Below are positions 1-64,000 of a stretch of DNA of 64,000 bases, one piece after another. The position numbers and the translations under genes were made by a program. Source of the DNA: Photobacterium leiognathi (GTDB taxonomy: Bacteria > Pseudomonadota > Gammaproteobacteria > Enterobacterales > Vibrionaceae); the NCBI RefSeq assembly GCF_030685535.1, contig NZ_CP131601.1, positions 682,001 to 746,000 on the forward strand, read 5' to 3'. The notes under the pieces are model-generated. The model did not search any database. It was not told the DNA's origin and was given only the letters and a program-made list of their open reading frames with translations. Numbering within the stretch: the stretch's first letter is position 1; every line of letters starts with the position of its first letter.

Positions 1-41
1 GTCTTGGTGATGCAGGCGATAAGATCTTCGGTACTAAGTAA
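1..41 (+). CDS. upp: Uracil phosphoribosyltransferase, C-terminal end only
   Basis: Only the last 12 codons and TAA stop are in the window. They read LGDAGDKIFGTK, which matches the conserved C-terminus of Upp, the enzyme that makes UMP from uracil and PRPP. It converges on the uracil permease gene downstream, the usual upp/uraA pairing, although here the two genes are on opposite strands. The assignment rests on this short tail plus the neighbour. Confidence 0.85.
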   Translation, partial: LGDAGDKIFGTK

Positions 42-62
42 TTAGTAAACAAGATTTAAATA

Positions 63-89
63 AAAACCGGACGCCATGTCCGGTTTTTT
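63..89. terminator. Bidirectional Rho-independent terminator between upp and uraA
   Basis: A 10-bp perfect stem (AAAACCGGAC / GTCCGGTTTT) with a 5-nt loop and A/T runs on both sides. It can serve upp on the plus strand and uraA on the minus strand. Confidence 0.85.
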
Positions 90-162
90 ATATTCAGAGC
101 TTATAAAGTGATAAGTTCAGTATAAGCTAACGTTAAATAACGTTAACTTAATTCATCGCGAC

Positions 163-1416
163 TTATAGATGTTCAGTACCTTCAATTTGCGCATTATCAA
201 CGATATGATTTTCGCCTAAATCTTGTGGCAAGATCAGGTTAAGAACAATCGCGACAATACCGCATAAGCTCACACCTTGCAGGCTGAACTCACCAATACC
301 AAATGCCATCCCACCAATACCAAATACCAGTGTTACCGCAACAATTACAAGGTTACGGGCTTTGTGTAAATCGACTTGGTTTTTGATCAGTGTATTTAGA
401 CCAACGGTTGCTATAGAGCCGAATAGCAAGATCATGATCCCGCCCATTACAGGCACAGGGATGGTTTGTAGCATTGCGCCTAATTTACCTACGAACGCTA
501 ATACTAATGCAGTAATTGCCGCCCATGTCATGATCACAGGATTAAATGCTTTCGTTAGCATTACCGCACCCGTTACTTCAGAGTAAGTAGTATTAGGCGG
601 TGCGCCCACCATAGAGGCTGCAATCGTCGCAATACCGTCACCAGCCATTGTACGGTGCAGGCCTGGCTTTTTCAGGTAGTCTTTACCTGTTACGTTGGAA
701 ATCGCTAGCATGTCGCCCACGTGCTCAACTGCAGGTGCAATGGCAACAGGGATCATGAAAAGGACAGCGTTAATATTAAACTCAGGGAAAGTGAAGTTAG
801 GAAGTGCTAACCAACTTGCATTATGCACCGGGGTAAAGTCCACCACACCGAATGCTAAACTTGCTAAATATCCTGAAGTAATACCACCTACAATCGGTAC
901 TAATTTTAAGATGCCTTTGGCAAACACACTTAAGCCAATGGTCACGATTAATGAAATGGCTGAAATCCATAGCGCAGTGTCATGTGCGATAAGCTGAACA
1001 CCACCGTCACCTGTTTTACCTACAGCCATATTCACAGCTGCTGGCGCTAAACCTAAACCGATGACCATGATCACCGGGCCAACAACTACAGGTGGTAGCA
1101 GTTTATGAATAAAGCCAACACCGCGAATTTTAATCACAGCACCCATCAAAACATAAACAATACCCGCCATCATCAAGCCACCCATGGTGCTTGCAACACC
1201 CCAAGCTTGGATACCGTACATAATTGGAGCAATAAACGCGAAAGATGAGGCTAGGAAGATAGGAACAGAACGTTTGGTAACAAGCTGAAAAAGGAGGGTT
1301 CCTACACCAGCACCAAAAAGTGCCACATTGGGATCAAGCCCAGTAAGTAACGGAACAAGAACGAGAGCACCAAATGCGACGAATAACATTTGGGCACCTT
1401 GTAATACCTGCATCAT
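163..1416 (-). CDS. uraA: Uracil permease, NCS2 family
   Basis: A 417-residue polytopic inner-membrane protein of the nucleobase-cation symporter-2 family, taking up uracil with protons. It has the family signatures FxxSFAF near the N-terminus, VEHVGD about residue 235 and PNTTYSE about residue 280. The reading frame is open to 1470, but I choose the ATG at 1414-1416 because AAGGTG lies 9 nt upstream and the NCS2 N-terminus (QMLFVAFGALVLVP) follows at once; a second ATG is adjacent. As recalled from E. coli UraA, the residue after VG in the EHVG motif is His245; here it is Asp. Pairing with upp supports uracil rather than xanthine as substrate. Confidence 0.9.
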   Translation of the reverse strand: MMQVLQGAQMLFVAFGALVLVPLLTGLDPNVALFGAGVGTLLFQLVTKRSVPIFLASSFAFIAPIMYGIQAWGVASTMGGLMMAGIVYVLMGAVIKIRGVGFIHKLLPPVVVGPVIMVIGLGLAPAAVNMAVGKTGDGGVQLIAHDTALWISAISLIVTIGLSVFAKGILKLVPIVGGITSGYLASLAFGVVDFTPVHNASWLALPNFTFPEFNINAVLFMIPVAIAPAVEHVGDMLAISNVTGKDYLKKPGLHRTMAGDGIATIAASMVGAPPNTTYSEVTGAVMLTKAFNPVIMTWAAITALVLAFVGKLGAMLQTIPVPVMGGIMILLFGSIATVGLNTLIKNQVDLHKARNLVIVAVTLVFGIGGMAFGIGEFSLQGVSLCGIVAIVLNLILPQDLGENHIVDNAQIEGTEHL

Positions 1417-1464
1417 ACTCAAAATCACCTTGTCATAAAAAAAATCGCGCAATGCTATCACAAA

Positions 1465-1480
1465 AAGCAAACGATTACCT
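1465..1480 (-). promoter_or_regulatory. Possible PurR operator upstream of uraA
   Basis: The 16-mer AAGCAAACGATTACCT matches the PurR consensus ACGCAAACGTTTGCGT at 12 of 16 positions, including the GCAAACG core. It lies about 50 bp upstream of the chosen uraA start. Control of pyrimidine uptake by PurR is known in enterobacteria; here it is inferred from sequence only. Confidence 0.4.
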
Positions 1481-1719
1481 AGCGTACTAAGAGAAAAAAA
1501 CTGCTAATTATTTAATGACTGATATTTGTGACTAGAGAAGTTTTTTAAAGCATGTGGTTTGTTTCTTGCAAGCTGTATTGTTTTGGTTCAGGAAAAAGTA
1601 CATATTGTAGGATAAATTGATGGTAAGCCGTGTTTCTATACAAGACGTCAATCGGTTTAGGAACTCGCTGATGTTCAATTTCTTTTTGCCAACTTACTTT
1701 AGTAAATAATGAGTGCTTT

Positions 1720-2883
1720 ATGTTGCGATTTGCGTTGTTGTTTTTAGCGTTACTGGCTTTACCGATTAAAGCTGCGACGGTTAGTAATTTATATCAGGCT
1801 CAAGTAGTCATGCCTGCTGATGGACAGAATGCTGATCAAACAGCACGAGAGCAGGGCTTTAAACAAGTGCTGATCAAAGTGACGGGTGATCAAAATATTG
1901 CTAAGAATAATGTGATAGCCCAAGCGCTGAAAAACAGTTCGGGTTATGTTAGCCAGTTTAGTTATGGTCAAGACAATGGTCAGCAGACGCTAAATTTAAG
2001 CTTTGATAAGGTGCAAATTAAACAATTATTAACGCAAGCAAAAGCAAATTACTGGAGTGAACAACGCCCTGATATTTTAGTTTGGATGGCTGATGATAAC
2101 GGTAATAGTCGTGATATTTTGTGGGATCAATCAACCAATGCTTTAGTGGCTGACACCAAACAAGCTGCGAATATTCGTGGCGTGCCTGTTACTTTCCCTA
2201 TTGGTGATTTTAATGATGTAACCGCACTGCATGTATCTGACTTATGGGGCAGTTTTGTCGATCCTATTTCAAGTGCGAGTAAGCGCTACAACGCTGGTGG
2301 ATTGCTATTAGTAAAAGCGATTCAGCAAGGTGATGACAAGGTTGAATTATCATGGCAATTATATACGCAAAAGCCGAGCACTATTGCGACAGACACTCAA
2401 CCCATCACTGGTAAAGCAAGTGGTACATTAGCACAAGCAAGCACTGATATGATGAATCAAGTTGCTAATCAACTGGCGCAAAAATATGCCTTAGCATTGG
2501 GTAGTAGTGCTGCTGGTGAAGTGAATATTGAAGTTGATAATGTTAACTCTACAGAAGATTTCTTTACGTTAGAGCGCATGCTTAATCATATGACGACAGT
2601 AAGTAGTGCGAATGCTGTAAATATTAAAGGTGACAAAGTTATTTTTCGCATGAACTTGTCAGCGTCGACAGCAGAATTTAAACGTGAGTTGAGCCATGAC
2701 AGCCGCATTAGTGCTGATGATTATGCTGTAACGAATAATAATTCAGCGGTAACAGCAGCACCTGCAACCGATGTGAGTACCTCATCGAATGCTGTTGATG
2801 TTAGTGCTACTCAAGTACAGCCTTCTTTACAACAAAGCGAGAACTATGTAGCACCAGATAATATTTATACATGGCATAACTAA
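1720..2883 (+). CDS. DUF2066 domain-containing exported protein
   Basis: A 387-residue protein with a clear N-terminal signal peptide (MLRFALLFLALLALPIKA). The next part (about 20-250) resembles the DUF2066 family, found next to upp/uraA or purM in Vibrionaceae and Shewanella. The C-terminal 60 residues are Ser/Ala/Thr-rich and low complexity. No enzyme motif is visible and no function is established, so a periplasmic location is all that can be inferred. It is transcribed divergently from uraA and ends at a strong terminator. In related genomes hda usually follows; it does not here. Confidence 0.75.
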   Translation: MLRFALLFLALLALPIKAATVSNLYQAQVVMPADGQNADQTAREQGFKQVLIKVTGDQNIAKNNVIAQALKNSSGYVSQFSYGQDNGQQTLNLSFDKVQIKQLLTQAKANYWSEQRPDILVWMADDNGNSRDILWDQSTNALVADTKQAANIRGVPVTFPIGDFNDVTALHVSDLWGSFVDPISSASKRYNAGGLLLVKAIQQGDDKVELSWQLYTQKPSTIATDTQPITGKASGTLAQASTDMMNQVANQLAQKYALALGSSAAGEVNIEVDNVNSTEDFFTLERMLNHMTTVSSANAVNIKGDKVIFRMNLSASTAEFKRELSHDSRISADDYAVTNNNSAVTAAPATDVSTSSNAVDVSATQVQPSLQQSENYVAPDNIYTWHN

Positions 2884-2906
2884 ATTTCGTTTAGCGTTAA
2901 AGTAAG

Positions 2907-2931
2907 AAAGCCCTCAGTTTGAGGGCTTTTT
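2907..2931. terminator. Bidirectional terminator between DUF2066 and DUF2069 genes
   Basis: AAAGCCCTCA / TGAGGGCTTT stem with a 3-nt loop followed by T residues; it separates two convergent genes. Confidence 0.85.
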
Positions 2932-2941
2932 AGTCTCTGTT

Positions 2942-3397
2942 TTATTCTTTTGGTGGCTCAAAACGTTCACGCTCTTCTCGTTCAACTTGCGATAAGCGTT
3001 GTAATTTTATTCCTAATTCCTTGGCTCGAAGACGGGCAAAAAGAATATTACTGAGAAACGCAACAGAGACGATGACAAACTCAATGGCTGCTAACCAGCG
3101 TTCCCCTTCATCAATGGTCAAAATGGTTAATGCATGCAAGAAATAGAACATTAAAATAAAGTTCGACCATGCATGGGTATAAGGTTTCGCTGCTAGCATA
3201 CCACGTAAAGGTAATAGCATTGGTAATATCCAAAGCGCAGCCATTACCCAATTATTCAAATGTGGATGGGGAGAAATCACGATCTGCCACAGGGCGACCC
3301 ATAGCATCAAACTTAAATTGGCACAGAGTGCAAATCGGTGGACAAATAAAGTGCGAGGTTGCATTGGAGGCATCGAATCATCCTTTTCGTAAGCCAT
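2942..3397 (-). CDS. DUF2069 family small membrane protein
   Basis: A 151-residue protein with about four hydrophobic helices between residues 20 and 118 and a charged C-terminal tail (EREERERFEPPKE). This fits DUF2069, an inner-membrane family without known function. It starts 5 nt after the stop of the flavodoxin-like gene, so it is likely the last gene of an arsC - quinone reductase - DUF2069 operon. Met1 at 3397 gives a good length; Met9 is a possible alternative. The ribosome-binding site is weak, suggesting translational coupling. Confidence 0.75.
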   Translation of the reverse strand: MAYEKDDSMPPMQPRTLFVHRFALCANLSLMLWVALWQIVISPHPHLNNWVMAALWILPMLLPLRGMLAAKPYTHAWSNFILMFYFLHALTILTIDEGERWLAAIEFVIVSVAFLSNILFARLRAKELGIKLQRLSQVEREERERFEPPKE

Positions 3398-3402
3398 TAA
3401 TA

Positions 3403-3984
3403 TCAGGAGTGATGAAGTAGCATTGCTGTGTGTGCTAAGCGTTTTCCTAATGCTTGTGCTAACTCAATTTCATCTTTATGTAATTGCTTATTGGTTCCTG
3501 TATTAAGGTGAGAAGCACCATAAGGTGTTCCGCCATGCTGCGTGGTATGCAGGGTTGGTTCGGAATAAGGAATCCCCACGATTAACATGCCATGATGTAA
3601 TAAGGGCAAAAGCATCGATTGCAGTGTGGTTTCTTGCCCGCCATGCATAGATGAAGATGAAGTAAATACACAAGCTGGTTTATCTATCAATGTGCCTGAT
3701 AACCATTGTTGGCTGGTGCTATCGATAAAGTGTTTCAGTGGTGCGGCCATATTACCGAAACGTACAGGGCTTCCCATCGCAAGCCCAATACAGTCTTTTA
3801 GATCTTGATGGGAGACTAAAGGATCAGTATAAGGTTGCTGATGATCATTTGGATCAATATCAGCAACCGTTCTTAGTACCGCTTCACAGCCAGAGATTTG
3901 TTCAATACCGCGACCAATATGACGGGCTAATTGGCGGGTATTACCGTGTTTGCTGTAATAAAGGACTAAGATTTTTTGCATCAT
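3403..3984 (-). CDS. WrbA-type NAD(P)H:quinone oxidoreductase (flavodoxin family)
   Basis: A 193-residue cytoplasmic flavodoxin-fold protein. The N-terminus ILVLYYSKHGNTRQLA carries the FMN phosphate-binding loop (SKHGNT); a second family element, MGSPVRFGNMAAPLKHFID, lies near residue 90, and FTSSSSMHGGQE near residue 128. These fit the WrbA-like quinone reductases that make two-electron reductions of quinones. The start ATG overlaps the arsC stop (ATGA), and a second ATG follows immediately. The exact substrate cannot be told from sequence. Confidence 0.8.
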   Translation of the reverse strand: MMQKILVLYYSKHGNTRQLARHIGRGIEQISGCEAVLRTVADIDPNDHQQPYTDPLVSHQDLKDCIGLAMGSPVRFGNMAAPLKHFIDSTSQQWLSGTLIDKPACVFTSSSSMHGGQETTLQSMLLPLLHHGMLIVGIPYSEPTLHTTQHGGTPYGASHLNTGTNKQLHKDEIELAQALGKRLAHTAMLLHHS

Positions 3985-4331
3985 AAAATATCCAGTACTT
4001 GCACTGGTGGACGACCTAATGCAGCTTTATCACCATTGACGACAATCGGGCGTTCGATCAGTTTTGGATGACTTGCCATTGCTGTAAATAATGCGCTGTC
4101 AGTAACATCATCGCTACCCAAGCCTAACTCTTTGTATTCTGCTTCTTTAGTTCGCATCATTTTACGCACAGAGTCTAAACCGAGCTGACGGTATAGCGTT
4201 TCTAACTCTGCCACACTTGGTGTTTGCTCAAGGTATTTCACAACTGTTGGTGTAATGCCTTTTTCTTCTAATAGCGCTAACGTTTCACGGCTTTTTGAAC
4301 AACGAGGGTTGTGATAAATAGTAACTGACAT
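3981..4331 (-). CDS. arsC: ArsC-family glutaredoxin-dependent reductase (YfgD-like)
   Basis: A 116-residue thioredoxin-fold protein whose N-terminus IYHNPRCSKSRETL contains the ArsC catalytic cysteine (Cys11). The family reduces arsenate to arsenite with glutathione and glutaredoxin. The neighbours are bepA, perM and bcp, as for E. coli yfgD, and no arsenite pump or ArsR is present. Arsenate detoxification is therefore possible, but a housekeeping role like that of YfgD is equally likely. First gene of the operon; its stop overlaps the next start by 4 nt. Confidence 0.85.
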   Translation of the reverse strand: MSVTIYHNPRCSKSRETLALLEEKGITPTVVKYLEQTPSVAELETLYRQLGLDSVRKMMRTKEAEYKELGLGSDDVTDSALFTAMASHPKLIERPIVVNGDKAALGRPPVQVLDIL

Positions 4332-4419
4332 GACATCTCCTAATTCTATGCGTGAGCTATTTTTTACTTAATTGTTATGTAGTTATTGTAATCGTATTAA
4401 ATACGCTGGCTACTAAAAT

Positions 4420-5880
4420 TTATTTCTGTAGCGCTTTAAATCGTTGACGTTCAAAGCGTAGTTGATCAATACGTGCGTCATAGCGAGCTTGATCCATTGA
4501 GCCTAACTTTGCGATTTGCGCTGCTTGAGTATAGTTATTAATGGCTTTATCCCATTGAGCGCGAAGTGCCAGTAGTTCTCCTAATGCTGCGAGTTCACCA
4601 CTACGATTACCGAGCTTGGCATAGTTCTTCGCGAGTAATGTCCAGCCGTTGGTATCTTTGGGGTGATCGTAAGTATAACGATTTAGAATTTGGATACTTT
4701 GCTGATATTTTCCTGATTCTAAATAGACGTTAGCTAAATTTAAGCGCAATACATTACTGTTAGGATTGCCTTTTAGCGCTGTCGTTAAACGTGAAATGGC
4801 ACGGTCATATTGCTTTTGGTACAGATCAAGATCGGTTGCCGCATCAATAAAGAACAGGTTATTGGGTTCACTTGCCAGTAATGGATCCAGTAATTGATGT
4901 GCTTGTTTATATTTACCATTATCAAGATAGACCAATGCCTTGCCGTAATTAAGTTCTTTACGACGATTTGGCGCGGCTTTTTTCAACTCTCTATTTAGCC
5001 AGTTTAGTGATGACGCTTCACTAAAGTTAGCATTACGCGCCACAATACGAGAGCGTGCTAATAAGTAACGCTCAGAAGGCGGCAGTATCACGGTTGGGTA
5101 ATTACGTGCACGCATACGACTATCGGTGACACGAGACTCTGGCAATGGGTGAGTGAGCAACATTGCAAGCAGTTTAGAGGTATAGCGATATTGATCCGCT
5201 AAACGACCAAAAAAGCGCGGCATTGCATGTGCATCAAAGCCTGCTTTTGCCAATGTTTTTATCCCAATGCGATCAGCTTCTTTTTCATTACTGCGAGTAA
5301 AGTTAATGTGCCCTTGTATATTTGCAGCTGTCGTTGCGTGAATCGCTGCAATCCCAGCCTCTGGAGCAGCAATAGTTAACAATAAAGAGCCAATTAATGC
5401 AGCGGTACTCAATGGTGTTTTTTTAGCGTCGGCTTCCATTTTTCGCGCTAAGTGACGTTGGGTAACGTGAGCGATTTCGTGGGCCATTACAGAGGCGAGC
5501 TCGCTTTCGGTTTTGGCATGCAAAAACAGCCCAGAGTGGATAGCAACGTAACCACCAAAGAAAGCAAACGCATTAATTTCTGGGTTTTGAATTAAAAAGA
5601 AATGAAAAGGGGTTCGAACATCGTCAGCACTGGCAACCAGCTTATGACCTAATGATTGAACATAGTCGGACAATAACGGATCATTAATGACTGGCTGGCT
5701 AGCACTTAATATCCGCATATAAGCGTCGCCATATTCAAGTTCTTTATCGATAGTTAACGTTGAGGCGGCAGTCGTACCCATTTCAGGTAAGCGATTAGCA
5801 TCACTAGCAGTAGCTGGAAGACTGCTACTAAGCAGAGCAGAAAGCAAAAGATAGGTTGGTGCTTTGGTAAATCGAAACAT
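4420..5880 (-). CDS. bepA: Beta-barrel assembly-enhancing protease BepA (M48 metalloprotease with TPRs)
   Basis: A 486-residue periplasmic protein, the same size as E. coli BepA. Signal peptide at 1-26 (cleavage after ATA); M48 zinc motif HEIAH at 134-138, with the third ligand in NEKEAD about residue 200; tetratricopeptide repeats from about 310 to the end. The family promotes or degrades stalled LptD and other outer-membrane barrels together with the BAM complex. It is divergent from the TusA-like/perM pair, as in E. coli. No defect is visible. Confidence 0.92.
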   Translation of the reverse strand: MFRFTKAPTYLLLSALLSSSLPATASDANRLPEMGTTAASTLTIDKELEYGDAYMRILSASQPVINDPLLSDYVQSLGHKLVASADDVRTPFHFFLIQNPEINAFAFFGGYVAIHSGLFLHAKTESELASVMAHEIAHVTQRHLARKMEADAKKTPLSTAALIGSLLLTIAAPEAGIAAIHATTAANIQGHINFTRSNEKEADRIGIKTLAKAGFDAHAMPRFFGRLADQYRYTSKLLAMLLTHPLPESRVTDSRMRARNYPTVILPPSERYLLARSRIVARNANFSEASSLNWLNRELKKAAPNRRKELNYGKALVYLDNGKYKQAHQLLDPLLASEPNNLFFIDAATDLDLYQKQYDRAISRLTTALKGNPNSNVLRLNLANVYLESGKYQQSIQILNRYTYDHPKDTNGWTLLAKNYAKLGNRSGELAALGELLALRAQWDKAINNYTQAAQIAKLGSMDQARYDARIDQLRFERQRFKALQK

Positions 5881-6045
5881 GGGAAAGATACTACCACCTT
5901 GTAAGTTATCTTTAATATCTAAAGAGTTAGGACAACGAATGACTCCATAGGTTCGTTATTGTGAATCATGTCCTTTATCTATCTCGCATCTTGGTTGTGC
6001 TTGAGGTTACAATACGGCAATAGCAAATCTCTGTCACTTAAAGCA

Positions 6046-6285
6046 ATGGAAATTTTATCGCTTGATTTAACGACACAACGCTGCCCACTGGCACTGTTGC
6101 TAGCAAAACGCGCGTGCGCAAAACTTCTTTCTGAACAACAGCTTGAACTGCGTATTTCTGACAGCGGTGCAAGAAGCGACATTCCTCGTTACTTGCTTAA
6201 CCATGGATACATTATTGACACTGTAGTTAACGATAACACTCAGCTTGTCATGTTAGTGAAAAAAGGACACGCCTCTACATGTTGA
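6046..6285 (+). CDS. TusA/SirA-like small sulfurtransferase-fold protein
   Basis: A 79-residue protein starting at the ATG at 6046, where the family N-terminus MEILSLDLTTQRCPLALL begins; the frame is open further upstream to 5968. The Cys-Pro pair (RCP, residues 12-14) is the hallmark of TusA-like proteins, which carry persulfide sulfur. It overlaps perM by 7 nt, so the two are co-translated. E. coli has its dedicated tusA elsewhere, so this is probably a paralogue of unknown target rather than the tRNA-thiolation TusA. Confidence 0.75.
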   Translation: MEILSLDLTTQRCPLALLLAKRACAKLLSEQQLELRISDSGARSDIPRYLLNHGYIIDTVVNDNTQLVMLVKKGHASTC

Positions 6286-7355
6286 ACATGTTAAATCGCT
6301 GGTATCAGCGTCGATTCTCAGATCCCCATGCCGTCAGCTTAGTCGCCATTTTGCTCGGTGGTTTTCTAACGATTTATTTCTTTGGTAGCTTAATTACGCC
6401 ACTGTTAGTTGCGATTGTATTGGCGTATTTACTAGAGTGGCCCGTTGCAAGGTTGACCAAACTTGGGCTGCCGAGAACCTTCTCTGTGATGCTAGTTTTA
6501 TTGCTCTTTGCTGGATTAATGAGCTTAGCATTATTTGGCTTAGTACCGACTATTTGGCATCAGGTGGTGAACTTAACGGCAGACGTACCAAAGATGTTTA
6601 ATGACTTACAAGTGTATGTATCAAGCCTACCTGAGCGTTATCCAGACTTTGTCCAGCCAGCGCAAGTTGTCGATTTGATGAATAACTTACGTGAAAAAGT
6701 GTTGGGTATGGGGGAAAGCGTTGTAAAAGGCTCTCTTGCATCGTTAGTGAGTATTGCAACCTTAGGTGTGTATTTGATTCTGGTGCCATTGCTGATCTTC
6801 TTCTTACTAAAAGATAAAGATGAAATGATGCAGACTTTGCTAAAAGTGCTACCTAAAAATCGCCGTTTAGCGAGTAAAGTAGGCAGTGAAATGAATGAGC
6901 AGATCTCGAATTATATTCGCGGTAAAGTCATTGAAATCTTAATTGTTGGCATCGCCAGTTATGTCACTTTTGCAGTGATGGACTTACGTTATGCCGTGTT
7001 ACTTGGCGTGCTGGTTGGACTATCTGTATTGATCCCATACATCGGTGCGGCTGCTGTAACTGTGCCTGTTGCAATGGTGGGATTATTCCAATGGGGATGG
7101 ACACCGGATTTCTGGTGGCTGCTGTTAGCTTACGGCATTATTCAAGCCTTGGATGGCAATGTATTAGTTCCGATTTTATTTTCTGAAGCGGTGAATTTAC
7201 ACCCAGTAGCGATTATTGTCGCAGTCTTAGTGTTTGGCGGTTTGTGGGGATTCTGGGGCGTATTCTTCGCAATCCCATTAGCAACATTAGTAAAAGCCGT
7301 ATGGGGCGCATTGCTTTCTGCTGAAGATGAACTTGATGATGTAGAGCAAGTATAA
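6279..7355 (+). CDS. perM: PerM-like permease, AI-2E transporter family
   Basis: A 358-residue integral inner-membrane protein with paired hydrophobic helices at the N-terminus (about 20-95), a soluble stretch (about 100-150) and a C-terminal membrane block from about 155. The pattern and motifs such as LLIPYIGA and PxxLFSEAVNLHPV are typical of the AI-2E/PerM family. Some members export AI-2, others act as Na+/H+ antiporters; the substrate here is unknown. Its start lies inside the TusA-like gene, and its position next to bepA and bcp is the E. coli arrangement. Confidence 0.85.
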   Translation: MLNMLNRWYQRRFSDPHAVSLVAILLGGFLTIYFFGSLITPLLVAIVLAYLLEWPVARLTKLGLPRTFSVMLVLLLFAGLMSLALFGLVPTIWHQVVNLTADVPKMFNDLQVYVSSLPERYPDFVQPAQVVDLMNNLREKVLGMGESVVKGSLASLVSIATLGVYLILVPLLIFFLLKDKDEMMQTLLKVLPKNRRLASKVGSEMNEQISNYIRGKVIEILIVGIASYVTFAVMDLRYAVLLGVLVGLSVLIPYIGAAAVTVPVAMVGLFQWGWTPDFWWLLLAYGIIQALDGNVLVPILFSEAVNLHPVAIIVAVLVFGGLWGFWGVFFAIPLATLVKAVWGALLSAEDELDDVEQV

Positions 7356-7362
7356 CCAATGA

Positions 7363-7387
7363 AAAAGGCCGCAAGATGCGGCCTTTT
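7363..7387. terminator. Bidirectional terminator between perM and bcp
   Basis: AAAAGGCCGC / GCGGCCTTTT perfect 10-bp stem with a 5-nt loop between convergent genes. Confidence 0.9.
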
Positions 7388-7420
7388 CTATATCTATCAA
7401 TGAGCATACTTAAGTGATGA

Positions 7421-7885
7421 TTATTGATTTAAATAATCTAATACCACTTGATGGTGATCTTTGGTTTTAAACTTATTGAATACGTGTTCAATAGTGCCAT
7501 TTTCATCAATTAAGAAGCTGATACGGTGTAAACCATTGTACTCTCGGCCCATGACACTCTTCAAGCCCCACACCCCGAACTGCTCTGCAACGGCATGATC
7601 TTCATCGGATAATAGGGTGAAATTGAGGTTATCACGCTCAATAAATTTAGGTAGGCGTTTTACAGGATCAATGCTGATACCAAGTACAACCACATTTTTC
7701 TCGTCAAGCTCTGCTTTGCTGTCACGTAGACCACATGCCTGAACCGTACAGCCTGGCGTCATGGCTTTTGGATAGAAATAAGCCAATACTTTCTTACCTT
7801 TAAAATCACTTAGGCTAACAGGCTCGTTATCTTGATTCATTAAAGTAAATGCTTGTGCTGGTGTCCCAGCTGTGAGCGTATTCAT
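7421..7885 (-). CDS. bcp: Thioredoxin-dependent thiol peroxidase (peroxiredoxin Q)
   Basis: A 154-residue cytoplasmic peroxiredoxin that reduces hydroperoxides using thioredoxin. The motif YPKAMTPGCTVQAC puts the peroxidatic cysteine at 46 and the resolving cysteine at 51, the PrxQ/Bcp spacing. Length agrees with E. coli Bcp. It lies downstream of gcvR on the same strand as in E. coli, separated by 86 nt that contain AAGGAT just before the start. Confidence 0.93.
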   Translation of the reverse strand: MNTLTAGTPAQAFTLMNQDNEPVSLSDFKGKKVLAYFYPKAMTPGCTVQACGLRDSKAELDEKNVVVLGISIDPVKRLPKFIERDNLNFTLLSDEDHAVAEQFGVWGLKSVMGREYNGLHRISFLIDENGTIEHVFNKFKTKDHHQVVLDYLNQ

Positions 7886-7971
7886 AGAAATATCCTTTTA
7901 GTTATTGTGATTCAATACACCGAGGTGTCTGAATAAATTAAGGCTGACAATGAAGTTTAGGTACGTTTTAG

Positions 7972-8511
7972 TTAGTTTTTATGACCAATAAAATTCACTG
8001 AACCAGAAGCTGAAACTGATTTGCACAAGGTTTCAAATTCTTCTTGTAGCGTCATTAAATTACAGTTTTCAGGCAAGTTAGTATTAATTTGAAGCACCAG
8101 TTGATTCATTACGCCTTCAGATTGACTCTCAAGTGTATTGGCACTTAATGCAGATATATCAATATGACGACTTGCCATGAAATGAGTAAATTGTTTGATA
8201 AGACCCGGGCTGTCATTAGCTTCAACATGGAAATCTGCTGTATAAGGGAAGAAGCGCTGCTTATGCTTGTTTGTACGCTTCATTACCGTGATCAGATCGT
8301 GCTCTTGGCCTTTTAGCGGTAACGTTGATTCAATACGAGAAATCGCATTGTTGTTACCAGATAGCAGCATGATCAGGGTAAACTCAGAACCAAAAAGGGC
8401 AATACGGCTATCGACAATATTACAGCCACATTGGGTAACGAGATGGGTGATCTCATCAGAGATACCTGGGCGATCAGTACCTACAGCAGTTATTACAAGG
8501 TAATGTTCCAT
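7972..8511 (-). CDS. gcvR: Glycine cleavage system regulator GcvR (two ACT domains)
   Basis: A 179-residue protein with tandem ACT domains. The N-terminal one begins HYLVITAVGTDRPGI, and a second begins at about residue 75 (FHVEANDSPGLIKQFT). GcvR binds GcvA and blocks activation of gcvTHP when glycine is scarce. The frame is open to 8577; I prefer the ATG at 8511 because a promoter (8533-8561) would start transcription near 8526, leaving too little leader for the ATG at 8523. Divergent from dapA, as in E. coli. Confidence 0.88.
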   Translation of the reverse strand: MEHYLVITAVGTDRPGISDEITHLVTQCGCNIVDSRIALFGSEFTLIMLLSGNNNAISRIESTLPLKGQEHDLITVMKRTNKHKQRFFPYTADFHVEANDSPGLIKQFTHFMASRHIDISALSANTLESQSEGVMNQLVLQINTNLPENCNLMTLQEEFETLCKSVSASGSVNFIGHKN

Positions 8512-8532
8512 GTTGGTCTTCATTGTTAAATA

Positions 8533-8561
8533 ATTATCTAAGCATGTTAGCACAGAGTCAT
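8533..8561 (-). promoter_or_regulatory. Predicted sigma70 promoter of gcvR
   Basis: On the minus strand, ATGACT and GATAAT are separated by 17 nt, the expected -35/-10 spacing. It would give a leader of about 15 nt to the ATG at 8511. Confidence 0.4.
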
Positions 8562-8861
8562 GCTGAAACGATGGCAAATTTCGTTAGAAAAAAGCGAAGA
8601 TTTTGCGCAGTTTTTGGCGGCTTTTTGAACAAAAAAGTACCTGTATTATTCTGTTGTTCAATATTTGACTTTCAAAGTCGAAAAATGTGATGAAAGCAGG
8701 AGATAAAGTAGGTTAGTTCACTGTTTTCGCTCAGCCTTTACTTGAGTTTACAGCCACTCAAAAGTACCATGACAAAGTTATACCCTAACCGCTTTAGCAT
8801 AGATCCCCACAAGGTGATGGTGAGAGAGCCGTTTGGATATATAAGAAGAGGGGAGATGGAC
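8562..8861 (+). promoter_or_regulatory. gcvR-dapA intergenic region with a small dyad
   Basis: About 300 bp with no gene. GACTTT-C-AAAGTC at 8667-8679 is a perfect 6-bp dyad overlapping a possible dapA -35 box (TTGACT, 8666-8671), but no good -10 follows at 17 nt. I see no lysine riboswitch. The dapA frame is open through the second half of this stretch, but that extension lacks DapA similarity. Confidence 0.35.
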
Positions 8862-9740
8862 ATGTTTACAGGAAGCATGGTTGCGCTATTAACGCCACTA
8901 GACGCTACAGGCGAAGTAGATTATGTCGGCCTGCAAAAGCTGGTGGACCACCATATTGATGCTGGTACAGATGCGATCATTGCCGTAGGTACTACGGGTG
9001 AATCAGCAACATTGACAGTGGATGAGCATATTAAAGTGGTATTAAAAACACTGGAATATGTTGATGGACGCGTGCCAGTTATCGCAGGTACGGGTGCCAA
9101 TGCTACACATGAAGCCATCACAATTACTAAGCTTTTCTCTGGTACGGGTGTTGCGGCATGTTTAAGTGTGACGCCTTACTATAATAAACCGACCCAAGAA
9201 GGTTTATACCAACATTATAAAGCGATTGCTGAAGCAACAGATATTCCGCAAATTCTTTACAATGTACCGGGACGAACTGCGGTAGACTTACTACCAGAAA
9301 CTGTTGCGCGTTTAGCGAAGATCGAAAATATCATCGGTATTAAAGATGCGACAGCAGATTTATCTCGTGTGAAAAAAACGCGGGAACTTTGTGGTGAAGA
9401 TTTCATCCAACTAAGCGGTGATGATGCTACAGCTGTAGATTTTGTCGCTGAAGGTGGTCATGGTGTTATCTCTGTTACAGCAAACATTGCTGCAGCAGAT
9501 ATGGCAACAATGTTTAAATTAGCATTAAGTGGTCAAATTGACGCTGCACAAGAAATTAATCAGCGTTTAATGCCGTTACATAACAACTTATTTGTTGAAG
9601 CTAATCCAATTCCTGTGAAGTGGGCAGCACATCAACTAGGTTTAATTGAAAACGGTGATTTACGACTTCCGCTAACTGTTTTAAGCGAGTCACAGCAACC
9701 GATTGTTAAGCAGGCTCTTTTGGATGCTAGTGTGCTTTAA
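8862..9740 (+). CDS. dapA: 4-hydroxy-tetrahydrodipicolinate synthase
   Basis: A 292-residue (beta/alpha)8 aldolase that condenses pyruvate and aspartate semialdehyde, the first committed step to diaminopimelate and lysine. Seen: [10 protein letters not shown] (phosphate/substrate loop), YNVPGRT with the catalytic tyrosine, and GIKDATADL with the Schiff-base lysine. The frame extends 40 codons upstream, but the ATG at 8862 has GAGGGGAGA just upstream and gives exactly the family length. bamC follows after 31 nt, as in E. coli. Confidence 0.95.
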
Positions 9741-9771
9741 GTTGCACAAGCGTAGGAGCGCAGGAGCATAA

Positions 9772-10782
9772 ATGAATTATAAATATCGGCTAGCATTAGC
9801 TGCATTCATGGTAACGAGTTTGTCAGCCTGTTCTAGCGGGTCAGAAGCTCGCCGTCAGGCAAATCAGGATTTTAACTATCTTGAAACTCAACCTTTAGAA
9901 TCATGGACTTTGCCAGCAGGAGCCGCCCCTTTTAGTAGTGCAGCTTACGCTATACCTAGCCAGAATTTTAAAGGCGAAGTTGGCGCTAGCGTTGATATTC
10001 GACCACCGCAGCAGGTTTTAAATCTCATTCCTGGTATGCGCTCAAGCGTGGATCAAGATGGTGTGACTGTACAATTGCCTCGCAGCTCTGATCTTTCTAA
10101 GCTATGGCAAGTGACTCAGAGCTTGATCAGTAAAAACAATATTGGCATAGCTAAGCAAAGTGCTGATCAAATTGATACTGATTGGGTGAGTTGGACCAAT
10201 AAAGATGAAGATAGCGAAATTGGTAGTCGCTACAGCATTGAAAAGTCACCATCAACCAATAGCTACCGTATTATCTTAACGGATTGGCGTGAAGACGGTA
10301 AAACAATGCCAGTAACAGCTGATAATAAGCGTCGTTACAGCATTTTGATGACTAACTTAGTCATGTCTAAGTATGATGAAGATATCCGTGAACAAGCGCG
10401 TTTAGCAGCGGCTCAACAGCTTAAGCATGTTCCAATTTCATTAGGCGTGGATCGCAGTGGCTTACCAGTACTGATTGCACGTGCCTCTTACAATGACATG
10501 TGGGAGCGTCTGCCAACAGTATTATCAAAGCTTGGCTTTACGGTTGAAGATCGTAACCGTTCACAAGGTTTAATTGATGTTAAGTACCGTGAACCAGATG
10601 ACGAATTCTGGCAAGAGTTGGGTACTAAACCAATGAAACTGACGGATGATAAATACCGCATTCTAGTCGGTGATTTAGGTAACCGTACTTCTATCAATAT
10701 TACCGATAGTGAAGGTAAGCCTGTAACCGATGATATTTTAGAATCAGCAGCGCCTGCATTTGCAGCTGGCTTTCAAAAGTAA
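9772..10782 (+). CDS. bamC: Outer-membrane assembly lipoprotein BamC
   Basis: A 336-residue lipoprotein: signal peptide with lipobox LSAC (Cys20), an unstructured N-terminal stretch (about 21-95) like the one that binds BamD, then two helix-grip domains (about 100-215 and 225-335). BamC is part of the BamABCDE complex that inserts beta-barrel proteins in the outer membrane. It is downstream of dapA, probably co-transcribed, and ends at a strong terminator. Confidence 0.92.
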   Translation: MNYKYRLALAAFMVTSLSACSSGSEARRQANQDFNYLETQPLESWTLPAGAAPFSSAAYAIPSQNFKGEVGASVDIRPPQQVLNLIPGMRSSVDQDGVTVQLPRSSDLSKLWQVTQSLISKNNIGIAKQSADQIDTDWVSWTNKDEDSEIGSRYSIEKSPSTNSYRIILTDWREDGKTMPVTADNKRRYSILMTNLVMSKYDEDIREQARLAAAQQLKHVPISLGVDRSGLPVLIARASYNDMWERLPTVLSKLGFTVEDRNRSQGLIDVKYREPDDEFWQELGTKPMKLTDDKYRILVGDLGNRTSINITDSEGKPVTDDILESAAPAFAAGFQK

Positions 10783-10802
10783 GCATTAGCTTGATAAAAA
10801 AA

Positions 10803-10828
10803 ACCGCTTTATTTAAAGCGGTTTTTTT
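10803..10828. terminator. Bidirectional terminator between bamC and lipA
   Basis: ACCGCTTT / AAAGCGGT stem, 4-nt loop, with a T run on the plus strand and an A run upstream that serves lipA on the other strand. Confidence 0.88.
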
Positions 10829-10868
10829 GTATCTGTATTTTTGGTTAGCTGTAATTAAGTGCTATTGA

Positions 10869-11840
10869 TTACTTAATTTCTACACCTTGGGCTTGAAGAT
10901 CGGCATGGTACGACGAACGTACAAATGGACCACAAGCAGCATGAGTAAAGCCAAGATCAAGTGCGATTTGTTTTAGCTCATCAAATTCTTCAGGCGGCAC
11001 ATAACGCTCAACCGGTAAGTGGTGGCGGCTTGGTGCTAAGTATTGACCCAGTGTTAGCATGGTTACACCATGAGCACGTAGATCTTTTAATACTTCAATG
11101 ATCTCTTCTTTGGTTTCGCCTAAACCCATCATCAAACCTGACTTAGTAGGAACATTTGGGTGAAGCTCTTTAAATTTCTTCAGCAGATCTAAAGACCATT
11201 GGTAGTTAGCACCCGGACGCGCTTTACGGTATAAGCGTGGCGCTGTTTCAAGGTTGTGGTTGAACACGTTAGGTGCCGTATCACGGAAGATATCTAATGC
11301 ACGATCCATACGACCACGGAAATCAGGTACTAATGTTTCAATATGAATTTCTGGGCTTTTTGCGCGGATTTCATTAATACAATCAACAAAGTGTTGCGCA
11401 CCACCGTCACGTAAGTCATCACGGTCAACAGATGTCACGACTACGTAGCGTAGTTTCATGTCAGCAATAGTTTGTGCAAGGTGCGCTGGCTCTTCAGCAT
11501 TAGGTGGTAGTGGACGACCATGGGCAACATCACAGAATGGACAACGACGCGTACAGATAGCACCTAGGATCATAAAGGTTGCTGTACCGTGGTTAAAACA
11601 TTCTGCTAAATTTGGGCAAGAGGCTTCTTCACACACAGAGTGAAGTTTGTTTTTACGCAGTGCAGATTTAATTTCCTGAATACGTTGGCTGTCAGACGGT
11701 AATTTAATCTTCATCCATTCAGGTTTACGTAACACTTCTTTTGGCGTTTCTTCATCCGCAACATTACGAACAGGGATCAAAGCCATTTTGTCGGCATCGC
11801 GATATTTGACGCCTTGTTCAATTTTAATTGGTTTACTCAT
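10869..11840 (-). CDS. lipA: Lipoyl synthase (radical SAM)
   Basis: A 323-residue radical-SAM enzyme that inserts two sulfurs into octanoyl chains on lipoyl domains. It has both cluster motifs: the auxiliary-cluster cysteines in [12 protein letters not shown] and the SAM cluster CTRRCPFC. The frame is open to 11864, but the ATG at 11840 overlaps the lipB stop by 4 nt and begins the usual [11 protein letters not shown]-terminus. It acts after LipB, encoded directly upstream. Confidence 0.95.
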
Positions 11841-12487
11841 GGTTGATTGCTTTCCGTCATCCACTCGACTTTCGGATAATCGAGTAATTTAGTTAATTCT
11901 TCAACGAGTACAGGCTGAACTTCCGTCAGTTCAGTTGGGCCATTGAGTAACGCCGTTTGCGTCATCTCCATTCCTGCATAACCGCATGGGTTAATGCGAA
12001 GGAAAGGCGCCAAGTCCATATTTATATTGAGTGCCAGACCGTGAAAAGAGCACCCACGTCTGATCCGTAGGCCAAGTGAGCATATTTTTTGATTATTAAC
12101 ATACACACCAGGGGCATCAGGGCGAGCGTTAGAGCGAATCCCAAAGTGGGATAAGGTATTGATTACCGTATTTTCAATGTGTGTGACTAAATCACGCACA
12201 CCGATTTTTTTACGGCGTAAGTCGATCAAGATATAAGCCACTTGTTGACCTGGACCATGGTAAGTCACTTGACCGCCACGATCGCTCTGAACAACTGGGA
12301 TATCTCCTGTGTTGAGCAGGTGCTCGACTTTGCCTGCCTGTCCTTGGGTAAATACAGGTGAATGTTCAACTAGCCAAATTTCATCTGCTGTGTCTTCAGT
12401 ACGGTTATTGGTGAAGTCATGCATGGCATCGAACGTCGTTTGGTAATCACGACGACCAAGGTTTTTAATAATAAGTGCTTTGTGCAA
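11837..12487 (-). CDS. lipB: Octanoyl-[ACP]:protein octanoyltransferase
   Basis: A 216-residue enzyme that moves octanoate from acyl carrier protein to lipoyl domains. Motifs seen: [29 protein letters not shown] with the catalytic lysine, and INPCGYAGM with the catalytic cysteine. Its stop overlaps the lipA start (ATGA), so the two lipoate steps are translationally coupled. ybeD lies upstream after about 185 nt in which I see no gene. Confidence 0.95.
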
Positions 12488-12672
12488 TTTACTACCCAGA
12501 TATTAATGAAGATGCCAATCATAAAGAAGGCTAGGTCTGAGCATTATACCTAAACTTGGTGCAGATGTATTGTTAACGAGTGATGAAGGAGTTATGGATA
12601 ATAAGTGGGAATTATAAGAAGCGTGATGAAGGGAAATAACAGGCGACGTCATGCGCCGCCTGATGCCGTTGC

Positions 12673-12948
12673 TTATAGTACAACGCGAACGATATCGATA
12701 TCGCCTAACTCTTTGTATAACGTTTCAACCTGCTCAATGCTTGTCGCTGTGATATTGATTGAAACGGCGCTGTAAGTCCCTTTGCTACTTGGGGTAACTT
12801 TAGGGGTGTAATCGCCAGGCGCATGGCGTTGGACTACTTCTACAACACGATCTGCAAGTTCAGGTTTGTTTTCACCCATTACCTTGTAGGTAAAGCTACA
12901 AGGGAATTCAAGTAGATCTTTTAGTTTTGGTTGCTCTTGTTCTTGCAT
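12673..12948 (-). CDS. ybeD: YbeD family (DUF493) small protein
   Basis: A 91-residue cytoplasmic protein matching YbeD, a ferredoxin-like, ACT-like fold family always near lipB and dacA. Features seen: [18 protein letters not shown] at the start and [15 protein letters not shown] in the middle. The ATG at 12948 fits the family length and is closely preceded by a GGAGT element (CTTGGAGTTC). The family has been suggested to modulate lipoate attachment, but the function is not settled. Confidence 0.85.
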
Positions 12949-13102
12949 ATAGAACTCCAAGGTTCGCTTTCAATGTTGTCTTTCAACACCGCTATATAAG
13001 TGTAAGGCAGGCATCTTAATGTGTCATTCGGTGTAAAACAAGTAGTGGATGCTGTCTGTAGGGCTTTGGAAAAGCAATGTTTGTATTTGGTAATGAAAAC
13101 AA

Positions 13103-13124
13103 AAGGGAAGCCGAAGCTTCCCTT
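13103..13124 (-). terminator. Terminator of dacA
   Basis: AAGGGAAGC / GCTTCCCTT 9-bp stem with a 4-nt loop; on the minus strand it is followed by TTTTGTTTTC. Confidence 0.85.
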
Positions 13125-13151
13125 TACGATTTGGGGGTAATTAGTTACGTT

Positions 13152-14327
13152 TTACTTGAACCAGTTTTGCACTAGCATCATTACGTAATCAACCATACGG
13201 CTAAATAGGCTACCTTCTTTTACATCGTTTAGCGCAACAAGTGGGTATTGTGCTACCTCTTTATCACCTAAGCTGTAAGTTAAAGTACCTACTTCTTCAC
13301 CTTTGATGATAGGCGCTTTTAGCTCTTTCGTTAGCACGAAGCTTGCTTTTAAATCTTTTGCTTGGCTACGTGGTAGCGTTACGTAAGTATTTTCAGCCAC
13401 ACCTAAGTTTACTGTGTCAGTATCACCCATCCATACTTTTTCAGTTTCGATGGTTTGATCTTTCTTATTTGGTGACAGTGTTTCGTAGAAGCGGAAACCG
13501 AAGTTTAATAGCTTCTTGCTTTCAGCTAGGCGAGCATTCTTGCTTGCAGTACCCATTACAACCGCAACAAGGCGCATGTTGCCTTCAGTAGCAGTACTTA
13601 CAAGACTGTAACCTGCGTTATCTGTGTGGCCTGTTTTTAGACCATCAACGTGCATGCTCTTATCCCAAAGTAGACCGTTACGGTTGTATTGAGTGATGCC
13701 GTTGTATGTGAATGATTTCTCACTGTAGATCTTAAATTCATTCGGTAAATCACTGATCAGGTGACGAGCCAGAATAGATAGATCGTATGGTGTTGTGTAT
13801 AGGTCTGGGCGGTCTAAACCGTGAACGTTAGCAAAGTGTGTAGACTTCATGCCAAGATTCTTCGCCCAACCATTCATGAGATCAACGAATGATTCTTGAG
13901 AGCCCGCAATGTGCTCAGCCATCGCAACACACGCATCGTTACCAGAATCAACAATGATACCGCGGTTTAGATCGCTAACTTTGACTGTTTTACCCACTTC
14001 AAGGAACATTTTTGATGAGCCAGGGAAGTTTTTCGCCCATGCATTCTTGCTCACAACAACCGTGTCGTCTGGTGAGATGTTGCCATTTTTGATTTCTTGA
14101 CCGATAACATAACTGGTCATCATTTTAGTCAAACTAGCAGGCGCTAGCTTTTCATACTCATTATGACCTGCAAGGATTTTGCCTGAGTTATAGTCTACAA
14201 GGATATAGCCTTTTGCCGCGATTTGTGGAGCTTCAGGTACGACTGCTGGTGATGCAGCAACAGTAGCTGAAGCCAGCAAAGTGGCAGAAATGGCTACAGA
14301 ACGGAAAAGCGCAGCTGTTTTCTTCAT
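13152..14327 (-). CDS. dacA: D-alanyl-D-alanine carboxypeptidase PBP5
   Basis: A 391-residue low-molecular-weight penicillin-binding protein that removes the terminal D-Ala from peptidoglycan pentapeptides. Signal peptide 1-25; SxxK motif at 65-68 (SLTK); SGN at about 127; KTG in GLKTGHTDNAG at about 230. The C-terminus (DYVMMLVQNWFK) is amphipathic and fits the membrane anchor of PBP5. It belongs to the elongation cluster with rlpA, rodA and mrdA, but 237 bp with a hairpin separate it from rlpA. Confidence 0.95.
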   Translation of the reverse strand: MKKTAALFRSVAISATLLASATVAASPAVVPEAPQIAAKGYILVDYNSGKILAGHNEYEKLAPASLTKMMTSYVIGQEIKNGNISPDDTVVVSKNAWAKNFPGSSKMFLEVGKTVKVSDLNRGIIVDSGNDACVAMAEHIAGSQESFVDLMNGWAKNLGMKSTHFANVHGLDRPDLYTTPYDLSILARHLISDLPNEFKIYSEKSFTYNGITQYNRNGLLWDKSMHVDGLKTGHTDNAGYSLVSTATEGNMRLVAVVMGTASKNARLAESKKLLNFGFRFYETLSPNKKDQTIETEKVWMGDTDTVNLGVAENTYVTLPRSQAKDLKASFVLTKELKAPIIKGEEVGTLTYSLGDKEVAQYPLVALNDVKEGSLFSRMVDYVMMLVQNWFK

Positions 14328-14491
14328 GGTTATTATAACTTTAGTTTATCTAAGACAAGAAATGGCGCTCACTATAGCAGATAACACCCTAGCTATCAGT
14401 GGAATGAAGGAAGATCCTCATTTATTGACATTAAGCGGACGTAATCCGTGCAAATGCGGGTGTTTAACTCGTTGTAGTGAACAAAAATCAG

Positions 14492-14528
14492 CTTGTATGT
14501 TCTGGCTTTTTAATCCTGAACATACAAG
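14492..14528 (-). terminator. Hairpin downstream of rlpA, possible terminator
   Basis: A perfect 11-bp inverted repeat (CTTGTATGTTC / GAACATACAAG) with a 15-nt loop, 36 nt past the rlpA stop. On the minus strand it is followed by CTGATTTTTG, only a short T run, so termination may be partial. The rest of the dacA-rlpA gap shows no convincing gene. Confidence 0.5.
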
Positions 14529-14564
14529 CGTAGTTATGATTCCTAAATTAAAATTAGGTTCATA

Positions 14565-15443
14565 TTATCTGTTAGCTGTGATGATAAAGGCTTTTGGATA
14601 GTGGTGTGCTTTCGCTTTACTTAGTTGTCTTTCTGCATCGTTATGATCCATGAAAGGACCTAAACGTACACGGTAGACTGTGCGATTATCCACTTGCTCA
14701 ATATCTACATTTGTATTGTATTGACGCTTAAGCGCTTTACGCATGTCTTCGGCTTTCGCCAAACTATTTACTGCCGCTAACTGAACGAAGTAGTGATGAG
14801 GAATGGGTGAATTCTTCATCGCTTCTTTGCTCGAAGGCTTAGGTACATTAATCACTTCAATTTTTACTGGTGCCGTTCCAAGGCTAATTACCCCGATTTT
14901 TGCCGCTGCAGCCATACTTAAATCGATGATACGACCATCATGGAATGGACCTCGATCGTTAACACGTACGATGGTTGATTTACCATTACGGGTATTGGTT
15001 ACACGTACAAAACTCGGTAACGGCAACGTCTTGTGTGCTGCTGTCATGGCGAACATATTGTATGTTTCACCGTTAGAGGTTTTATGACCGTGGAATTTCT
15101 CACCGTACCAAGAGGCATAACCAGTTTCAGTGTAACCTTTGGTGTTTTTTATAATGTGGTAGCGCTTACCACGTAGAGTGTAATCTTTGTTACCGCCTCG
15201 GCTGTATGGTTCATAGTGCGGCACTACAGGTGGTACTTTTGAAAAATCAGGTACTACAGTCGGTGCTCGGTCATCTTTTAATGAATAACGTCCAGCATTG
15301 GGATCATCATTCGTTGGAGTATTCGGTTTAAATAATAAGCCTGGAGTGGCGTGTTCTGTTTTTGTCTCTGGCTGTTGAGGTTTATCAGGCGAGGAGCTAC
15401 ATCCTGCAAGTAGAACAAAAAACAATAAAAAAAGTGAACGCAT
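14565..15443 (-). CDS. rlpA: Septal-ring lipoprotein / lytic transglycosylase RlpA
   Basis: A 292-residue lipoprotein: lipobox LAGC at the end of the signal peptide, a Pro-rich linker, a double-psi beta-barrel domain (about 105-200, ETGYASWYGEKFHG ... VNDRGPFHDGRIIDLS) and a C-terminal SPOR domain (about 215-290). RlpA proteins cleave glycan strands stripped of peptides, and SPOR targets them to the septum. Its start is directly next to the rodA stop, so it is co-transcribed with rodA and mrdA. Confidence 0.92.
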   Translation of the reverse strand: MRSLFLLFFVLLAGCSSSPDKPQQPETKTEHATPGLLFKPNTPTNDDPNAGRYSLKDDRAPTVVPDFSKVPPVVPHYEPYSRGGNKDYTLRGKRYHIIKNTKGYTETGYASWYGEKFHGHKTSNGETYNMFAMTAAHKTLPLPSFVRVTNTRNGKSTIVRVNDRGPFHDGRIIDLSMAAAAKIGVISLGTAPVKIEVINVPKPSSKEAMKNSPIPHHYFVQLAAVNSLAKAEDMRKALKRQYNTNVDIEQVDNRTVYRVRLGPFMDHNDAERQLSKAKAHHYPKAFIITANR

Positions 15444-16565
15444 TTAGGTCGCCTTAGACAACATTTTTCTGTGAGTGTGGATAGACATCAAAATACCGAA
15501 GCCTGCTAAGAGGGTCATCATGGATGTACCGCCATAGCTCACTAGAGGTAATGGAACGCCCACAACAGGCAGAATGCCACTTACCATACCGATATTTACA
15601 AATACATAAACAAAGAAACTTAATACAATACTGCCAGCCATCATGCGCCCGAATGCAGTTTGAGCGCGGCTTGCTAACAATAATCCTCGACCTAAGATAA
15701 AGAGATAAATTGTTAATAAACCAATCACACCGGTTAAGCCCCATTCTTCTGCAATCACCGCAAAAATGAAGTCCGTATGTCGCTCAGGAACGAATTCAAG
15801 CTGAGATTGAGTACCGTGAAGCCAACCTTTACCACTAATGCCACCAGAGCCAATAGCGATTTTTGATTGAATAATATGGTATCCCGCACCCAGTGGATCA
15901 GACTCTGGATTAAACAAAGTCATGACGCGCGTACGCTGGTAGTCGTGCATGAGGAAGAACCATAACACAGGAATAAAGGCTCCGAGTAATACTAAAGCGC
16001 CGATAATCAGTCTCCAGCTAATTCCTGACAGAAACAGAACAAAAATGCCGGATGCTGCTACCAAAATTGAGGTACCTAAGTCCGGTTGTTTGGCGATTAA
16101 TATCGTCGGTGTGAATATCAACACTAATGCGACGATGATATTTCGCATTGATGGCGGTAGTGGACGATTACCAATGAATCTTGCCACCATCAAAGGTACA
16201 GCGAGTTTCAATAGTTCTGATGGCTGAAAGCGAACAAAACCTAAATTTAGCCAACGTTGAGCACCTTTTGATACCTCTCCAAACGCTAATACACTGAATA
16301 ATAACAGTAAGCCAACACCAAAGAGGTAAGGAGCCCAAGTTTCGTAATGGCGTGGGGCGATTTGTGCCAGCAGTACCATGATGCCAAGTGACATCAACAT
16401 GCGCATGGCTTGACGTTCCATCATGGCAACGTTTTGACCACTTGCGCTCCACATGATGATCAGGGCAAACCCCATCAGGGTTAAGATCCCTAGTAATAGT
16501 GGCACATCGATATGTAAGCGTTCACTTAGTGTTCGCTTGTTACCGATTGCCGCCATAATACTCAT
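15444..16565 (-). CDS. rodA: Peptidoglycan glycosyltransferase RodA (SEDS family)
   Basis: A 373-residue SEDS membrane protein with about ten transmembrane helices that polymerises glycan strands in the elongasome together with PBP2. Seen: [19 protein letters not shown], a SEDS signature; [14 protein letters not shown]; and [10 protein letters not shown] near the C-terminus. Its ATG overlaps the mrdA stop by 4 nt, which matches the stoichiometric RodA-PBP2 partnership. Confidence 0.95.
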
Positions 16566-18526
16566 TGTTGTACCTCTGTTGTTTCTGTTGCAGTAAGTGC
16601 TGAGTTGGACTCAGATTTACTCTCAGGGTTCGGTTTGATAAGCATATGGTCGAAAATTTTTCGTGCAATTGGACCACCATTACTCGAACCACCACAAGCA
16701 TTTTCTAACACCATAGAGACCACCACTTCAGGTTTATCAAATGGTGCAAATGCGGTAAATAAAGCGTGGTCACGTAGGCGTTCTTCTAGCTCATCCGCAT
16801 TATATTTTTGGTTTTCAGCAAGGCCAAATACCTGTGCTGAACCTGATTTACCATCGGCTTCATAAGGCGTATTGTAAAACGCTTTACGTGCAGTACCACG
16901 GGTACCATATAGTACTCGGTGCATGCCTTCACGAGCGATTTCCCATGTCTCTGGTGAGACTTCCGAAATAGGTGGAAAGTCTTTAAATTCAGCAGGTTTT
17001 TCTACTTCTTCATCAACAATATCTTTTAATAGGTGTGGACGATGGACGACACCGTTATTAACCAGTACAGATGTCGCTTTGGCTATTTGTAGTGGTGTGG
17101 CTGTCCAATAACCTTGTCCGATACCCACAGGAATCGTATCGCCTTGATACCAAGGACGTTTATGACGAGCTTGTTTCCAATCACGAGTCGGCATATTGGC
17201 TTTACTTTCTTCGTGAATATCGATACCTGTGTATTCGCCGTAGCCAAAACGGTTCATCCAAGTTGATAGACGATCGATGCCCATGTCATAGGCGACTTGA
17301 TAAAAGTAAGTATCCACTGACTCTTCAATCGCTTTGTATATATTCACTGGGCCGTGTCCCCAACGAAGCCAATCACGGAATTTACGACTGGTTGAATTAG
17401 GAATTTGCCACCAACCAGGATCGTTACGAGTCGTTTTTGGCGTTACCACACCTTCAGTTAACGCGGCGACAGCAATCATTGGTTTAACTGTTGATGCTGG
17501 CGGGTAAATACCCAGTGTGACACGGTTAACCAATGGACGATCTGGGTTATTTAGTAACTCACGGTAATTTTTGCCTGAGATCCCTCTTACGAATAAGTTT
17601 GGATCGTAACTTGGGCTCGATACCATGGCTAAAATCGCATCGTCTTTTGGATCGAGAACAACGACAGAGCCACGTTTGTGTTTAATGATTTCTTCGCCCG
17701 TTTCTGGATCTAACTTACGTTCAGTTAATAGCTCTTTCACATAGAGCTGCAGCCCGAGATCGATATTCAGTTTGATATCTTTACCCGGAATTGGCGGTAC
17801 GTATTTTAAGGTGCGAATAATGCGACCACGGCTATTCACTTCCACTTCTTGATAGCCAGAAGTACCGTGTAATAGATCTTCGTAGTAGCGCTCAATACCC
17901 AGCTTGCCGATATCACGAGTGGCTTTATAGTTACTAAGCTTTCCATCTTGATCGAGCTTTTTAAGATCACGATCGTTAATTTTAGCGACATAACCCAGCA
18001 CATGAGTAAGAGAGTCGCCATATGGGTAGTAGCGTTTAAGGTAAGCTTTTACTTCAACCCCAGGGAAACGATGCTGATTAACAGCAAATAATGCCACTTG
18101 CTGTTCATTTAAGCCTTCAAGGATCGGCACAGATTTAAAACGACGGGTACGACGACGTTCTTTTTTGAATCGTTCGATGTCTTCATCGGTTAATCCCAAC
18201 ACAGATTTTAGTGCTGTGTAGGTTTGCTCCATATCGGGCACTTTTTCGATGGTGACTTCGAGATTATAAATAGGGCGGTTTTCAGCTAGCAGTATGCCGT
18301 TACGATCATAGATAAGACCGCGGTTTGGGGATACTGGGACAATTTTGATCCGGTTATCATTGGAACGGGTTTTATAGTCTTGGTGTTGTTCAACCTGAAT
18401 GTTGAATAGGTTGAACAATAAAACGCTGACCAAGACAATAATTCCAATGAATGAGACAAGAGCTCGACGGAAAAATAGCGCCGACTCAGCGCGATGGTCG
18501 CGGATCTGGGTTCGCTTTTGTCTCAT
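16562..18526 (-). CDS. mrdA: Penicillin-binding protein 2 (elongation transpeptidase)
   Basis: A 654-residue class B PBP that cross-links peptidoglycan during rod elongation. An N-terminal transmembrane helix (about 23-43), a pedestal/dimerisation region, then a transpeptidase domain with SxxK at 345-348 (STVK) and KSG in DGKSGSAQV near residue 560. The length is normal. It begins 6 nt after rlmH and overlaps rodA, so rsfS-rlmH-mrdA-rodA-rlpA looks like one operon. Confidence 0.95.
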
Positions 18527-18532
18527 CTATGG

Positions 18533-19003
18533 TTATTCCCTGTGGTACGGATGGTTAGCCGTGATGCTCCATGCACGGTATAAACTCTCAGCCATCACAA
18601 CGCGCACTAACGGGTGCGGTAGTGTTAATGGTGATAGTGACCAGCTTTGTTCTGCGGCTGCTTTACAAGCCGGTGCAAGACCTTCAGGTCCGCCAATTAG
18701 AATTGACACATCGCGACCATCCAGTTTCCAAGCTTCTAGTTGACCTGCTAGTTGCTCGGTATCCCAGCGTTTACCTGGAATATCTAAAGTAACGATACGG
18801 TTACCCTTAGCAACGGCTGCTAACATTGCTTCACCTTCTTTTTGAAGAATACGTGCAATATCAGCGTTCTTACCGCGCTTACCCGCTGGAATTTCAATCA
18901 GTTCCAACGGCATATCTTTAGGGAAGCGACGGCTATATTCTTTATAACCTTCCTCAACCCATTTTGGCATTTTAGTGCCGACTGCGATTAATTGAAGCTT
19001 CAT
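18533..19003 (-). CDS. rlmH: 23S rRNA (pseudouridine1915-N3)-methyltransferase RlmH
   Basis: A 156-residue SPOUT methyltransferase that modifies pseudouridine 1915 in helix 69 of assembled ribosomes. The family C-terminus is present: LIGGPEGL for SAM binding and [22 protein letters not shown] with the trefoil knot. It lies 7 nt after rsfS, the usual pairing. Confidence 0.95.
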
Positions 19004-19010
19004 GACTCTC

Positions 19011-19328
19011 TTAGCTCCAAAGCTTCTCCAGTTGGTACATTTGGCGTGCGTCTTCTTGCATGATGTGTAGCATCACGTTGCCCATGTCAACGATAACCCA
19101 CTCACCATCGTCTTCGCCGCTGATACCAAAAGGAGGGAAGTCAATTAACTTTGATTCTTTGTTAACGTGATCAGCGATAGAGCAAACGTGACGGTTTGAA
19201 GTACCAGTACAGATCACCATTACATCAGTGATGCTTGATTTACCTTGTACATCAATAGTTACGATGTCTTGTGCTTTAAGATCGTCAATTTTATCAACAA
19301 TGAAATCGTGTAGTTCTTGAACTTGCAA
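19011..19328 (-). CDS. rsfS: Ribosomal silencing factor RsfS
   Basis: A 105-residue protein of the Iojap/RsfS family, which binds uL14 on the large subunit and blocks subunit joining during starvation. Seen: [16 protein letters not shown] near the start and [21 protein letters not shown] near the C-terminus. It begins a gene series after a 225-bp gap containing the holA terminator. In E. coli nadD sits in this gap; it does not here. Confidence 0.93.
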
Positions 19329-19510
19329 AGGGATTCCCTCAATAAGCGTTAAAAATGTGTAGTCGTTACGTTCTATTTTACTACTGGATTAGAGGTGTAA
19401 AAAGTTTTCCGACCGCAATAAGGTCGGCAGTATACCATGCTCTTATCTGACAGCGATAAAAGGACAAGGTTCAGACGATGATTTTTCGACCGCTTAAGGG
19501 GAGATTTAGG

Positions 19511-19540
19511 AAAAAACGGTCAACAATGACTGATGACCGT
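19511..19540 (-). terminator. Terminator of holA
   Basis: ACGGTCA / TGACCGT stem with an 11-nt loop, followed on the minus strand by TTTTTT, 13 nt past the holA stop. Confidence 0.8.
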
Positions 19541-19553
19541 TGAGATGCGAGGG

Positions 19554-20579
19554 TTATGCGTAGTGTAAGTGGGTATCGAAACCACAGATTTCAGCACATA
19601 GCGCACTTAACGCAGGCCATGGATTGGTGTCGTAGTCGGTTTTCACTTGTAGCTCTAATTGGGTGAGCTGGCGAATAATGCCGACAAGTCGTGTCAGTGG
19701 TAGACGATGCAGCGCACCGATATACATTTCACGGCGGTTTTGCCACACCCGAAATTGCTCGAAAATAATATTAAGCGGGGTCCCTTTTTTACCCATTTCC
19801 TGCATTTTGTAGAGTTGGGTTAGTTCACGTTGCAAGGTGCGTAACAAGATTGTCGCCTCAACTCCTTCTCCTTGTAGCTGACGCAATACCCGCTGGCTAC
19901 GTTTGGCTTGGCCTGCCAATACGGCATCGACAAGCTGAAATGGGGTGTAGTGATTGTGGCGACTGAGTGCTTCTTGCAAGCGAACAATATTCAGCTCACC
20001 ATCAGGGTAGAGCAAAACCAACTTATGTAAGCTTTGTGCTAACGCTAACAAATTACCTTCGTGCCATTGTGCCAGCATTTGTACCGATTCATGATCAGGT
20101 TTTAATCCTAATAATCGACAGCGGGCTTGAATAAAGCGCGGCATTTGTTTGGCATCAGGCGTATTACATGGCACATATAACCCAATGGCATCAAGCGCTT
20201 TAAACCATTTGGTTGCTTCTTGTTTCTTATTTAAATAAGGCCCAGTAAGCACTAATAAAATATCAGGGTTTAAATGTTCAATAACCTCTAACAAGGCTTT
20301 AGCTTGATTGGCATTTAAGCCAGTGTCAGGCACGTCTAGCTCAATGATTTGCTGGGCTGAAAATAGGCTCATGGCTTGGCAGCAGTCGAGCACAAGGTTC
20401 CAATCTAGCTGGTTATCAATGGTGAAGTGGTGGCGTTCAAGAAAACCTTGCTGTTGGGCAAGTTGTTTGATGCTATCGCCACACTCTTGTTTGAGTAGTG
20501 GTTCATTACCAAATAATAGGTAGGCCTGACGCAGCCCTTTATCAAGTTGCTGCGTCAGTTGTTCTGGGTAAACTCTCAT
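19554..20579 (-). CDS. holA: DNA polymerase III delta subunit
   Basis: A 341-residue clamp-loader subunit, the wrench that opens the beta sliding clamp. The N-terminal RVYPEQLTQQLDKGLRQAYLLFGNEPLLKQE and the beta-clamp contact region near residues 60-75 agree with HolA. Its ATG overlaps the lptE stop by 4 nt, as in other gammaproteobacteria. A terminator follows, so nadD is not in the operon. Confidence 0.93.
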   Translation of the reverse strand: MRVYPEQLTQQLDKGLRQAYLLFGNEPLLKQECGDSIKQLAQQQGFLERHHFTIDNQLDWNLVLDCCQAMSLFSAQQIIELDVPDTGLNANQAKALLEVIEHLNPDILLVLTGPYLNKKQEATKWFKALDAIGLYVPCNTPDAKQMPRFIQARCRLLGLKPDHESVQMLAQWHEGNLLALAQSLHKLVLLYPDGELNIVRLQEALSRHNHYTPFQLVDAVLAGQAKRSQRVLRQLQGEGVEATILLRTLQRELTQLYKMQEMGKKGTPLNIIFEQFRVWQNRREMYIGALHRLPLTRLVGIIRQLTQLELQVKTDYDTNPWPALSALCAEICGFDTHLHYA

Positions 20580-21241
20580 TGTGCGTTATGGCTGCTGTGC
20601 TGAGTTTCTGATGCATTAGTCGGCAAAGTTGTGATTGTTGTTTTGCCTGTGTCATCTGAAGATTCTTGTTTATCTTCTTCGTTTAGGATCTCTTTAAGTT
20701 GAGAGTCGAGCTTATCTTCTTCAATTTTCTTAAATACAGCAGTTAGACGTGCAAGCTTACGCATGATTTGTTGTGCAGCTTGCTCACGCATCACGTTTAC
20801 TAACTCATCTTGTTCTACAGATTTCGCTAGCGCCGTTAATGGGTTATCAAGGAAAGTACGGGTGACTTTAGTAGTGTAAGTCTGTTGACCTTGATTTGGG
20901 ATAGTCACCGAGTAGTTAACCGTTAGGGTTAAATCGTATTCCGCTTTACCATTATTTTGATAAATCGATAAAGTACGCTCACCTTGAGACTCACTATTAA
21001 TGTTTAGATTCGGTACGTCTTTTGCCGGTGCAACTTCGCTAATGCCATGCAATTTAAATTGGTATCGCACCATACGCGTCATTTGGCCGTATGGGTCAAA
21101 GCTGGTTAATGACAGTTTAGCAATGCCGTCTGGCAGCATGTAATTACCACGAAGGTGGAAGCCACAAGAAGCTGTTGTAAGCGCGAGAAGAGTGATGATA
21201 AGTAGTCGAGTAAGGCGGTTTGCCGAGAAAAAACTTTTCAC
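20576..21241 (-). CDS. lptE: LPS-assembly lipoprotein LptE
   Basis: A 221-residue outer-membrane lipoprotein that plugs the LptD barrel for lipopolysaccharide export. I start at GTG 21241 because AAGGAG lies 9 nt upstream and the signal peptide then begins properly; the upstream extension starts with TTG and lacks such a site. Lipobox TASC followed by GFHLRG is the LptE pattern. The C-terminal 40 residues are charged and Ser/Thr-rich, longer than in E. coli. Confidence 0.9.
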   Translation of the reverse strand: MKSFFSANRLTRLLIITLLALTTASCGFHLRGNYMLPDGIAKLSLTSFDPYGQMTRMVRYQFKLHGISEVAPAKDVPNLNINSESQGERTLSIYQNNGKAEYDLTLTVNYSVTIPNQGQQTYTTKVTRTFLDNPLTALAKSVEQDELVNVMREQAAQQIMRKLARLTAVFKKIEEDKLDSQLKEILNEEDKQESSDDTGKTTITTLPTNASETQHSSHNAQ

Positions 21242-21310
21242 GAAAGTCAGCTCCTTGAAGTAAAAAGCAGTGCGCAAAGCGCAACAAGTAAAAGTATGAC
21301 TGTAATTATA

Positions 21311-21336
21311 AAGATCCCCGCAGAAGCGGGGATCTT
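21311..21336 (-). terminator. Hairpin between leuS and lptE
   Basis: A perfect 11-bp GC-rich stem (AAGATCCCCGC / GCGGGGATCTT) with an AGAA loop on the plus strand. The T run on the minus strand is short (TTTATAATT), so it may only attenuate read-through from leuS. Confidence 0.65.
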
Positions 21337-21383
21337 GAGCTTATTGCTATGTTAGACGAGCTAACAAAGAAAAGTAACCTTGA

Positions 21384-23957
21384 TTAGTTCGCTACGATGT
21401 TTAGTAGCTTACCAGGAACGTAGATCACTTTACGAATCGTTAAGCCATCAGTGAACTTAGTCACGTTCTCATCATTTAAGCCTAGCTCTTCTACTTGCTC
21501 TTTGGTTGCGTCAGCTGCAACAGTCAGTTTTGCACGTAGTTTACCGTTAACTTGAACGATGATCAGTTTCTCATCTTCCACTAATGCTTTTTCGTCAGCT
21601 TGTGGAAATTGTGCATTATCAATGTCTGTTTCGCCCAGTGCAGTCCACATTTCAAAACAGATATGTGGAGTGATTGGGTAAAGCATTGCAACAATCGCTT
21701 TTAGCGCTTCATCAAGAATTGCACGATCTTGTACAGACTCTTGAGGTGCCTTAGCAAGCTTGTTCATTAGCTCCATGATAGCAGCAATCGCAGTGTTAAA
21801 TGTCTGACGACGACCGATATCATCACTTACTTTTGCAATAGTTTTGTGAATATCACGACGAAGTGCTTTTTGATCTGCAGTTAGTGCTGCTGCATCAACT
21901 GCTTCTGCTGCGCCTTTCTCAGTGTGTTCACGGACTAGTTTCCAAACACGCTTAAGGAAACGGTTAGCACCTTCAACGCCAGACTCTTGCCATTCAAGTG
22001 TCATGTCAGCAGGTGATGCAAACATCATGAATAGACGTACTGTGTCAGCACCGTACTTGTCTACCATCTCTTGAGGGTCGATACCGTTGTTCTTAGACTT
22101 AGACATTTTGATCATGCCTGAGTGTTCAACGTTACGGCCATCAGTATCAACAGCTGAAGTGATGCGACCTTTACCGTCACGTTCAACAGTTACGTCAGTT
22201 GGTGCAACCCATTCTTTACCACCTTTATCAGTGGCGTAGAAGAATGCGTCAGCAAGAACCATACCTTGACATAGTAGTTGCTTGAACGGCTCGTCAGATG
22301 TTACGTAGCCAGCATCACGTAGTAGTTTATGGAAGAAGCGAGAGTACAGTAGGTGCATACATGCGTGCTCAATACCACCAATGTATTGGTCTACAGGTAG
22401 CCAGTAGTTCGCTTTTTCTGGATCTAGGATGTCGTCAGCTTGTGGTGAACAGTAACGTGCGTAGTACCAAGAAGATTCCATGAAGGTATCAAACGTGTCT
22501 GTTTCACGTAGTGCTGGCTCGCCGTTAAAGGTAGTTTTCGCCCACTCTTTATCAGCTTTGATTGGGCTAGTCACGCCATCCATTACCACGTCTTCTGGCA
22601 GAATCACTGGTAGTTGATCTGCTGGTACTGGGTGAACTTCACCATCTTCAGTGGTTACCATTGGGATTGGTGCGCCCCAGTAACGTTGACGAGATACACC
22701 CCAGTCACGTAGACGGAAGTTAACTGTCTTCTTACCTTTACCTTCAGCTTCAAGTTTTGCTGCAATGGCATCAAATGCTTGTTGGAAGTTTAGTCCATCG
22801 AACTCACCTGAATTAAACAGGACACCTTTTTCAGTGTATGCCGCTTCAGCGATATCTAGCTCGCTACCATCTTCTGGCTTGATAACTGCCATGATGTCGA
22901 TGTTGTACTTAGTCGCAAACTCGAAGTCACGTTGATCGTGCGCAGGTACTGCCATTACTGCACCTGTGCCGTAATCCATCAGTACGAAGTTTGCTACGTA
23001 TACAGGTACTTCACGACCATCTAGTGGATGGATAGCGGTTAGGCCAGTATCCATGCCTTTCTTTTCCATGGTTGCAAGATCAGCTTCTGCAACCTTGTTG
23101 TTACGGCATTCGTGAATGAAATCTGCAAGTGCTGGATTATTCTCAGCTGCTTTTGCTGCAAGAGGGTGACCTGCTGCGATGCTTACGAATGTCACACCCA
23201 TTAGTGTGTCAGGGCGTGTTGTGTAAACTTCTAGATCGTCGTTGTCTTTAACTTTGAATGTTAGTTCAACACCTTCAGAGCGACCAATCCAGTTGCGCTG
23301 CATGGTTTTTACCATTTCAGGCCAACCGTCTAGTTGATCAAGATCGTCAAGTAGCTCTTGTGCGTACTCAGTGATCTTAATGAACCATTGTGGGATCTCT
23401 TTTTGCTCAACTGGTGTGTCACAACGCCAACAGCAACCATCTTCAACCTGCTCGTTAGCAAGTACAGTTTGGTCGTTTGGACACCAGTTAACAGATGAAG
23501 TCTTCTTGTAAACAAGACCTTTGTTGTAAAGCTTAGTGAAGAACTCTTGCTCCCAACGGTAGTATTCTGGCGTACATGTTGCGAACTCACGGTTCCAATC
23601 GTAACCAAAGCCTAATAGCTTAAGTTGGTTCTTCATGTACTCGATGTTTTCGTAAGTCCATGGCGCAGGTGCCGTCTTATTTTTCACTGCCGCATTTTCA
23701 GTCGGTAAACCAAATGCATCCCAGCCGATTGGCTGCATTACATTTTTACCTTGTAAGCGCTGGTAGCGAGAGATAACATCACCGATAGTGTAGTTACGCA
23801 CGTGACCCATGTGCAGTCGACCACTTGGGTACGGGAACATGGAGAGACAGTAGAATTTTTCTTTATTAGGGTCTTCACTAACAACAAAGGTTTTTTTGTT
23901 GTCCCAATGTTCTTGAACTTTCTGTTCAATGTCCTGTGGACGATATTGTTCTTGCAT
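21384..23957 (-). CDS. leuS: Leucyl-tRNA synthetase
   Basis: An 857-residue class I synthetase. HIGH-type motif in PSGRLHMGH near residue 45, a zinc-type CWRCDTP element near 177, editing domain with TTRPDTLMG near 250, and KMSKS in [11 protein letters not shown] near 620. The ATG at 23957 gives the usual MQEQYRP start; a further ATG three codons upstream is possible. Notable in context: the same chromosome region carries 13 tRNA-Leu(UAG) genes about 10 kb away. Confidence 0.96.
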
Positions 23958-24128
23958 CGATGGCATCCGGAATAGTGTGAGTTTGATATAAACACATTCA
24001 AATGAATCGGCATAGAATAACCAAAGGTAAAGGTGTCAACAATAGCTGAAGGCAATTCGATACCTTTAATCTTGTATTTGGCGGTATTTCAGCACGCTTT
24101 TAGTCAATATAGGCTAAGGAGAAACATC

Positions 24129-24611
24129 ATGACTCAACAAAAAGCACATTACGAAGCGCTATTAGAAAAAGTCACCGAGACATTAAAAAATAGCCCACAA
24201 GAGCTTAAGAAGTTTATTGAGACGACTGAACTGTATGGTAAAGCCGCCAGCGATATGACCAAAGATGAGCTTGCATTAATTGAAGCGTATTTAAAAAGTG
24301 ATCTAAAAACCTTCAGTGAAGAAGCGAAAAACAGCCCAGAGCCTTTCAAAGAAAGCCCATTCTATAAGTTAGTAAGTGAAACCATTTGGCAGCACCTTGC
24401 TGAAATCACGGATAAGACACAATTAGAGTGGCTAGAAGTAATGGATGATATTAAACACAAAGGGGTGTATCACTCAGGCGAGTTAGTAGGGCTTGGACAT
24501 TTAGTTTGTGAGAAATGCGGTCATCAACAGACCATTACACATGTGACTCGTATTGAGCCATGTATTAAATGTGGCTGTAAAGAATTTAGCCGTCAGCCGC
24601 TTGAGCCGTAA
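24129..24611 (+). CDS. Zinc-ribbon protein, YbeL/DUF1451 family
   Basis: A 160-residue soluble protein, acidic and helical for about 115 residues, followed by a C-terminal zinc ribbon with two CxxC pairs (CEKCGHQQ and CIKCGCKEF). AAGGAGAAACATC directly before the ATG at 24129 decides the start; the open frame upstream is not coding. It resembles E. coli YbeL, also next to leuS. The function is unknown. Confidence 0.82.
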   Translation: MTQQKAHYEALLEKVTETLKNSPQELKKFIETTELYGKAASDMTKDELALIEAYLKSDLKTFSEEAKNSPEPFKESPFYKLVSETIWQHLAEITDKTQLEWLEVMDDIKHKGVYHSGELVGLGHLVCEKCGHQQTITHVTRIEPCIKCGCKEFSRQPLEP

Positions 24612-24634
24612 ACAGTTCGTTTTAGTCGATAAGA

Positions 24635-24662
24635 AAAACGCAGCCCGAGAGCTGCGTTTTTT
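24635..24662. terminator. Bidirectional terminator after the zinc-ribbon gene
   Basis: AAAACGCAGC / GCTGCGTTTT 10-bp stem, 6-nt loop and T run, shared with the convergent SYLF gene. Confidence 0.88.
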
Positions 24663-24683
24663 ATATATAGCGTTTAGGTTTGA

Positions 24684-25412
24684 TTAGATGTCGTCAGGAC
24701 GCTCTAAAGTTTCAACAACCACTGCATTTTCTTCTGCTGGCGTTTTAATGGTTTCAGCTGGCTTTACAGTTTTTGCTTCTTGAGCAGGTTTCTGTAGCCC
24801 TTGAGGTACCATCTTGTCGTAGCCTTTCACATTACGTGTCGCTTCTGTCATTGGCTCGAAAGTGAACTTTTGACCAGCTAGTGATGCTTCAATCATGGCA
24901 CCACCTTTGGCTTTAGTGAAGATAGCAACGCCATTAATGTAGCTGCGTGTTGCGTATTCACCGTTAGAGCCTGCACCTGCGCCAGCTGTACCTGCTTTTG
25001 CCGAGGCGCCTTCATCTAAGGCGACAGCTGATGCTTGAGCATCTAGCTCGAAGCTACCGCTAACAAAATTGTCATACGCGCGCTTGTCTTGGAAGAACAA
25101 GATCTCACTGTAAGCCTGTCCACCAAATTGTAAGCCAATAGATACTTGGAATAGTTTAGCAAAGCCAGTTGCTTGGTTCGCTTTAAAGACAACACCATTG
25201 CCGTAAGCACCACCGACCCAAAAACCGCCTTTACCAACTGAAGGGAAAACGACATAACCATAAGCGCTTTTAAAGAATGGCTGAGTTTGTGGTGACTGAT
25301 AGAACAAGTCGAGTGCTTTTTGTGTATCACTATCTTGTGCTAGTGCTGACGTCGAGCTCAGCATCATGATACAGGTACATAAGGTAATAAATAGTTTATG
25401 TATCGTTTTCAT
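24684..25412 (-). CDS. SYLF/YSC84-domain exported protein
   Basis: A 242-residue protein with a signal peptide (1-25, ending SALAQ) and a SYLF (Ysc84) domain over about 45-200, with the repeated GKGGFWVGGAYGNGVVF pattern and QFGGQAYSE. Eukaryotic SYLF domains bind phosphoinositides; bacterial ones are periplasmic lipid-binding candidates of unknown role. The last 40 residues are Lys/Glu/Pro-rich and probably disordered. It stands alone between two terminators. Confidence 0.8.
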   Translation of the reverse strand: MKTIHKLFITLCTCIMMLSSTSALAQDSDTQKALDLFYQSPQTQPFFKSAYGYVVFPSVGKGGFWVGGAYGNGVVFKANQATGFAKLFQVSIGLQFGGQAYSEILFFQDKRAYDNFVSGSFELDAQASAVALDEGASAKAGTAGAGAGSNGEYATRSYINGVAIFTKAKGGAMIEASLAGQKFTFEPMTEATRNVKGYDKMVPQGLQKPAQEAKTVKPAETIKTPAEENAVVVETLERPDDI

Positions 25413-25530
25413 TAATCCGATCCTTGCAGGTTACGTAAGGCTTTGGGGGAGAGCCTTGCGAATCATAGGTTCTTTGTATGTGGTGTTTATAAGTATTTGG
25501 TTATTTATTCAACCAACATACCATGTGATT

Positions 25531-25564
25531 AAAAAAAAGGTGAAGCTTAAATCTTCACCTTTTT
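25531..25564. terminator. Terminator of lnt
   Basis: AGGTGAAG / CTTCACCT stem flanked by eight A and five T residues; on the minus strand it follows the lnt stop by 7 nt. Confidence 0.85.
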
Positions 25565-25571
25565 ATTCACT

Positions 25572-27126
25572 TTACTCGGTTTCTAATTCTCGAGTGTCAC
25601 GGAAATGTCCGCGTTGTCGACGGATCAGAATCCACGATAAGGCAAATGCCCATAAGCTATAGAAGTACAGTGGTAAACTACCAAGGGTGGTGTATGGCGT
25701 CATCCCAATTGTTGGGATCACTGTTGCTTTTAGAACACCAGTTACAAACTGCGGTAACTTTTTGGTGATATGACCTTCGTGATTAACAACAGCGGTAATC
25801 CCTGTGTTGGTTGCACGCAATAGTGGTTTTCCAAGCTCTAGGGCGCGCATCTGAGCGATTTCCATATGCTGGAAAGGACCAATAGAGCGACCAAACCACG
25901 CATCATTCGATAAAGTCAGTAACATTTCTGTGTGATTAGTGATGTTTTCACGCATTTGCTCACTAAATGCCACTTCATAACAAAGTGCTGGTGCAATAGA
26001 GTAACCATGTGCTTGAATGTTTGGCTGTACGTACGCACCACGGCTAAATGACGACATTGGTAAGTTAAACAATGGTGCAATAGGGCGAAGTAAATCACCA
26101 AATGGCACGAACTCACCAAAAGGTAGCAGGTGATGCTTACTGTATCGTGTCGCTGTGTCGTAGTTATACGGGCCGTCAGCATCTACACCTAAGGTTAAGA
26201 TGTTATTGAAGAACTGACCATCTGGTTTCTGATCAAGAATACTGAGTGATCACTGTGCTGTTATTAGCGCGGGCTGCATCATCTAATCCTTGTAAGAACA
26301 CAGGAATGTGGGCTTCTAAAGCAGGAATTGCCGCTTCTGGTAAGATGATCAGATCAGAACCCCAGTTTTCACGGGTCAGATCCATGTATTTCATCAAGGT
26401 CGGCCAGCGCTCATTCGGATCCCATTTCTTTTCTTGCGGGATGTTGCCCTGAATTAATGCCACCGTAACACTGTTTTTCGGATCAGGTTTCACCCACTGT
26501 GCTTTACCAGCCCAGAATGATAGACCAATGATCACAACAGGGATTAATAATGGTTTCCAATTACGGTAACTAATTGCAGCAACAATGGCACCAGAGTTCA
26601 GCACTAATGCAAGCGTAATACCTTCGACACCAAAGATAGGTGCAATAGACGCAAGAGGGCTATCAATTTGGCTATAACCCATCCATAGCCAAGGAAAGCC
26701 AGTAAATAACCAGCCACGGATCCAATCTAGGATTAACCAGATCACAGGACCTGTAAGTAGTAGCTGGTGGAAAGGACGATGACGGTTAATACGATTGTAT
26801 AGGTAACCGAAAAGCGCGGGATAAAGTGCAAGATAGCCAATTAATAGGCTCATCAAGAATACGCTAGCGATCTTTGGCATACCACCAAAGTTATCAATAC
26901 TAACGTGTACCCAGCTAATACCAGTACCAAACATGCCTAAACCGTAAAGGAAACCGATCAGAGCAGAGCGTTTAGCCGTTTTATGCTGGAGTAAGAAGAA
27001 AAAGGCAATGAGAGATAATGGCGCAAGTAGCCAATAGTTATAAGGTGCAAAAGAAAGGGTAGCAATGGCACCCGCTGGGACCGCTGCGAGCAGCTGTCCC
27101 AACGTTAGTAATGATTTTTTTGTCAT
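25572..27126 (-). pseudogene. lnt: Apolipoprotein N-acyltransferase, frameshifted as read
   Basis: Lnt adds the third acyl chain to outer-membrane lipoproteins. As read, the first 294 codons (membrane helices and the nitrilase-domain Glu in ILPEAAIPALE) run into a TGA at 26233-26235. From about 26243 the reading continues in the +1 frame without a stop to 25572, with the catalytic Lys in [11 protein letters not shown] and Cys in APALCYEV. Removing one base near 26244 would restore a 517-residue protein, the family length (E. coli 512). The gene is normally essential, so a sequencing error is the simplest reading; a real mutation or programmed +1 shift is less likely. The start overlaps no gene; corC lies 3 nt upstream. 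Confidence 0.9.
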
Positions 27127-27129
27127 TAT

Positions 27130-28002
27130 TTAAGAAGTAATAGTCGGTTGAAATGCTTCGTCAGGAACCGTTACTTGTAACTGGATAACACGACGGTTAT
27201 CGGCAGAAGTCACTTTAAACGAGTAACCATCAACTTCAACAACTTCACCTCGGGTTGGTAGGTGACCAAAACTCATCATCACAAGTCCGCCAACGGTATC
27301 GACTTCTTCGTCGCAGAATGAGGTTTGGAAGAGTTCATTGAAATCTTCAATGGTTGTCAGTGCTTTTACCGCATAAGTGTGTTTACTTAACTGACGGATA
27401 TCTTGCTCTTCTTCGTCGTCGAATTCATCTTCGATTTCACCAACGATTTGTTCAAGGATATCTTCAATGGTGATAACACCGGAAACACCACCAAACTCAT
27501 CAACCACAATCGCCATGTGGTAGCGCTCTTCGCGGAATTCTTTTAATAGACGGTCAACGCGCTTACTTTCCGGCACAACAACGGCAGGGCGTAGCACTTT
27601 GTCCATATCAAAAGGTTCGCTATCAGGAAGCAGATAACGGAGAAGATCTTTGGCTAGCAAAATGCCTTCAACGTGGTCTTTGTCATCACTGATCACTGGG
27701 TAACGAGAGTGTTGGGCTTCAACAATTAAATCAATCAGATCTTCTAACTTCTGAGAACGCTCAATCGTGATCATTTGTGAACGTGGGATCATAATATCAC
27801 GTACACGCATTTCAGAAATTTCCATTACACCTTCGAGCATGTCGCGAGTGTCGTGGTCGATCAGATCGTTTTCTTCTGAATCTCGAAAAACTTCAACCAA
27901 GTCTTCACGGTTTTGTGGTTCACCTTGAAACAGTTGGTCAATACGTTCAAAGAAGGACTTTCTACTCGGACCTTCAGATGTTTGGGGGTTATCTTCGTTC
28001 AT
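27130..28002 (-). CDS. corC: CorC/YbeX CBS-domain protein
   Basis: A 290-residue soluble protein with paired CBS domains (about 65-190, [14 protein letters not shown] ... [19 protein letters not shown]) and a C-terminal CorC/HlyC transporter-associated domain (about 200-285). It has been linked to Mg2+/Co2+ efflux in Salmonella, and in this conserved cluster to lnt and ribosome maturation genes. An acidic stretch [10 protein letters not shown] joins the domains. The order phoL-ybeY-corC-lnt is the E. coli order. Confidence 0.92.
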
Positions 28003-28089
28003 TATTTACTTTCAGCAAATAGCTTGTCAGCTAAGTGGACGATGCCACGGAAATGCGATCCATCACATGATGAATCGCGGTATTAAATA

Positions 28090-28554
28090 TTATTGCTTTT
28101 CAGAGATGTAAGGATCAACAAAGCCCATGTTTTGCATGATTTCTGTTTCTAAACCTTCCATTTGTTCAGCTTCATCATCTTCAATATGATCATAACCTAG
28201 CAGATGAAGACTGCCATGTACAACCATATGTGCCCAATGTGCTGTTAGCGGCTTATTCTGCTCAAGTGCTTCTTTTTCTACCACTTGTCGGCAAATAATT
28301 AAGTCGCCTAACAGTTCCAATTCAATGCCCGGAGGCGCTTCAAATGGAAAAGATAACACGTTGGTTGGACGATCTTTACCACGGTATTCAAGGTTAAGCT
28401 CATGGCTGTCAGCTTCATCCACTAAGCGGATAGTGACTTCAGCATCAGCTTGAAAAGGGGTAACGGCTGCATCTAACCACTGTTGGAATTCTGCTTCAGT
28501 TGGCAGTCCATCTTGGCTTTCAGTGGCGTATTGTAAATCAAGGTAAATAGCCAT
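28090..28554 (-). CDS. ybeY: Endoribonuclease YbeY (rRNA maturation)
   Basis: A 154-residue metal-dependent RNase needed for 16S rRNA 3' maturation and ribosome quality control. The zinc motif [11 protein letters not shown] (H-x3-H-x5-H) is complete near residue 115. It overlaps the phoL stop by one base, so the two are coupled. Length and motif are normal. Confidence 0.95.
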
Positions 28555-29651
28555 TAGTTACTCTTTTCTGATTCTACTTTTGCCGCTGCTGCAACAGCAA
28601 CTAACGCGGCTTCTTTCGCATCTTGCTCAGCGCGACGGCGTTGTTCTGCAAGTTTGCGTTGCTTCTGATCTTCGCTTTCCCATGTTTCGTACGCTTGCAC
28701 AATACGAGCAACAACGGGATGGCGAACAACGTCATCGGCTTGGAAGAAGTTAAAGCTGATTTCATCAACATCAGATAATACTTCAATCGCATGGCGTAGA
28801 CCTGAACGAGCCCCACGTGGTAAGTCGATCTGGGTAACGTCATAGGTGATCACTGCACATGAGTTAAAACCAATACGGGTTAGGAACATTTTCATCTGTT
28901 CAACCGTGGTGTTTTGGCTCTCATCTAGGATGATAAATGCATCATTAAGGGTACGTCCACGCATATATGCTAATGGGGCAACTTCAATCACATTTCGTTC
29001 AATTAATTTTTCTACTCGCTCGAAGCCTAACATTTCAAATAGTGCATCGTAGAGTGGTCGAAGGTAAGGATCGACCTTCTGGCTTAAATCGCCTGGTAGA
29101 AAACCTAATTTCTCACCAGCTTCAACCGCTGGACGCGTTAATAGAATACGTCGGATCTCTTGACGCTCTAATGCATCGACCGCCGCAGCAACGGCAAGGT
29201 AGGTTTTACCCGTACAAGCAGGACCAATACCAAAGGTAATATCATGCGTCACCATGTTAGCAATGTATTGTGCTTGGTTTGGTGTACGTGGCTTAATCAC
29301 ACCTTTTTTAGTTTTGATGTGAATTTCTTTACCGTATGGGATAGAAGATTCTGTTGTTTGCTCTAATACGCCAGATTCTTTGATCGCAAGGTGGATTTGA
29401 TCCGGTTCGATATCAGGAATGTTATTACGCACAGGGGCGGTATCAACGTAGAGATCTTTAATGATATTGGTAGCAGCTTCGGCAGTATGTGGTTTACCCA
29501 CAACGCTAAAGTTATTGCTACGGTGATTGATCTCAACACCCAAACGGCGTTCTAATTGTTTGATATTGTCGTCGAAAGGGCCACAGAGGCTGGAAAGGCG
29601 CTGGTTATCGGCAGGTTCCAGGGTAAATTCTACAGTAATTATTTTGCTCAA
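28554..29651 (-). CDS. phoL: PhoH-like ATPase PhoL (YbeZ)
   Basis: A 365-residue ATPase: an N-terminal KH-like part (about 1-90), Walker A in [11 protein letters not shown] near residue 142 and Walker B in [11 protein letters not shown] near 237. YbeZ interacts with YbeY in rRNA processing. The C-terminus is a Lys/Ala/Glu-rich helix. It lies downstream of miaB after about 100 nt and is followed directly by ybeY. Confidence 0.93.
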
Positions 29652-29751
29652 GGTTTGCCTCTCATTTAGGCCGCCGAGTGGCGGCCATATACATAGGGCA
29701 GAAGACGTACTCTAGTAATACGTAATGCTTCAATAAAGCGATTACGATTTA

Positions 29752-31176
29752 CTATGGAGTATAAACGCCTACACCCAATTCATCTTCTTTACGAGTCTTC
29801 GCCATCATTTCTGCTGGAGTCATCGCAACACGAAGATTCATTTCAGCTTCTGTACGTACTAGCTCACCGCGTAGTGAGTTAGTAAATACGTCAGTGATCT
29901 TCACGTCTACGAATTGACCAATTAAATCAGCAGAACCTTCGAAGTTAACAACTCGGTTGTTCTCAGTACGACCACGAAGTTCCATTACGTTCTTCTTCGA
30001 TGGACCTTCTACAAGGATACGTTGTTCAGTACCTAGCATTTGGCGTGAGTAACGCATAGCTTGAGTATTGATCTGTTGTTGTAGTTCGTACAAGCGTTCT
30101 TTTTTCACTTCTTCTGTAAGATCACATGGGTAATCCGCTGCTGGCGTACCAGGGCGCGCAGAGAAAATGAAGCTAAAGCTCATGTCAAAATCAACGTCAC
30201 GGATCAGCTTCATTGTATCTTGGAAGTCCTGATCGGTTTCGCCAGGGAATGCCACGATAAAGTCAGAGCTGATAGTAATATCAGGACGTGCTTGACGTAG
30301 TTTACGGATTTTAGATTTGTACTCGATAGCCGTGTGTGGACGCTTCATCATAGTTAGGATGCGATCCGAACCACTTTGTACAGGTAAGTGTAAGAAGCTT
30401 ACAAGCTCTGGCGTATCTTTGTACACTTCGATGATGTCATCAGTGAACTCGATAGGGTGGCTTGTTGTGTAACGAATACGGTCAATACCATCGATAGCAG
30501 CAACAAGACGTAGCAGTTCAGCAAATGATGCGATTTCACCATCGTGCATTGCGCCACGGTATGCGTTTACGTTTTGACCTAGTAGGTTAACTTCACGTAC
30601 ACCTTGCTCTGCAAGTTGGGCAATTTCAAATAGTACGTCATCAAGTGGACGGCTAACTTCTTCACCACGTGTGTATGGAACTACACAGTAAGTACAGTAT
30701 TTAGAACAACCTTCCATGATAGAAACGAACGCTGTTGCGCCTTCTGCACGTGGTTCTGGTAGGCTGTCAAATTTCTCAATTTCAGGGAATGAGATATCCA
30801 TAACAGGCGCATCGTCAGATTGCGACTGTTTAATCATTTCTGGTAGGCGGTGTAGAGTCTGTGGACCAAAAATCACATCAACGTAAGGTGCACGTTGACG
30901 AATAGAATCGCCTTCTTGGGTTGCTACACAACCACCGACACCGATCACAAGATCCGGCTTCTTATCTTTTAATGTTTTCCAACGACCTAATTGGTGGAAA
31001 ACTTTCTCTTGTGCCTTTTCACGGATCGAGCAGGTGTTAAGTAGCAGAACATCTGCTTCTTCTGGGATTTCCGTTAACTCAAAGCCATTAGCTGCATTAA
31101 GAAGATCTGCCATTTTAGATGAATCGTATTCGTTCATCTGGCAGCCCCAGGTTTTGATCAGCAGTTTCTTCGCCAT
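29752..31176 (-). CDS. miaB: tRNA-2-methylthio-N6-dimethylallyladenosine synthase MiaB
   Basis: A 474-residue radical-SAM methylthiotransferase that modifies A37 of tRNAs reading UNN codons. UPF0004 domain with three cysteines ([27 protein letters not shown]), radical SAM motif CSKYCTYC near residue 157, and a C-terminal TRAM domain (about 378-440). Length is normal. The downstream phoL-ybeY-corC-lnt genes probably share its transcript. Confidence 0.96.
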
Positions 31177-31337
31177 CTCTAACTCTTCGCTCGTAGTGTT
31201 GATTTCATTACATTCAGATTACGGGCTGACAGGGGACATAGATTGTCATCACCTGTAGCAAGCCGCGTATTGTACTGCTTTAAACTCGCTCTGACCAGAT
31301 CATCACCACCCCGAATAAATTGTGGGTTTATTCTTTA

Positions 31338-32057
31338 CTAAGGATAAATGTGGAATGATTTAAAAAGTGACTGTTCATTATAGACTTTATCAAGCGTTAC
31401 CATACCCAGTTGACGCATCTGACGACGGATCCATAGAGTACGTTGGTAAACATAATTGCTCATTGGTGATGCTTTTATCTTATAAGGGTTCGGTAACACC
31501 GCTGCCAATTGTGCTGCTTGTTGTGCGCTTAAACGACTCGCTGGGATGTGGAAGAAATGCTCACTCGCAGCTTCCACACCATAGATCCCTGGGCCAAACT
31601 CAATAATATTTAAGTACACTTCTAAAATACGTTCCTTACCCCAAACGATTTCCATTAATAATGAAAAGTACAGTTCTACACCTTTACGAATAAATGAGTG
31701 AACAGGGAATAAAAACATATTCTTAGCAGCTTGCTGGCTAATCGTACTTGCGCCGCGATCGGGGCCATTTTTGCCTGCGTATTTTAATACTGCTAGGGTT
31801 GCTTGCACATCAATACCATGGTGCTCAGGAAAGGTTTGATCTTCTGAGGCAATGACAGCTAACTGCATATTCTTAGATATTTTATCTAAATTGACCCACT
31901 CATGTTGAATATGTTCAGGATAACCTTGAGGTGGGAACAGGGTACGACTAATCTCCCAGCCCCAAAATGGTGGGTTTACAAATTTGAAAATTACAACTAG
32001 GACAATAGGGAACAACAGAGCAAATAAAAAGAGTTTCAAGAAAAAGCGTTTAAGCAT
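31338..32057 (-). CDS. mtgA: Monofunctional peptidoglycan glycosyltransferase MtgA
   Basis: A 239-residue GT51 enzyme that polymerises lipid II into glycan strands. One N-terminal transmembrane helix (about 5-25); motifs SEDQTFPEHHGID with the catalytic Glu, RGASTISQQAAKN, and NIIEFGPGIYGVEAAS. The frame is open to 32093, but the ATG at 32057 places the membrane helix correctly. Its location between miaB and ubiF differs from E. coli, where those two are adjacent. A weak 7-bp hairpin lies right after the stop, without a T run. Confidence 0.93.
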   Translation of the reverse strand: MLKRFFLKLFLFALLFPIVLVVIFKFVNPPFWGWEISRTLFPPQGYPEHIQHEWVNLDKISKNMQLAVIASEDQTFPEHHGIDVQATLAVLKYAGKNGPDRGASTISQQAAKNMFLFPVHSFIRKGVELYFSLLMEIVWGKERILEVYLNIIEFGPGIYGVEAASEHFFHIPASRLSAQQAAQLAAVLPNPYKIKASPMSNYVYQRTLWIRRQMRQLGMVTLDKVYNEQSLFKSFHIYP

Positions 32058-32220
32058 GATGAATATTGTTCCCTTAGATAAAAATAGCAGCACAAAAGAG
32101 AGAATGTTAAGCGTGGTTACATTCCCTGTTTATTGAATTTTCTTATACAATTCGAGTCAATATGATGGTTTATTGGATTATAACCAAATAACAAGCCTGA
32201 ACGTAATAGGTAGGTAAATA

Positions 32221-33381
32221 ATGGAACAATACGATGTCATCGTTGCTGGTGGCGGCATGGTTGGCGCAGCAACAGCACTTGGCTTAGCAAAATTAGGGAT
32301 TGAGGTCGCAGTCTTAGAAGGTTTTGCTCCTCAGCCGTATACAGACTCACAGCCAATGGACTTGCGTGTTTCCGCAATATCACCTAACTCGGTTGCCTTA
32401 CTAGAGCGTTTAGGCGCTTGGGATGCTGTAAAACAGATGCGCTTATGCCCATTTAAGCGTCTGGAAACGTGGGAAAGCCCTGAGTGCCGAACACGTTTTA
32501 ATGCAGATGAAATGAACTTAGCGCAACTAGGCTACATCGTTGAAAACCGTGTATTACAGCTAGCGTTGTGGCAACAGTTCGAAAGCGCCGATAACTTAAC
32601 CTTGTTGTGTCCTGCAAAAATGGTATCAGCAATGCATACTGAAGGTGGCTATATTGTTGAGCTTGAAGATAAGCAAACATTACAGTGTCGATTATTAGTC
32701 GGCACAGACGGTGCTAATTCTCAAGTGCGCCAACAAGCCGGTATTGGTATTACAGCATGGGATTATCGCCAGCACTGTATGTTAATCAATGTAGAAACCG
32801 CCTTGCCGCAGCAAGACATTACTTGGCAGCAATTTACGCCAGTAGGTCCTCGTTCATTCTTACCTTTGCCAGGACACCAAGGCTCACTGGTTTGGTATGA
32901 CAGCCCAGAACGTATCAGACGCTTATCGCATATGACAGCCACTCAGCTTCATACTGAAATCTCAGCGGTTTTTCCTGATGAATTAGGTGAGTTTAAGGTG
33001 ATTAATCACGGTAGCTTCCCATTAACACGTCGCCATGCTCAAACTTACTATAAACCCAATGTGGTTTTGCTAGGAGATGCTGCTCACACCATTAATCCAT
33101 TAGCGGGACAAGGTGTGAATTTGGGCTTTAAAGATGTAGATGTACTACTGCAGGAAATAGAGGCTGCGGGAGAATTGTGGGCTGAAACTAAAGTGCTACA
33201 CAAGTACGAGCAACGTCGTCGCCCTGACAATCTTGTAATGCAAACGGGAATGGATTTTTTCTACGTTGCTTTTAGTAATAATTTAGCGCCAATGAAGTTT
33301 TTACGAAATGCAGGATTACGTATTGCCGATCATGCTGGTGTGATGAAAAAACAAGTGTTGAAGTATGCCATGGGTATTTAG
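32221..33381 (+). CDS. ubiF: Ubiquinone biosynthesis FAD monooxygenase UbiF
   Basis: A 386-residue flavoprotein hydroxylase of the UbiH/UbiF/UbiI family, closest to UbiF, which hydroxylates C6 of the demethoxy-quinone ring. GxGxxG dinucleotide fold in VAGGGMVGAATALG at the start, GTDGANSQVRQ near residue 160, and LLGDAAHTINPLAGQGVN near 280. As in E. coli, ubiF lies between miaB and the Met-Leu-Gln tRNA cluster. It ends at a strong terminator facing the tRNA array. Confidence 0.93.
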   Translation: MEQYDVIVAGGGMVGAATALGLAKLGIEVAVLEGFAPQPYTDSQPMDLRVSAISPNSVALLERLGAWDAVKQMRLCPFKRLETWESPECRTRFNADEMNLAQLGYIVENRVLQLALWQQFESADNLTLLCPAKMVSAMHTEGGYIVELEDKQTLQCRLLVGTDGANSQVRQQAGIGITAWDYRQHCMLINVETALPQQDITWQQFTPVGPRSFLPLPGHQGSLVWYDSPERIRRLSHMTATQLHTEISAVFPDELGEFKVINHGSFPLTRRHAQTYYKPNVVLLGDAAHTINPLAGQGVNLGFKDVDVLLQEIEAAGELWAETKVLHKYEQRRRPDNLVMQTGMDFFYVAFSNNLAPMKFLRNAGLRIADHAGVMKKQVLKYAMGI

Positions 33382-33409
33382 ATAACAATTATTGATAATT
33401 GAGATAGCA

Positions 33410-33442
33410 AAAAGCCGAGAGACATTGTCACTCGGCTTTTTA
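33410..33442 (+). terminator. Terminator of ubiF
   Basis: AAAAGCCGAG / CTCGGCTTTT 10-bp stem with an 11-nt loop and T run, 29 nt past the ubiF stop. Confidence 0.88.
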
Positions 33443-33480
33443 TTTATCTGGATATTATTCATTGTGAAATAATATTTAGC

Positions 33481-33511
33481 AGATAAAAGAAAACCCACTC
33501 AAAGAGTGGGT
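33481..33511 (-). terminator. Terminator of the Leu/Gln/Met tRNA operon
   Basis: ACCCACTC / GAGTGGGT stem with a 3-nt loop; on the minus strand it is followed by TTTCTTTTATCT. It lies 10 nt past the last tRNA. Confidence 0.85.
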
Positions 33512-33521
33512 CTCTAAATAA

Positions 33522-33606
33522 TGGTGCGGAAGGAGAGACTTGAACTCTCACACCTTGCGGCGCCAGAACCTAAATCTGGTGCGTCTACCAATTCCGCCAC
33601 TTCCGC
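33522..33606 (-). tRNA. tRNA-Leu(UAG), copy 1 (last in operon)
   Basis: 85 nt with encoded CCA; anticodon loop TTTAGGT, long variable arm with GCAA tetraloop, acceptor GCGGAAG/CTTCCGC. Same isoacceptor as E. coli leuW. Confidence 0.97.
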
Positions 33607-33639
33607 ATAATTGACTGCGATAGCAATCAATTTAAATAA

Positions 33640-33714
33640 TGGCAGGTCTACCTGGATTCGAACCAGGGAATGGCGGCATCAAAAGCCGCTGCCTTACCGC
33701 TTGGCGATAGACCT
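33640..33714 (-). tRNA. tRNA-Gln(UUG), copy 1
   Basis: 75 nt with encoded CCA; anticodon TTG in loop TTTTGAT; acceptor AGGTCTA/TAGACCT, discriminator G. Confidence 0.97.
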
Positions 33715-33755
33715 ACAGCGCTTGTTTATCACAAGACTTTTAAAACTAGAGAGAA

Positions 33756-33840
33756 TGGTGCGGAAGGAGAGACTTGAACTCTCACACCTTGCGGCGCCAG
33801 AACCTAAATCTGGTGCGTCTACCAATTCCGCCACTTCCGC
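33756..33840 (-). tRNA. tRNA-Leu(UAG), copy 2
   Basis: Identical to copy 1; separated by 81 nt from Leu copy 3, with a CAGTTA/TAACTG hairpin just before its 5' end. Confidence 0.97.
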
Positions 33841-33921
33841 ATATTGTCAGTTACAAGTAACTGTTGTTTCTCTAGTTGTATTAATCAAAACAGTAATTGG
33901 TAAAACTGAGTTGAAGAATAA

Positions 33922-34006
33922 TGGTGCGGAAGGAGAGACTTGAACTCTCACACCTTACGGCGCCAGAACCTAAATCTGGTGCGTCTACCAATTCCGCCAC
34001 TTCCGC
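33922..34006 (-). tRNA. tRNA-Leu(UAG), copy 3, variable-arm variant
   Basis: As copy 1 but the variable-arm tetraloop is GTAA instead of GCAA; both fit the GNRA pattern. Shared only with copy 11. Confidence 0.97.
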
Positions 34007-34039
34007 ATAATTGACTGCGATAGCAATCAATTTAAATAA

Positions 34040-34114
34040 TGGCAGGTCTACCTGGATTCGAACCAGGGAATGGCGGCATCAAAAGCCGCTGCCTTACCGC
34101 TTGGCGATAGACCT
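34040..34114 (-). tRNA. tRNA-Gln(UUG), copy 2
   Basis: Identical to Gln copy 1, 33 nt from Leu copy 3. Confidence 0.97.
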
Positions 34115-34155
34115 ACAGCGCTTGTTTATCACAAGACTTTTAAAACTAGAGAGAA

Positions 34156-34240
34156 TGGTGCGGAAGGAGAGACTTGAACTCTCACACCTTGCGGCGCCAG
34201 AACCTAAATCTGGTGCGTCTACCAATTCCGCCACTTCCGC
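34156..34240 (-). tRNA. tRNA-Leu(UAG), copy 4
   Basis: Identical to copy 1; follows Met copy 1 in the transcript after an 80-nt spacer. Confidence 0.97.
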
Positions 34241-34320
34241 ATATTGTCAGTTACAAGTAACTGTTGTCTCTAGTTGTATTATCAAAACAGTAATTGGTAA
34301 AAGCTGAGTTGAAGAATAAA

Positions 34321-34397
34321 TGGTGGCTACGACGGGATTCGAACCTGTGACCCCATCATTATGAGTGATGTGCTCTAACCAGCTGAGCTACGTAGCC
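34321..34397 (-). tRNA. tRNA-Met(CAU) elongator, copy 1
   Basis: 77 nt with encoded CCA; anticodon CAT; acceptor GGCTACG/CGTAGCC fully paired; nearly identical to E. coli metT, so an elongator. Confidence 0.97.
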
Positions 34398-34436
34398 AAC
34401 ACAGAATACTGACGTTTATCAATACTCTTTAAATAA

Positions 34437-34511
34437 TGGCAGGTCTACCTGGATTCGAACCAGGGAATGGCGGCATCAAAAGCCGCTGCCTTACCGCTTG
34501 GCGATAGACCT
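34437..34511 (-). tRNA. tRNA-Gln(UUG), copy 3
   Basis: Identical to Gln copy 1, here 39 nt upstream of Met copy 1 in the transcript. Confidence 0.97.
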
Positions 34512-34552
34512 ACAGCGCTTGTTTATCACAAGACTTTTAAAACTAGAGAGAA

Positions 34553-34637
34553 TGGTGCGGAAGGAGAGACTTGAACTCTCACACCTTGCGGCGCCAGAAC
34601 CTAAATCTGGTGCGTCTACCAATTCCGCCACTTCCGC
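34553..34637 (-). tRNA. tRNA-Leu(UAG), copy 5
   Basis: Identical to copy 1; 82-nt spacer to Leu copy 6. Confidence 0.97.
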
Positions 34638-34719
34638 ATATTGTCAGTTACAAGTAACTGTTGTTTCTCTAGTTGTATTAATCAAAACAGTAATTGGTAA
34701 AAGCTGAGTTGAAGAATAA

Positions 34720-34804
34720 TGGTGCGGAAGGAGAGACTTGAACTCTCACACCTTGCGGCGCCAGAACCTAAATCTGGTGCGTCTACCAATTCCGCCACTT
34801 CCGC
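34720..34804 (-). tRNA. tRNA-Leu(UAG), copy 6
   Basis: Identical to copy 1; occupies the place of the GTAA variant (copy 3) in its own repeat unit. Confidence 0.97.
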
Positions 34805-34837
34805 ATAATTGACTGCGATAGCAATCAATTTAAATAA

Positions 34838-34912
34838 TGGCAGGTCTACCTGGATTCGAACCAGGGAATGGCGGCATCAAAAGCCGCTGCCTTACCGCTT
34901 GGCGATAGACCT
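34838..34912 (-). tRNA. tRNA-Gln(UUG), copy 4
   Basis: Identical to Gln copy 1. Confidence 0.97.
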
Positions 34913-34953
34913 ACAGCGCTTGTTTATCACAAGACTTTTAAAACTAGAGAGAA

Positions 34954-35038
34954 TGGTGCGGAAGGAGAGACTTGAACTCTCACACCTTGCGGCGCCAGAA
35001 CCTAAATCTGGTGCGTCTACCAATTCCGCCACTTCCGC
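34954..35038 (-). tRNA. tRNA-Leu(UAG), copy 7
   Basis: Identical to copy 1; 798 bp from the equivalent Leu copy 4. Confidence 0.97.
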
Positions 35039-35118
35039 ATATTGTCAGTTACAAGTAACTGTTGTCTCTAGTTGTATTATCAAAACAGTAATTGGTAAAA
35101 TCTGAGTTGAAGAATAAA

Positions 35119-35195
35119 TGGTGGCTACGACGGGATTCGAACCTGTGACCCCATCATTATGAGTGATGTGCTCTAACCAGCTGAGCTACGAAGCC
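35119..35195 (-). tRNA. tRNA-Met(CAU) elongator, copy 2, acceptor-stem mismatch
   Basis: Reads GGCTTCG at the 5' end instead of GGCTACG, while the 3' strand is still CGTAGCC. This makes a U-U mismatch at pair 5-68. Otherwise identical to copy 1. It may be poorly processed or partly inactive. Confidence 0.93.
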
Positions 35196-35234
35196 AACAC
35201 AGAATACTGACGTTTATCAATACTCTTTAAATAA

Positions 35235-35309
35235 TGGCAGGTCTACCTGGATTCGAACCAGGGAATGGCGGCATCAAAAGCCGCTGCCTTACCGCTTGGC
35301 GATAGACCT
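35235..35309 (-). tRNA. tRNA-Gln(UUG), copy 5
   Basis: Identical to Gln copy 1. Confidence 0.97.
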
Positions 35310-35350
35310 ACAGCGCTTGTTTATCACAAGACTTTTAAAACTAGAGAGAA

Positions 35351-35435
35351 TGGTGCGGAAGGAGAGACTTGAACTCTCACACCTTGCGGCGCCAGAACCT
35401 AAATCTGGTGCGTCTACCAATTCCGCCACTTCCGC
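35351..35435 (-). tRNA. tRNA-Leu(UAG), copy 8
   Basis: Identical to copy 1; 798 bp from copy 5. Confidence 0.97.
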
Positions 35436-35516
35436 ATATTGTCAGTTACAAGTAACTGTTGTTTCTCTAGTTGTATTAATCAAAACAGTAATTGGTAAAA
35501 CTGAGTTGAAGAATAA

Positions 35517-35601
35517 TGGTGCGGAAGGAGAGACTTGAACTCTCACACCTTGCGGCGCCAGAACCTAAATCTGGTGCGTCTACCAATTCCGCCACTTCCG
35601 C
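35517..35601 (-). tRNA. tRNA-Leu(UAG), copy 9
   Basis: Identical to copy 1; 797 bp from copy 6. Confidence 0.97.
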
Positions 35602-35634
35602 ATAATTGACTGCGATAGCAATCAATTTAAATAA

Positions 35635-35709
35635 TGGCAGGTCTACCTGGATTCGAACCAGGGAATGGCGGCATCAAAAGCCGCTGCCTTACCGCTTGGC
35701 GATAGACCT
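35635..35709 (-). tRNA. tRNA-Gln(UUG), copy 6
   Basis: Identical to Gln copy 1; its spacer to Leu copy 10 carries one extra T. Confidence 0.97.
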
Positions 35710-35751
35710 ACAGCGCTTGTTTATTCACAAGACTTTTAAAACTAGAGAGAA

Positions 35752-35836
35752 TGGTGCGGAAGGAGAGACTTGAACTCTCACACCTTGCGGCGCCAGAACC
35801 TAAATCTGGTGCGTCTACCAATTCCGCCACTTCCGC
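35752..35836 (-). tRNA. tRNA-Leu(UAG), copy 10
   Basis: Identical to copy 1; the adjoining spacer hairpin is diverged (CAGCTA...TAACTG, one mismatch). Confidence 0.97.
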
Positions 35837-35916
35837 ATATTGTCAGCTACGAATAACTGTTGTCTCTAGTTGTATTTTCAAATCAGTAATTGGTAAAAGC
35901 TGATCTGAAGAATAAA

Positions 35917-35993
35917 TGGTGGCTACGACGGGATTCGAACCTGTGACCCCATCATTATGAGTGATGTGCTCTAACCAGCTGAGCTACGTAGCC
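35917..35993 (-). tRNA. tRNA-Met(CAU) elongator, copy 3
   Basis: Identical to Met copy 1; starts the first of the 798-bp units in transcription order. Confidence 0.97.
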
Positions 35994-36032
35994 AACACAG
36001 AATACTGACGTTTATCAATACTCTTTAAATAA

Positions 36033-36107
36033 TGGCAGGTCTACCTGGATTCGAACCAGGGAATGGCGGCATCAAAAGCCGCTGCCTTACCGCTTGGCGA
36101 TAGACCT
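36033..36107 (-). tRNA. tRNA-Gln(UUG), copy 7
   Basis: Identical to Gln copy 1, but with the second spacer type (37 nt with a perfect ATTCTCAA/TTGAGAAT hairpin) on its upstream side. Confidence 0.97.
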
Positions 36108-36144
36108 ACAGCGCTAAAATAGCGATTCTCAACTCTATTGAGAA

Positions 36145-36229
36145 TGGTGCGGAAGGAGAGACTTGAACTCTCACACCTTACGGCGCCAGAACCTAAATCT
36201 GGTGCGTCTACCAATTCCGCCACTTCCGC
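36145..36229 (-). tRNA. tRNA-Leu(UAG), copy 11, variable-arm variant
   Basis: Carries the GTAA tetraloop like copy 3; otherwise identical to copy 1. Confidence 0.97.
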
Positions 36230-36262
36230 ATAATTGACTGCGATAGCAATCAATTTAAATAA

Positions 36263-36337
36263 TGGCAGGTCTACCTGGATTCGAACCAGGGAATGGCGGC
36301 ATCAAAAGCCGCTGCCTTACCGCTTGGCGATAGACCT
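36263..36337 (-). tRNA. tRNA-Gln(UUG), copy 8
   Basis: Identical to Gln copy 1. Confidence 0.97.
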
Positions 36338-36378
36338 ACAGCGCTTGTTTATCACAAGACTTTTAAAACTAGAGAGAA

Positions 36379-36463
36379 TGGTGCGGAAGGAGAGACTTGA
36401 ACTCTCACACCTTGCGGCGCCAGAACCTAAATCTGGTGCGTCTACCAATTCCGCCACTTCCGC
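36379..36463 (-). tRNA. tRNA-Leu(UAG), copy 12
   Basis: Identical to copy 1; spacer hairpin has loop TGAA in place of CAAG with the same stem. Confidence 0.97.
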
Positions 36464-36544
36464 ATATTATCAGTTATGAATAACTGTTGTCTCTAGTTGT
36501 ATTAATCAAAACAGTAATTGGTAAAAGCTGAGTTGAAGAATAAA

Positions 36545-36621
36545 TGGTGGCTACGACGGGATTCGAACCTGTGACCCCATCATTATGAGTGATGTGCTCT
36601 AACCAGCTGAGCTACGTAGCC
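36545..36621 (-). tRNA. tRNA-Met(CAU) elongator, copy 4
   Basis: Identical to Met copy 1; 628 bp from copy 3, so outside the 798-bp periodicity. Confidence 0.97.
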
Positions 36622-36660
36622 AACACAGAATACTGACGTTTATCAATACTCTTTAAATAA

Positions 36661-36735
36661 TGGCAGGTCTACCTGGATTCGAACCAGGGAATGGCGGCAT
36701 CAAAAGCCGCTGCCTTACCGCTTGGCGATAGACCT
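36661..36735 (-). tRNA. tRNA-Gln(UUG), copy 9
   Basis: Identical to Gln copy 1; shares the second spacer type with copy 7. Confidence 0.97.
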
Positions 36736-36772
36736 ACAGCGCTAAAATAGCGATTCTCAACTCTATTGAGAA

Positions 36773-36857
36773 TGGTGCGGAAGGAGAGACTTGAACTCTC
36801 ACACCTTGCGGCGCCAGAACCTAAATCTGGTGCGTCTACCAATTCCGCCACTTCCGC
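36773..36857 (-). tRNA. tRNA-Leu(UAG), copy 13
   Basis: Identical to copy 1; its 49-nt upstream spacer has a different hairpin (ATCAGT/ACTGAT). Confidence 0.97.
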
Positions 36858-36906
36858 ATATTATCAGTATAATAAACTGATATTCAATTTTACGTTGAAA
36901 ATTGAA

Positions 36907-36983
36907 TGGTGGCTACGACGGGATTCGAACCTGTGACCCCATCATTATGAGTGATGTGCTCTAACCAACTGAGCTACGTAGCC
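36907..36983 (-). tRNA. tRNA-Met(CAU) elongator, copy 5 (first in operon)
   Basis: As Met copy 1 except for one D-loop base (AGTTGG instead of AGCTGG), which is the E. coli form and perhaps the ancestral copy. Confidence 0.97.
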
Positions 36984-37039
36984 ATTTTCCTATTTATCAC
37001 CGTGGCTCTTAGTGAGTCACTGTGTCGGGAACGGGGCGC

Positions 37040-37068
37040 ATTATGCTCATACCAGCGAAAACCGTCAA
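37040..37068 (-). promoter_or_regulatory. Promoter of the tRNA array, stringent-type discriminator
   Basis: On the minus strand: TTGACG, 17-nt spacer, CATAAT, then GCGCCCCG directly after the -10 box. An A-rich stretch (CAAAAAAAC) lies upstream of the -35 and could act as an UP element. The GC-rich discriminator is the known hallmark of ppGpp/DksA-repressed stable-RNA promoters. No other promoter is evident inside the array. Confidence 0.8.
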
Positions 37069-37247
37069 CAGTTTTTTTGAAAATATCGGGAAAATCCGTT
37101 TGTTCGTCGGATATTTGGACGATGTGTGCGAATGACAAACTGAAATCGACTTTGTCAGCCTAAAATATTGATAAATGTGAGGTGCATCAATTAATTCTAG
37201 TGACGGTAGAATTACGAAGCGTTGGTTGTTAAATACAAAATAAGCCA

Positions 37248-37257
37248 GCTAAAGAGC
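37248..37257 (+). repeat. Target-site duplication, left copy
   Basis: GCTAAAGAGC directly flanks the left IS end; the same 10 bp follow the right end. IS50 itself makes 9-bp duplications; one of the ten bases may be chance. Confidence 0.88.
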
Positions 37258-37268
37258 CTGTCTCTTGA

Positions 37269-38660
37269 TCACAAGTCATTGTGTTCAAGAGACTTAGCTA
37301 GTTCATATCCTTCAAGGATGGTTTGTAACCTAAACCATCCTTGCCATAATGTCTTTACAGAAGCGCGACCCGTCCGCTTGGTATCTTTCCAACCACCTAA
37401 CCGTGCAATACTTTTGTAAGCCCACGATATATTTGGTGCTTCTTTGGGCAGCTTTTTCTTCTCCAATTTTAACCACATAAGCTTCCACGCTTTACCTTTT
37501 AACACCCGTTCACAACAGCTACTAGATAACTCTTTAGATTCGTTCATAAATCTTAACTGGAGTAAACGAGTAGCAATAAATGCCAAAATAACACTGAGCC
37601 TTTCTAAGTTATCTTTACTTTGCATTCTCAGTTGTTCAACTTGCGTGCCTTCACTTTTCCAAACCTTGTGAAAATCTTCTATCAGCCAACGACGCTCATA
37701 ATAACTGACGATGTTAAGTGCTTCCTCTTTGTTCGTTACAGGCTCTGATGTCAGTAAATGCCATGCGAGCTTGTCGTCACTCTCACCTTGCTCTATACAT
37801 CCAACATAGTAGAGAGAGATATTATCGAACTCTTTTTTATTAGCGGGAGACTTAAGTGTCACGGGAGCATATTTGATGTCTAGATGAGCCGTGCGGGACT
37901 TACGACCGCCTTTTTGCGGTATTTTTAGCTCTTTGCTTCCTGCTGATAACAACTTGGAAGCGTAGTCATAAAGACGATTATCATGCTCCTCGATACAGCG
38001 ACTTTGCATTGAGCGAACGATAAATCGTTGTTGTTGCTCGTGCTTGTAAGTGAGGTACTCGAATAAATCGGCTTCTCTATCACATACAGAAATAACCTCT
38101 GACATTTTCTCGCCTAGTCGCTCTGCAACATGGCGAGATGCTTGTTCCCATTTATAACTTTCTTTTTCTTTGTATGGTCGAGTTGCATGCTGGTGTCTTT
38201 GACCACGTTTTTCAATATCTCGGGTCCAGCGTTGTTGTTCGATTAAACCAACTACAGTGTGAGTTTCGGGAGCAAAAAGCAACGTTGAATGAACGAACAT
38301 TGCTCGGTGTCGATTACCTTGATTGGAATGCCCGAGTGTATCTTGTATGCTGTGATGTGAGTAACTTAGAGAAGTGGTATCTTCCAATGCAAGCAGTGTT
38401 TGTTGTTCAAAAGCTTCTTGTGCTGTGACATAGAATCCAGCTTCTGCAATATCTTCTGCTTTGATTTGGTCATTACGAATAAAGCGATAAGCCCCTTCCA
38501 TATCGGCTGGGGAGATGATGAGTTTTGAGATAGGGATACCAGGTTGTTCAGCCAGAGAGGTAGCTAGAGCAACGAGTCTTTGAGTGCGTCTTGGGTCATT
38601 AAGATCGGCTTGACCGAATTGTTTTTGAGCCCAAAGAGTTGGTTCTATATAGGTCATCAT
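37269..38660 (-). CDS. IS4-family (Tn5-like) DDE transposase
   Basis: A 463-residue transposase, close to the 476 of Tn5. The catalytic residues can be placed at Asp94 (LALEDTTSL), Asp194 (VCDREADLF) and Glu328 in the YREK signature YERRWLIEDFHKVWK (Y-x2-R-x3-E-x6-K). All agree with Tn5 spacing (97, 188, 326). AAGGAT precedes two adjacent ATGs at 38660 and 38657; I take the first. Two GATC sites at 38685 and 38690 lie just upstream, as in the Dam-controlled IS50 promoter. No frameshift or stop. Confidence 0.94.
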   Translation of the reverse strand: MMTYIEPTLWAQKQFGQADLNDPRRTQRLVALATSLAEQPGIPISKLIISPADMEGAYRFIRNDQIKAEDIAEAGFYVTAQEAFEQQTLLALEDTTSLSYSHHSIQDTLGHSNQGNRHRAMFVHSTLLFAPETHTVVGLIEQQRWTRDIEKRGQRHQHATRPYKEKESYKWEQASRHVAERLGEKMSEVISVCDREADLFEYLTYKHEQQQRFIVRSMQSRCIEEHDNRLYDYASKLLSAGSKELKIPQKGGRKSRTAHLDIKYAPVTLKSPANKKEFDNISLYYVGCIEQGESDDKLAWHLLTSEPVTNKEEALNIVSYYERRWLIEDFHKVWKSEGTQVEQLRMQSKDNLERLSVILAFIATRLLQLRFMNESKELSSSCCERVLKGKAWKLMWLKLEKKKLPKEAPNISWAYKSIARLGGWKDTKRTGRASVKTLWQGWFRLQTILEGYELAKSLEHNDL

Positions 38661-38717
38661 AATCATCCTTATCATTGCTTAGATGATCAGATCATGAAAC
38701 ATAAAATTAGTTCAAAA

Positions 38718-38745
38718 AAATCCCCAAGCATTGGCTTAGGGATTT
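38718..38745 (-). terminator. Terminator inside the right IS end, upstream of the transposase
   Basis: On the minus strand AAATCCCTAAGC pairs with GCTTGGGGATTT (12 bp, one G-U) over a CAAT loop and is followed by seven T. It lies between the IS end and the transposase start, so it should stop transcripts entering from ychF. Confidence 0.85.
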
Positions 38746-38760
38746 GTGTATAAGAGACAG

Positions 38761-38770
38761 GCTAAAGAGC
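38761..38770 (+). repeat. Target-site duplication, right copy
   Basis: GCTAAAGAGC, identical to 37248-37257. Joining the flanks after removing the IS and one copy rebuilds ATAAGCCAGCT-AAAG-AGCTGGCTTAT, an 11-bp stem followed on the minus strand by TTTTGT: the original ychF terminator. Confidence 0.88.
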
Positions 38771-38809
38771 TGGCTTATGAATGTTTATATGCTTTTTACA
38801 GGTGAAAAA

Positions 38810-39901
38810 TTACACGTTGAAGCGGAAGTGAACAACGTCACCATCTTTAACGATGTATTCTTTACCTTCTAGACGCCATTTGCCTGCTTCTTTAGCACCA
38901 GCTTCACCACCACAGTTGATGTAGTCGTCGTAACCGATAACTTCAGCACGGATGAAACCTTTTTCGAAGTCTGTGTGGATCACACCAGCCGCTTTTGGTG
39001 CTGTTGCACCTACAGGGATAGTCCATGCACGAACTTCTTTCACACCAGCAGTGAAGTAAGTTTGCAGTGAAAGTAGCTCGTAGCCAGAACGGATCACGCG
39101 GTTTAGACCCGGCTCTTCGATACCAAGATCAGCTAGGAACTCTTCACGATCAGCATCATCAAGCTCTGCAATTTCAGACTCGATTGCCGCACATACAGGA
39201 ACAACAACGGCATTTTCTTGTGCCGCACGTTCCATTACTGCGTCTAGGAATGGGTTATTTTCAAAACCATCTTCGTTTACGTTAGCAATGTACATGGTTG
39301 GCTTAAGCGTTAGGAAGTGCAGGTAATCAATTGCTACTTTTTCTTCTTTAGTTAGCTCAAGCGCACGTAGCATGCCACCCTCAGTTAGGTGAGGTAGCAT
39401 TTTCTCTAGTACTTTGATTTCGAATTTAGCATCGTTGTCACCACCTTTAGCACGCTTAGCTAAACGCTGAATAGCACGCTCACAAGTGTCTAAGTCAGCC
39501 ATTGCTAGCTCAAGGTTGATGATATCCATGTCTTCTAGCGGATCGATACGACCAGCAACGTGTACGATATTGTCGTTTTCGAAACAACGAACAACGTGAC
39601 CAATTGCATCTGTTTCACGGATGTTAGCTAGGAATTTGTTACCTAGACCTTCACCTTTAGATGCACCAGCAACTAGGCCCGCGATATCAACAAATTCCAT
39701 TGTCGTTGGCAGAATACGTTCTGGTTTAACGAAAACTGCTAGAGCATCCATACGAGGATCTGGAACAGGTACTACACCTGTGTTTGGTTCAATAGTACAG
39801 AACGGGAAGTTTGCTGCTTCAATGCCCGCTTTAGTTAAGGCGTTGAATAGAGTTGACTTACCAACGTTTGGTAGACCTACGATACCGCATTTAAAACCCA
39901 T
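38810..39901 (-). CDS. ychF: Redox-regulated ATPase YchF (OLA1 family)
   Basis: A 363-residue Obg-related P-loop protein that hydrolyses ATP and binds ribosomes. G1 motif [14 protein letters not shown] at residues 6-19, a coiled-coil insertion (about 130-200) and a C-terminal TGS domain (about 280-363). YchF represses the oxidative stress response in E. coli. Downstream of pth as usual. Its terminator has been split by the IS. Confidence 0.95.
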
Positions 39902-39996
39902 GGTTTAAAACCCTTTTGGTGATTATTCTGTGTAACAACTCAACTATAGTACGAATGACTGCACTATAGCGGCAAAATAGAAGTCGATTGGCTTGG

Positions 39997-40587
39997 CTAT
40001 TCTGCTTTAAATGAATGTAGGCGGTTTTGCGCCTTTGTTAAGCCGTCTTTGAGCAATAAATCAATACAGCGAACAGATTCATCTACTGCTGCATCAATCA
40101 GTTCTTGCTCTTTAGCTGGTGCTTTACCAAGTACGTAGCCAGCGACTTTGTTTTTATCGCCCGGGTGACCGATAGCGATCCTCAAGCGATAGAAATCTTT
40201 ATTGTTGCCCATTTTGCTGATGATATCGCGAAGGCCATTATGACTACCGTGACCACCACCTTTTTTGAATTTCGCAACACCAGGTGGTAGGTCGAGTTCA
40301 TCGTGAGCAACAAGAATTTCTTCTGGTTTAAATTGGAAGAAATTTGCTAACGCAGCCACAGACTTACCTGACAGGTTCATGAAAGTGGTTGGGATCAATA
40401 AGCGAAGATCCTGCCCGTTGGTTGTAATTCGACCCGTTAAGCCAAAGTATTTTGGATCGGGGCGAAGCGTTACATTGTGAACGCGTGCTAGCTCTTCTAC
40501 TACCCATGCACCTGCATTATGGCGAGTTCTAGCATACTCTTGACCCGGATTTGCTAGGCCAACAAGTAAACGAATATTATTACTCAC
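39997..40587 (-). CDS. pth: Peptidyl-tRNA hydrolase
   Basis: A 196-residue enzyme that frees tRNA from peptidyl-tRNAs dropped by ribosomes. [20 protein letters not shown] carries the catalytic His at about residue 23, followed by FMNLSGKSV and HDELDLPPG. Its neighbours ychF and prs are conserved. A separate promoter is likely because 229 bp and the prs terminator precede it. Confidence 0.95.
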
Positions 40588-40756
40588 GTTTATCTCTCTT
40601 GTTATATACGCCAGTAACTATGCTGGTTGTACTTGTGTTGAAAGTAGTGATGAGTTACTGGGAGTCGGGCTCAAAACGCGCCATATATTATATCAAATTA
40701 ACTAAAATTGATACGACTGTGCTTTAGCGGTTATTTTTGACTGCTTGATAAAAGAA

Positions 40757-40780
40757 AACGCCCCGCAAAAGCGAGGCGTT
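40757..40780 (-). terminator. Terminator of prs
   Basis: AACGCCCCGC / GCGAGGCGTT stem with an AAAA loop on the plus strand; minus strand continues TTTTCTTTT. Confidence 0.85.
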
Positions 40781-40816
40781 AAATAATAGCGACGTTAATA
40801 TTTAACTTTTAACGTA

Positions 40817-41764
40817 TTAGTGCTCAAACATTGCTGAGATTGACTCTTCGTTGCTAATACGACGAATAGCTTCAGCTAGCATGCCTGATAGTGTTAATAC
40901 AGAAACTTTACCTGTCGCTTCGATCTCTTTCGTCAGCGTAATTGAGTCAGTTACGATGATTTCATCAATCACAGACTCACGAATGTTCTCTAGTGCACTA
41001 CCTGAGAATACTGGGTGAGTAGCGTATGCAAATACACGTTTCGCACCACGCTCTTTTAGCGCTTCTGCTGCTTTACATAGGGTACCGCCAGTATCGATCA
41101 TGTCATCAACGATGATACAGTCACGACCTTCAACGTCACCGATTAGGTGCATTACTTGAGATACGTTAGCACGTGGACGACGCTTATCGATGATAGCGAT
41201 ATCTGTGTCATCAAGTAGTTTTGCAATAGCACGAGCACGTACAACACCACCGATGTCTGGTGATACCACAACTGGATCTTGAAGATCTTTTGCTAGCATG
41301 TCTTCTAAAAGAACTGGGCTACCAAATACGTTATCTACAGGAACATCGAAGAAGCCTTGGATTTGCTCAGCGTGTAGGTCAACAGTAAGAACACGGTCAA
41401 CACCCACATTAGAAAGGAAATCAGCAACTACTTTTGCAGTGATTGGCACACGAGCAGAGCGAACGCGGCGGTCTTGGCGAGCATAACCAAAGTATGGAAT
41501 TACTGCTGTAATACGGCCAGCTGAAGCGCGGCGTAGTGCATCGATCATAACAACCAGTTCCATTAGGTTGTCGTTCGTTGGTGCACAAGTTGATTGGATA
41601 ATGAATACGTCGCTACCACGTACGTTTTCATTAATTTGTACACATACTTCACCATCGGAGAAACGGTTAACCGTTGCATCTCCCAATGAAATATAAAGAC
41701 GATCAGCGATGCGTTGGGCTAGTTCTGGTGTTGCGTTACCAGCAAACAGCTTCATATCAGGCAC
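40817..41764 (-). CDS. prs: Ribose-phosphate pyrophosphokinase (PRPP synthase)
   Basis: A 315-residue enzyme making PRPP from ribose 5-phosphate and ATP for nucleotide, His and Trp synthesis. Seen: [28 protein letters not shown], and the PRPP-binding loop [14 protein letters not shown] near residue 215. The frame is open to 41806, but GTG at 41764 with GAGG 8 nt upstream gives the exact family length; the ATG at 41755 is an alternative. It follows ispE after 32 nt. Confidence 0.95.
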
Positions 41765-41796
41765 GGTGTAAACCTCAGGTTGCGTCCAAGTTGTAA

Positions 41797-42675
41797 TTAC
41801 TGACAATCCGTAGAATGTGCGGCTAAGGCTGTCATAAGAGGAGACGTGTTGACACCTTTTGCGACAAATCCGTGGAGCCAGTCAGGTAAAATTTTCAAAA
41901 TTGCGTTGGCTTCTTCCTGCGTATTAAACTCCGAAAATACACAAGCGCCAGTGCAGGTCAATCTTGATGGCGCGTATTCTAACAGCCACGAAAGCGCCTG
42001 ATCAACCTCGGGATTAAGACTTCTTACAATTTTCTCGCAATCGTTTTCGTAAACTCCGCGTAACAGGGCATCTAGACTGCGTTTTTCTGTATTTCTTGGA
42101 AGATCTGGATGGGTGAAAATATCAACAGTTGCGATGCTAATATCGGGTTTGGCTACTAAAAACCATTTTTCTTCTGGCTCTGCTGGCTGTAATTTTTCAC
42201 CAACACCTTCAGCAAATGCACTGGTACCACGTACAAAAACGGGCACATCGGCACCTAATTTCAAACCAATTTCAGCCAGTTCATCAACAGAAAGGTTGGT
42301 TTGCCATAAATGGTTAAGGGCTACGAGTGTGGTTGCTGCATTAGAAGAGCCGCCACCAAGACCACCACCCATAGGTAGAATTTTATCTATATGGATGTCC
42401 GCCCCTAAATCACAGTTAGCGGCTTGACGAAGTGCTTCAGCTGCTCGGTAGATCAAATTATCTTCTGTTTTAACACCTTTAATCGCAGGTGTTAGAAGGA
42501 TCTGGTTATCACGGCGTGGTGTGATAGTGAGGGTATCGCCATAATCGACAAACTGGAAAAGGGTTTGTAGATCGTGGTAGCCATTTGGGCGTTGACCTGT
42601 GATGTATAAAAATAGATTGAGTTTAGCGGGTGCTGGGCATTGGCTAGCAACATCAAAAGGGATGTTTTGACTCAT
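41797..42675 (-). CDS. ispE: 4-diphosphocytidyl-2-C-methyl-D-erythritol kinase
   Basis: A 292-residue GHMP kinase, the fourth step of the MEP isoprenoid pathway. [20 protein letters not shown] near the N-terminus and the ATP loop [17 protein letters not shown] near residue 100 are both intact. It lies between lolB and prs, the conserved arrangement, and probably shares their transcript. Confidence 0.95.
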
Positions 42676-42720
42676 GCAATGCTCGTGTGTTTGAGGGTTA
42701 CGGTAAAATTTTACGCTAAT

Positions 42721-43311
42721 TTAGTTAGCTAACCATTGTGATATTTTTATTCTAACTTGCAGTTCACCTTGGCTCAGAATCATCTGTGTTGGTAATGCAG
42801 GGGTGTGGTCATTATACGTGTTGTAATGCATTTCCCATACTTGACCATTAATGTCTTTAGCTAAATAAGCAACTTGATCGTTGTTGTTCAATTGGTAAGT
42901 ATCAGCACGAGTTGGTAAGCCAATGAGCCAATCTCGCATTTGTGATAGAGGCAATTGAAGTCCCGTTATCTCTTTAACCAGTTGGGTTGCATCTGTGCCG
43001 TGATAGGTTTTCCCATCAGGATCAACCAAGGTCACATTGTTAGGCTTCGAGTTTAAATTTAATACGGTTTTGAACATTTTGATAAGGATTAATTGGTATT
43101 CATCGTTGTGATTTTTCCAATTAAATGTCAGCTGAATACGTTGCTCAGGACTGTAAAAGCCAAACACACCTTTCGCTTGATAATCGGTGAGGCTTTTTAG
43201 CTGGGTTTGATGGGTTTTCCAATCTACTTTTTGGGTGTTTTTCGGCGTTTGTGCACAGCCTGATAATAAGGCAAACGTGATAGCTATAAAGGCTATATTA
43301 CGTAATTTCAT
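42721..43311 (-). CDS. lolB: Outer-membrane lipoprotein receptor LolB
   Basis: A 196-residue lipoprotein that accepts lipoproteins from LolA and inserts them in the outer membrane. Signal peptide with lipobox LSGC (Cys19), then an open beta-barrel domain with VDWKTHQTQLKSLTDYQAKGVFGF. Divergent from hemA, with ispE and prs downstream. LolB works on the products of Lnt, which is also encoded in this window. Confidence 0.92.
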   Translation of the reverse strand: MKLRNIAFIAITFALLSGCAQTPKNTQKVDWKTHQTQLKSLTDYQAKGVFGFYSPEQRIQLTFNWKNHNDEYQLILIKMFKTVLNLNSKPNNVTLVDPDGKTYHGTDATQLVKEITGLQLPLSQMRDWLIGLPTRADTYQLNNNDQVAYLAKDINGQVWEMHYNTYNDHTPALPTQMILSQGELQVRIKISQWLAN

Positions 43312-43528
43312 GATGACAGCTCGTAATAAGAATGAGCCAAAACAATAGCGATTATTTTAATTAAAGCCAAATAATAACCAAAAATAACGAGGAAATTAGG
43401 CGCTTAAGGCAAGAAAAATGCCATCATTATTGATTGATTTCGTCAGCTACCTTTTATTACGTCAGGGCATCAAGTAAAATCCCTCTCTCTTAGATTTTTT
43501 TCACAAGCGAAGTGGGTACACCGTCTCC

Positions 43529-44791
43529 ATGACCTTGCTTGCATTAGGAATCAACCACAAAACAGCTTCTGTTGATTTACGTGAAAAAGTGGCATTTTCT
43601 CCAGAAAAGCTCACTTTGGCGTTGCAGCAGCTGAAAAACCACCCTGAAGTATTAAGTGGGGTTATAGTTTCTACTTGTAACCGTACTGAAGTTTACTGTG
43701 AAATTTCACAGTCAGGGCCGGGTGTGATCATTGACTGGTTGACCAAATTTCATCAGATCACAGCCGAAGAACTGATGCCAAGCCTGTACTTTCATGAAGA
43801 GCAAGCAGCAGCACGTCATTTAATGCGTGTTGCTTGTGGCCTAGATTCGTTAGTATTGGGCGAGCCGCAAATCCTAGGACAGGTGAAGCAGTCTTATTCG
43901 GAATCAAAAGACATTGAAGCAGTAGGTGGCACCTTAGAAAAGCTGTTTCAAAAAACCTTTACAGTAGCGAAACGCGTACGTACGGAAACAGATATTGGTG
44001 GTAATGCCGTATCTGTGGCTTATGCTGCGTGTTCTTTAGCGCGCCAAATTTTTGAGTCTTTATCCGGTGTTACTATTTTACTGGTAGGTGCGGGTGAAAC
44101 GATTGAATTAGTTTCTCGTCATGTTGTTGAACAGGGCTGTAACAGTTTAATTGTGGCTAACCGTACTCGTGAGCGTGCTGAAGGTATTGCGCGTGAATTC
44201 GGTGCTGAGGTGATCAGCTTAGAAGAAATTCCTGAGCATCTTCACCGAGCAGATATTGTGATCAGCTCAACGGCGAGTCCATTACCGATTGTTGGTAAAG
44301 GCATGGTTGAAGCGGCACTGAAGCAACGTCGTCACCAGCCTATGCTGTTGGTCGATATTGCTGTTCCACGTGATATTGAACAACAAGTTGGCGAATTGAA
44401 CGATGCTTACTTATATTCTGTTGATGATCTTCACTCGATTGTAGAGAAGAACCGTGAGCAGCGTAAGGTTGCAGCCATTCAGGCTGAAGCCATTGTAAGT
44501 GAAGAAAGTGCAGCGTTTATGCAATGGCTACGCTCACTAGAAGCCGTTGATAGTATTCGTGATTATCGTCAATTTGCCGACCAAATTAAACAGGAGTTGC
44601 TACAACGTAGCCTCCAAGCCATTGCTAATGGTACCGATCCTGAGAAGGCCTTAGCAGAGCTCAGTAACAAACTGACCAATAAGCTTATCCATGCTCCAAC
44701 CAAAGCTATGCAGCAGGTCGCTAAAAATGGCGAATCTGACAAATTAGTGGTGATCCGTGAAGCTCTCGGTCTGGATTCCTATAACGATTAG
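43529..44791 (+). CDS. hemA: Glutamyl-tRNA reductase
   Basis: A 420-residue enzyme reducing glutamyl-tRNA to glutamate-1-semialdehyde, the first step of haem synthesis. Catalytic cysteine in [12 protein letters not shown] near residue 50, NADPH-binding [12 protein letters not shown] near 190, and a C-terminal dimerisation helix. The N-terminus [19 protein letters not shown] is the region that targets HemA for haem-dependent proteolysis. prfA follows after 43 nt. Confidence 0.96.
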
Positions 44792-44834
44792 TAGTTGATC
44801 GCCTTTGGCTTTCGCTAAGCACGATTAGAAGATT

Positions 44835-45923
44835 ATGAAGCAATCAATTTTAGTTAAATTAGAAACTCTTGTTGAACGTTATGAAGAAGTTCAACATCTC
44901 CTTGGTGATCCTGATGTACTTGCGGATCAAAACCGTTTTCGTGCGTTATCAAAAGAATACTCACAGTTAGAAGAAGTAACCAAGTGTTTCCAAGCTTACC
45001 AACAAGCGAAAGAAGACTTAGTTGCCGCTGAAGAGATGGCACAAGAAGACGACGCAGAAATGCGTGAAATGGCACAAGAAGAGATCAAAGAAGCGAAAGC
45101 TGAAATTGAGCGTCTAGCAGATGAACTTCAAGTGCTATTGCTGCCTAAAGATCCAAACGATGATCGCAACTGTTTCGTGGAAATTCGTGCTGGTGCTGGC
45201 GGTGATGAAGCAGGTATTTTCGTCAGTGATCTATTCCGTATGTACAGCAAGTACGCAGAGCGTCGTGGCTGGCGTGTAGAAGTGATCAGCGAAAACCGTG
45301 CAGAGCAAGGTGGTTACAAAGAAATGATCGCAAAAGTGAACGGCGACGGTGCTTACGGTATCTTGAAGTTTGAGTCAGGCGGTCACCGTGTACAACGTGT
45401 TCCTGCAACGGAGTCTCAAGGTCGTGTTCACACATCAGCATGTACTGTTGCTGTGCTACCTGAAGTGCCAGAAGCTGAAATTCCAGAGATTAACACGGGC
45501 GATCTGAAAATCGATACCTTCCGTTCATCAGGTGCAGGTGGTCAGCACGTTAACACCACCGACTCTGCTATTCGTATTACTCACTTACCAACAGGTATTG
45601 TGGTTGAATGTCAGGATGAGCGTTCACAGCATAAGAACAAAGCAAAAGCGATGTCTGTACTTGCTGCGCGTATCATTAAAGCGGAAGAAGAAAAGCGTCA
45701 CGCTGAAGAGGCAAGCACTCGTCGTAACCTACTAGGTTCAGGTGATCGTTCTGACCGTATTCGTACTTACAACTACCCACAAGGTCGTGTTTCAGATCAC
45801 CGTATTACGCTAACACTTTACCGTTTAAATGAAGTGATGGAAGGCGATCTAGACGCACTAATTCAACCTGTTCTACAAGAGCACCAAGCGGATCAGCTTG
45901 CTGCAATGGCTGAGCAAAACTAA
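44835..45923 (+). CDS. prfA: Peptide chain release factor 1
   Basis: A 362-residue factor that ends translation at UAA and UAG. The codon-reading tripeptide PAT is in [12 protein letters not shown] near residue 187 and GGQ in GAGGQHVNT near 235. Its TAA stop overlaps the prmC start (TAATG), so the methyltransferase that modifies this GGQ glutamine is translationally coupled. Confidence 0.96.
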
Positions 45924-46777
45924 TGCCTCGTAGCATTGAACAGGTTTTAAAACAAACAACAGCACAATTATCAACGGCGGGCTCAGATAGCCCGCAGTTA
46001 GATAGTGCTGTTTTGCTATGTCATGTTCTCGATAAACCGCGTAGCTATTTACTGACATGGTAAGAAAAACAGCTTGATGATGCCCAATATGAGGCATTTC
46101 AAGCGTTACTCACCCGTCGTATTAATGGTGAGCCTGTAGCTTACATTATTGGCGAACGTGAGTTTTGGTCACTGTCATTAAAGGTTTCACCATCAACATT
46201 GATTCCACGTCCTGATACTGAACGTTTAGTTGAGCTGGCATTAGAAAAAATTTCAGCTTCAGCTACTAAAGTATTGGATTTAGGTACAGGTACAGGTGCT
46301 ATTGCTTTAGCGATTGCATCTGAATGTCCAATGTTGCAAGTAACAGGCATCGATTTACGTCAAGAAGCGGCTGATTTAGCGCTAGAAAATAGCCAACGTT
46401 TATCAATTTCAAATACTCGCTTTTTAGCGGGCAGTTGGTATTCACCGTTACAACAAAATGAAACGTTTGATGTGATTGTGAGTAATCCACCTTATATTGA
46501 TGAAGCTGATCCGCACCTTGTTCAAGGCGATGTTCGTTTTGAACCAAAGAGTGCGCTAGTCGCTGACGATAACGGTTTAGCTGATATTCGCATTATCAGC
46601 GATCAAGGACGACAACATTTGGCTATCGGTGGTTGGTTATTGATGGAGCATGGCTTTGAGCAGGGCTCTGCAGTACGTGAGATTTTAGCGCAGCTTGGAT
46701 ACCAACAAGTTTCTACCAGTCAAGATTATGCAGGACTCGATCGAGTAACGATGGGTTGCTGGCAAGGAGAAAAATAG
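45923..46777 (+). pseudogene. prmC: Release-factor glutamine methyltransferase PrmC, interrupted by in-frame TAA
   Basis: The 284-codon reading frame starts at the ATG overlapping the prfA stop and agrees with PrmC throughout, including REFWSL, LIPRPDTE, SAM motif DLGTGTGAIALAIASE and catalytic NPPY in VSNPPYIDE. Codon 47 (46061-46063) is TAA, between LLTW and EKQLDDAQ, where relatives have a sense codon; TCA to TAA would be one base change. The stop separates the release-factor-binding helical domain from the catalytic domain. No good in-frame ATG follows for about 130 codons; the nearest candidate is TTG at 46199. Either a sequence error, a damaged gene or read-through; I cannot tell which. 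Confidence 0.88.
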
Positions 46778-47164
46778 ATGATGATGTATATGGCGATGAA
46801 ACACATTCACTTAGTGGCAATTGCACTGAGTGTGCTGTTATTCGTAACCCGCTATATCATGATGATGGCAAACTCATCACTGTTGAATAAAAAGTTTTTT
46901 AAAGTCACTCCCCATATTGTTGATACGATTTTATTAGCATCAGGTGTGGCACTTATCTTTATTACTGGTTTTATGCCGTTTACCGCAGCAAATGGCTGGC
47001 TAACAGAAAAACTAACGTGTGTGCTGGCTTACATTGCCCTTGGTTATGTCACGCTGCACATGGGTAAGAACAAAGTCTTTAAGACGTTTGCCTTTTTAGG
47101 TGCGTTGGGTTGGGTATTTTTAGCTGCACAATTGGCGGTCACTAAGACGTCGATTTTCGGTTAA
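46778..47164 (+). CDS. sirB2: SirB2 family membrane protein
   Basis: A 128-residue protein with four predicted transmembrane helices (about 10-28, 45-65, 75-95, 100-120), including KHIHLVAIALSVLLFVTRY. It begins directly after the prmC stop, as ychQ/sirB2 does in E. coli. Described as an invasion-gene regulator in Salmonella, but its molecular role is unknown. Several closely spaced ATGs make the exact start uncertain. Confidence 0.85.
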   Translation: MMMYMAMKHIHLVAIALSVLLFVTRYIMMMANSSLLNKKFFKVTPHIVDTILLASGVALIFITGFMPFTAANGWLTEKLTCVLAYIALGYVTLHMGKNKVFKTFAFLGALGWVFLAAQLAVTKTSIFG

Positions 47165-47177
47165 GTTAGGTTAGATC

Positions 47178-47987
47178 ATGATGCAGTTTAATGAAGATGA
47201 ACTCAATTCTCGCCCATTAGTGGACGGAGCTATTGAGATGATGGCGGAAATTGATCCTGAATTTCCAGCCCATTGGGTGCAATTAAAGTTATCTCAATTA
47301 GCTCAAGAAGCCGAACACGCGTTAATGGAAGAGCTCGATCCTCGCCTTCGTTTAGAAGGGCTATTACGCTTATTTTATCGTGAGTGGGGTTTTCAAGGCG
47401 ATCATCAGCAATACTTTTCATCAGATAATGTATTTTTAGATAAGGTATTGGAGCGCCGTAAAGGGATCCCTGTTAGCTTAGGTGCACTGTTTGTTTATCT
47501 AGCACAGCATCTTGATCTCCCTGTAGAAAGTGTAGGCTTCCCGACGCAATTTTTATTAAAGGCGACATGGACAGAAGGTGATGTGCAATACATCAACCCG
47601 TTTGATGGTGAGTTTGTAAGCACTCATATTTTACGTAGTTGGTTGATTGGTCATCGAGGCCCGTTTACTGAATTAAAGCCGGAATATTTAGAAACACAGC
47701 AGAATCACGAAATTCTTGTTCGTTGGTTAACTGTGATGAAAAGTGCGCTGCTTCGAGAAGAGCATTTCACTGACGCTTTACGTTGTAGTGATTTAGCGCT
47801 GTTATTTAGCCCTGGCGATCCTCATGAGATCCGCGACCGTGGCTATATTTATCAGCAACTCGACTGTAGTCATGCCGCTGCAATGGATTATTCATACTTT
47901 ATTGAACAATGCCCTGAAGATCCGGCTGCCGATTTACTCAAAACGCAAGTAGAGACGCTCTTTGATGAGCCTTTGACTCTGCACTAA
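47178..47987 (+). CDS. sirB1: SirB1 family protein (transglutaminase-like fold with TPR)
   Basis: A 269-residue soluble protein: an N-terminal transglutaminase-like region (about 30-160) with VLERRKGIPVSLGALFVYLAQ, and C-terminal tetratricopeptide-like helices (about 175-265). The usual Cys of transglutaminases is not at the expected place, so catalysis is doubtful. It stands between sirB2 and kdsA, as E. coli ychA does. Confidence 0.85.
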   Translation: MMQFNEDELNSRPLVDGAIEMMAEIDPEFPAHWVQLKLSQLAQEAEHALMEELDPRLRLEGLLRLFYREWGFQGDHQQYFSSDNVFLDKVLERRKGIPVSLGALFVYLAQHLDLPVESVGFPTQFLLKATWTEGDVQYINPFDGEFVSTHILRSWLIGHRGPFTELKPEYLETQQNHEILVRWLTVMKSALLREEHFTDALRCSDLALLFSPGDPHEIRDRGYIYQQLDCSHAAAMDYSYFIEQCPEDPAADLLKTQVETLFDEPLTLH

Positions 47988-48857
<870 letters not shown>

Positions 48858-48875
48858 GTTTATCAGCTTCTCTTT

Positions 48876-48909
48876 AAAGCCCAGTGATGATGAATCACTG
48901 GGCTTTTTT
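48876..48909 (+). terminator. Terminator of the hemA-kdsA operon
   Basis: AAAGCCCAGTGAT / ATCACTGGGCTTT, a 13-bp stem with a short loop and six T. Confidence 0.92.
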
Positions 48910-49168
48910 GTGCCAATAGCATGATAAAACGTTTGTTTTGTATGATAAGTATTCGATTTATTAAAATTCAAAAAACATAAAAATACGATATTTTATTCTA
49001 TCTTTGACTTGTTTTTTTGAAGTTAAATTTCACTAATTTAAATAAATACAGTTGGTATGCTTTTGAGGTATCTGTTTTTATGGTGTGATGTTTGTCTCAC
49101 TGTTTTTGAAACTTGTCGGCTGTGGTTTCATACTTGCCGCAGCATTTTATTCGAGCAGAGAGTTTCCC

Positions 49169-50431
49169 GTGTCACTAACAACCACTCAAGAGCACTCCGG
49201 ACAAGAAGTAACAACACGTTTATCTAAATGGACTCAGCATGACACCCGTTGGATGTTGAGTTTATTTGGTACATCTGTTGGTGCCGGTATTTTATTTTTA
49301 CCGATTAATATTGGCTCTGGTGGTTTTTGGTCTTTGATCGTCATGGCGTTATTGGCAGGGCCAATGACATTCTGGGCGCACCGAGGATTAGCACGTTTTG
49401 TGCTTTCATCATCTTCATCTGATGCCGACTTTACTGATGTGGTAGAAGAGCATTTTGGCACAGGTTATGGTCGCTTAATTTCCCTGTTGTACTTTCTGTC
49501 GATTTTCCCAATTCTGCTTATTTATGGTGTGGGTTTAACCAATACCGTTGATAGCTTTATTGTTCACCAATTGGGTTTAGAAGCGCCATCACGTGTGCTG
49601 CTATCTGGTGGTTTAGTCTTTGTGATGATCACTGTAATGTTAGCGGGTGAAAAAGCGATGCTAAAAGCGTTTGAAGTGATTGTTTACCCGTTAGCATTTA
49701 TCTTGGCGGGGATCTCAATTTACTTGATCCCAAGCTGGCACATGCCAAACCTTAATTTCAACCAAAGCTTTGTTGAGTTCAGTTCATCGCTATGGTTAGC
49801 CATTCCTGTGGTGGTATTTGCGTTTAGTTATACGCCTGTGGTTTCTGGTTTTGTTAATGCTCAGCGCCGTCAGTATGCCGATGGGGCTAAGCAAAAATCA
49901 GAATCAATTTTAAAGCGTACGTCAGTGATGCTGATTGCATTTGTCCTGTTCTTTGTTTTCTCATGCGTGTTGAGTTTAACTCCTGAGCAACTACAGCAAG
50001 CTAAAGCGGATAATGTCTCTGTGCTGTCTTACCTTGCAAACGTAAAAGACAGTCACTTTATTATGTTGCTAGGCCCACTGATTGCTTTTATTGCGATCAC
50101 CTCGTCATTCTTAGGTCACTTCATGGGTGCACGTGAAAGTTTTAATGGCATTGTGGCTAAACAAACTAAATTGCCACTGAAAACCATCGATAAGATCGGT
50201 GTGGTGATCATGTTCTTCTCTATTTGGTTTGCAGCGGTAATGAACCCGAGCATTCTCGGTATGATGGAGGCGTTATCAGGCCCTGTGATTGCGATGATCT
50301 TGTTTATCATGCCGATGCTGGCGGTATACCGTATCGAGAGTTTGAAAATGTATCGTGGCAAGATCAGCACTTGGTTCATTTTACTAATGGGTACATTGGC
50401 TGTAGCTGCGATTCTTTTTAGTTTGATTTAA
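49169..50431 (+). CDS. SdaC-like serine/proton symporter (HAAAP family)
   Basis: A 420-residue permease with about 11 transmembrane helices. Throughout it resembles E. coli SdaC: MLSLFGTSVGAGILFLPINIG at the first helix, PMTFWAHRGLARFVLS, FVFSCVLSLTPEQL and SSFLGHFMGARESFNG. Serine (possibly threonine) is thus the likely substrate. The frame is open to 49085; I choose GTG at 49169 because it gives the family N-terminus. The 177 bp before the open frame are very A/T-rich with no other gene. Confidence 0.85.
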   Translation: MSLTTTQEHSGQEVTTRLSKWTQHDTRWMLSLFGTSVGAGILFLPINIGSGGFWSLIVMALLAGPMTFWAHRGLARFVLSSSSSDADFTDVVEEHFGTGYGRLISLLYFLSIFPILLIYGVGLTNTVDSFIVHQLGLEAPSRVLLSGGLVFVMITVMLAGEKAMLKAFEVIVYPLAFILAGISIYLIPSWHMPNLNFNQSFVEFSSSLWLAIPVVVFAFSYTPVVSGFVNAQRRQYADGAKQKSESILKRTSVMLIAFVLFFVFSCVLSLTPEQLQQAKADNVSVLSYLANVKDSHFIMLLGPLIAFIAITSSFLGHFMGARESFNGIVAKQTKLPLKTIDKIGVVIMFFSIWFAAVMNPSILGMMEALSGPVIAMILFIMPMLAVYRIESLKMYRGKISTWFILLMGTLAVAAILFSLI

Positions 50432-50457
50432 TCGCGAATAAATTTGAGATAAAAAGA

Positions 50458-50489
50458 AGGCTTGCGTTATTAATAGCGCAAGCCTTTTT
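50458..50489. terminator. Bidirectional terminator between the SdaC-like and chemoreceptor genes
   Basis: AGGCTTGCG / CGCAAGCCT 9-bp stem with A and T runs on both sides; convergent genes. Confidence 0.88.
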
Positions 50490-50511
50490 GTTATGTGTCG
50501 AGCATTAATGA

Positions 50512-52395
50512 CTAGAGCTTAAAGCGACGAATTTCTTGTTGTAACTCGTTAGATAATTGAGATAACTCTGCCGCCTGTTGTGCGGCCTCATTGGCTTCAA
50601 TTGCAAGCTCATTTGATACATCGCGAATCCCCTCTGTATTACGGGTGATCTCGGATGTCACTGATGATTGCTCTTCTGCCGCAGAGGCAATTTGTGTTGC
50701 CATATCATTGATGTTGTTCACTGCAGACGTAATTTGCGCCAAGCTTGCAGAGGCTGAACTTGCATCATCAACACTGGTTTCAGATAAATGGCGGCTATCT
50801 TCCATGATCCCAACGGCTTGAGCTGTAGTTTGCTGCAGGGTTTCAATCATTTGTTGGATTTCTTGGGTAGATGCATGAGTACGTTGACTTAACACTCGTA
50901 CTTCATCAGCAACAACCGCAAAACCTCGACCTTGCTCGCCAGCACGAGCTGCTTCAATCGCTGCGTTTAATGCCAGTAGATTCGTTTGCTCGGCAATACC
51001 TTGGATGGTTGAGAGGATCGTAGTGATGCTTTGGGCATGATTATTTAGCTCACTGATCACTGTTGTTGCAGTATCCACTTCTTGCGCCAAACTAGAAATA
51101 GATTGCTGACTTTGATTGACCTGAGTTGCACCGTGATCTGATGCTGCAACCGTTTCTTCAGCGGTACGTGCGGTATTTTCTGCGTTGTAAGCGATCTCTT
51201 TCGTTGCGGCTGACATTTCATTAATCGCTGTCGCAACCATATTGATCTCATCTTGCTGGTGCAAAATACGTGAGCTGCGTTCTTGAGCTTGGGCCGCAGT
51301 CACTTTTGATTGTTGACCCAATGAATCAGATACACGGCTTAAACGCATCACCATTGCGTGCATATTGCTAACAAATTGGTTGAAGTTCTTAGCAAGCTGT
51401 CCCACTTCATCATTGCTCTTTGGCTCAATACGTTGCGTCAGATCGCCTTCACCACTCGCAATTTCTGCTAGTGCTTTTGATACGCGATCTAAATCGCGGA
51501 ATAGGAAATTCACTAACCATGCCACACTACAAATAACCAATAGCGCAATAACAGCCGCGGCTAGTATTAGCTTGAAAAGTAGTGCCTTATGAGCAGCTTG
51601 TTCTGTTTTGGTATCTAAGCTAATAGCGAGCAGCCACTGAGTATTTGGAATACTCGCGAAGTAAAGCTGTTTAGCTTGACCGTTAATGGTTAGGTTTGCA
51701 AAGTCATGGCTCTGCATTTGTTGTTCAATAGAATTGATTGATAAGTCATTGCTATAGCGAGCAATTGGCTGTAGCAGTAATTGTTTATCAGGGTGTGCGA
51801 GGAAAGTGCCATCTTGCTTGTTGATCAACATGGCGAAGGCATTTTCACCAACGTTTAAATTAATGACATCATTAATCAATTGGGTAATTAGGATGTCAGC
51901 ACCCAACACACCGGAAAAAGTCCCATTGTGATACACAGGTTTCGCTATGGTGATCATCTGTGCTTTGGTTAAGGTATCGAGGTAAGCGGGAGAAATAATT
52001 GTATTATTGGCTTGCTGAGCTTGTTGATACCAAGGACGAGTACGAGGATCGACAGATGATAGATCGCGTTCAGTATAAGAGCTGGTGGCTGTACCGACTT
52101 TACTTCCGAAATATAAATCTTCAAATTGACCCGCTAGTCGCGCTTGTTTTAAAAAGGGGACGATTTCAGCATTAGAAGTGTTTTCTTCAACAGAATTGAT
52201 GATATCACTACGAATGGCAACCCAATCGCCAATACTTTCACTTACAGCTTGAGTGAGATTTTCTGCTCGTTCATAGAGTTCATGCTCGGCTTGTGAAGCT
52301 ATTTGACTGGCAGAAAGCCAAGTAAGCGCAGTCGCCATCACTATGACGGCGGATAAACTGGCGACGATGAGTTTTTGTTTTAATGTTAACTGCAT
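50512..52395 (-). CDS. Methyl-accepting chemotaxis protein with dCache sensor
   Basis: A 627-residue receptor: transmembrane helix about 8-28, periplasmic dCache-type domain about 35-270 ([43 protein letters not shown]), second helix about 273-293, HAMP about 295-350, and a signalling domain to the end with the hairpin tip [22 protein letters not shown]. The WYQQA and GVLGADI motifs suggest a small amine or amino-acid ligand, but this is not decisive. No che genes are nearby. Confidence 0.93.
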
Positions 52396-52606
52396 TATAT
52401 ATCCCTAAAATCCAGTATAATGTTAACGAATTCTAGTGATTGTTAAGCTTAAGCGCATTATTTAATGACATGTTTATCATTAAAGTTATTTGTATTGGTG
52501 ATAATGCTCGCATTTTTATCTTAAGATGCTTAAGAGTTTTTGTTTGCGACAAGCCTAAATATCATTACGATGATGACTGTTTATGTAATTTAGTTACATA
52601 TCTTTT

Positions 52607-52630
52607 GGATGTTTAGACGTCTAGATGTTG
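52607..52630 (+). promoter_or_regulatory. MetJ operator: three tandem met boxes
   Basis: Three adjacent 8-mers, GGATGTTT, AGACGTCT and AGATGTTG. The middle one equals the MetJ consensus AGACGTCT exactly; the outer ones match at 5 of 8. Tandem boxes are the known mode of MetJ binding. The last box overlaps the -35 of the promoter at 52628. Confidence 0.8.
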
Positions 52631-52656
52631 ACTCTGTGATCGCATCCATTTAGTCT
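52628..52656 (+). promoter_or_regulatory. Predicted promoter of the NhaC/MetT-like gene
   Basis: TTGACT, 17 nt, TAGTCT. The -35 lies in the last met box, so MetJ bound with S-adenosylmethionine would block polymerase. The rest of the 297-bp gap before this gene shows no other feature. Confidence 0.6.
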
Positions 52657-52692
52657 AACTGTCAATTTACAAATAGATGTTAAGTAGTCGTC

Positions 52693-54051
52693 ATGCCAAG
52701 CACAGCCAAAAAAGATCAAAATATTCCACCATCCGCACTTGCCTTATTACCGTTAGGTATTTTCTTAGCCTTATTTATTGGGGTAGGTACTTATCTAACG
52801 ATGCAAGGTGTTGATTTCGCTTTTTACCAATTACCAGCGCCAGTTGCAGCATTACCTGCTGTGGTTGTGGCAATCTTACTCAGTAAAGAAAAACTAAATA
52901 AAGCGATTGAGCAGTTTATCCGTGGCGTAGGTCACAGCGATATTATTGCGATGTGTATGATCTATTTATTGGCAGGTGCGTTTGCTTCTGTGGCGAAAGC
53001 GTCAGGTGGGGTAGATGCTACGGTTAATCTAGGGTTAGCCTTAATTCCTGCGAGCATGATCTTACCGGGTCTATTTGTGATCTCTGCTTTTATTGCAACT
53101 GCAATGGGCACATCAATGGGTACCATTGCCGCAGTTGCTCCCGTTGCACTAGGTATTGCTCAAGCATCAGGCATGGATGTGGCATTAACTGCTGGTGTTG
53201 TCCTCAGTGGCGCAATGTTTGGTGATAACTTATCTATTATCTCTGATACCACAATTGCAGCGACTCGCTCGCAAGGCTGTCAGATGAAAGATAAATTCCG
53301 TGAGAACGTGAAAATTGCTATTCCAGCAGCGATAGCAGCGATTGTGTTATTTACTTTCAATAGCTCTGTGACGCAATTGCCAGAAACATCACCAATTGAA
53401 TGGCTAAAAGTGATGCCATATATCACGATCTTGGTACTGGCTGTATCAGGTGTAAATGTGTTTGTTGTGCTATCTGTAGGTATTTTATTAGCTGGTGGTG
53501 TTGGCCTAACATCAGTTGCAGATTATAGCTTAACGAATTTTGGTAAAGACATTTACGGCGGCTTTGGCAACATGCAGGAAATCTTCCTGTTATCTATGCT
53601 AATTGGTGGTATCAGTGAGCTAATGCGTCAGCAAGGTGGTTTGGCTTTCTTAACGCAAAGCATTAGCCGAGTTATCAATGTATTTAGTTCAAAACATAAA
53701 GCGTCTGAAAACCTGCGTGCGAGTGAATTTGGTATTGCGGGCTTAGTGAGCTTAACTAACTTTTGTACCGCAAATAACACGGTAGCAATCATTGTTTCTG
53801 GTGGTGTTGCTCGTGAACTGGCTGATGAAAACGGGGTAACGCCGCGCCGCTCTGCAAGTTTGCTTGATATCTTCTCATGTGTGATCCAAGGGGTTTTACC
53901 TTATGGTGCACAAGCATTGTTATTAGGTTCAGTATTTGAGTTATCACCATTGGATGTGGTGGCACATTCTTACTATTGTTTCTTCTTGGCGATTGCCGCG
54001 ATTATCGCGATTGTCATGAAGCATCCAAGTCGAAAACTGGCTAATGCATAA
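52693..54051 (+). CDS. NhaC-superfamily transporter, predicted methionine importer (MetT-like)
   Basis: A 452-residue membrane protein with about 11-12 helices of the NhaC Na+/H+ antiporter superfamily. Seen: ATAMGTSMGTIAAVAPVALGIA and GAMFGDNLSIISDTTIAATRSQG, the conserved core in which Asp and Ser/Thr residues bind cations or substrate. Plain sequence annotation would say Na+/H+ antiporter, but the MetJ operator in front places it in the methionine regulon, as for the predicted transporter MetT described by comparative genomics. Methionine uptake is therefore inferred from regulation. Confidence 0.85.
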   Translation: MPSTAKKDQNIPPSALALLPLGIFLALFIGVGTYLTMQGVDFAFYQLPAPVAALPAVVVAILLSKEKLNKAIEQFIRGVGHSDIIAMCMIYLLAGAFASVAKASGGVDATVNLGLALIPASMILPGLFVISAFIATAMGTSMGTIAAVAPVALGIAQASGMDVALTAGVVLSGAMFGDNLSIISDTTIAATRSQGCQMKDKFRENVKIAIPAAIAAIVLFTFNSSVTQLPETSPIEWLKVMPYITILVLAVSGVNVFVVLSVGILLAGGVGLTSVADYSLTNFGKDIYGGFGNMQEIFLLSMLIGGISELMRQQGGLAFLTQSISRVINVFSSKHKASENLRASEFGIAGLVSLTNFCTANNTVAIIVSGGVARELADENGVTPRRSASLLDIFSCVIQGVLPYGAQALLLGSVFELSPLDVVAHSYYCFFLAIAAIIAIVMKHPSRKLANA

Positions 54052-54100
54052 TGTGATTTTATTCACTATAAAACAGAGTTGACGATAACTATTTTCGATA

Positions 54101-54125
54101 AGCCCAGTATTAACTGGGCTTTTTT
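54101..54125 (+). terminator. Terminator of the MetT-like gene
   Basis: AGCCCAGT / ACTGGGCT 8-bp stem, ATTA loop, six T, about 50 nt past the stop. Confidence 0.9.
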
Positions 54126-54234
54126 GTGCCTTGATGTGACATAAACAATAGTTTTGAAATCTACGAAGTGATCCCGTTAACAAAAATTTAAAATAGAAAA
54201 GTCATACGTTTTTATTTATATAAACTGACGATTC

Positions 54235-54287
54235 TGGTCACATTGTTTTACTTCTAAGTACATGCTTTTGTGGTGAAAATGTGACCA
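54235..54287 (+). promoter_or_regulatory. Widely spaced inverted repeat upstream of the nucleotidase gene
   Basis: TGGTCACATT and AATGTGACCA form a perfect 10-bp inverted repeat whose arms are 43 bp apart, about four helical turns. Each arm contains a half-site similar to the CRP core TGTGA. It occupies the 310-bp gap between terminator and nutA, which otherwise shows no gene. An operator is inferred. Confidence 0.4.
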
Positions 54288-54362
54288 TATAAATTGTTCC
54301 GGTTTAGCGAAAATACAATTACGCTTGAAATCGCCATTAGAGAATATTTTAAGGTGGATACC

Positions 54363-56036
54363 ATGAAGCAACGCCTATTTGCTAAAACAGCATTAAGCGC
54401 CGCTCTACTTGCTCTTCTTTCTGGTTGTGCAACAACAGCGGAAAACGCCTCTCCAGCATGGGATGCTGATACTACTTATCGAATCACTATCCTTCATACT
54501 AACGATAACCATGGTCGTTTCTGGCAAAACCAGAACGGTGAATATGGTATGGCTGCGCGTAAGACGTTAGTTGATCAGATCCGTGCCGAAGTAGAAGCAC
54601 AAGGTGGTACTAGCTTATTGCTCTCTGGTGGTGATGTGAACACAGGTGTTCCAGAATCCGATCTGCAAGATGCAGAGCCTGATTTCAAAGGTATGAACTT
54701 GATCGGTTACGATGCAATGGCATTAGGTAACCATGAATTTGATAACCCACTTGAAGTATTACGTAAGCAAGAAGAATGGGCGAACTTCCCAATGCTTTCT
54801 GCCAATATCTACGACAAGAACACGGGTAAGCGTTTATTCCAGCCGTACCAAATTTTTGAGCAGCAAGGCATTAAAATCGCTGTGATTGGTTTAACCACAG
54901 AAGATACAGCAAAGATTGGTAACCCAGAATACATCGGTGGTGTTGAGTTCCGTGATCCAAAAGCAGAAGCGAAGAAAGTGATCGCAGAGCTTGAGAAAAC
55001 AGAAAAGCCGGATGTGATCATTGCAGCAACGCACATGGGCCACTATGAAAACGGTCAGCGCGGTATTAATGCACCAGGTGATGTGGCACTAGCACGTTAC
55101 CTTAATGAAGGTGATTTAGACATGATTGTGGGTGGACACTCACAAGAGCCTGTTTGTATGGAAGGCCTGAATGTTGCTAATAAAGACTTCCAACCAGGTG
55201 ATAAGTGTGTACCGGATCAGCAAAATGGTACGTGGATTGTGCAAGCGCACGAATGGGGTAAATACGTAGGTCGTGCTGACTTTGAATTTAAGAACGGTGA
55301 ATTATCACTGGTGAGCTATGATTTAGTGCCAGTTAACTTGAAGAAGAAAATCAAGTTAGATGACGGTTCTAGCAAACGTGTGTTCATCCAAGATGAAATC
55401 GCACAAAACCCAGAAGTGTACAACTTCCTAAAACCTTTCCAAGAGCAAGGCCAAGAGAAGCTAAATGTTAAGATTGCAGCATCTAACGGTAAGTTAGAAG
55501 GCGATCGTAACGTGGTTCGTTTTAAGCAAACTAACCTAGGTCGCTTAATTGGTGCATCACATATGGAGCGTGCGAAAGCTGATTTTGCTGTAATGAACTC
55601 TGGTGGTGTGCGTGATTCGATTGAAGGCGGCGACATTACTTATAAAGATGTGCTGATCGTACAACCATTTGGCAACATCGTGACTTACACAGATATGACG
55701 GGTAAGGAAGTATTGGATTACCTAAATGTTGTCGCGACTAAGCCTGTTGATTCTGGTTCTTACGCACAGTTCTACGGTATTTCAATGACGGTTGAAAACG
55801 GTCAAGTAAGTAACGTGAAAATTGGTGGTAAGCCATTAGATATGAATAAGACGTACCGTTTCACCGTACCTAGCTACAACGCCGCGGGTGGTGATGGTTA
55901 TCCGAAAATCAATAACCACGATGGTCACGTAAATACAGGCTTTGTGGATGCAGAAGTACTGAAACAATACTTAGAAACGCATTCACCAATTGATGTAAAC
56001 AAGTTCGCACCAAAAGGTGAGATTGTTTATAAGTAA
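54363..56036 (+). CDS. nutA: Lipoprotein 5'-nucleotidase / UDP-sugar hydrolase (NutA/UshA family)
   Basis: A 557-residue protein with lipobox LSGC (Cys about 22), so attached to a membrane like Vibrio NutA rather than free like E. coli UshA. The metallophosphatase domain has ILHTNDNHGRF, LSGGDVNTG, LGNHEFD, ATHMGHY and GGHSQEP; the C-terminal substrate domain has VMNSGGVRDSIEGG and YNAAGGDGYP. It dephosphorylates external nucleotides for nucleoside uptake. AAGGTGG upstream decides the ATG at 54363; the open frame upstream is not used. Confidence 0.92.
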   Translation: MKQRLFAKTALSAALLALLSGCATTAENASPAWDADTTYRITILHTNDNHGRFWQNQNGEYGMAARKTLVDQIRAEVEAQGGTSLLLSGGDVNTGVPESDLQDAEPDFKGMNLIGYDAMALGNHEFDNPLEVLRKQEEWANFPMLSANIYDKNTGKRLFQPYQIFEQQGIKIAVIGLTTEDTAKIGNPEYIGGVEFRDPKAEAKKVIAELEKTEKPDVIIAATHMGHYENGQRGINAPGDVALARYLNEGDLDMIVGGHSQEPVCMEGLNVANKDFQPGDKCVPDQQNGTWIVQAHEWGKYVGRADFEFKNGELSLVSYDLVPVNLKKKIKLDDGSSKRVFIQDEIAQNPEVYNFLKPFQEQGQEKLNVKIAASNGKLEGDRNVVRFKQTNLGRLIGASHMERAKADFAVMNSGGVRDSIEGGDITYKDVLIVQPFGNIVTYTDMTGKEVLDYLNVVATKPVDSGSYAQFYGISMTVENGQVSNVKIGGKPLDMNKTYRFTVPSYNAAGGDGYPKINNHDGHVNTGFVDAEVLKQYLETHSPIDVNKFAPKGEIVYK

Positions 56037-56057
56037 GCCGTAATCGTAGTTTGATAA

Positions 56058-56090
56058 AGCGCACCTTGAACTGTTCAGGTGCGCTTTTTT
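56058..56090 (+). terminator. Terminator of nutA
   Basis: AAGCGCACCT ... AGGTGCGCTT stem with an inner GAA/TTC extension and a T run. Confidence 0.88.
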
Positions 56091-56243
56091 GTTATACGAA
56101 TTTGCTGTGCTATAGCTCAGTTGTATGAACTAGCGATATAATCAGGATTGGTAAACAGATGTTCTTAATTTCTTTGATAGCGCTTTTGGCTATATGGGGG
56201 AATTAACCACAGCTGTTTGAGTGAAACAGAGAGCGAAATCATC

Positions 56244-56723
56244 ATGACTCCAGCGATTAAATTAGCGAAAAAACAAAAAATATCTTACCAAGTGCATCAG
56301 TATGATCACGATCCTGCAAACACCAATTTTGGTCATGAAGCTGCGGAAGTTCTGGGTATCGATCCTAACCGTGTATTTAAGACATTATTGTTTTCGCTAA
56401 ATGGCGATCCTAAAAATCTTGCGGTGGCAGTTGTGCCAGTCTCTGGAATGTTAGATTTGAAAGCTGCTGCAAAAGCCGCTGGTGGTAAAAAAGCTGAAAT
56501 GGCAGATCCCAAATTAGCTGAGAAAGTAACAGGCTACATCGTGGGTGGCATTAGCCCATTAGGTCAGAAAAAGCGTTTACCGACTTTAGTTGATAGCGGG
56601 GCAGAAAATTTTGACTCTATCTTTGTCAGTGCGGGTCGTCGAGGTTTAGATATTGAACTTGCAGCGAAAGATCTTGTTGCCTTAACGGGCGGTAAATTTG
56701 CCGACATCGGTAAAGCCGAGTAA
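56244..56723 (+). CDS. ybaK: Cys-tRNA(Pro) deacylase YbaK
   Basis: A 159-residue trans-editing protein that hydrolyses cysteine wrongly attached to tRNA-Pro by Pro[32 protein letters not shown] with the catalytic lysine, and [17 protein letters not shown] are all present. The ATG at 56244 gives exactly the E. coli length; the frame is open nine codons further. The tRNA-Pro array lies only 3.4 kb away, which may be coincidence. Confidence 0.93.
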
Positions 56724-56763
56724 TACATCGAGCTCGCTCAATACGGATAGAGAGTGAAAAATT

Positions 56764-57678
56764 GTGTCAGTGCCGAATTTAAATTTATTACGAACCTTAC
56801 ATGTGTTGTTGGATGAATGCCATGTAACCCGTACCGCTGAGCGTTTACACATCACGCAGTCGGCGGTGAGTCGGCAACTGACACAATTGCGTGAAATCTT
56901 TTCTGATCCTCTATTAGTACGAGAGGGAAATCGTTTATTACCCACACCTCGTGCCTTATCGCTTCAACAAAAAATCACTGAATTACTTGCCGATTGTGAT
57001 GCTGTTTTTGAGCCAGAGCAATTCACCCCGCAAGACTGGCGTGGCAAGGTGGTTTTATCATCGTCTGATTATGTTGCCCAATATATTTTCCCAGATATTG
57101 TTGAGCTATTAACTACCCAAGCACCACAGGTTGATGTACGTTATCAGTTATGGTCTCCAAGTTATACAGAGCAATTGGGCGATCTTGATATTCAGCTTGT
57201 TTCCACTATGGCACCTGCTATTCCTGATGGCTTATCAGGTGTGCAAATCGGTACTGATCAAGCGGTATGTGTAATGAGTCAACATCATGTGTTAGCAAAG
57301 CAATCGTCATTAACTCTTGTTGAGTTCACCGCTTATAAACATGTTTCAGTTAACGGTGGTGGTGATAAAGATAGTTTTGTCGATACCCAGTTACGTTCGC
57401 TGGGTTGTGAGCGTCACATTCACACCTTAGTACCTTTTTTCGGATCGGCCCTCAATACGATTTGTCGTACAGATATGTTACTGGTGATCCCTGAGCATAT
57501 TGCTGCCAACATGCAACGTTTTTACGATGTGGTGTATAAGCCGTTGCCATTTCCGAGTGTACATAATCACTATTGGCTACTGTGGCATCCTAAATATGAC
57601 AATGAGTTGTCTCATCAATGGTTACGGGAGCGTGTGCTAACGTTAATGAAGACATCCATGTATTCCATGACTCAGTAA
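56764..57678 (+). CDS. LysR-family transcriptional regulator
   Basis: A 304-residue regulator: winged helix-turn-helix at 1-60 (LNLLRTLHVLLDECHVTRTAERLHITQSAVS) and a substrate-binding domain from about 85. GTG start at 56764, giving the family N-terminus SVPNLNLL. It is followed in the same direction by a LysE-type exporter 111 nt away, so it may control that gene, although LysR regulators are more often divergent from their targets. Confidence 0.88.
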   Translation: MSVPNLNLLRTLHVLLDECHVTRTAERLHITQSAVSRQLTQLREIFSDPLLVREGNRLLPTPRALSLQQKITELLADCDAVFEPEQFTPQDWRGKVVLSSSDYVAQYIFPDIVELLTTQAPQVDVRYQLWSPSYTEQLGDLDIQLVSTMAPAIPDGLSGVQIGTDQAVCVMSQHHVLAKQSSLTLVEFTAYKHVSVNGGGDKDSFVDTQLRSLGCERHIHTLVPFFGSALNTICRTDMLLVIPEHIAANMQRFYDVVYKPLPFPSVHNHYWLLWHPKYDNELSHQWLRERVLTLMKTSMYSMTQ

Positions 57679-57789
57679 CTGTATTATTTCACGGCAAGGC
57701 TATGATTTTAGATCATGGCTTTGATGATATCTTTTGATTTCTACTTATGTCTCTCGCTTGGTAAGTTGATACCAACGAGGAGAAATATT

Positions 57790-58404
57790 ATGACAATCAT
57801 GGTTTGGCTTTCTTTATTATTAATTTGTCTACTAGGGGCTATGTCACCAGGGCCCAGTTTAGCGGTAGTGGCGAAACATAGTTTATCTGGCGGTCGTCAG
57901 CATGGTTTGGTAACCGCTTGGTCTCATGCCTGTGGCGTTGGGTTATATGCTTTGTTAACTCTGTTGGGGTTAGCTGTGGTCTTAAAGCAATCACCTACGT
58001 TATTTAATGTGATTAGCTATGCTGGTGCTGGTTACTTAGCGTATTTAGGGGTTAATGCATTACGTTCAAAAGGGGGCGTGGCTGAAAAATTAGCTGCAGG
58101 TAAGCCATCATCATTGTTTGAAGCAGGCCGTGATGGTTTGATGATTTCGTTATTAAATCCTAAATTAGCCCTTTATTTTCTCGCTTTGTTTAGCCAGTTT
58201 GTTGCATTAGGCAATGAGCTAAGTAGTCAAATAGTGATTGTAACGACACCATTACTGGTTGATGGGCTATGGTATACCCTTGTTGCTTGTGTACTTTCTT
58301 ATCCTAAAGTGTTGCAAGCATTACGGAGCCGAGCGCAATTGATTGATCGGTTATCTGGCGTGGTGTTGATTGCGTTGGCGTGTCGGGTACTTTGGTCGGT
58401 TTGA
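57790..58404 (+). CDS. LysE/RhtB-family amino-acid exporter
   Basis: A 204-residue protein with six predicted transmembrane helices. The family signature GAMSPGPSLAVVAKHSLSGGRQHG is near the N-terminus, and LLNPKLALYFLALFSQF lies in the middle. Members export homoserine, threonine, lysine or arginine; the substrate here is unknown. GAGGAGAAA upstream decides the ATG at 57790, although the frame is open to 57715. Confidence 0.9.
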   Translation: MTIMVWLSLLLICLLGAMSPGPSLAVVAKHSLSGGRQHGLVTAWSHACGVGLYALLTLLGLAVVLKQSPTLFNVISYAGAGYLAYLGVNALRSKGGVAEKLAAGKPSSLFEAGRDGLMISLLNPKLALYFLALFSQFVALGNELSSQIVIVTTPLLVDGLWYTLVACVLSYPKVLQALRSRAQLIDRLSGVVLIALACRVLWSV

Positions 58405-58419
58405 GTGTCTGAAGATATA

Positions 58420-58447
58420 AAAAGAGCGGTGTTTAACCGCTCTTTTT
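58420..58447. terminator. Bidirectional terminator between the LysE-type gene and smrA
   Basis: AAAGAGCGGT / ACCGCTCTTT 10-bp stem with a 5-nt loop and flanking A/T runs; convergent genes. Confidence 0.9.
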
Positions 58448-58461
58448 GTTTATTGGATCTG

Positions 58462-59046
58462 TTATGAGCTGCAACGATTTAAGTGACGCTCACGTGTTTC
58501 CAATTTCTTTTCAGGGCTTTTTTTAAGCATCACATACAGCGCACCTGTACCACCATGTTGGCGTTGGGCTGAATGGAAACAAAGCACATCGGAAATTTGC
58601 TCTAACCATGTAGTGACATAGCTTTTCATCAATGCTGGTGGGTTTGAACGCTCACCTTTTCCGTGAACAATGATCACTGTGCGAATATCTAAACGCTGGG
58701 ATTGTTTCAGAAAAGTAAGGATCTCATCACGGGCCTGTTGAAGTGACTTCTTATGAAGATCCAATCGCCCCTGAATATCGTATTTACCTTGGCGCATTTT
58801 ACGGAACACGGCTTCTTGTACCCCGTCTCGCTTAAACTCGATCATATCATCAGGTTTCACCATAGTAGCGTTATCTAATGATAGGTACTCAGAGTCACTT
58901 TCTGCCAAGCTTTGAGCGGCAATACGGCGCGCTAATTGCGATTCAGACACTGTGTATTTTTGCGAAATGGTCACCGTGTCTTGTTTGATTGGCGCAACAT
59001 CGGCCATCATCTCTTTAAAAAGATCGAATTCATTATTATCTGACAT
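58462..59046 (-). CDS. smrA: Smr-domain endonuclease SmrA
   Basis: A 194-residue protein with a C-terminal Smr domain (about 95-180): LDLHKKSLQQAR, VIIVHGKGERS and the Gly-rich QRQHGGTGALYVML. E. coli SmrA (YdaL) has DNA endonuclease activity; the biological role is unsettled. The N-terminal 90 residues are acidic, of DUF-type helical nature. Length fits SmrA rather than SmrB. Confidence 0.88.
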   Translation of the reverse strand: MSDNNEFDLFKEMMADVAPIKQDTVTISQKYTVSESQLARRIAAQSLAESDSEYLSLDNATMVKPDDMIEFKRDGVQEAVFRKMRQGKYDIQGRLDLHKKSLQQARDEILTFLKQSQRLDIRTVIIVHGKGERSNPPALMKSYVTTWLEQISDVLCFHSAQRQHGGTGALYVMLKKSPEKKLETRERHLNRCSS

Positions 59047-59139
59047 AGGACTTTCACTTTAGGAACCGATGACTTTGATTATACAAGTGCAACCAGATCT
59101 TGCCTAGCTGAAGGAAAGGGATAAAAAAGAAGAAAAAGA

Positions 59140-59165
59140 CCAGGGCCAAAGAGAGAAAGCCCTGG
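59140..59165 (-). terminator. Terminator of the DUF3149 gene
   Basis: CCAGGGC / GCCCTGG stem with a 12-nt loop; minus strand continues TCTTTTTCTTC. Confidence 0.8.
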
Positions 59166-59192
59166 ATGCAATATGCGTATTGCTAAATGTTG

Positions 59193-59333
59193 CTAGTGAG
59201 GAGGATTTGCTGTCGATGCTTTGTAAATGAAGTAGCCGCCAAAAAATAACATGAGTCCGAGGGCACCAAAAATCACAAGCATAGAAGCTAATCCAATACT
59301 GTTTCCAAATAAAAGATCTAACCAGAAGTCCAT
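59193..59333 (-). CDS. DUF3149 small membrane protein
   Basis: A 46-residue protein, MDFWLDLLFGNSIGLASMLV then a second hydrophobic stretch GLMLFFGGYFIYKA. It fits DUF3149, a small Vibrionaceae family with one long or two short membrane helices. AAGGAT 5-10 nt before the ATG at 59333 decides the start; the frame extends to 59396 without a ribosome site. The function is unknown. Confidence 0.8.
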   Translation of the reverse strand: MDFWLDLLFGNSIGLASMLVIFGALGLMLFFGGYFIYKASTANPPH

Positions 59334-59536
59334 GTGTATCCTTAGTGTGTCGAAGTGATGGTTGTTATTTAAACAATGTGACGTTTGTGTTTTCATGATC
59401 TAGAACAAGAGTAAAAAGGCTGTTTCATTGTTGTATGCAGTAATGCGCTTTGGATCACTTAAGTTACCGAAAAATCGCAATTTTGCTCGCTTGGTGAGCA
59501 AAAGAATTCGTTACAAAAAAAAATACCGTATAGGGG

Positions 59537-59564
59537 TTGATAAAAACAATTTCGGGAGTATTAT
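59537..59564 (+). promoter_or_regulatory. Promoter of the tRNA-Pro array
   Basis: TTGATA, 16 nt, TATTAT, about 38 bp before the first tRNA. A perfect 8-bp hairpin (TTTTGCTC/GAGCAAAA, 59481-59503) lies upstream; no function assigned. The rest of the 200-bp gap is A/T-rich. Confidence 0.6.
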
Positions 59565-59601
59565 AAGCGACCTCAACGGCGCAGAGCGTTGTTGGTTTCG
59601 T

Positions 59602-59678
<77 letters not shown>

Positions 59679-59720
59679 CTATTTCAAGTAGTGGTATAAA
59701 AATACCGTTACTTACAAAGT

Positions 59721-59797
<77 letters not shown>

Positions 59798-59838
59798 CTA
59801 TTTCAAGTAGTGGTATGAAAATATCGTTACTTACAAGT

Positions 59839-59915
<77 letters not shown>

Positions 59916-59956
59916 CTATTTCAAGTAGTGGTATAAAAATACCGTTACTTACAAGT

Positions 59957-60033
<77 letters not shown>

Positions 60034-60074
60034 CTATTTCAAGTGGTGGTATGAAAATATCGTTACTTACAAGT

Positions 60075-60151
<77 letters not shown>

Positions 60152-60193
60152 CTATTTCAAGTAGTGGTATGAAAATACTGTTACTTACAAAGT

Positions 60194-60283
60194 CGGTGAA
60201 TAGCGCAGTTTGGTAGCGCATCTGGTTTGGGACCAGAGGGGCGGGGATTCTTGAACTATTAAAAACCAGCTCTTCACCGACCA
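60194..60283 (+). pseudogene. Broken tRNA-Pro(UGG), T-arm replaced
   Basis: The acceptor, D-arm and anticodon arm are intact and the 3' end TTCACCGACCA is present. The T-arm is destroyed: GAATCCC is replaced by 20 nt (TTGAACTATTAAAAACCAGC), and two further bases changed. At 90 nt it cannot form a T-stem. It is the last copy before the terminator. Confidence 0.9.
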
Positions 60284-60292
60284 CTTATTAAG

Positions 60293-60320
60293 AAGCCTCG
60301 TCAAAGGACGGGGCTTTTTT
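60293..60320 (+). terminator. Terminator of the tRNA-Pro array
   Basis: AAGCCTCGTC / GACGGGGCTT stem (one T-G pair), AAAG loop, six T. Confidence 0.9.
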
Positions 60321-60359
60321 ACATTTGATGTCTTTCATTATCTTGGTGAATAATCATGG

Positions 60360-61250
60360 CTATGATTGACGGATTGTTTCCCAGTCTTCACATTGTGCAG
60401 TTGTACCTTTCGTGATCCGCTCTACTGTAAAGCCCGCTTGCTTCATTAATGCTGGTAGCCCTTGCTCACCAATTAAATGAAATGCACCAACAACAACCAT
60501 AAAGCGTCCTGATTGGTAGTCAGGTGATTGGGTTAAGGTTTCAGCCCAGTGGCGATTGCGAGCAAAGATCAATGCTTCGTTTGTTTCTGGATCATATTGG
60601 GTGTCATTGAATAAGGTGGTGAATTTTTCACTATCCCCTTGTTTCCATACATCCACAAGACACTGTAAAGAGGCTTTAGTTTGTTGCCAGTGGTCAATTG
60701 TTTCAAGCAACATGCCATTACCGTTGTGTGGTAGGTTTTGTAGTAAGTTTAATTGATACTCTACACTTTCTAATGATTTGATAGGAATATGCTGTTCTTC
60801 TGCTCGCTTTAATAAAACGTAATCAATACCTTGATCTGTTGATAGATTTAGCTGTTTAGCGAGTGTTAATTGAAGGTAAGTCGCTGTTAGCCAAGGAGGC
60901 TGACTTGTGAGCAGTTTATAAGGTAGCGAGAGAGATTCTGCGATAGTTTTAAGCTTTTCTAACTGTTCATTATTTAGCGTTTCTTGAGTATAGGGCGGTT
61001 TTTTATTCTGAGTTGCAGGTGCGCTATGCTGCAAAATATTCGCTTCAACAACGAGTGCATCGGCCTTTTTCCATTGGGATAAAAAAGCTTGAGGTAAGGG
61101 AAACATCTCTTTTTCGCCCGCATGAATGGAACCCAATACATAAAATTGGCGATGGTTATCATAGATTTTCCAAACAATGGGCTCTGCCAGTGCGTGGTGA
61201 GAAATAAAAGGAATTAGTAGTAAGGCTTTTGAAAGCAAAGACTTAATCAT
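60360..61250 (-). CDS. TraB/GumN family protein
   Basis: A 296-residue exported protein with a signal peptide (1-22, HHALA). It has the TraB/GumN (Tiki-like) motifs: GSIHAGEKEMFPLP near residue 42, VVEANI near 68 and VVGAFHLIGEQGL near 255, giving the two conserved Gly-x-x-His elements and Glu. Eukaryotic Tiki members are metalloproteases; the bacterial members are not well characterised. A lone gene between the tRNA-Pro terminator and the copA unit. Confidence 0.85.
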   Translation of the reverse strand: MIKSLLSKALLLIPFISHHALAEPIVWKIYDNHRQFYVLGSIHAGEKEMFPLPQAFLSQWKKADALVVEANILQHSAPATQNKKPPYTQETLNNEQLEKLKTIAESLSLPYKLLTSQPPWLTATYLQLTLAKQLNLSTDQGIDYVLLKRAEEQHIPIKSLESVEYQLNLLQNLPHNGNGMLLETIDHWQQTKASLQCLVDVWKQGDSEKFTTLFNDTQYDPETNEALIFARNRHWAETLTQSPDYQSGRFMVVVGAFHLIGEQGLPALMKQAGFTVERITKGTTAQCEDWETIRQS

Positions 61251-61313
61251 TATTTATCTTGTTCCTAAAAAGAAATGCTTTCTTAGTTATAACAAAATAT
61301 TTGAGTTGCGTAA

Positions 61314-61341
61314 CAAAAAGGCTACCGAAGTAACCTTTTTA
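61314..61341 (-). terminator. Terminator of the copA unit
   Basis: On the minus strand AAGGTTAC-TTCG-GTAGCCTT, an 8-bp stem with a stable TTCG tetraloop, followed by TTTTTGTT. It ends 14 nt past the 27-residue peptide gene. Confidence 0.88.
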
Positions 61342-61355
61342 TTTGTGGGTTCTTG

Positions 61356-61439
61356 TTAGTTCGATTGGTGAATACTTGGATGAAGCCAGAACCACCAAAC
61401 AATAAATGCGATAGCTGCAATACCGAGTAATAAAAACAT
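61356..61439 (-). CDS. 27-residue membrane peptide coupled to copA
   Basis: The frame MFLLLGIAAIAFIVWWFW plus nine more residues encodes one hydrophobic helix with a Trp-rich end and a polar tail with two His. Its ATG lies one base after the copA stop (TAATATG), and GAGGAT inside the last copA codons is well placed as ribosome site. It ends before the shared terminator. I do not know a named family; a small accessory subunit of the copper ATPase is a guess from position. Confidence 0.6.
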   Translation of the reverse strand: MFLLLGIAAIAFIVWWFWLHPSIHQSN

Positions 61440-61440
61440 A

Positions 61441-64000
61441 TTATTTATCCTCTGTTACTTGAGGCTGATAACTTGGTTTAAATAAACGTAAGCGATTGGC
61501 ATTGGTTACTACGGTAATGGATGATAACGCCATTGCAGCACCAGCAATCACTGGGCTTAATAATGCCCCTGTGAGAGGGTAGAGCACACCAGCTGCGACT
61601 GGAATACCTAAGCTATTGTAAATAAAAGCACCAAATAGGTTTTCTTTCATATTACGTAAGGTTGCTTTTGATAGTTCTAGCGCATCAGCGACACCATGAA
61701 GAGAGTGACGCATTAAGGTAAACTGGGCACTTTCAATCGCCACATCTGTACCGCTACCCATCGCAATCCCTACTTCAGCTAAGGCCAATGCAGGGGCGTC
61801 ATTAATGCCATCACCTACCATTGCAACACGTTTACCTTGTTGCTGAAGTTGCTTGATTTGTGCCGCTTTTCCATCAGGTAATACGTCAGCAACAACGTCG
61901 TTAATACCCAGCTTATTAGCAATAACCTGCGCAGTTTTATAGCTATCGCCAGTTAGCATTACAACCGTTAAGCCCATGTCTTGCATACGTTTTACGGCAC
62001 TTAATGAGTCGCTACGTAGCGGATCGCTAATACCAATAATGCCAATTAACTGATTGTTTTGCGCTAAATAAACCGATGTTGCACCTTGTGCAGCAATACG
62101 ATCAAAGTCATCTTGTACCTGACTGATTTCGATATTGTGTTTAGCCATGAGTTTTTCGTTACCCAGCATAACAGATTGCGTATTGACGATACCTGAGACA
62201 CCCATACCCGCTGTTGCTGCAAAATCACTGACTGGTGAGAGTGTTAATCCTTTTTGTTTTGCTGATTGAATAATGGCATTGGCTAAAGGATGCTCTGAGC
62301 CTTGCTCTAAACTTGCTGTTAGTTGTAGCAGCTGATCTTCGTTTAAGTTGTTATAGCTTTGAATGCTCACAACTTGTGGTTTACCTTCAGTAAGCGTGCC
62401 TGTTTTATCTAATACAACAGTATCGATATTCGCAGCTTGCTGCATTGCCTCTGCATCACGAATTAAGATCCCGAGCTCAGCGGCACGACCAACCCCGACA
62501 GTGACAGACATTGGCGTTGCAAGGCCAAGTGCACAAGGACAAGCGATGATCAGAACGGTAGTTGCGGCAACTAACATATACGCCGACGATGGTGCAGGAC
62601 CAAAGTAATACCAAACCATTGCGGTAATTATGGCAATGATCATCACGCTTGGTACAAAGATGCTTGAAATAGTATCGGCTAAACGTGCAAGAGCGGGTTT
62701 ACTGCTTTGTGCTTGGCGAACTAGCTGGATAATACGTGCCAACATGGTATCGCTACCAATATGCTCGGCTTTAAAGAGTAATGAGCCTTGTTGGTTTATC
62801 GTACCTGCCCGAACGTTATCCCCAGTTTGCTTATGTACAGCCAATGGCTCACCAGTCAGCATGGATTCATCAATATAGGTATTGCCTTCAATCACAACAC
62901 CATCAACAGCCACTTTCGTACCAGGACGGAGACGTAAGATCATATTGCTTTTAACATCACTTAGTGGGCGCTCTGATTCGATGCCGTTTTCAACCACGAT
63001 AGCGGTTTGAGGTTGTAGATCGATAAGACGCTCTAAAGCCTTGGATGTTTGGCTACGAGCACGTGCTTCAAGTGCATGACCTAAGGTGATTAAACCTATA
63101 ATCATGGCTGTGGCTTCGAAGTACACATGGCGAGCAGCGGTTGGAAACATATCAGGCTTAAGCACAACTAACATTGAAAATAGCCAAGCAGCACCTGTTC
63201 CTAGCGCGACTAACGTATCCATAGTGGCGCGGTGGTGTTTAAATGCTTTCCAACTATTGATATAGAAATCTTTACCAACAGTTACGAGCAATAATAGGGT
63301 TATTAACCCAACAAATCCCCATGCTAATTGGCTGGTGGTTGAGTCGATCATCATACTGCCGCCAAAGATCCCCCAAGCCATCATGGGTACGCCTAAACTT
63401 AATGCAATACATGCATTTCTTAGGTGCGTTTTGAAGGTTTGGGTATTTTGCTCTTGTTGACGTTGGCGACGAGTTTGCTCATCTTCGCTCACTTCTGCGC
63501 CATAGCCTGCATCTTTAACCGCTTGGATCACTTGCTCAATATTCGGACTACCAGCTATTAAAGCAGTACGTTCAGCTAAGTTAACGTTAACACTTTCTAC
63601 GCCTGCAATCGGTTTTATCGCTTTCTCAACAGATGCGACACAGCTTGCGCAAGTCATGCCAGATAGTAGTAACTGTTGTACGTTATTCGTTGTTGGTTTT
63701 ACTGCTTCAGATTGTGAATGTTCTACTGTTAATGTTGGCTCCGTTCCTTCATTCTCCTCAAGTACTTTCGATACCACCGTGTTTGGGTCATTGAATGTGA
63801 GGAGTTGCTCAGCGTGATAGCCTGCATCGGTAATGATCGCAATCACATCAGAAGCGGAGTGCGTTGTGAGTAGTTTTGCATGGGTTTTATCTAGCTCAAT
63901 GATTTCGATATTACCCGCTTCATTGAATTTATCTGTCAGCTTGGCTACGCATCGACCGCAAGAAAGCCCTGATAGAGAAAACGTTAATGTATGTGCAGTA
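61441..64000 (-). CDS. copA: Copper-exporting P1B-type ATPase, N-terminus outside the window
   Basis: About 852 residues are visible and the frame is open at the window edge. Two N-terminal heavy-metal-associated domains: the first with GLSCGRC (edge to about residue 65), the second with GMTCASC. Then eight membrane helices with the CPC metal site in ACPCALGLATPMS, TGE in MLTGEPLAV, phosphorylation site DKTGT, HP in GSEHPLANA and GDGINDAPAL. All catalytic motifs are intact, so it should pump Cu+ (or Ag+) out of the cytoplasm. The CueR-type promoter, if any, lies beyond the window. Confidence 0.94.
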   Translation of the reverse strand, partial: TAHTLTFSLSGLSCGRCVAKLTDKFNEAGNIEIIELDKTHAKLLTTHSASDVIAIITDAGYHAEQLLTFNDPNTVVSKVLEENEGTEPTLTVEHSQSEAVKPTTNNVQQLLLSGMTCASCVASVEKAIKPIAGVESVNVNLAERTALIAGSPNIEQVIQAVKDAGYGAEVSEDEQTRRQRQQEQNTQTFKTHLRNACIALSLGVPMMAWGIFGGSMMIDSTTSQLAWGFVGLITLLLLVTVGKDFYINSWKAFKHHRATMDTLVALGTGAAWLFSMLVVLKPDMFPTAARHVYFEATAMIIGLITLGHALEARARSQTSKALERLIDLQPQTAIVVENGIESERPLSDVKSNMILRLRPGTKVAVDGVVIEGNTYIDESMLTGEPLAVHKQTGDNVRAGTINQQGSLLFKAEHIGSDTMLARIIQLVRQAQSSKPALARLADTISSIFVPSVMIIAIITAMVWYYFGPAPSSAYMLVAATTVLIIACPCALGLATPMSVTVGVGRAAELGILIRDAEAMQQAANIDTVVLDKTGTLTEGKPQVVSIQSYNNLNEDQLLQLTASLEQGSEHPLANAIIQSAKQKGLTLSPVSDFAATAGMGVSGIVNTQSVMLGNEKLMAKHNIEISQVQDDFDRIAAQGATSVYLAQNNQLIGIIGISDPLRSDSLSAVKRMQDMGLTVVMLTGDSYKTAQVIANKLGINDVVADVLPDGKAAQIKQLQQQGKRVAMVGDGINDAPALALAEVGIAMGSGTDVAIESAQFTLMRHSLHGVADALELSKATLRNMKENLFGAFIYNSLGIPVAAGVLYPLTGALLSPVIAGAAMALSSITVVTNANRLRLFKPSYQPQVTEDK

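Follow-up and report, generated by a model that had tools for sequence, protein, structure and literature searches.

The array of tRNA genes analysed here has precedents. In Escherichia coli, the seven-gene metT-leuW-glnU-glnW-metU-glnV-glnX operon (1 Leu, 2 Met, and 4 Gln genes, of which two are Gln-CUG) was reportedly described by Nakajima et al. in 1981. In Vibrio cholerae, tRNA operon I is said to have been described by Ghatak et al. in 2005 as a tandem operon of about 16 genes, fewer than in the array studied here, with Leu and Gln genes missing from classical strains, so that it is a likely precedent for copy-number variation; it is not known to have a 798-bp three-unit repeat. A repeated Pro/His tRNA cluster in Photobacterium phosphoreum, and the corresponding operon in gamma-proteobacteria, were reportedly the subject of work by Giroux and co-workers in 1988/1989; there too, tRNA genes of a Photobacterium are amplified in tandem, but the operon is a different one (Arg-His-Leu-Pro). 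The excerpted text of PMC5966550 defines a tRNA array unit as at least 20 genes at a density of at least 2 per kb, which the array studied here satisfies with 27 genes at 7.8 per kb. The arrays of Firmicutes, mycobacteria and phages treated there differ from the present one, in which a native operon of just three isotypes (Met, Leu, and Gln) has been amplified. Such arrays also occur on plasmids and group many isotypes. Many isotypes or a link to mobile elements, typical of array units although outside the size definition, were thus not found here, given the three isotypes, the native synteny, and the absence of the transposase discussed below from the 35 relatives' stretches searched. The excerpted part of a paper on Photobacterium profundum (PMC1239915) contained nothing on tRNA arrays.

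Within the window (the whole stretch of 64,000 nt analysed), ARAGORN identified 27 tRNA genes at 33522..36983, all on the minus strand (13 Leu-UAG, 9 Gln-UUG, and 5 Met-CAU of the elongator type, in 3,462 bp), and an Rfam cmscan gave the same set, with scores over the gathering threshold. In the direction of transcription, the order was M L Q M L Q L Q M L Q L L Q M L Q L L Q M L Q L L Q L. The first eight genes were Met at 36907..36983 (metT position), Leu at 36773..36857 (leuW position), Gln at 36661..36735, Met at 36545..36621, Leu at 36379..36463, Gln at 36263..36337, Leu at 36145..36229, and Gln at 36033..36107. Three higher-order M-L-Q-L-L-Q units then followed on the same strand: unit 1 (35196..35993, 798 bp), with genes at 35917..35993, 35752..35836, 35635..35709, 35517..35601, 35351..35435, and 35235..35309; unit 2 (34398..35195, 798 bp), with genes at 35119..35195, 34954..35038, 34838..34912, 34720..34804, 34553..34637, and 34437..34511; and unit 3 (33607..34397, 791 bp), with genes at 34321..34397, 34156..34240, 34040..34114, 33922..34006, 33756..33840, and 33640..33714, after which came the last gene, a Leu instead of a Met (33522..33606). 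Units started at 35993, 35195, and 34397, a spacing of exactly 798 bp twice over, and were 98.6% (units 1 and 2), 97.6%, and 97.0% identical in pairwise comparisons, each with its own differences; Tandem Repeats Finder (TRF) reported a 400-bp period across 33517-36232 (87% matches). All nine Gln genes were identical, as were 11 of the 13 Leu genes, the remaining two (36145 and 33922) sharing one change; three Met genes were identical and two were single-base variants, of which the one at 35119..35195 had an altered acceptor-stem base. The gene counts, near-identity, and 798-bp repeat given in a preliminary description of this locus were all reproduced.

A predicted promoter (TTGACG-17-CATAAT, followed by the GC-rich discriminator GCGCCCCGTTCCC) was located by pattern scan and alignment at 37040..37068 on the minus strand. 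Its core, TTGACG-17-CATAATGCGCCCCG, also preceded metT of E. coli and was present in 20 of 21 aligned arrays, the remaining one having a run of N there. The pattern scan alone proves little, since the region contained 15 promoter-like sites, mostly on the opposite strand, versus 6.6 in shuffled sequences. The leader promoter matched 10 of 12 consensus bases, versus 9 of 12 for minus-strand matches within the array, and the repeated plus-strand matches pointed the wrong way; internal promoters were rejected on these grounds, and weak starts within the array may still occur. A terminator-like hairpin with a T run (33490..33514, minus strand; pattern scan) lay 3' of the last gene and was the sole one in 33300-37300. 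Because shuffled sequences averaged 3.2 such hairpins, the terminator is supported by position and conservation and not by count, a similar hairpin being seen by eye in 17 of 21 arrays. By sequence pattern, one conserved promoter and one terminator bracket the 3.5-kb array, which suggests its transcription as one unit.

The array adjoins ubiF (32221..33381, plus strand; open reading frame [ORF] and synteny), its conserved convergent neighbor, and is oriented toward it. In E. coli K-12, glnX-glnV-metU-glnW-glnU-leuW-metT likewise directly adjoins ubiF, and the miaB-ubiF flank is common to both. Judged by sequence and position, the array is an orthologue of the E. coli metT-leuW-gln operon, since the two share the ubiF-side site, the promoter core, and the first three genes; the anticodons of this trio also agree, and the array holds Met, Leu, and Gln genes only. 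It differs in size, in its 13 Leu genes, and in the lack of counterparts of the Gln-CUG genes glnV and glnX, which we did not take as defining. On the promoter side, E. coli has asnB; here, an insertion sequence (IS) of the Tn5/IS50 type precedes the promoter by about 0.2 kb, and on the same side lies a gene at 38810..39901 (minus strand; ORF and synteny) which we take to be ychF. The latter had this position in 35/35 relatives' stretches and in all but one of 21 further genomes; ubiF was beside the array in 32 of the 35, and 20 of the 21 kept either ubiF and ychF or ychF alone. Of 56 relatives read, 54 carried 3 to 26 tRNA genes of the Leu/Gln/Met type at the ubiF site. Among relatives, the three genes occur in similar proportions while number and order change. 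The preliminary description had rightly drawn the parallel with the seven E. coli tRNAs at ubiF, and its proposal of growth by amplification is supported, as tandem duplication with homogenization, by the comparisons of genes, spacers, and units; the amplification is not local, as it had supposed, but extends across the genus and to many Vibrionaceae outside it.

The array contained all genes found for Gln (9/9), elongator Met (5/5), and Leu-UAG (13/13) in a genome census in which stretches were read with ARAGORN and direct queries (188 tRNA genes found); neither Leu-CAG nor Gln-CUG genes were found in this census. It replaced an RNA-family census in which 150 of 430 candidates had been scored and the array's Gln genes did not appear. 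A TPsiC-to-CCA pattern gave 203 matches genome-wide, 187 within the stretches read and 16 elsewhere, versus about 12 expected there (14 matches with a reversed-pattern control). The earlier idea that amplification had singled out this trio and had not touched tRNAs more widely was wrong: 128 of the 188 genes sat in 12 clusters of five or more, which include Gly/fMet, Thr/Asn/Phe, Arg/Ser, Cys/Leu/Gly, and Val arrays. In E. coli, the wobble modification that CmoB makes on Leu-UAG tRNA allows this tRNA to read most CUN codons. A CmoB gene was present in the genome (485.5 bits; cutoff, 275), and by analogy a single modified Leu-UAG tRNA would decode most CUN codons here. In genes for ribosomal proteins and elongation factors, 172 of 393 Leu codons were CUA, versus 2768 of 16755 in general genes; because CUA is thus the preferred Leu codon in the former, the link to CUN-Leu decoding made in the preliminary description is supported.

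Proportions of the three genes were counted in 43 one-locus arrays from the genus and from near-finished genomes (at most 7 contigs) of other genera. A first count had covered 13 genomes of the genus and 15 of 36 near-finished genomes of other genera; of the 21 remaining, 15 carried a single array, 4 carried the genes at two loci, and G101 contained N runs. G053 had four genes only, away from the ubiF site; G006 and G028 were excluded because of N runs, and one earlier count omitted G043 and G104, whose orders were those of G040 and G098. In near-finished arrays of 13 to 27 genes (n = 37), Leu, Gln, and Met fractions were 0.481 (standard deviation [SD], 0.024), 0.314 (0.019), and 0.205 (0.012). 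Arrays of fewer than 13 genes (n = 6) scattered more (Leu, 0.33 to 0.60; Gln, 0.20 to 0.44; Met, 0.11 to 0.22), and the SDs in 21 whole arrays from named, mostly draft contigs were 0.051, 0.045, and 0.043, with 2 Met genes among 18 in the draft G019. In the four genomes with genes split over two loci, the summed fractions were again 0.44 to 0.46, 0.31 to 0.33, and 0.22 to 0.23. The proportion in the 37 long arrays is close to what the codons of ribosomal genes demand; over 29 highly expressed genes of this genome, CUN:CAR:AUG was 327:174:141, or 13.8:7.3:5.9 per 27. This genome alone cannot show tuning, since 13:9:5 fits both general (chi-square P = 0.86) and highly expressed (P = 0.75) genes, so that the two demands were not distinguished, and 9:9:9 was not rejected (P = 0.17). 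Copies per amino acid correlated weakly with demand over 19 amino acids (Spearman 0.46, P = 0.046, for highly expressed genes; 0.55, P = 0.014, for general genes).

We favor, with a probability of roughly 0.8, the reading that the array is the Vibrionaceae metT (metT-leuW-glnUVWX) operon, tuned for dosage, whose size changes through unequal recombination while selection preserves the proportion of its genes. Such recombination, at identical genes and spacers, would both add genes and homogenize copies, a step supported by same-type spacers being more alike within genomes (mean identity, 61 to 79%) than between them (41 to 51%). Twenty-seven copies from the only source found in the census would provide a greater tRNA supply for fast growth, and the conserved proportion suggests that selection keeps Leu:Gln:Met near codon demand. 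Unequal crossing over could also act neutrally, the ratio being carried along passively by balanced Leu/Gln/Met blocks and common ancestry. Whole blocks such as M-L-Q-L-L-Q do duplicate, many arrays begin M-L-Q-M-L-Q and several share one whole order, short arrays vary more, and single-genome fits leave other ratios standing; yet when duplication and deletion of blocks at like genes were simulated over 2 to 20 events, scatter exceeded that observed, chiefly for Met (SD, 0.020 to 0.108 versus 0.012 in arrays of at least 13 genes), also with blocks of at least 5 genes. In each of 60 settings, 0 of 200 simulated sets reproduced the three deviations together (37 arrays), and at most 1% did so in earlier runs (26 arrays, 45 settings), under a star tree that treats related arrays as independent, which they are not. 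With the ratio held in sum over two loci and the array genes still homogenized, we consider neutrality alone unlikely.

It is also quite improbable that the array reflects a recent amplification confined to this species, with no relation to how large the arrays are elsewhere. Among relatives whose array is whole, the closest (G003 and G002) have 13 genes and a single M-L-Q-L-L-Q unit, and the three units here are nearly identical; against this, 8 of the 13 near-finished, gap-free Photobacterium genomes, this one included, have 24 to 27 genes, and old copies look young under homogenization. Because of those two relatives, only the three 798-bp units could plausibly stem from a recent step in this lineage, and their repeat looks lineage specific. 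A wrong repeat number from misassembly is very doubtful: of 35 named Photobacterium contigs, 21 break off no more than 600 nt from ubiF or the final tRNA gene, a caution for work on drafts, and two scaffolds have N runs inside the array, but the genome is in 3 contigs with the array internal to one of 3.27 Mb, the units bear distinct changes, and other near-finished genomes have arrays of 24 to 26 genes. A nanopore assembly of P. leiognathi JS01 has 205 annotated tRNA genes (PMC5754488), which also argues against an artifact. Horizontal acquisition, as for arrays of phages, plasmids, or integrative elements, is scarcely credible. The nearby IS would fit it, but its transposase was found in 0/35 relatives' stretches searched, E. 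coli and this genus have the site, the first genes, and the promoter core in common, the array holds no more than three isotypes, and the native synteny contradicts it. A BLAST search of ubiF against plasmids gave distant matches only.

The operon provides a natural series for the study of selection on tRNA dosage, with 3 to 27 genes in varying order at one orthologous site, a near-constant proportion in long arrays, and three tRNA species for which no other gene was found here; dosage can be tested directly against codon demand, as can joint change in isoacceptor choice and preferred codon. It is conceivable, at somewhat less than even odds, that the array is a self-adjusting dosage device, in which frequent unequal recombination would alter length and order, selection would fit length to growth rate and CUN-Leu:Gln:Met to codon demand even over two loci, and the Leu isoacceptor (UAG alone or UAG with CAG) would set or follow the Leu codon (CUA versus CUG) that highly expressed genes prefer in each lineage. 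Leu-CAG genes were present in the arrays of six relatives (G008, G016, G034, G040, G043, and G044). Their share correlated with the CUG share (Spearman 0.79 over 18 genomes), a link that is only suggestive since kinship was ignored and GC3 correlated almost equally well (0.78). An origin of Leu-CAG from Leu-UAG by anticodon mutation within the array was rejected, as Leu-CAG looks like a different gene; the commonest Leu-CAG of the relatives' arrays was 84 to 85% identical to the Leu-UAG copies of this genome.

Both ARAGORN and Rfam placed 27 minus-strand tRNA genes at 33522-36983 of the window (13 Leu-UAG, 9 Gln-UUG, and 5 Met), in agreement with the preliminary description, and genes of a type were nearly identical (Gln, 9 of 9 identical; Leu, 11 of 13; Met, 3 of 5). 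In transcript order, with M, L, and Q denoting Met, Leu, and Gln genes, the array reads M L Q M L Q L Q M L Q L L Q M L Q L L Q M L Q L L Q L. It is built from a module Leu-Gln-X, where X is Met or Leu, and alternation of X in modules of about 400 bp gives the 798-bp unit M-L-Q-L-L-Q. Two full 798-bp units, as first described, were indeed present with a mutual identity of 98.6%, and a third unit of 791 bp was 97.0 and 97.6% identical to these. Since the three units differ at several sites, they do not represent a single unit merely duplicated by the assembler. The Met gene at 35119-35195 carried one acceptor-stem change, which breaks a pair and was unique among 87 Met genes (21 arrays); it may reflect decay of this copy or an error in the sequence. 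The window is part of contig C3 (682001-746000) of a genome, probably from the P. leiognathi/P. lucens group, that comprises 4,750,881 bases in 3 contigs; for the nanopore genome of P. leiognathi JS01, 205 tRNA genes were annotated (PMC5754488).

The proposed Escherichia coli K-12 counterpart at ubiF was recovered as glnX-glnV-metU-glnW-glnU-leuW-metT, flanked by ubiF and asnB; miaB and ybeZ lie on the far side of ubiF. The window has the same layout, with miaB, a transglycosylase gene, ubiF (protein 97% identical to UbiF of Photobacterium lucens), and the array in succession, but differs on the promoter side, where E. coli has asnB and the window has an IS, then genes that we take to be ychF and pth. 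Among 35 stretches from relatives, ubiF and ychF flanked the array in 20 of 20 from Photobacterium and in 12 of 15 from other Vibrionaceae, the remaining three having ychF alone. In 21 further near-finished genomes (7 contigs or fewer), Met/Leu/Gln genes lay beside ychF in 20 (one of them, G101, with one Met gene and runs of N), and ubiF was within the stretch in 19. Upstream of the first Met gene we identified TTGACG-17-CATAATGCGCCCCG; this promoter core also precedes metT of E. coli and was found in 20 of 21 aligned arrays (that of the window and 20 from relatives), the remaining one being a run of N. A terminator-like site directly after the last tRNA gene was the sole such site in 33300-37300. 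As shuffled sequence averaged 3.2 such sites, the terminator is backed by its position and by recurrence in 17 of 21 arrays (judged by eye) and not by count. The IS (37240-38778), which lies some 0.2 kb upstream of the promoter of the array, encodes a Tn5-type transposase (37269-38675) and has inverted ends of 38 nt (79% complementary); the transposase was found in 0 of the 35 relatives' stretches searched.

When the first three genes of the array were used as a DNA query, matches were obtained in 52 of 52 genus genomes and 150 of 150 sampled family genomes (the genome of the window included); some matches were weak, so that this query shows related tRNA genes and not always an array. The amplification, first described as local, extends through the genus and to many other Vibrionaceae. 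Among the near-finished genus genomes free of N gaps (again including that of the window), 8 of 13 had 24 to 27 genes. The 20 genus arrays that were read had 10 to 26 genes each (two with N gaps), and 15 arrays from other genera had 14 to 23; the named loci and the numbered genomes are overlapping, non-independent samples. At 21 of 35 named Photobacterium loci, the draft contig ended at the array. The other 21 near-finished genomes comprised 15 with a single array of 5 to 19 genes, G053 with four genes away from ubiF, G101 with a gapped array, and four from other genera with split sets (G059, G079, G083, and G097; loci L281-L286, L273, and L274). In these four, the ubiF site had 3 or 7 genes, and a second cluster, Gln-Arg(ACG)-Leu-Gln-Met-Leu-Leu, i.e., six Leu/Gln/Met genes plus Arg, lay elsewhere. 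Among relatives with a complete array, the nearest (G003 and G002) had 13 genes with a single M-L-Q-L-L-Q unit, and the three-unit repeat of the window is therefore probably a lineage-specific step.

The proportion of the three types varied little in the longer arrays (Leu here being CUN-Leu, UAG plus CAG genes). In 43 near-finished one-locus arrays of 5 to 27 genes, fractions were 0.477 (SD, 0.038) for Leu, 0.321 (0.039) for Gln, and 0.201 (0.019) for Met, and in the 37 arrays with at least 13 genes they were 0.481 (0.024), 0.314 (0.019), and 0.205 (0.012), whereas the six arrays with fewer than 13 genes scattered widely (Leu, 0.33 to 0.60; Gln, 0.20 to 0.44; Met, 0.11 to 0.22). Summed over both loci, the four two-locus genomes gave 0.44 to 0.46, 0.31 to 0.33, and 0.22 to 0.23, respectively. 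Against constancy, means were 0.496, 0.279, and 0.224 (SD, 0.051, 0.045, and 0.043) in 21 complete arrays of 5 to 24 genes from named contigs, most of them drafts, and the draft genome G019 had only 2 Met genes among 18. In our simulations, arrays turned over through duplications and deletions between like genes under a star phylogeny; several ancestors were assumed, several block sizes were used, and the number of events ranged from 2 to 20. The real arrays share ancestry and orders repeat, and only distinct orders were compared. With 200 sets per setting, no set in any of the 60 settings reproduced all three observed deviations; in an earlier simulation with 26 orders and 45 settings, at most 1% of the 200 sets did so. 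Nor was the Met fraction as constant as observed in any simulated set of the 60 settings. No report of a conserved Leu:Gln:Met proportion was found in open-licence papers.

Locating and reading the tRNA-bearing stretches of the genome yielded 188 tRNA genes. Direct whole-genome queries found 9 Gln genes and 5 elongator Met genes (99 to 100% identity), all in the array, as well as 13 Leu-UAG genes and no Leu-CAG gene; by sequence, the other Met-CAU genes were seven initiators and one resembling Ile CAU tRNA. A genome-wide T arm plus CCA end pattern gave 203 matches (reversed pattern, 14), of which 187 (184 of them in tRNA genes) lay within the stretches read; chance would account for about 12 of the 16 outside, so that a few further tRNA genes could be absent from the census. 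Within this census, the array is the only source of three tRNA species. A CmoB gene is present (485.5 bits); in E. coli, CmoB is the enzyme behind the wobble modification through which Leu-UAG reads codons other than CUA. The Arg-His-Pro-His-Pro operon at C3:44820-45379 lacks a Leu-CAG gene, which is included in what we take to be its E. coli counterpart, argX-hisR-leuT-proM; this fits the absence of Leu-CAG. Near C1:33151, a TPsiC-to-CCA match had the same sequence as another match that adjoins a called tRNA cluster of the same chromosome; ARAGORN called no tRNA near C1:33151, and the match is possibly a tRNA fragment.

Codon demand was assessed in 29 ribosomal-protein and elongation-factor genes (ORFs chosen by script), which contained 327 CUN, 174 CAA plus CAG, and 141 internal AUG codons, or 13.8:7.3:5.9 per 27, versus 11.7:10.2:5.0 in 390 general ORFs. 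The gene numbers, 13:9:5, fit both sets, so that the match is consistent without being discriminating. Of the Leu codons, 172 of 393 were CUA in the highly expressed genes versus 2768 of 16755 in general genes. Among 18 genomes with the ribosomal cluster read (relatedness uncontrolled), CUA and CUG shares of CUN were 0.38 to 0.52 and 0.13 to 0.26 in the 13 with Leu-UAG alone in the array (G006 and G028 having gapped arrays) versus 0.06 to 0.21 and 0.60 to 0.78 in the five with Leu-CAG in the array (G008, G016, G040, G043, and G044). CUG, not CUA, was the preferred CUN codon in 5 of 5 of the latter; Leu-CAG status reflects array content in relatives and a genome-wide check in the P. leiognathi genome. 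G045 (GC3, 0.42; no Leu-CAG in the array) and G008 (GC3, 0.44; with Leu-CAG) had CUG shares of 0.25 and 0.60, so that, for this pair, third-position GC alone does not explain the switch. Arrays of six relatives (L143, L145, L149, L150, L151, and L160) contained both Leu-CAG and Leu-UAG.

Same-type spacers (up to 4 copies per genome) were more alike within genomes (mean identity, 0.61 to 0.79) than between them (0.41 to 0.51), and the Q-M and Q-L spacers of the window were identical between copies. Genome- or clade-wide stem variants in the tRNA genes, e.g., in the Gln acceptor and anticodon stems, were apparently paired. Such spacer likeness and paired variants are the expected product of unequal crossing over and gene conversion, events that we infer. 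The array is one orthologous operon with a conserved promoter core and homogenized copies. It would be transcribed as one long precursor that is processed to tRNAs, and its promoter may confer growth-rate control via a GC-rich discriminator, a feature of promoters under such control. Unequal recombination would resize the array, with selection presumably acting on tRNA dosage and proportion. Experimental selection on tRNA copy number via tandem duplication is described for Pseudomonas fluorescens (PMC7661048), and the idea that translational-efficiency selection leads to fewer tRNA species with more copies is established (PMC4041420, citing Rocha). This type of array is already known, and that of the window is a large example.

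The view that only one specific trio is amplified was not borne out: 128 of the 188 tRNA genes belong to 12 clusters with at least five genes each, and tandem amplification in this genome covers many tRNA species. These clusters include Gly/fMet (17 genes; C3:2989503-2991434), Thr/Asn/Phe (16 genes; C3:450362-452555), Leu/Cys/Gly (14 genes; C3:1929022-1930569), Ser/Arg (13 genes; C3:533997-535688), and Val (6 genes). In the window itself, five tRNA-Pro-UGG genes lie in tandem on the plus strand at 59602-60151, with a period of 118 bp and 97% matches.
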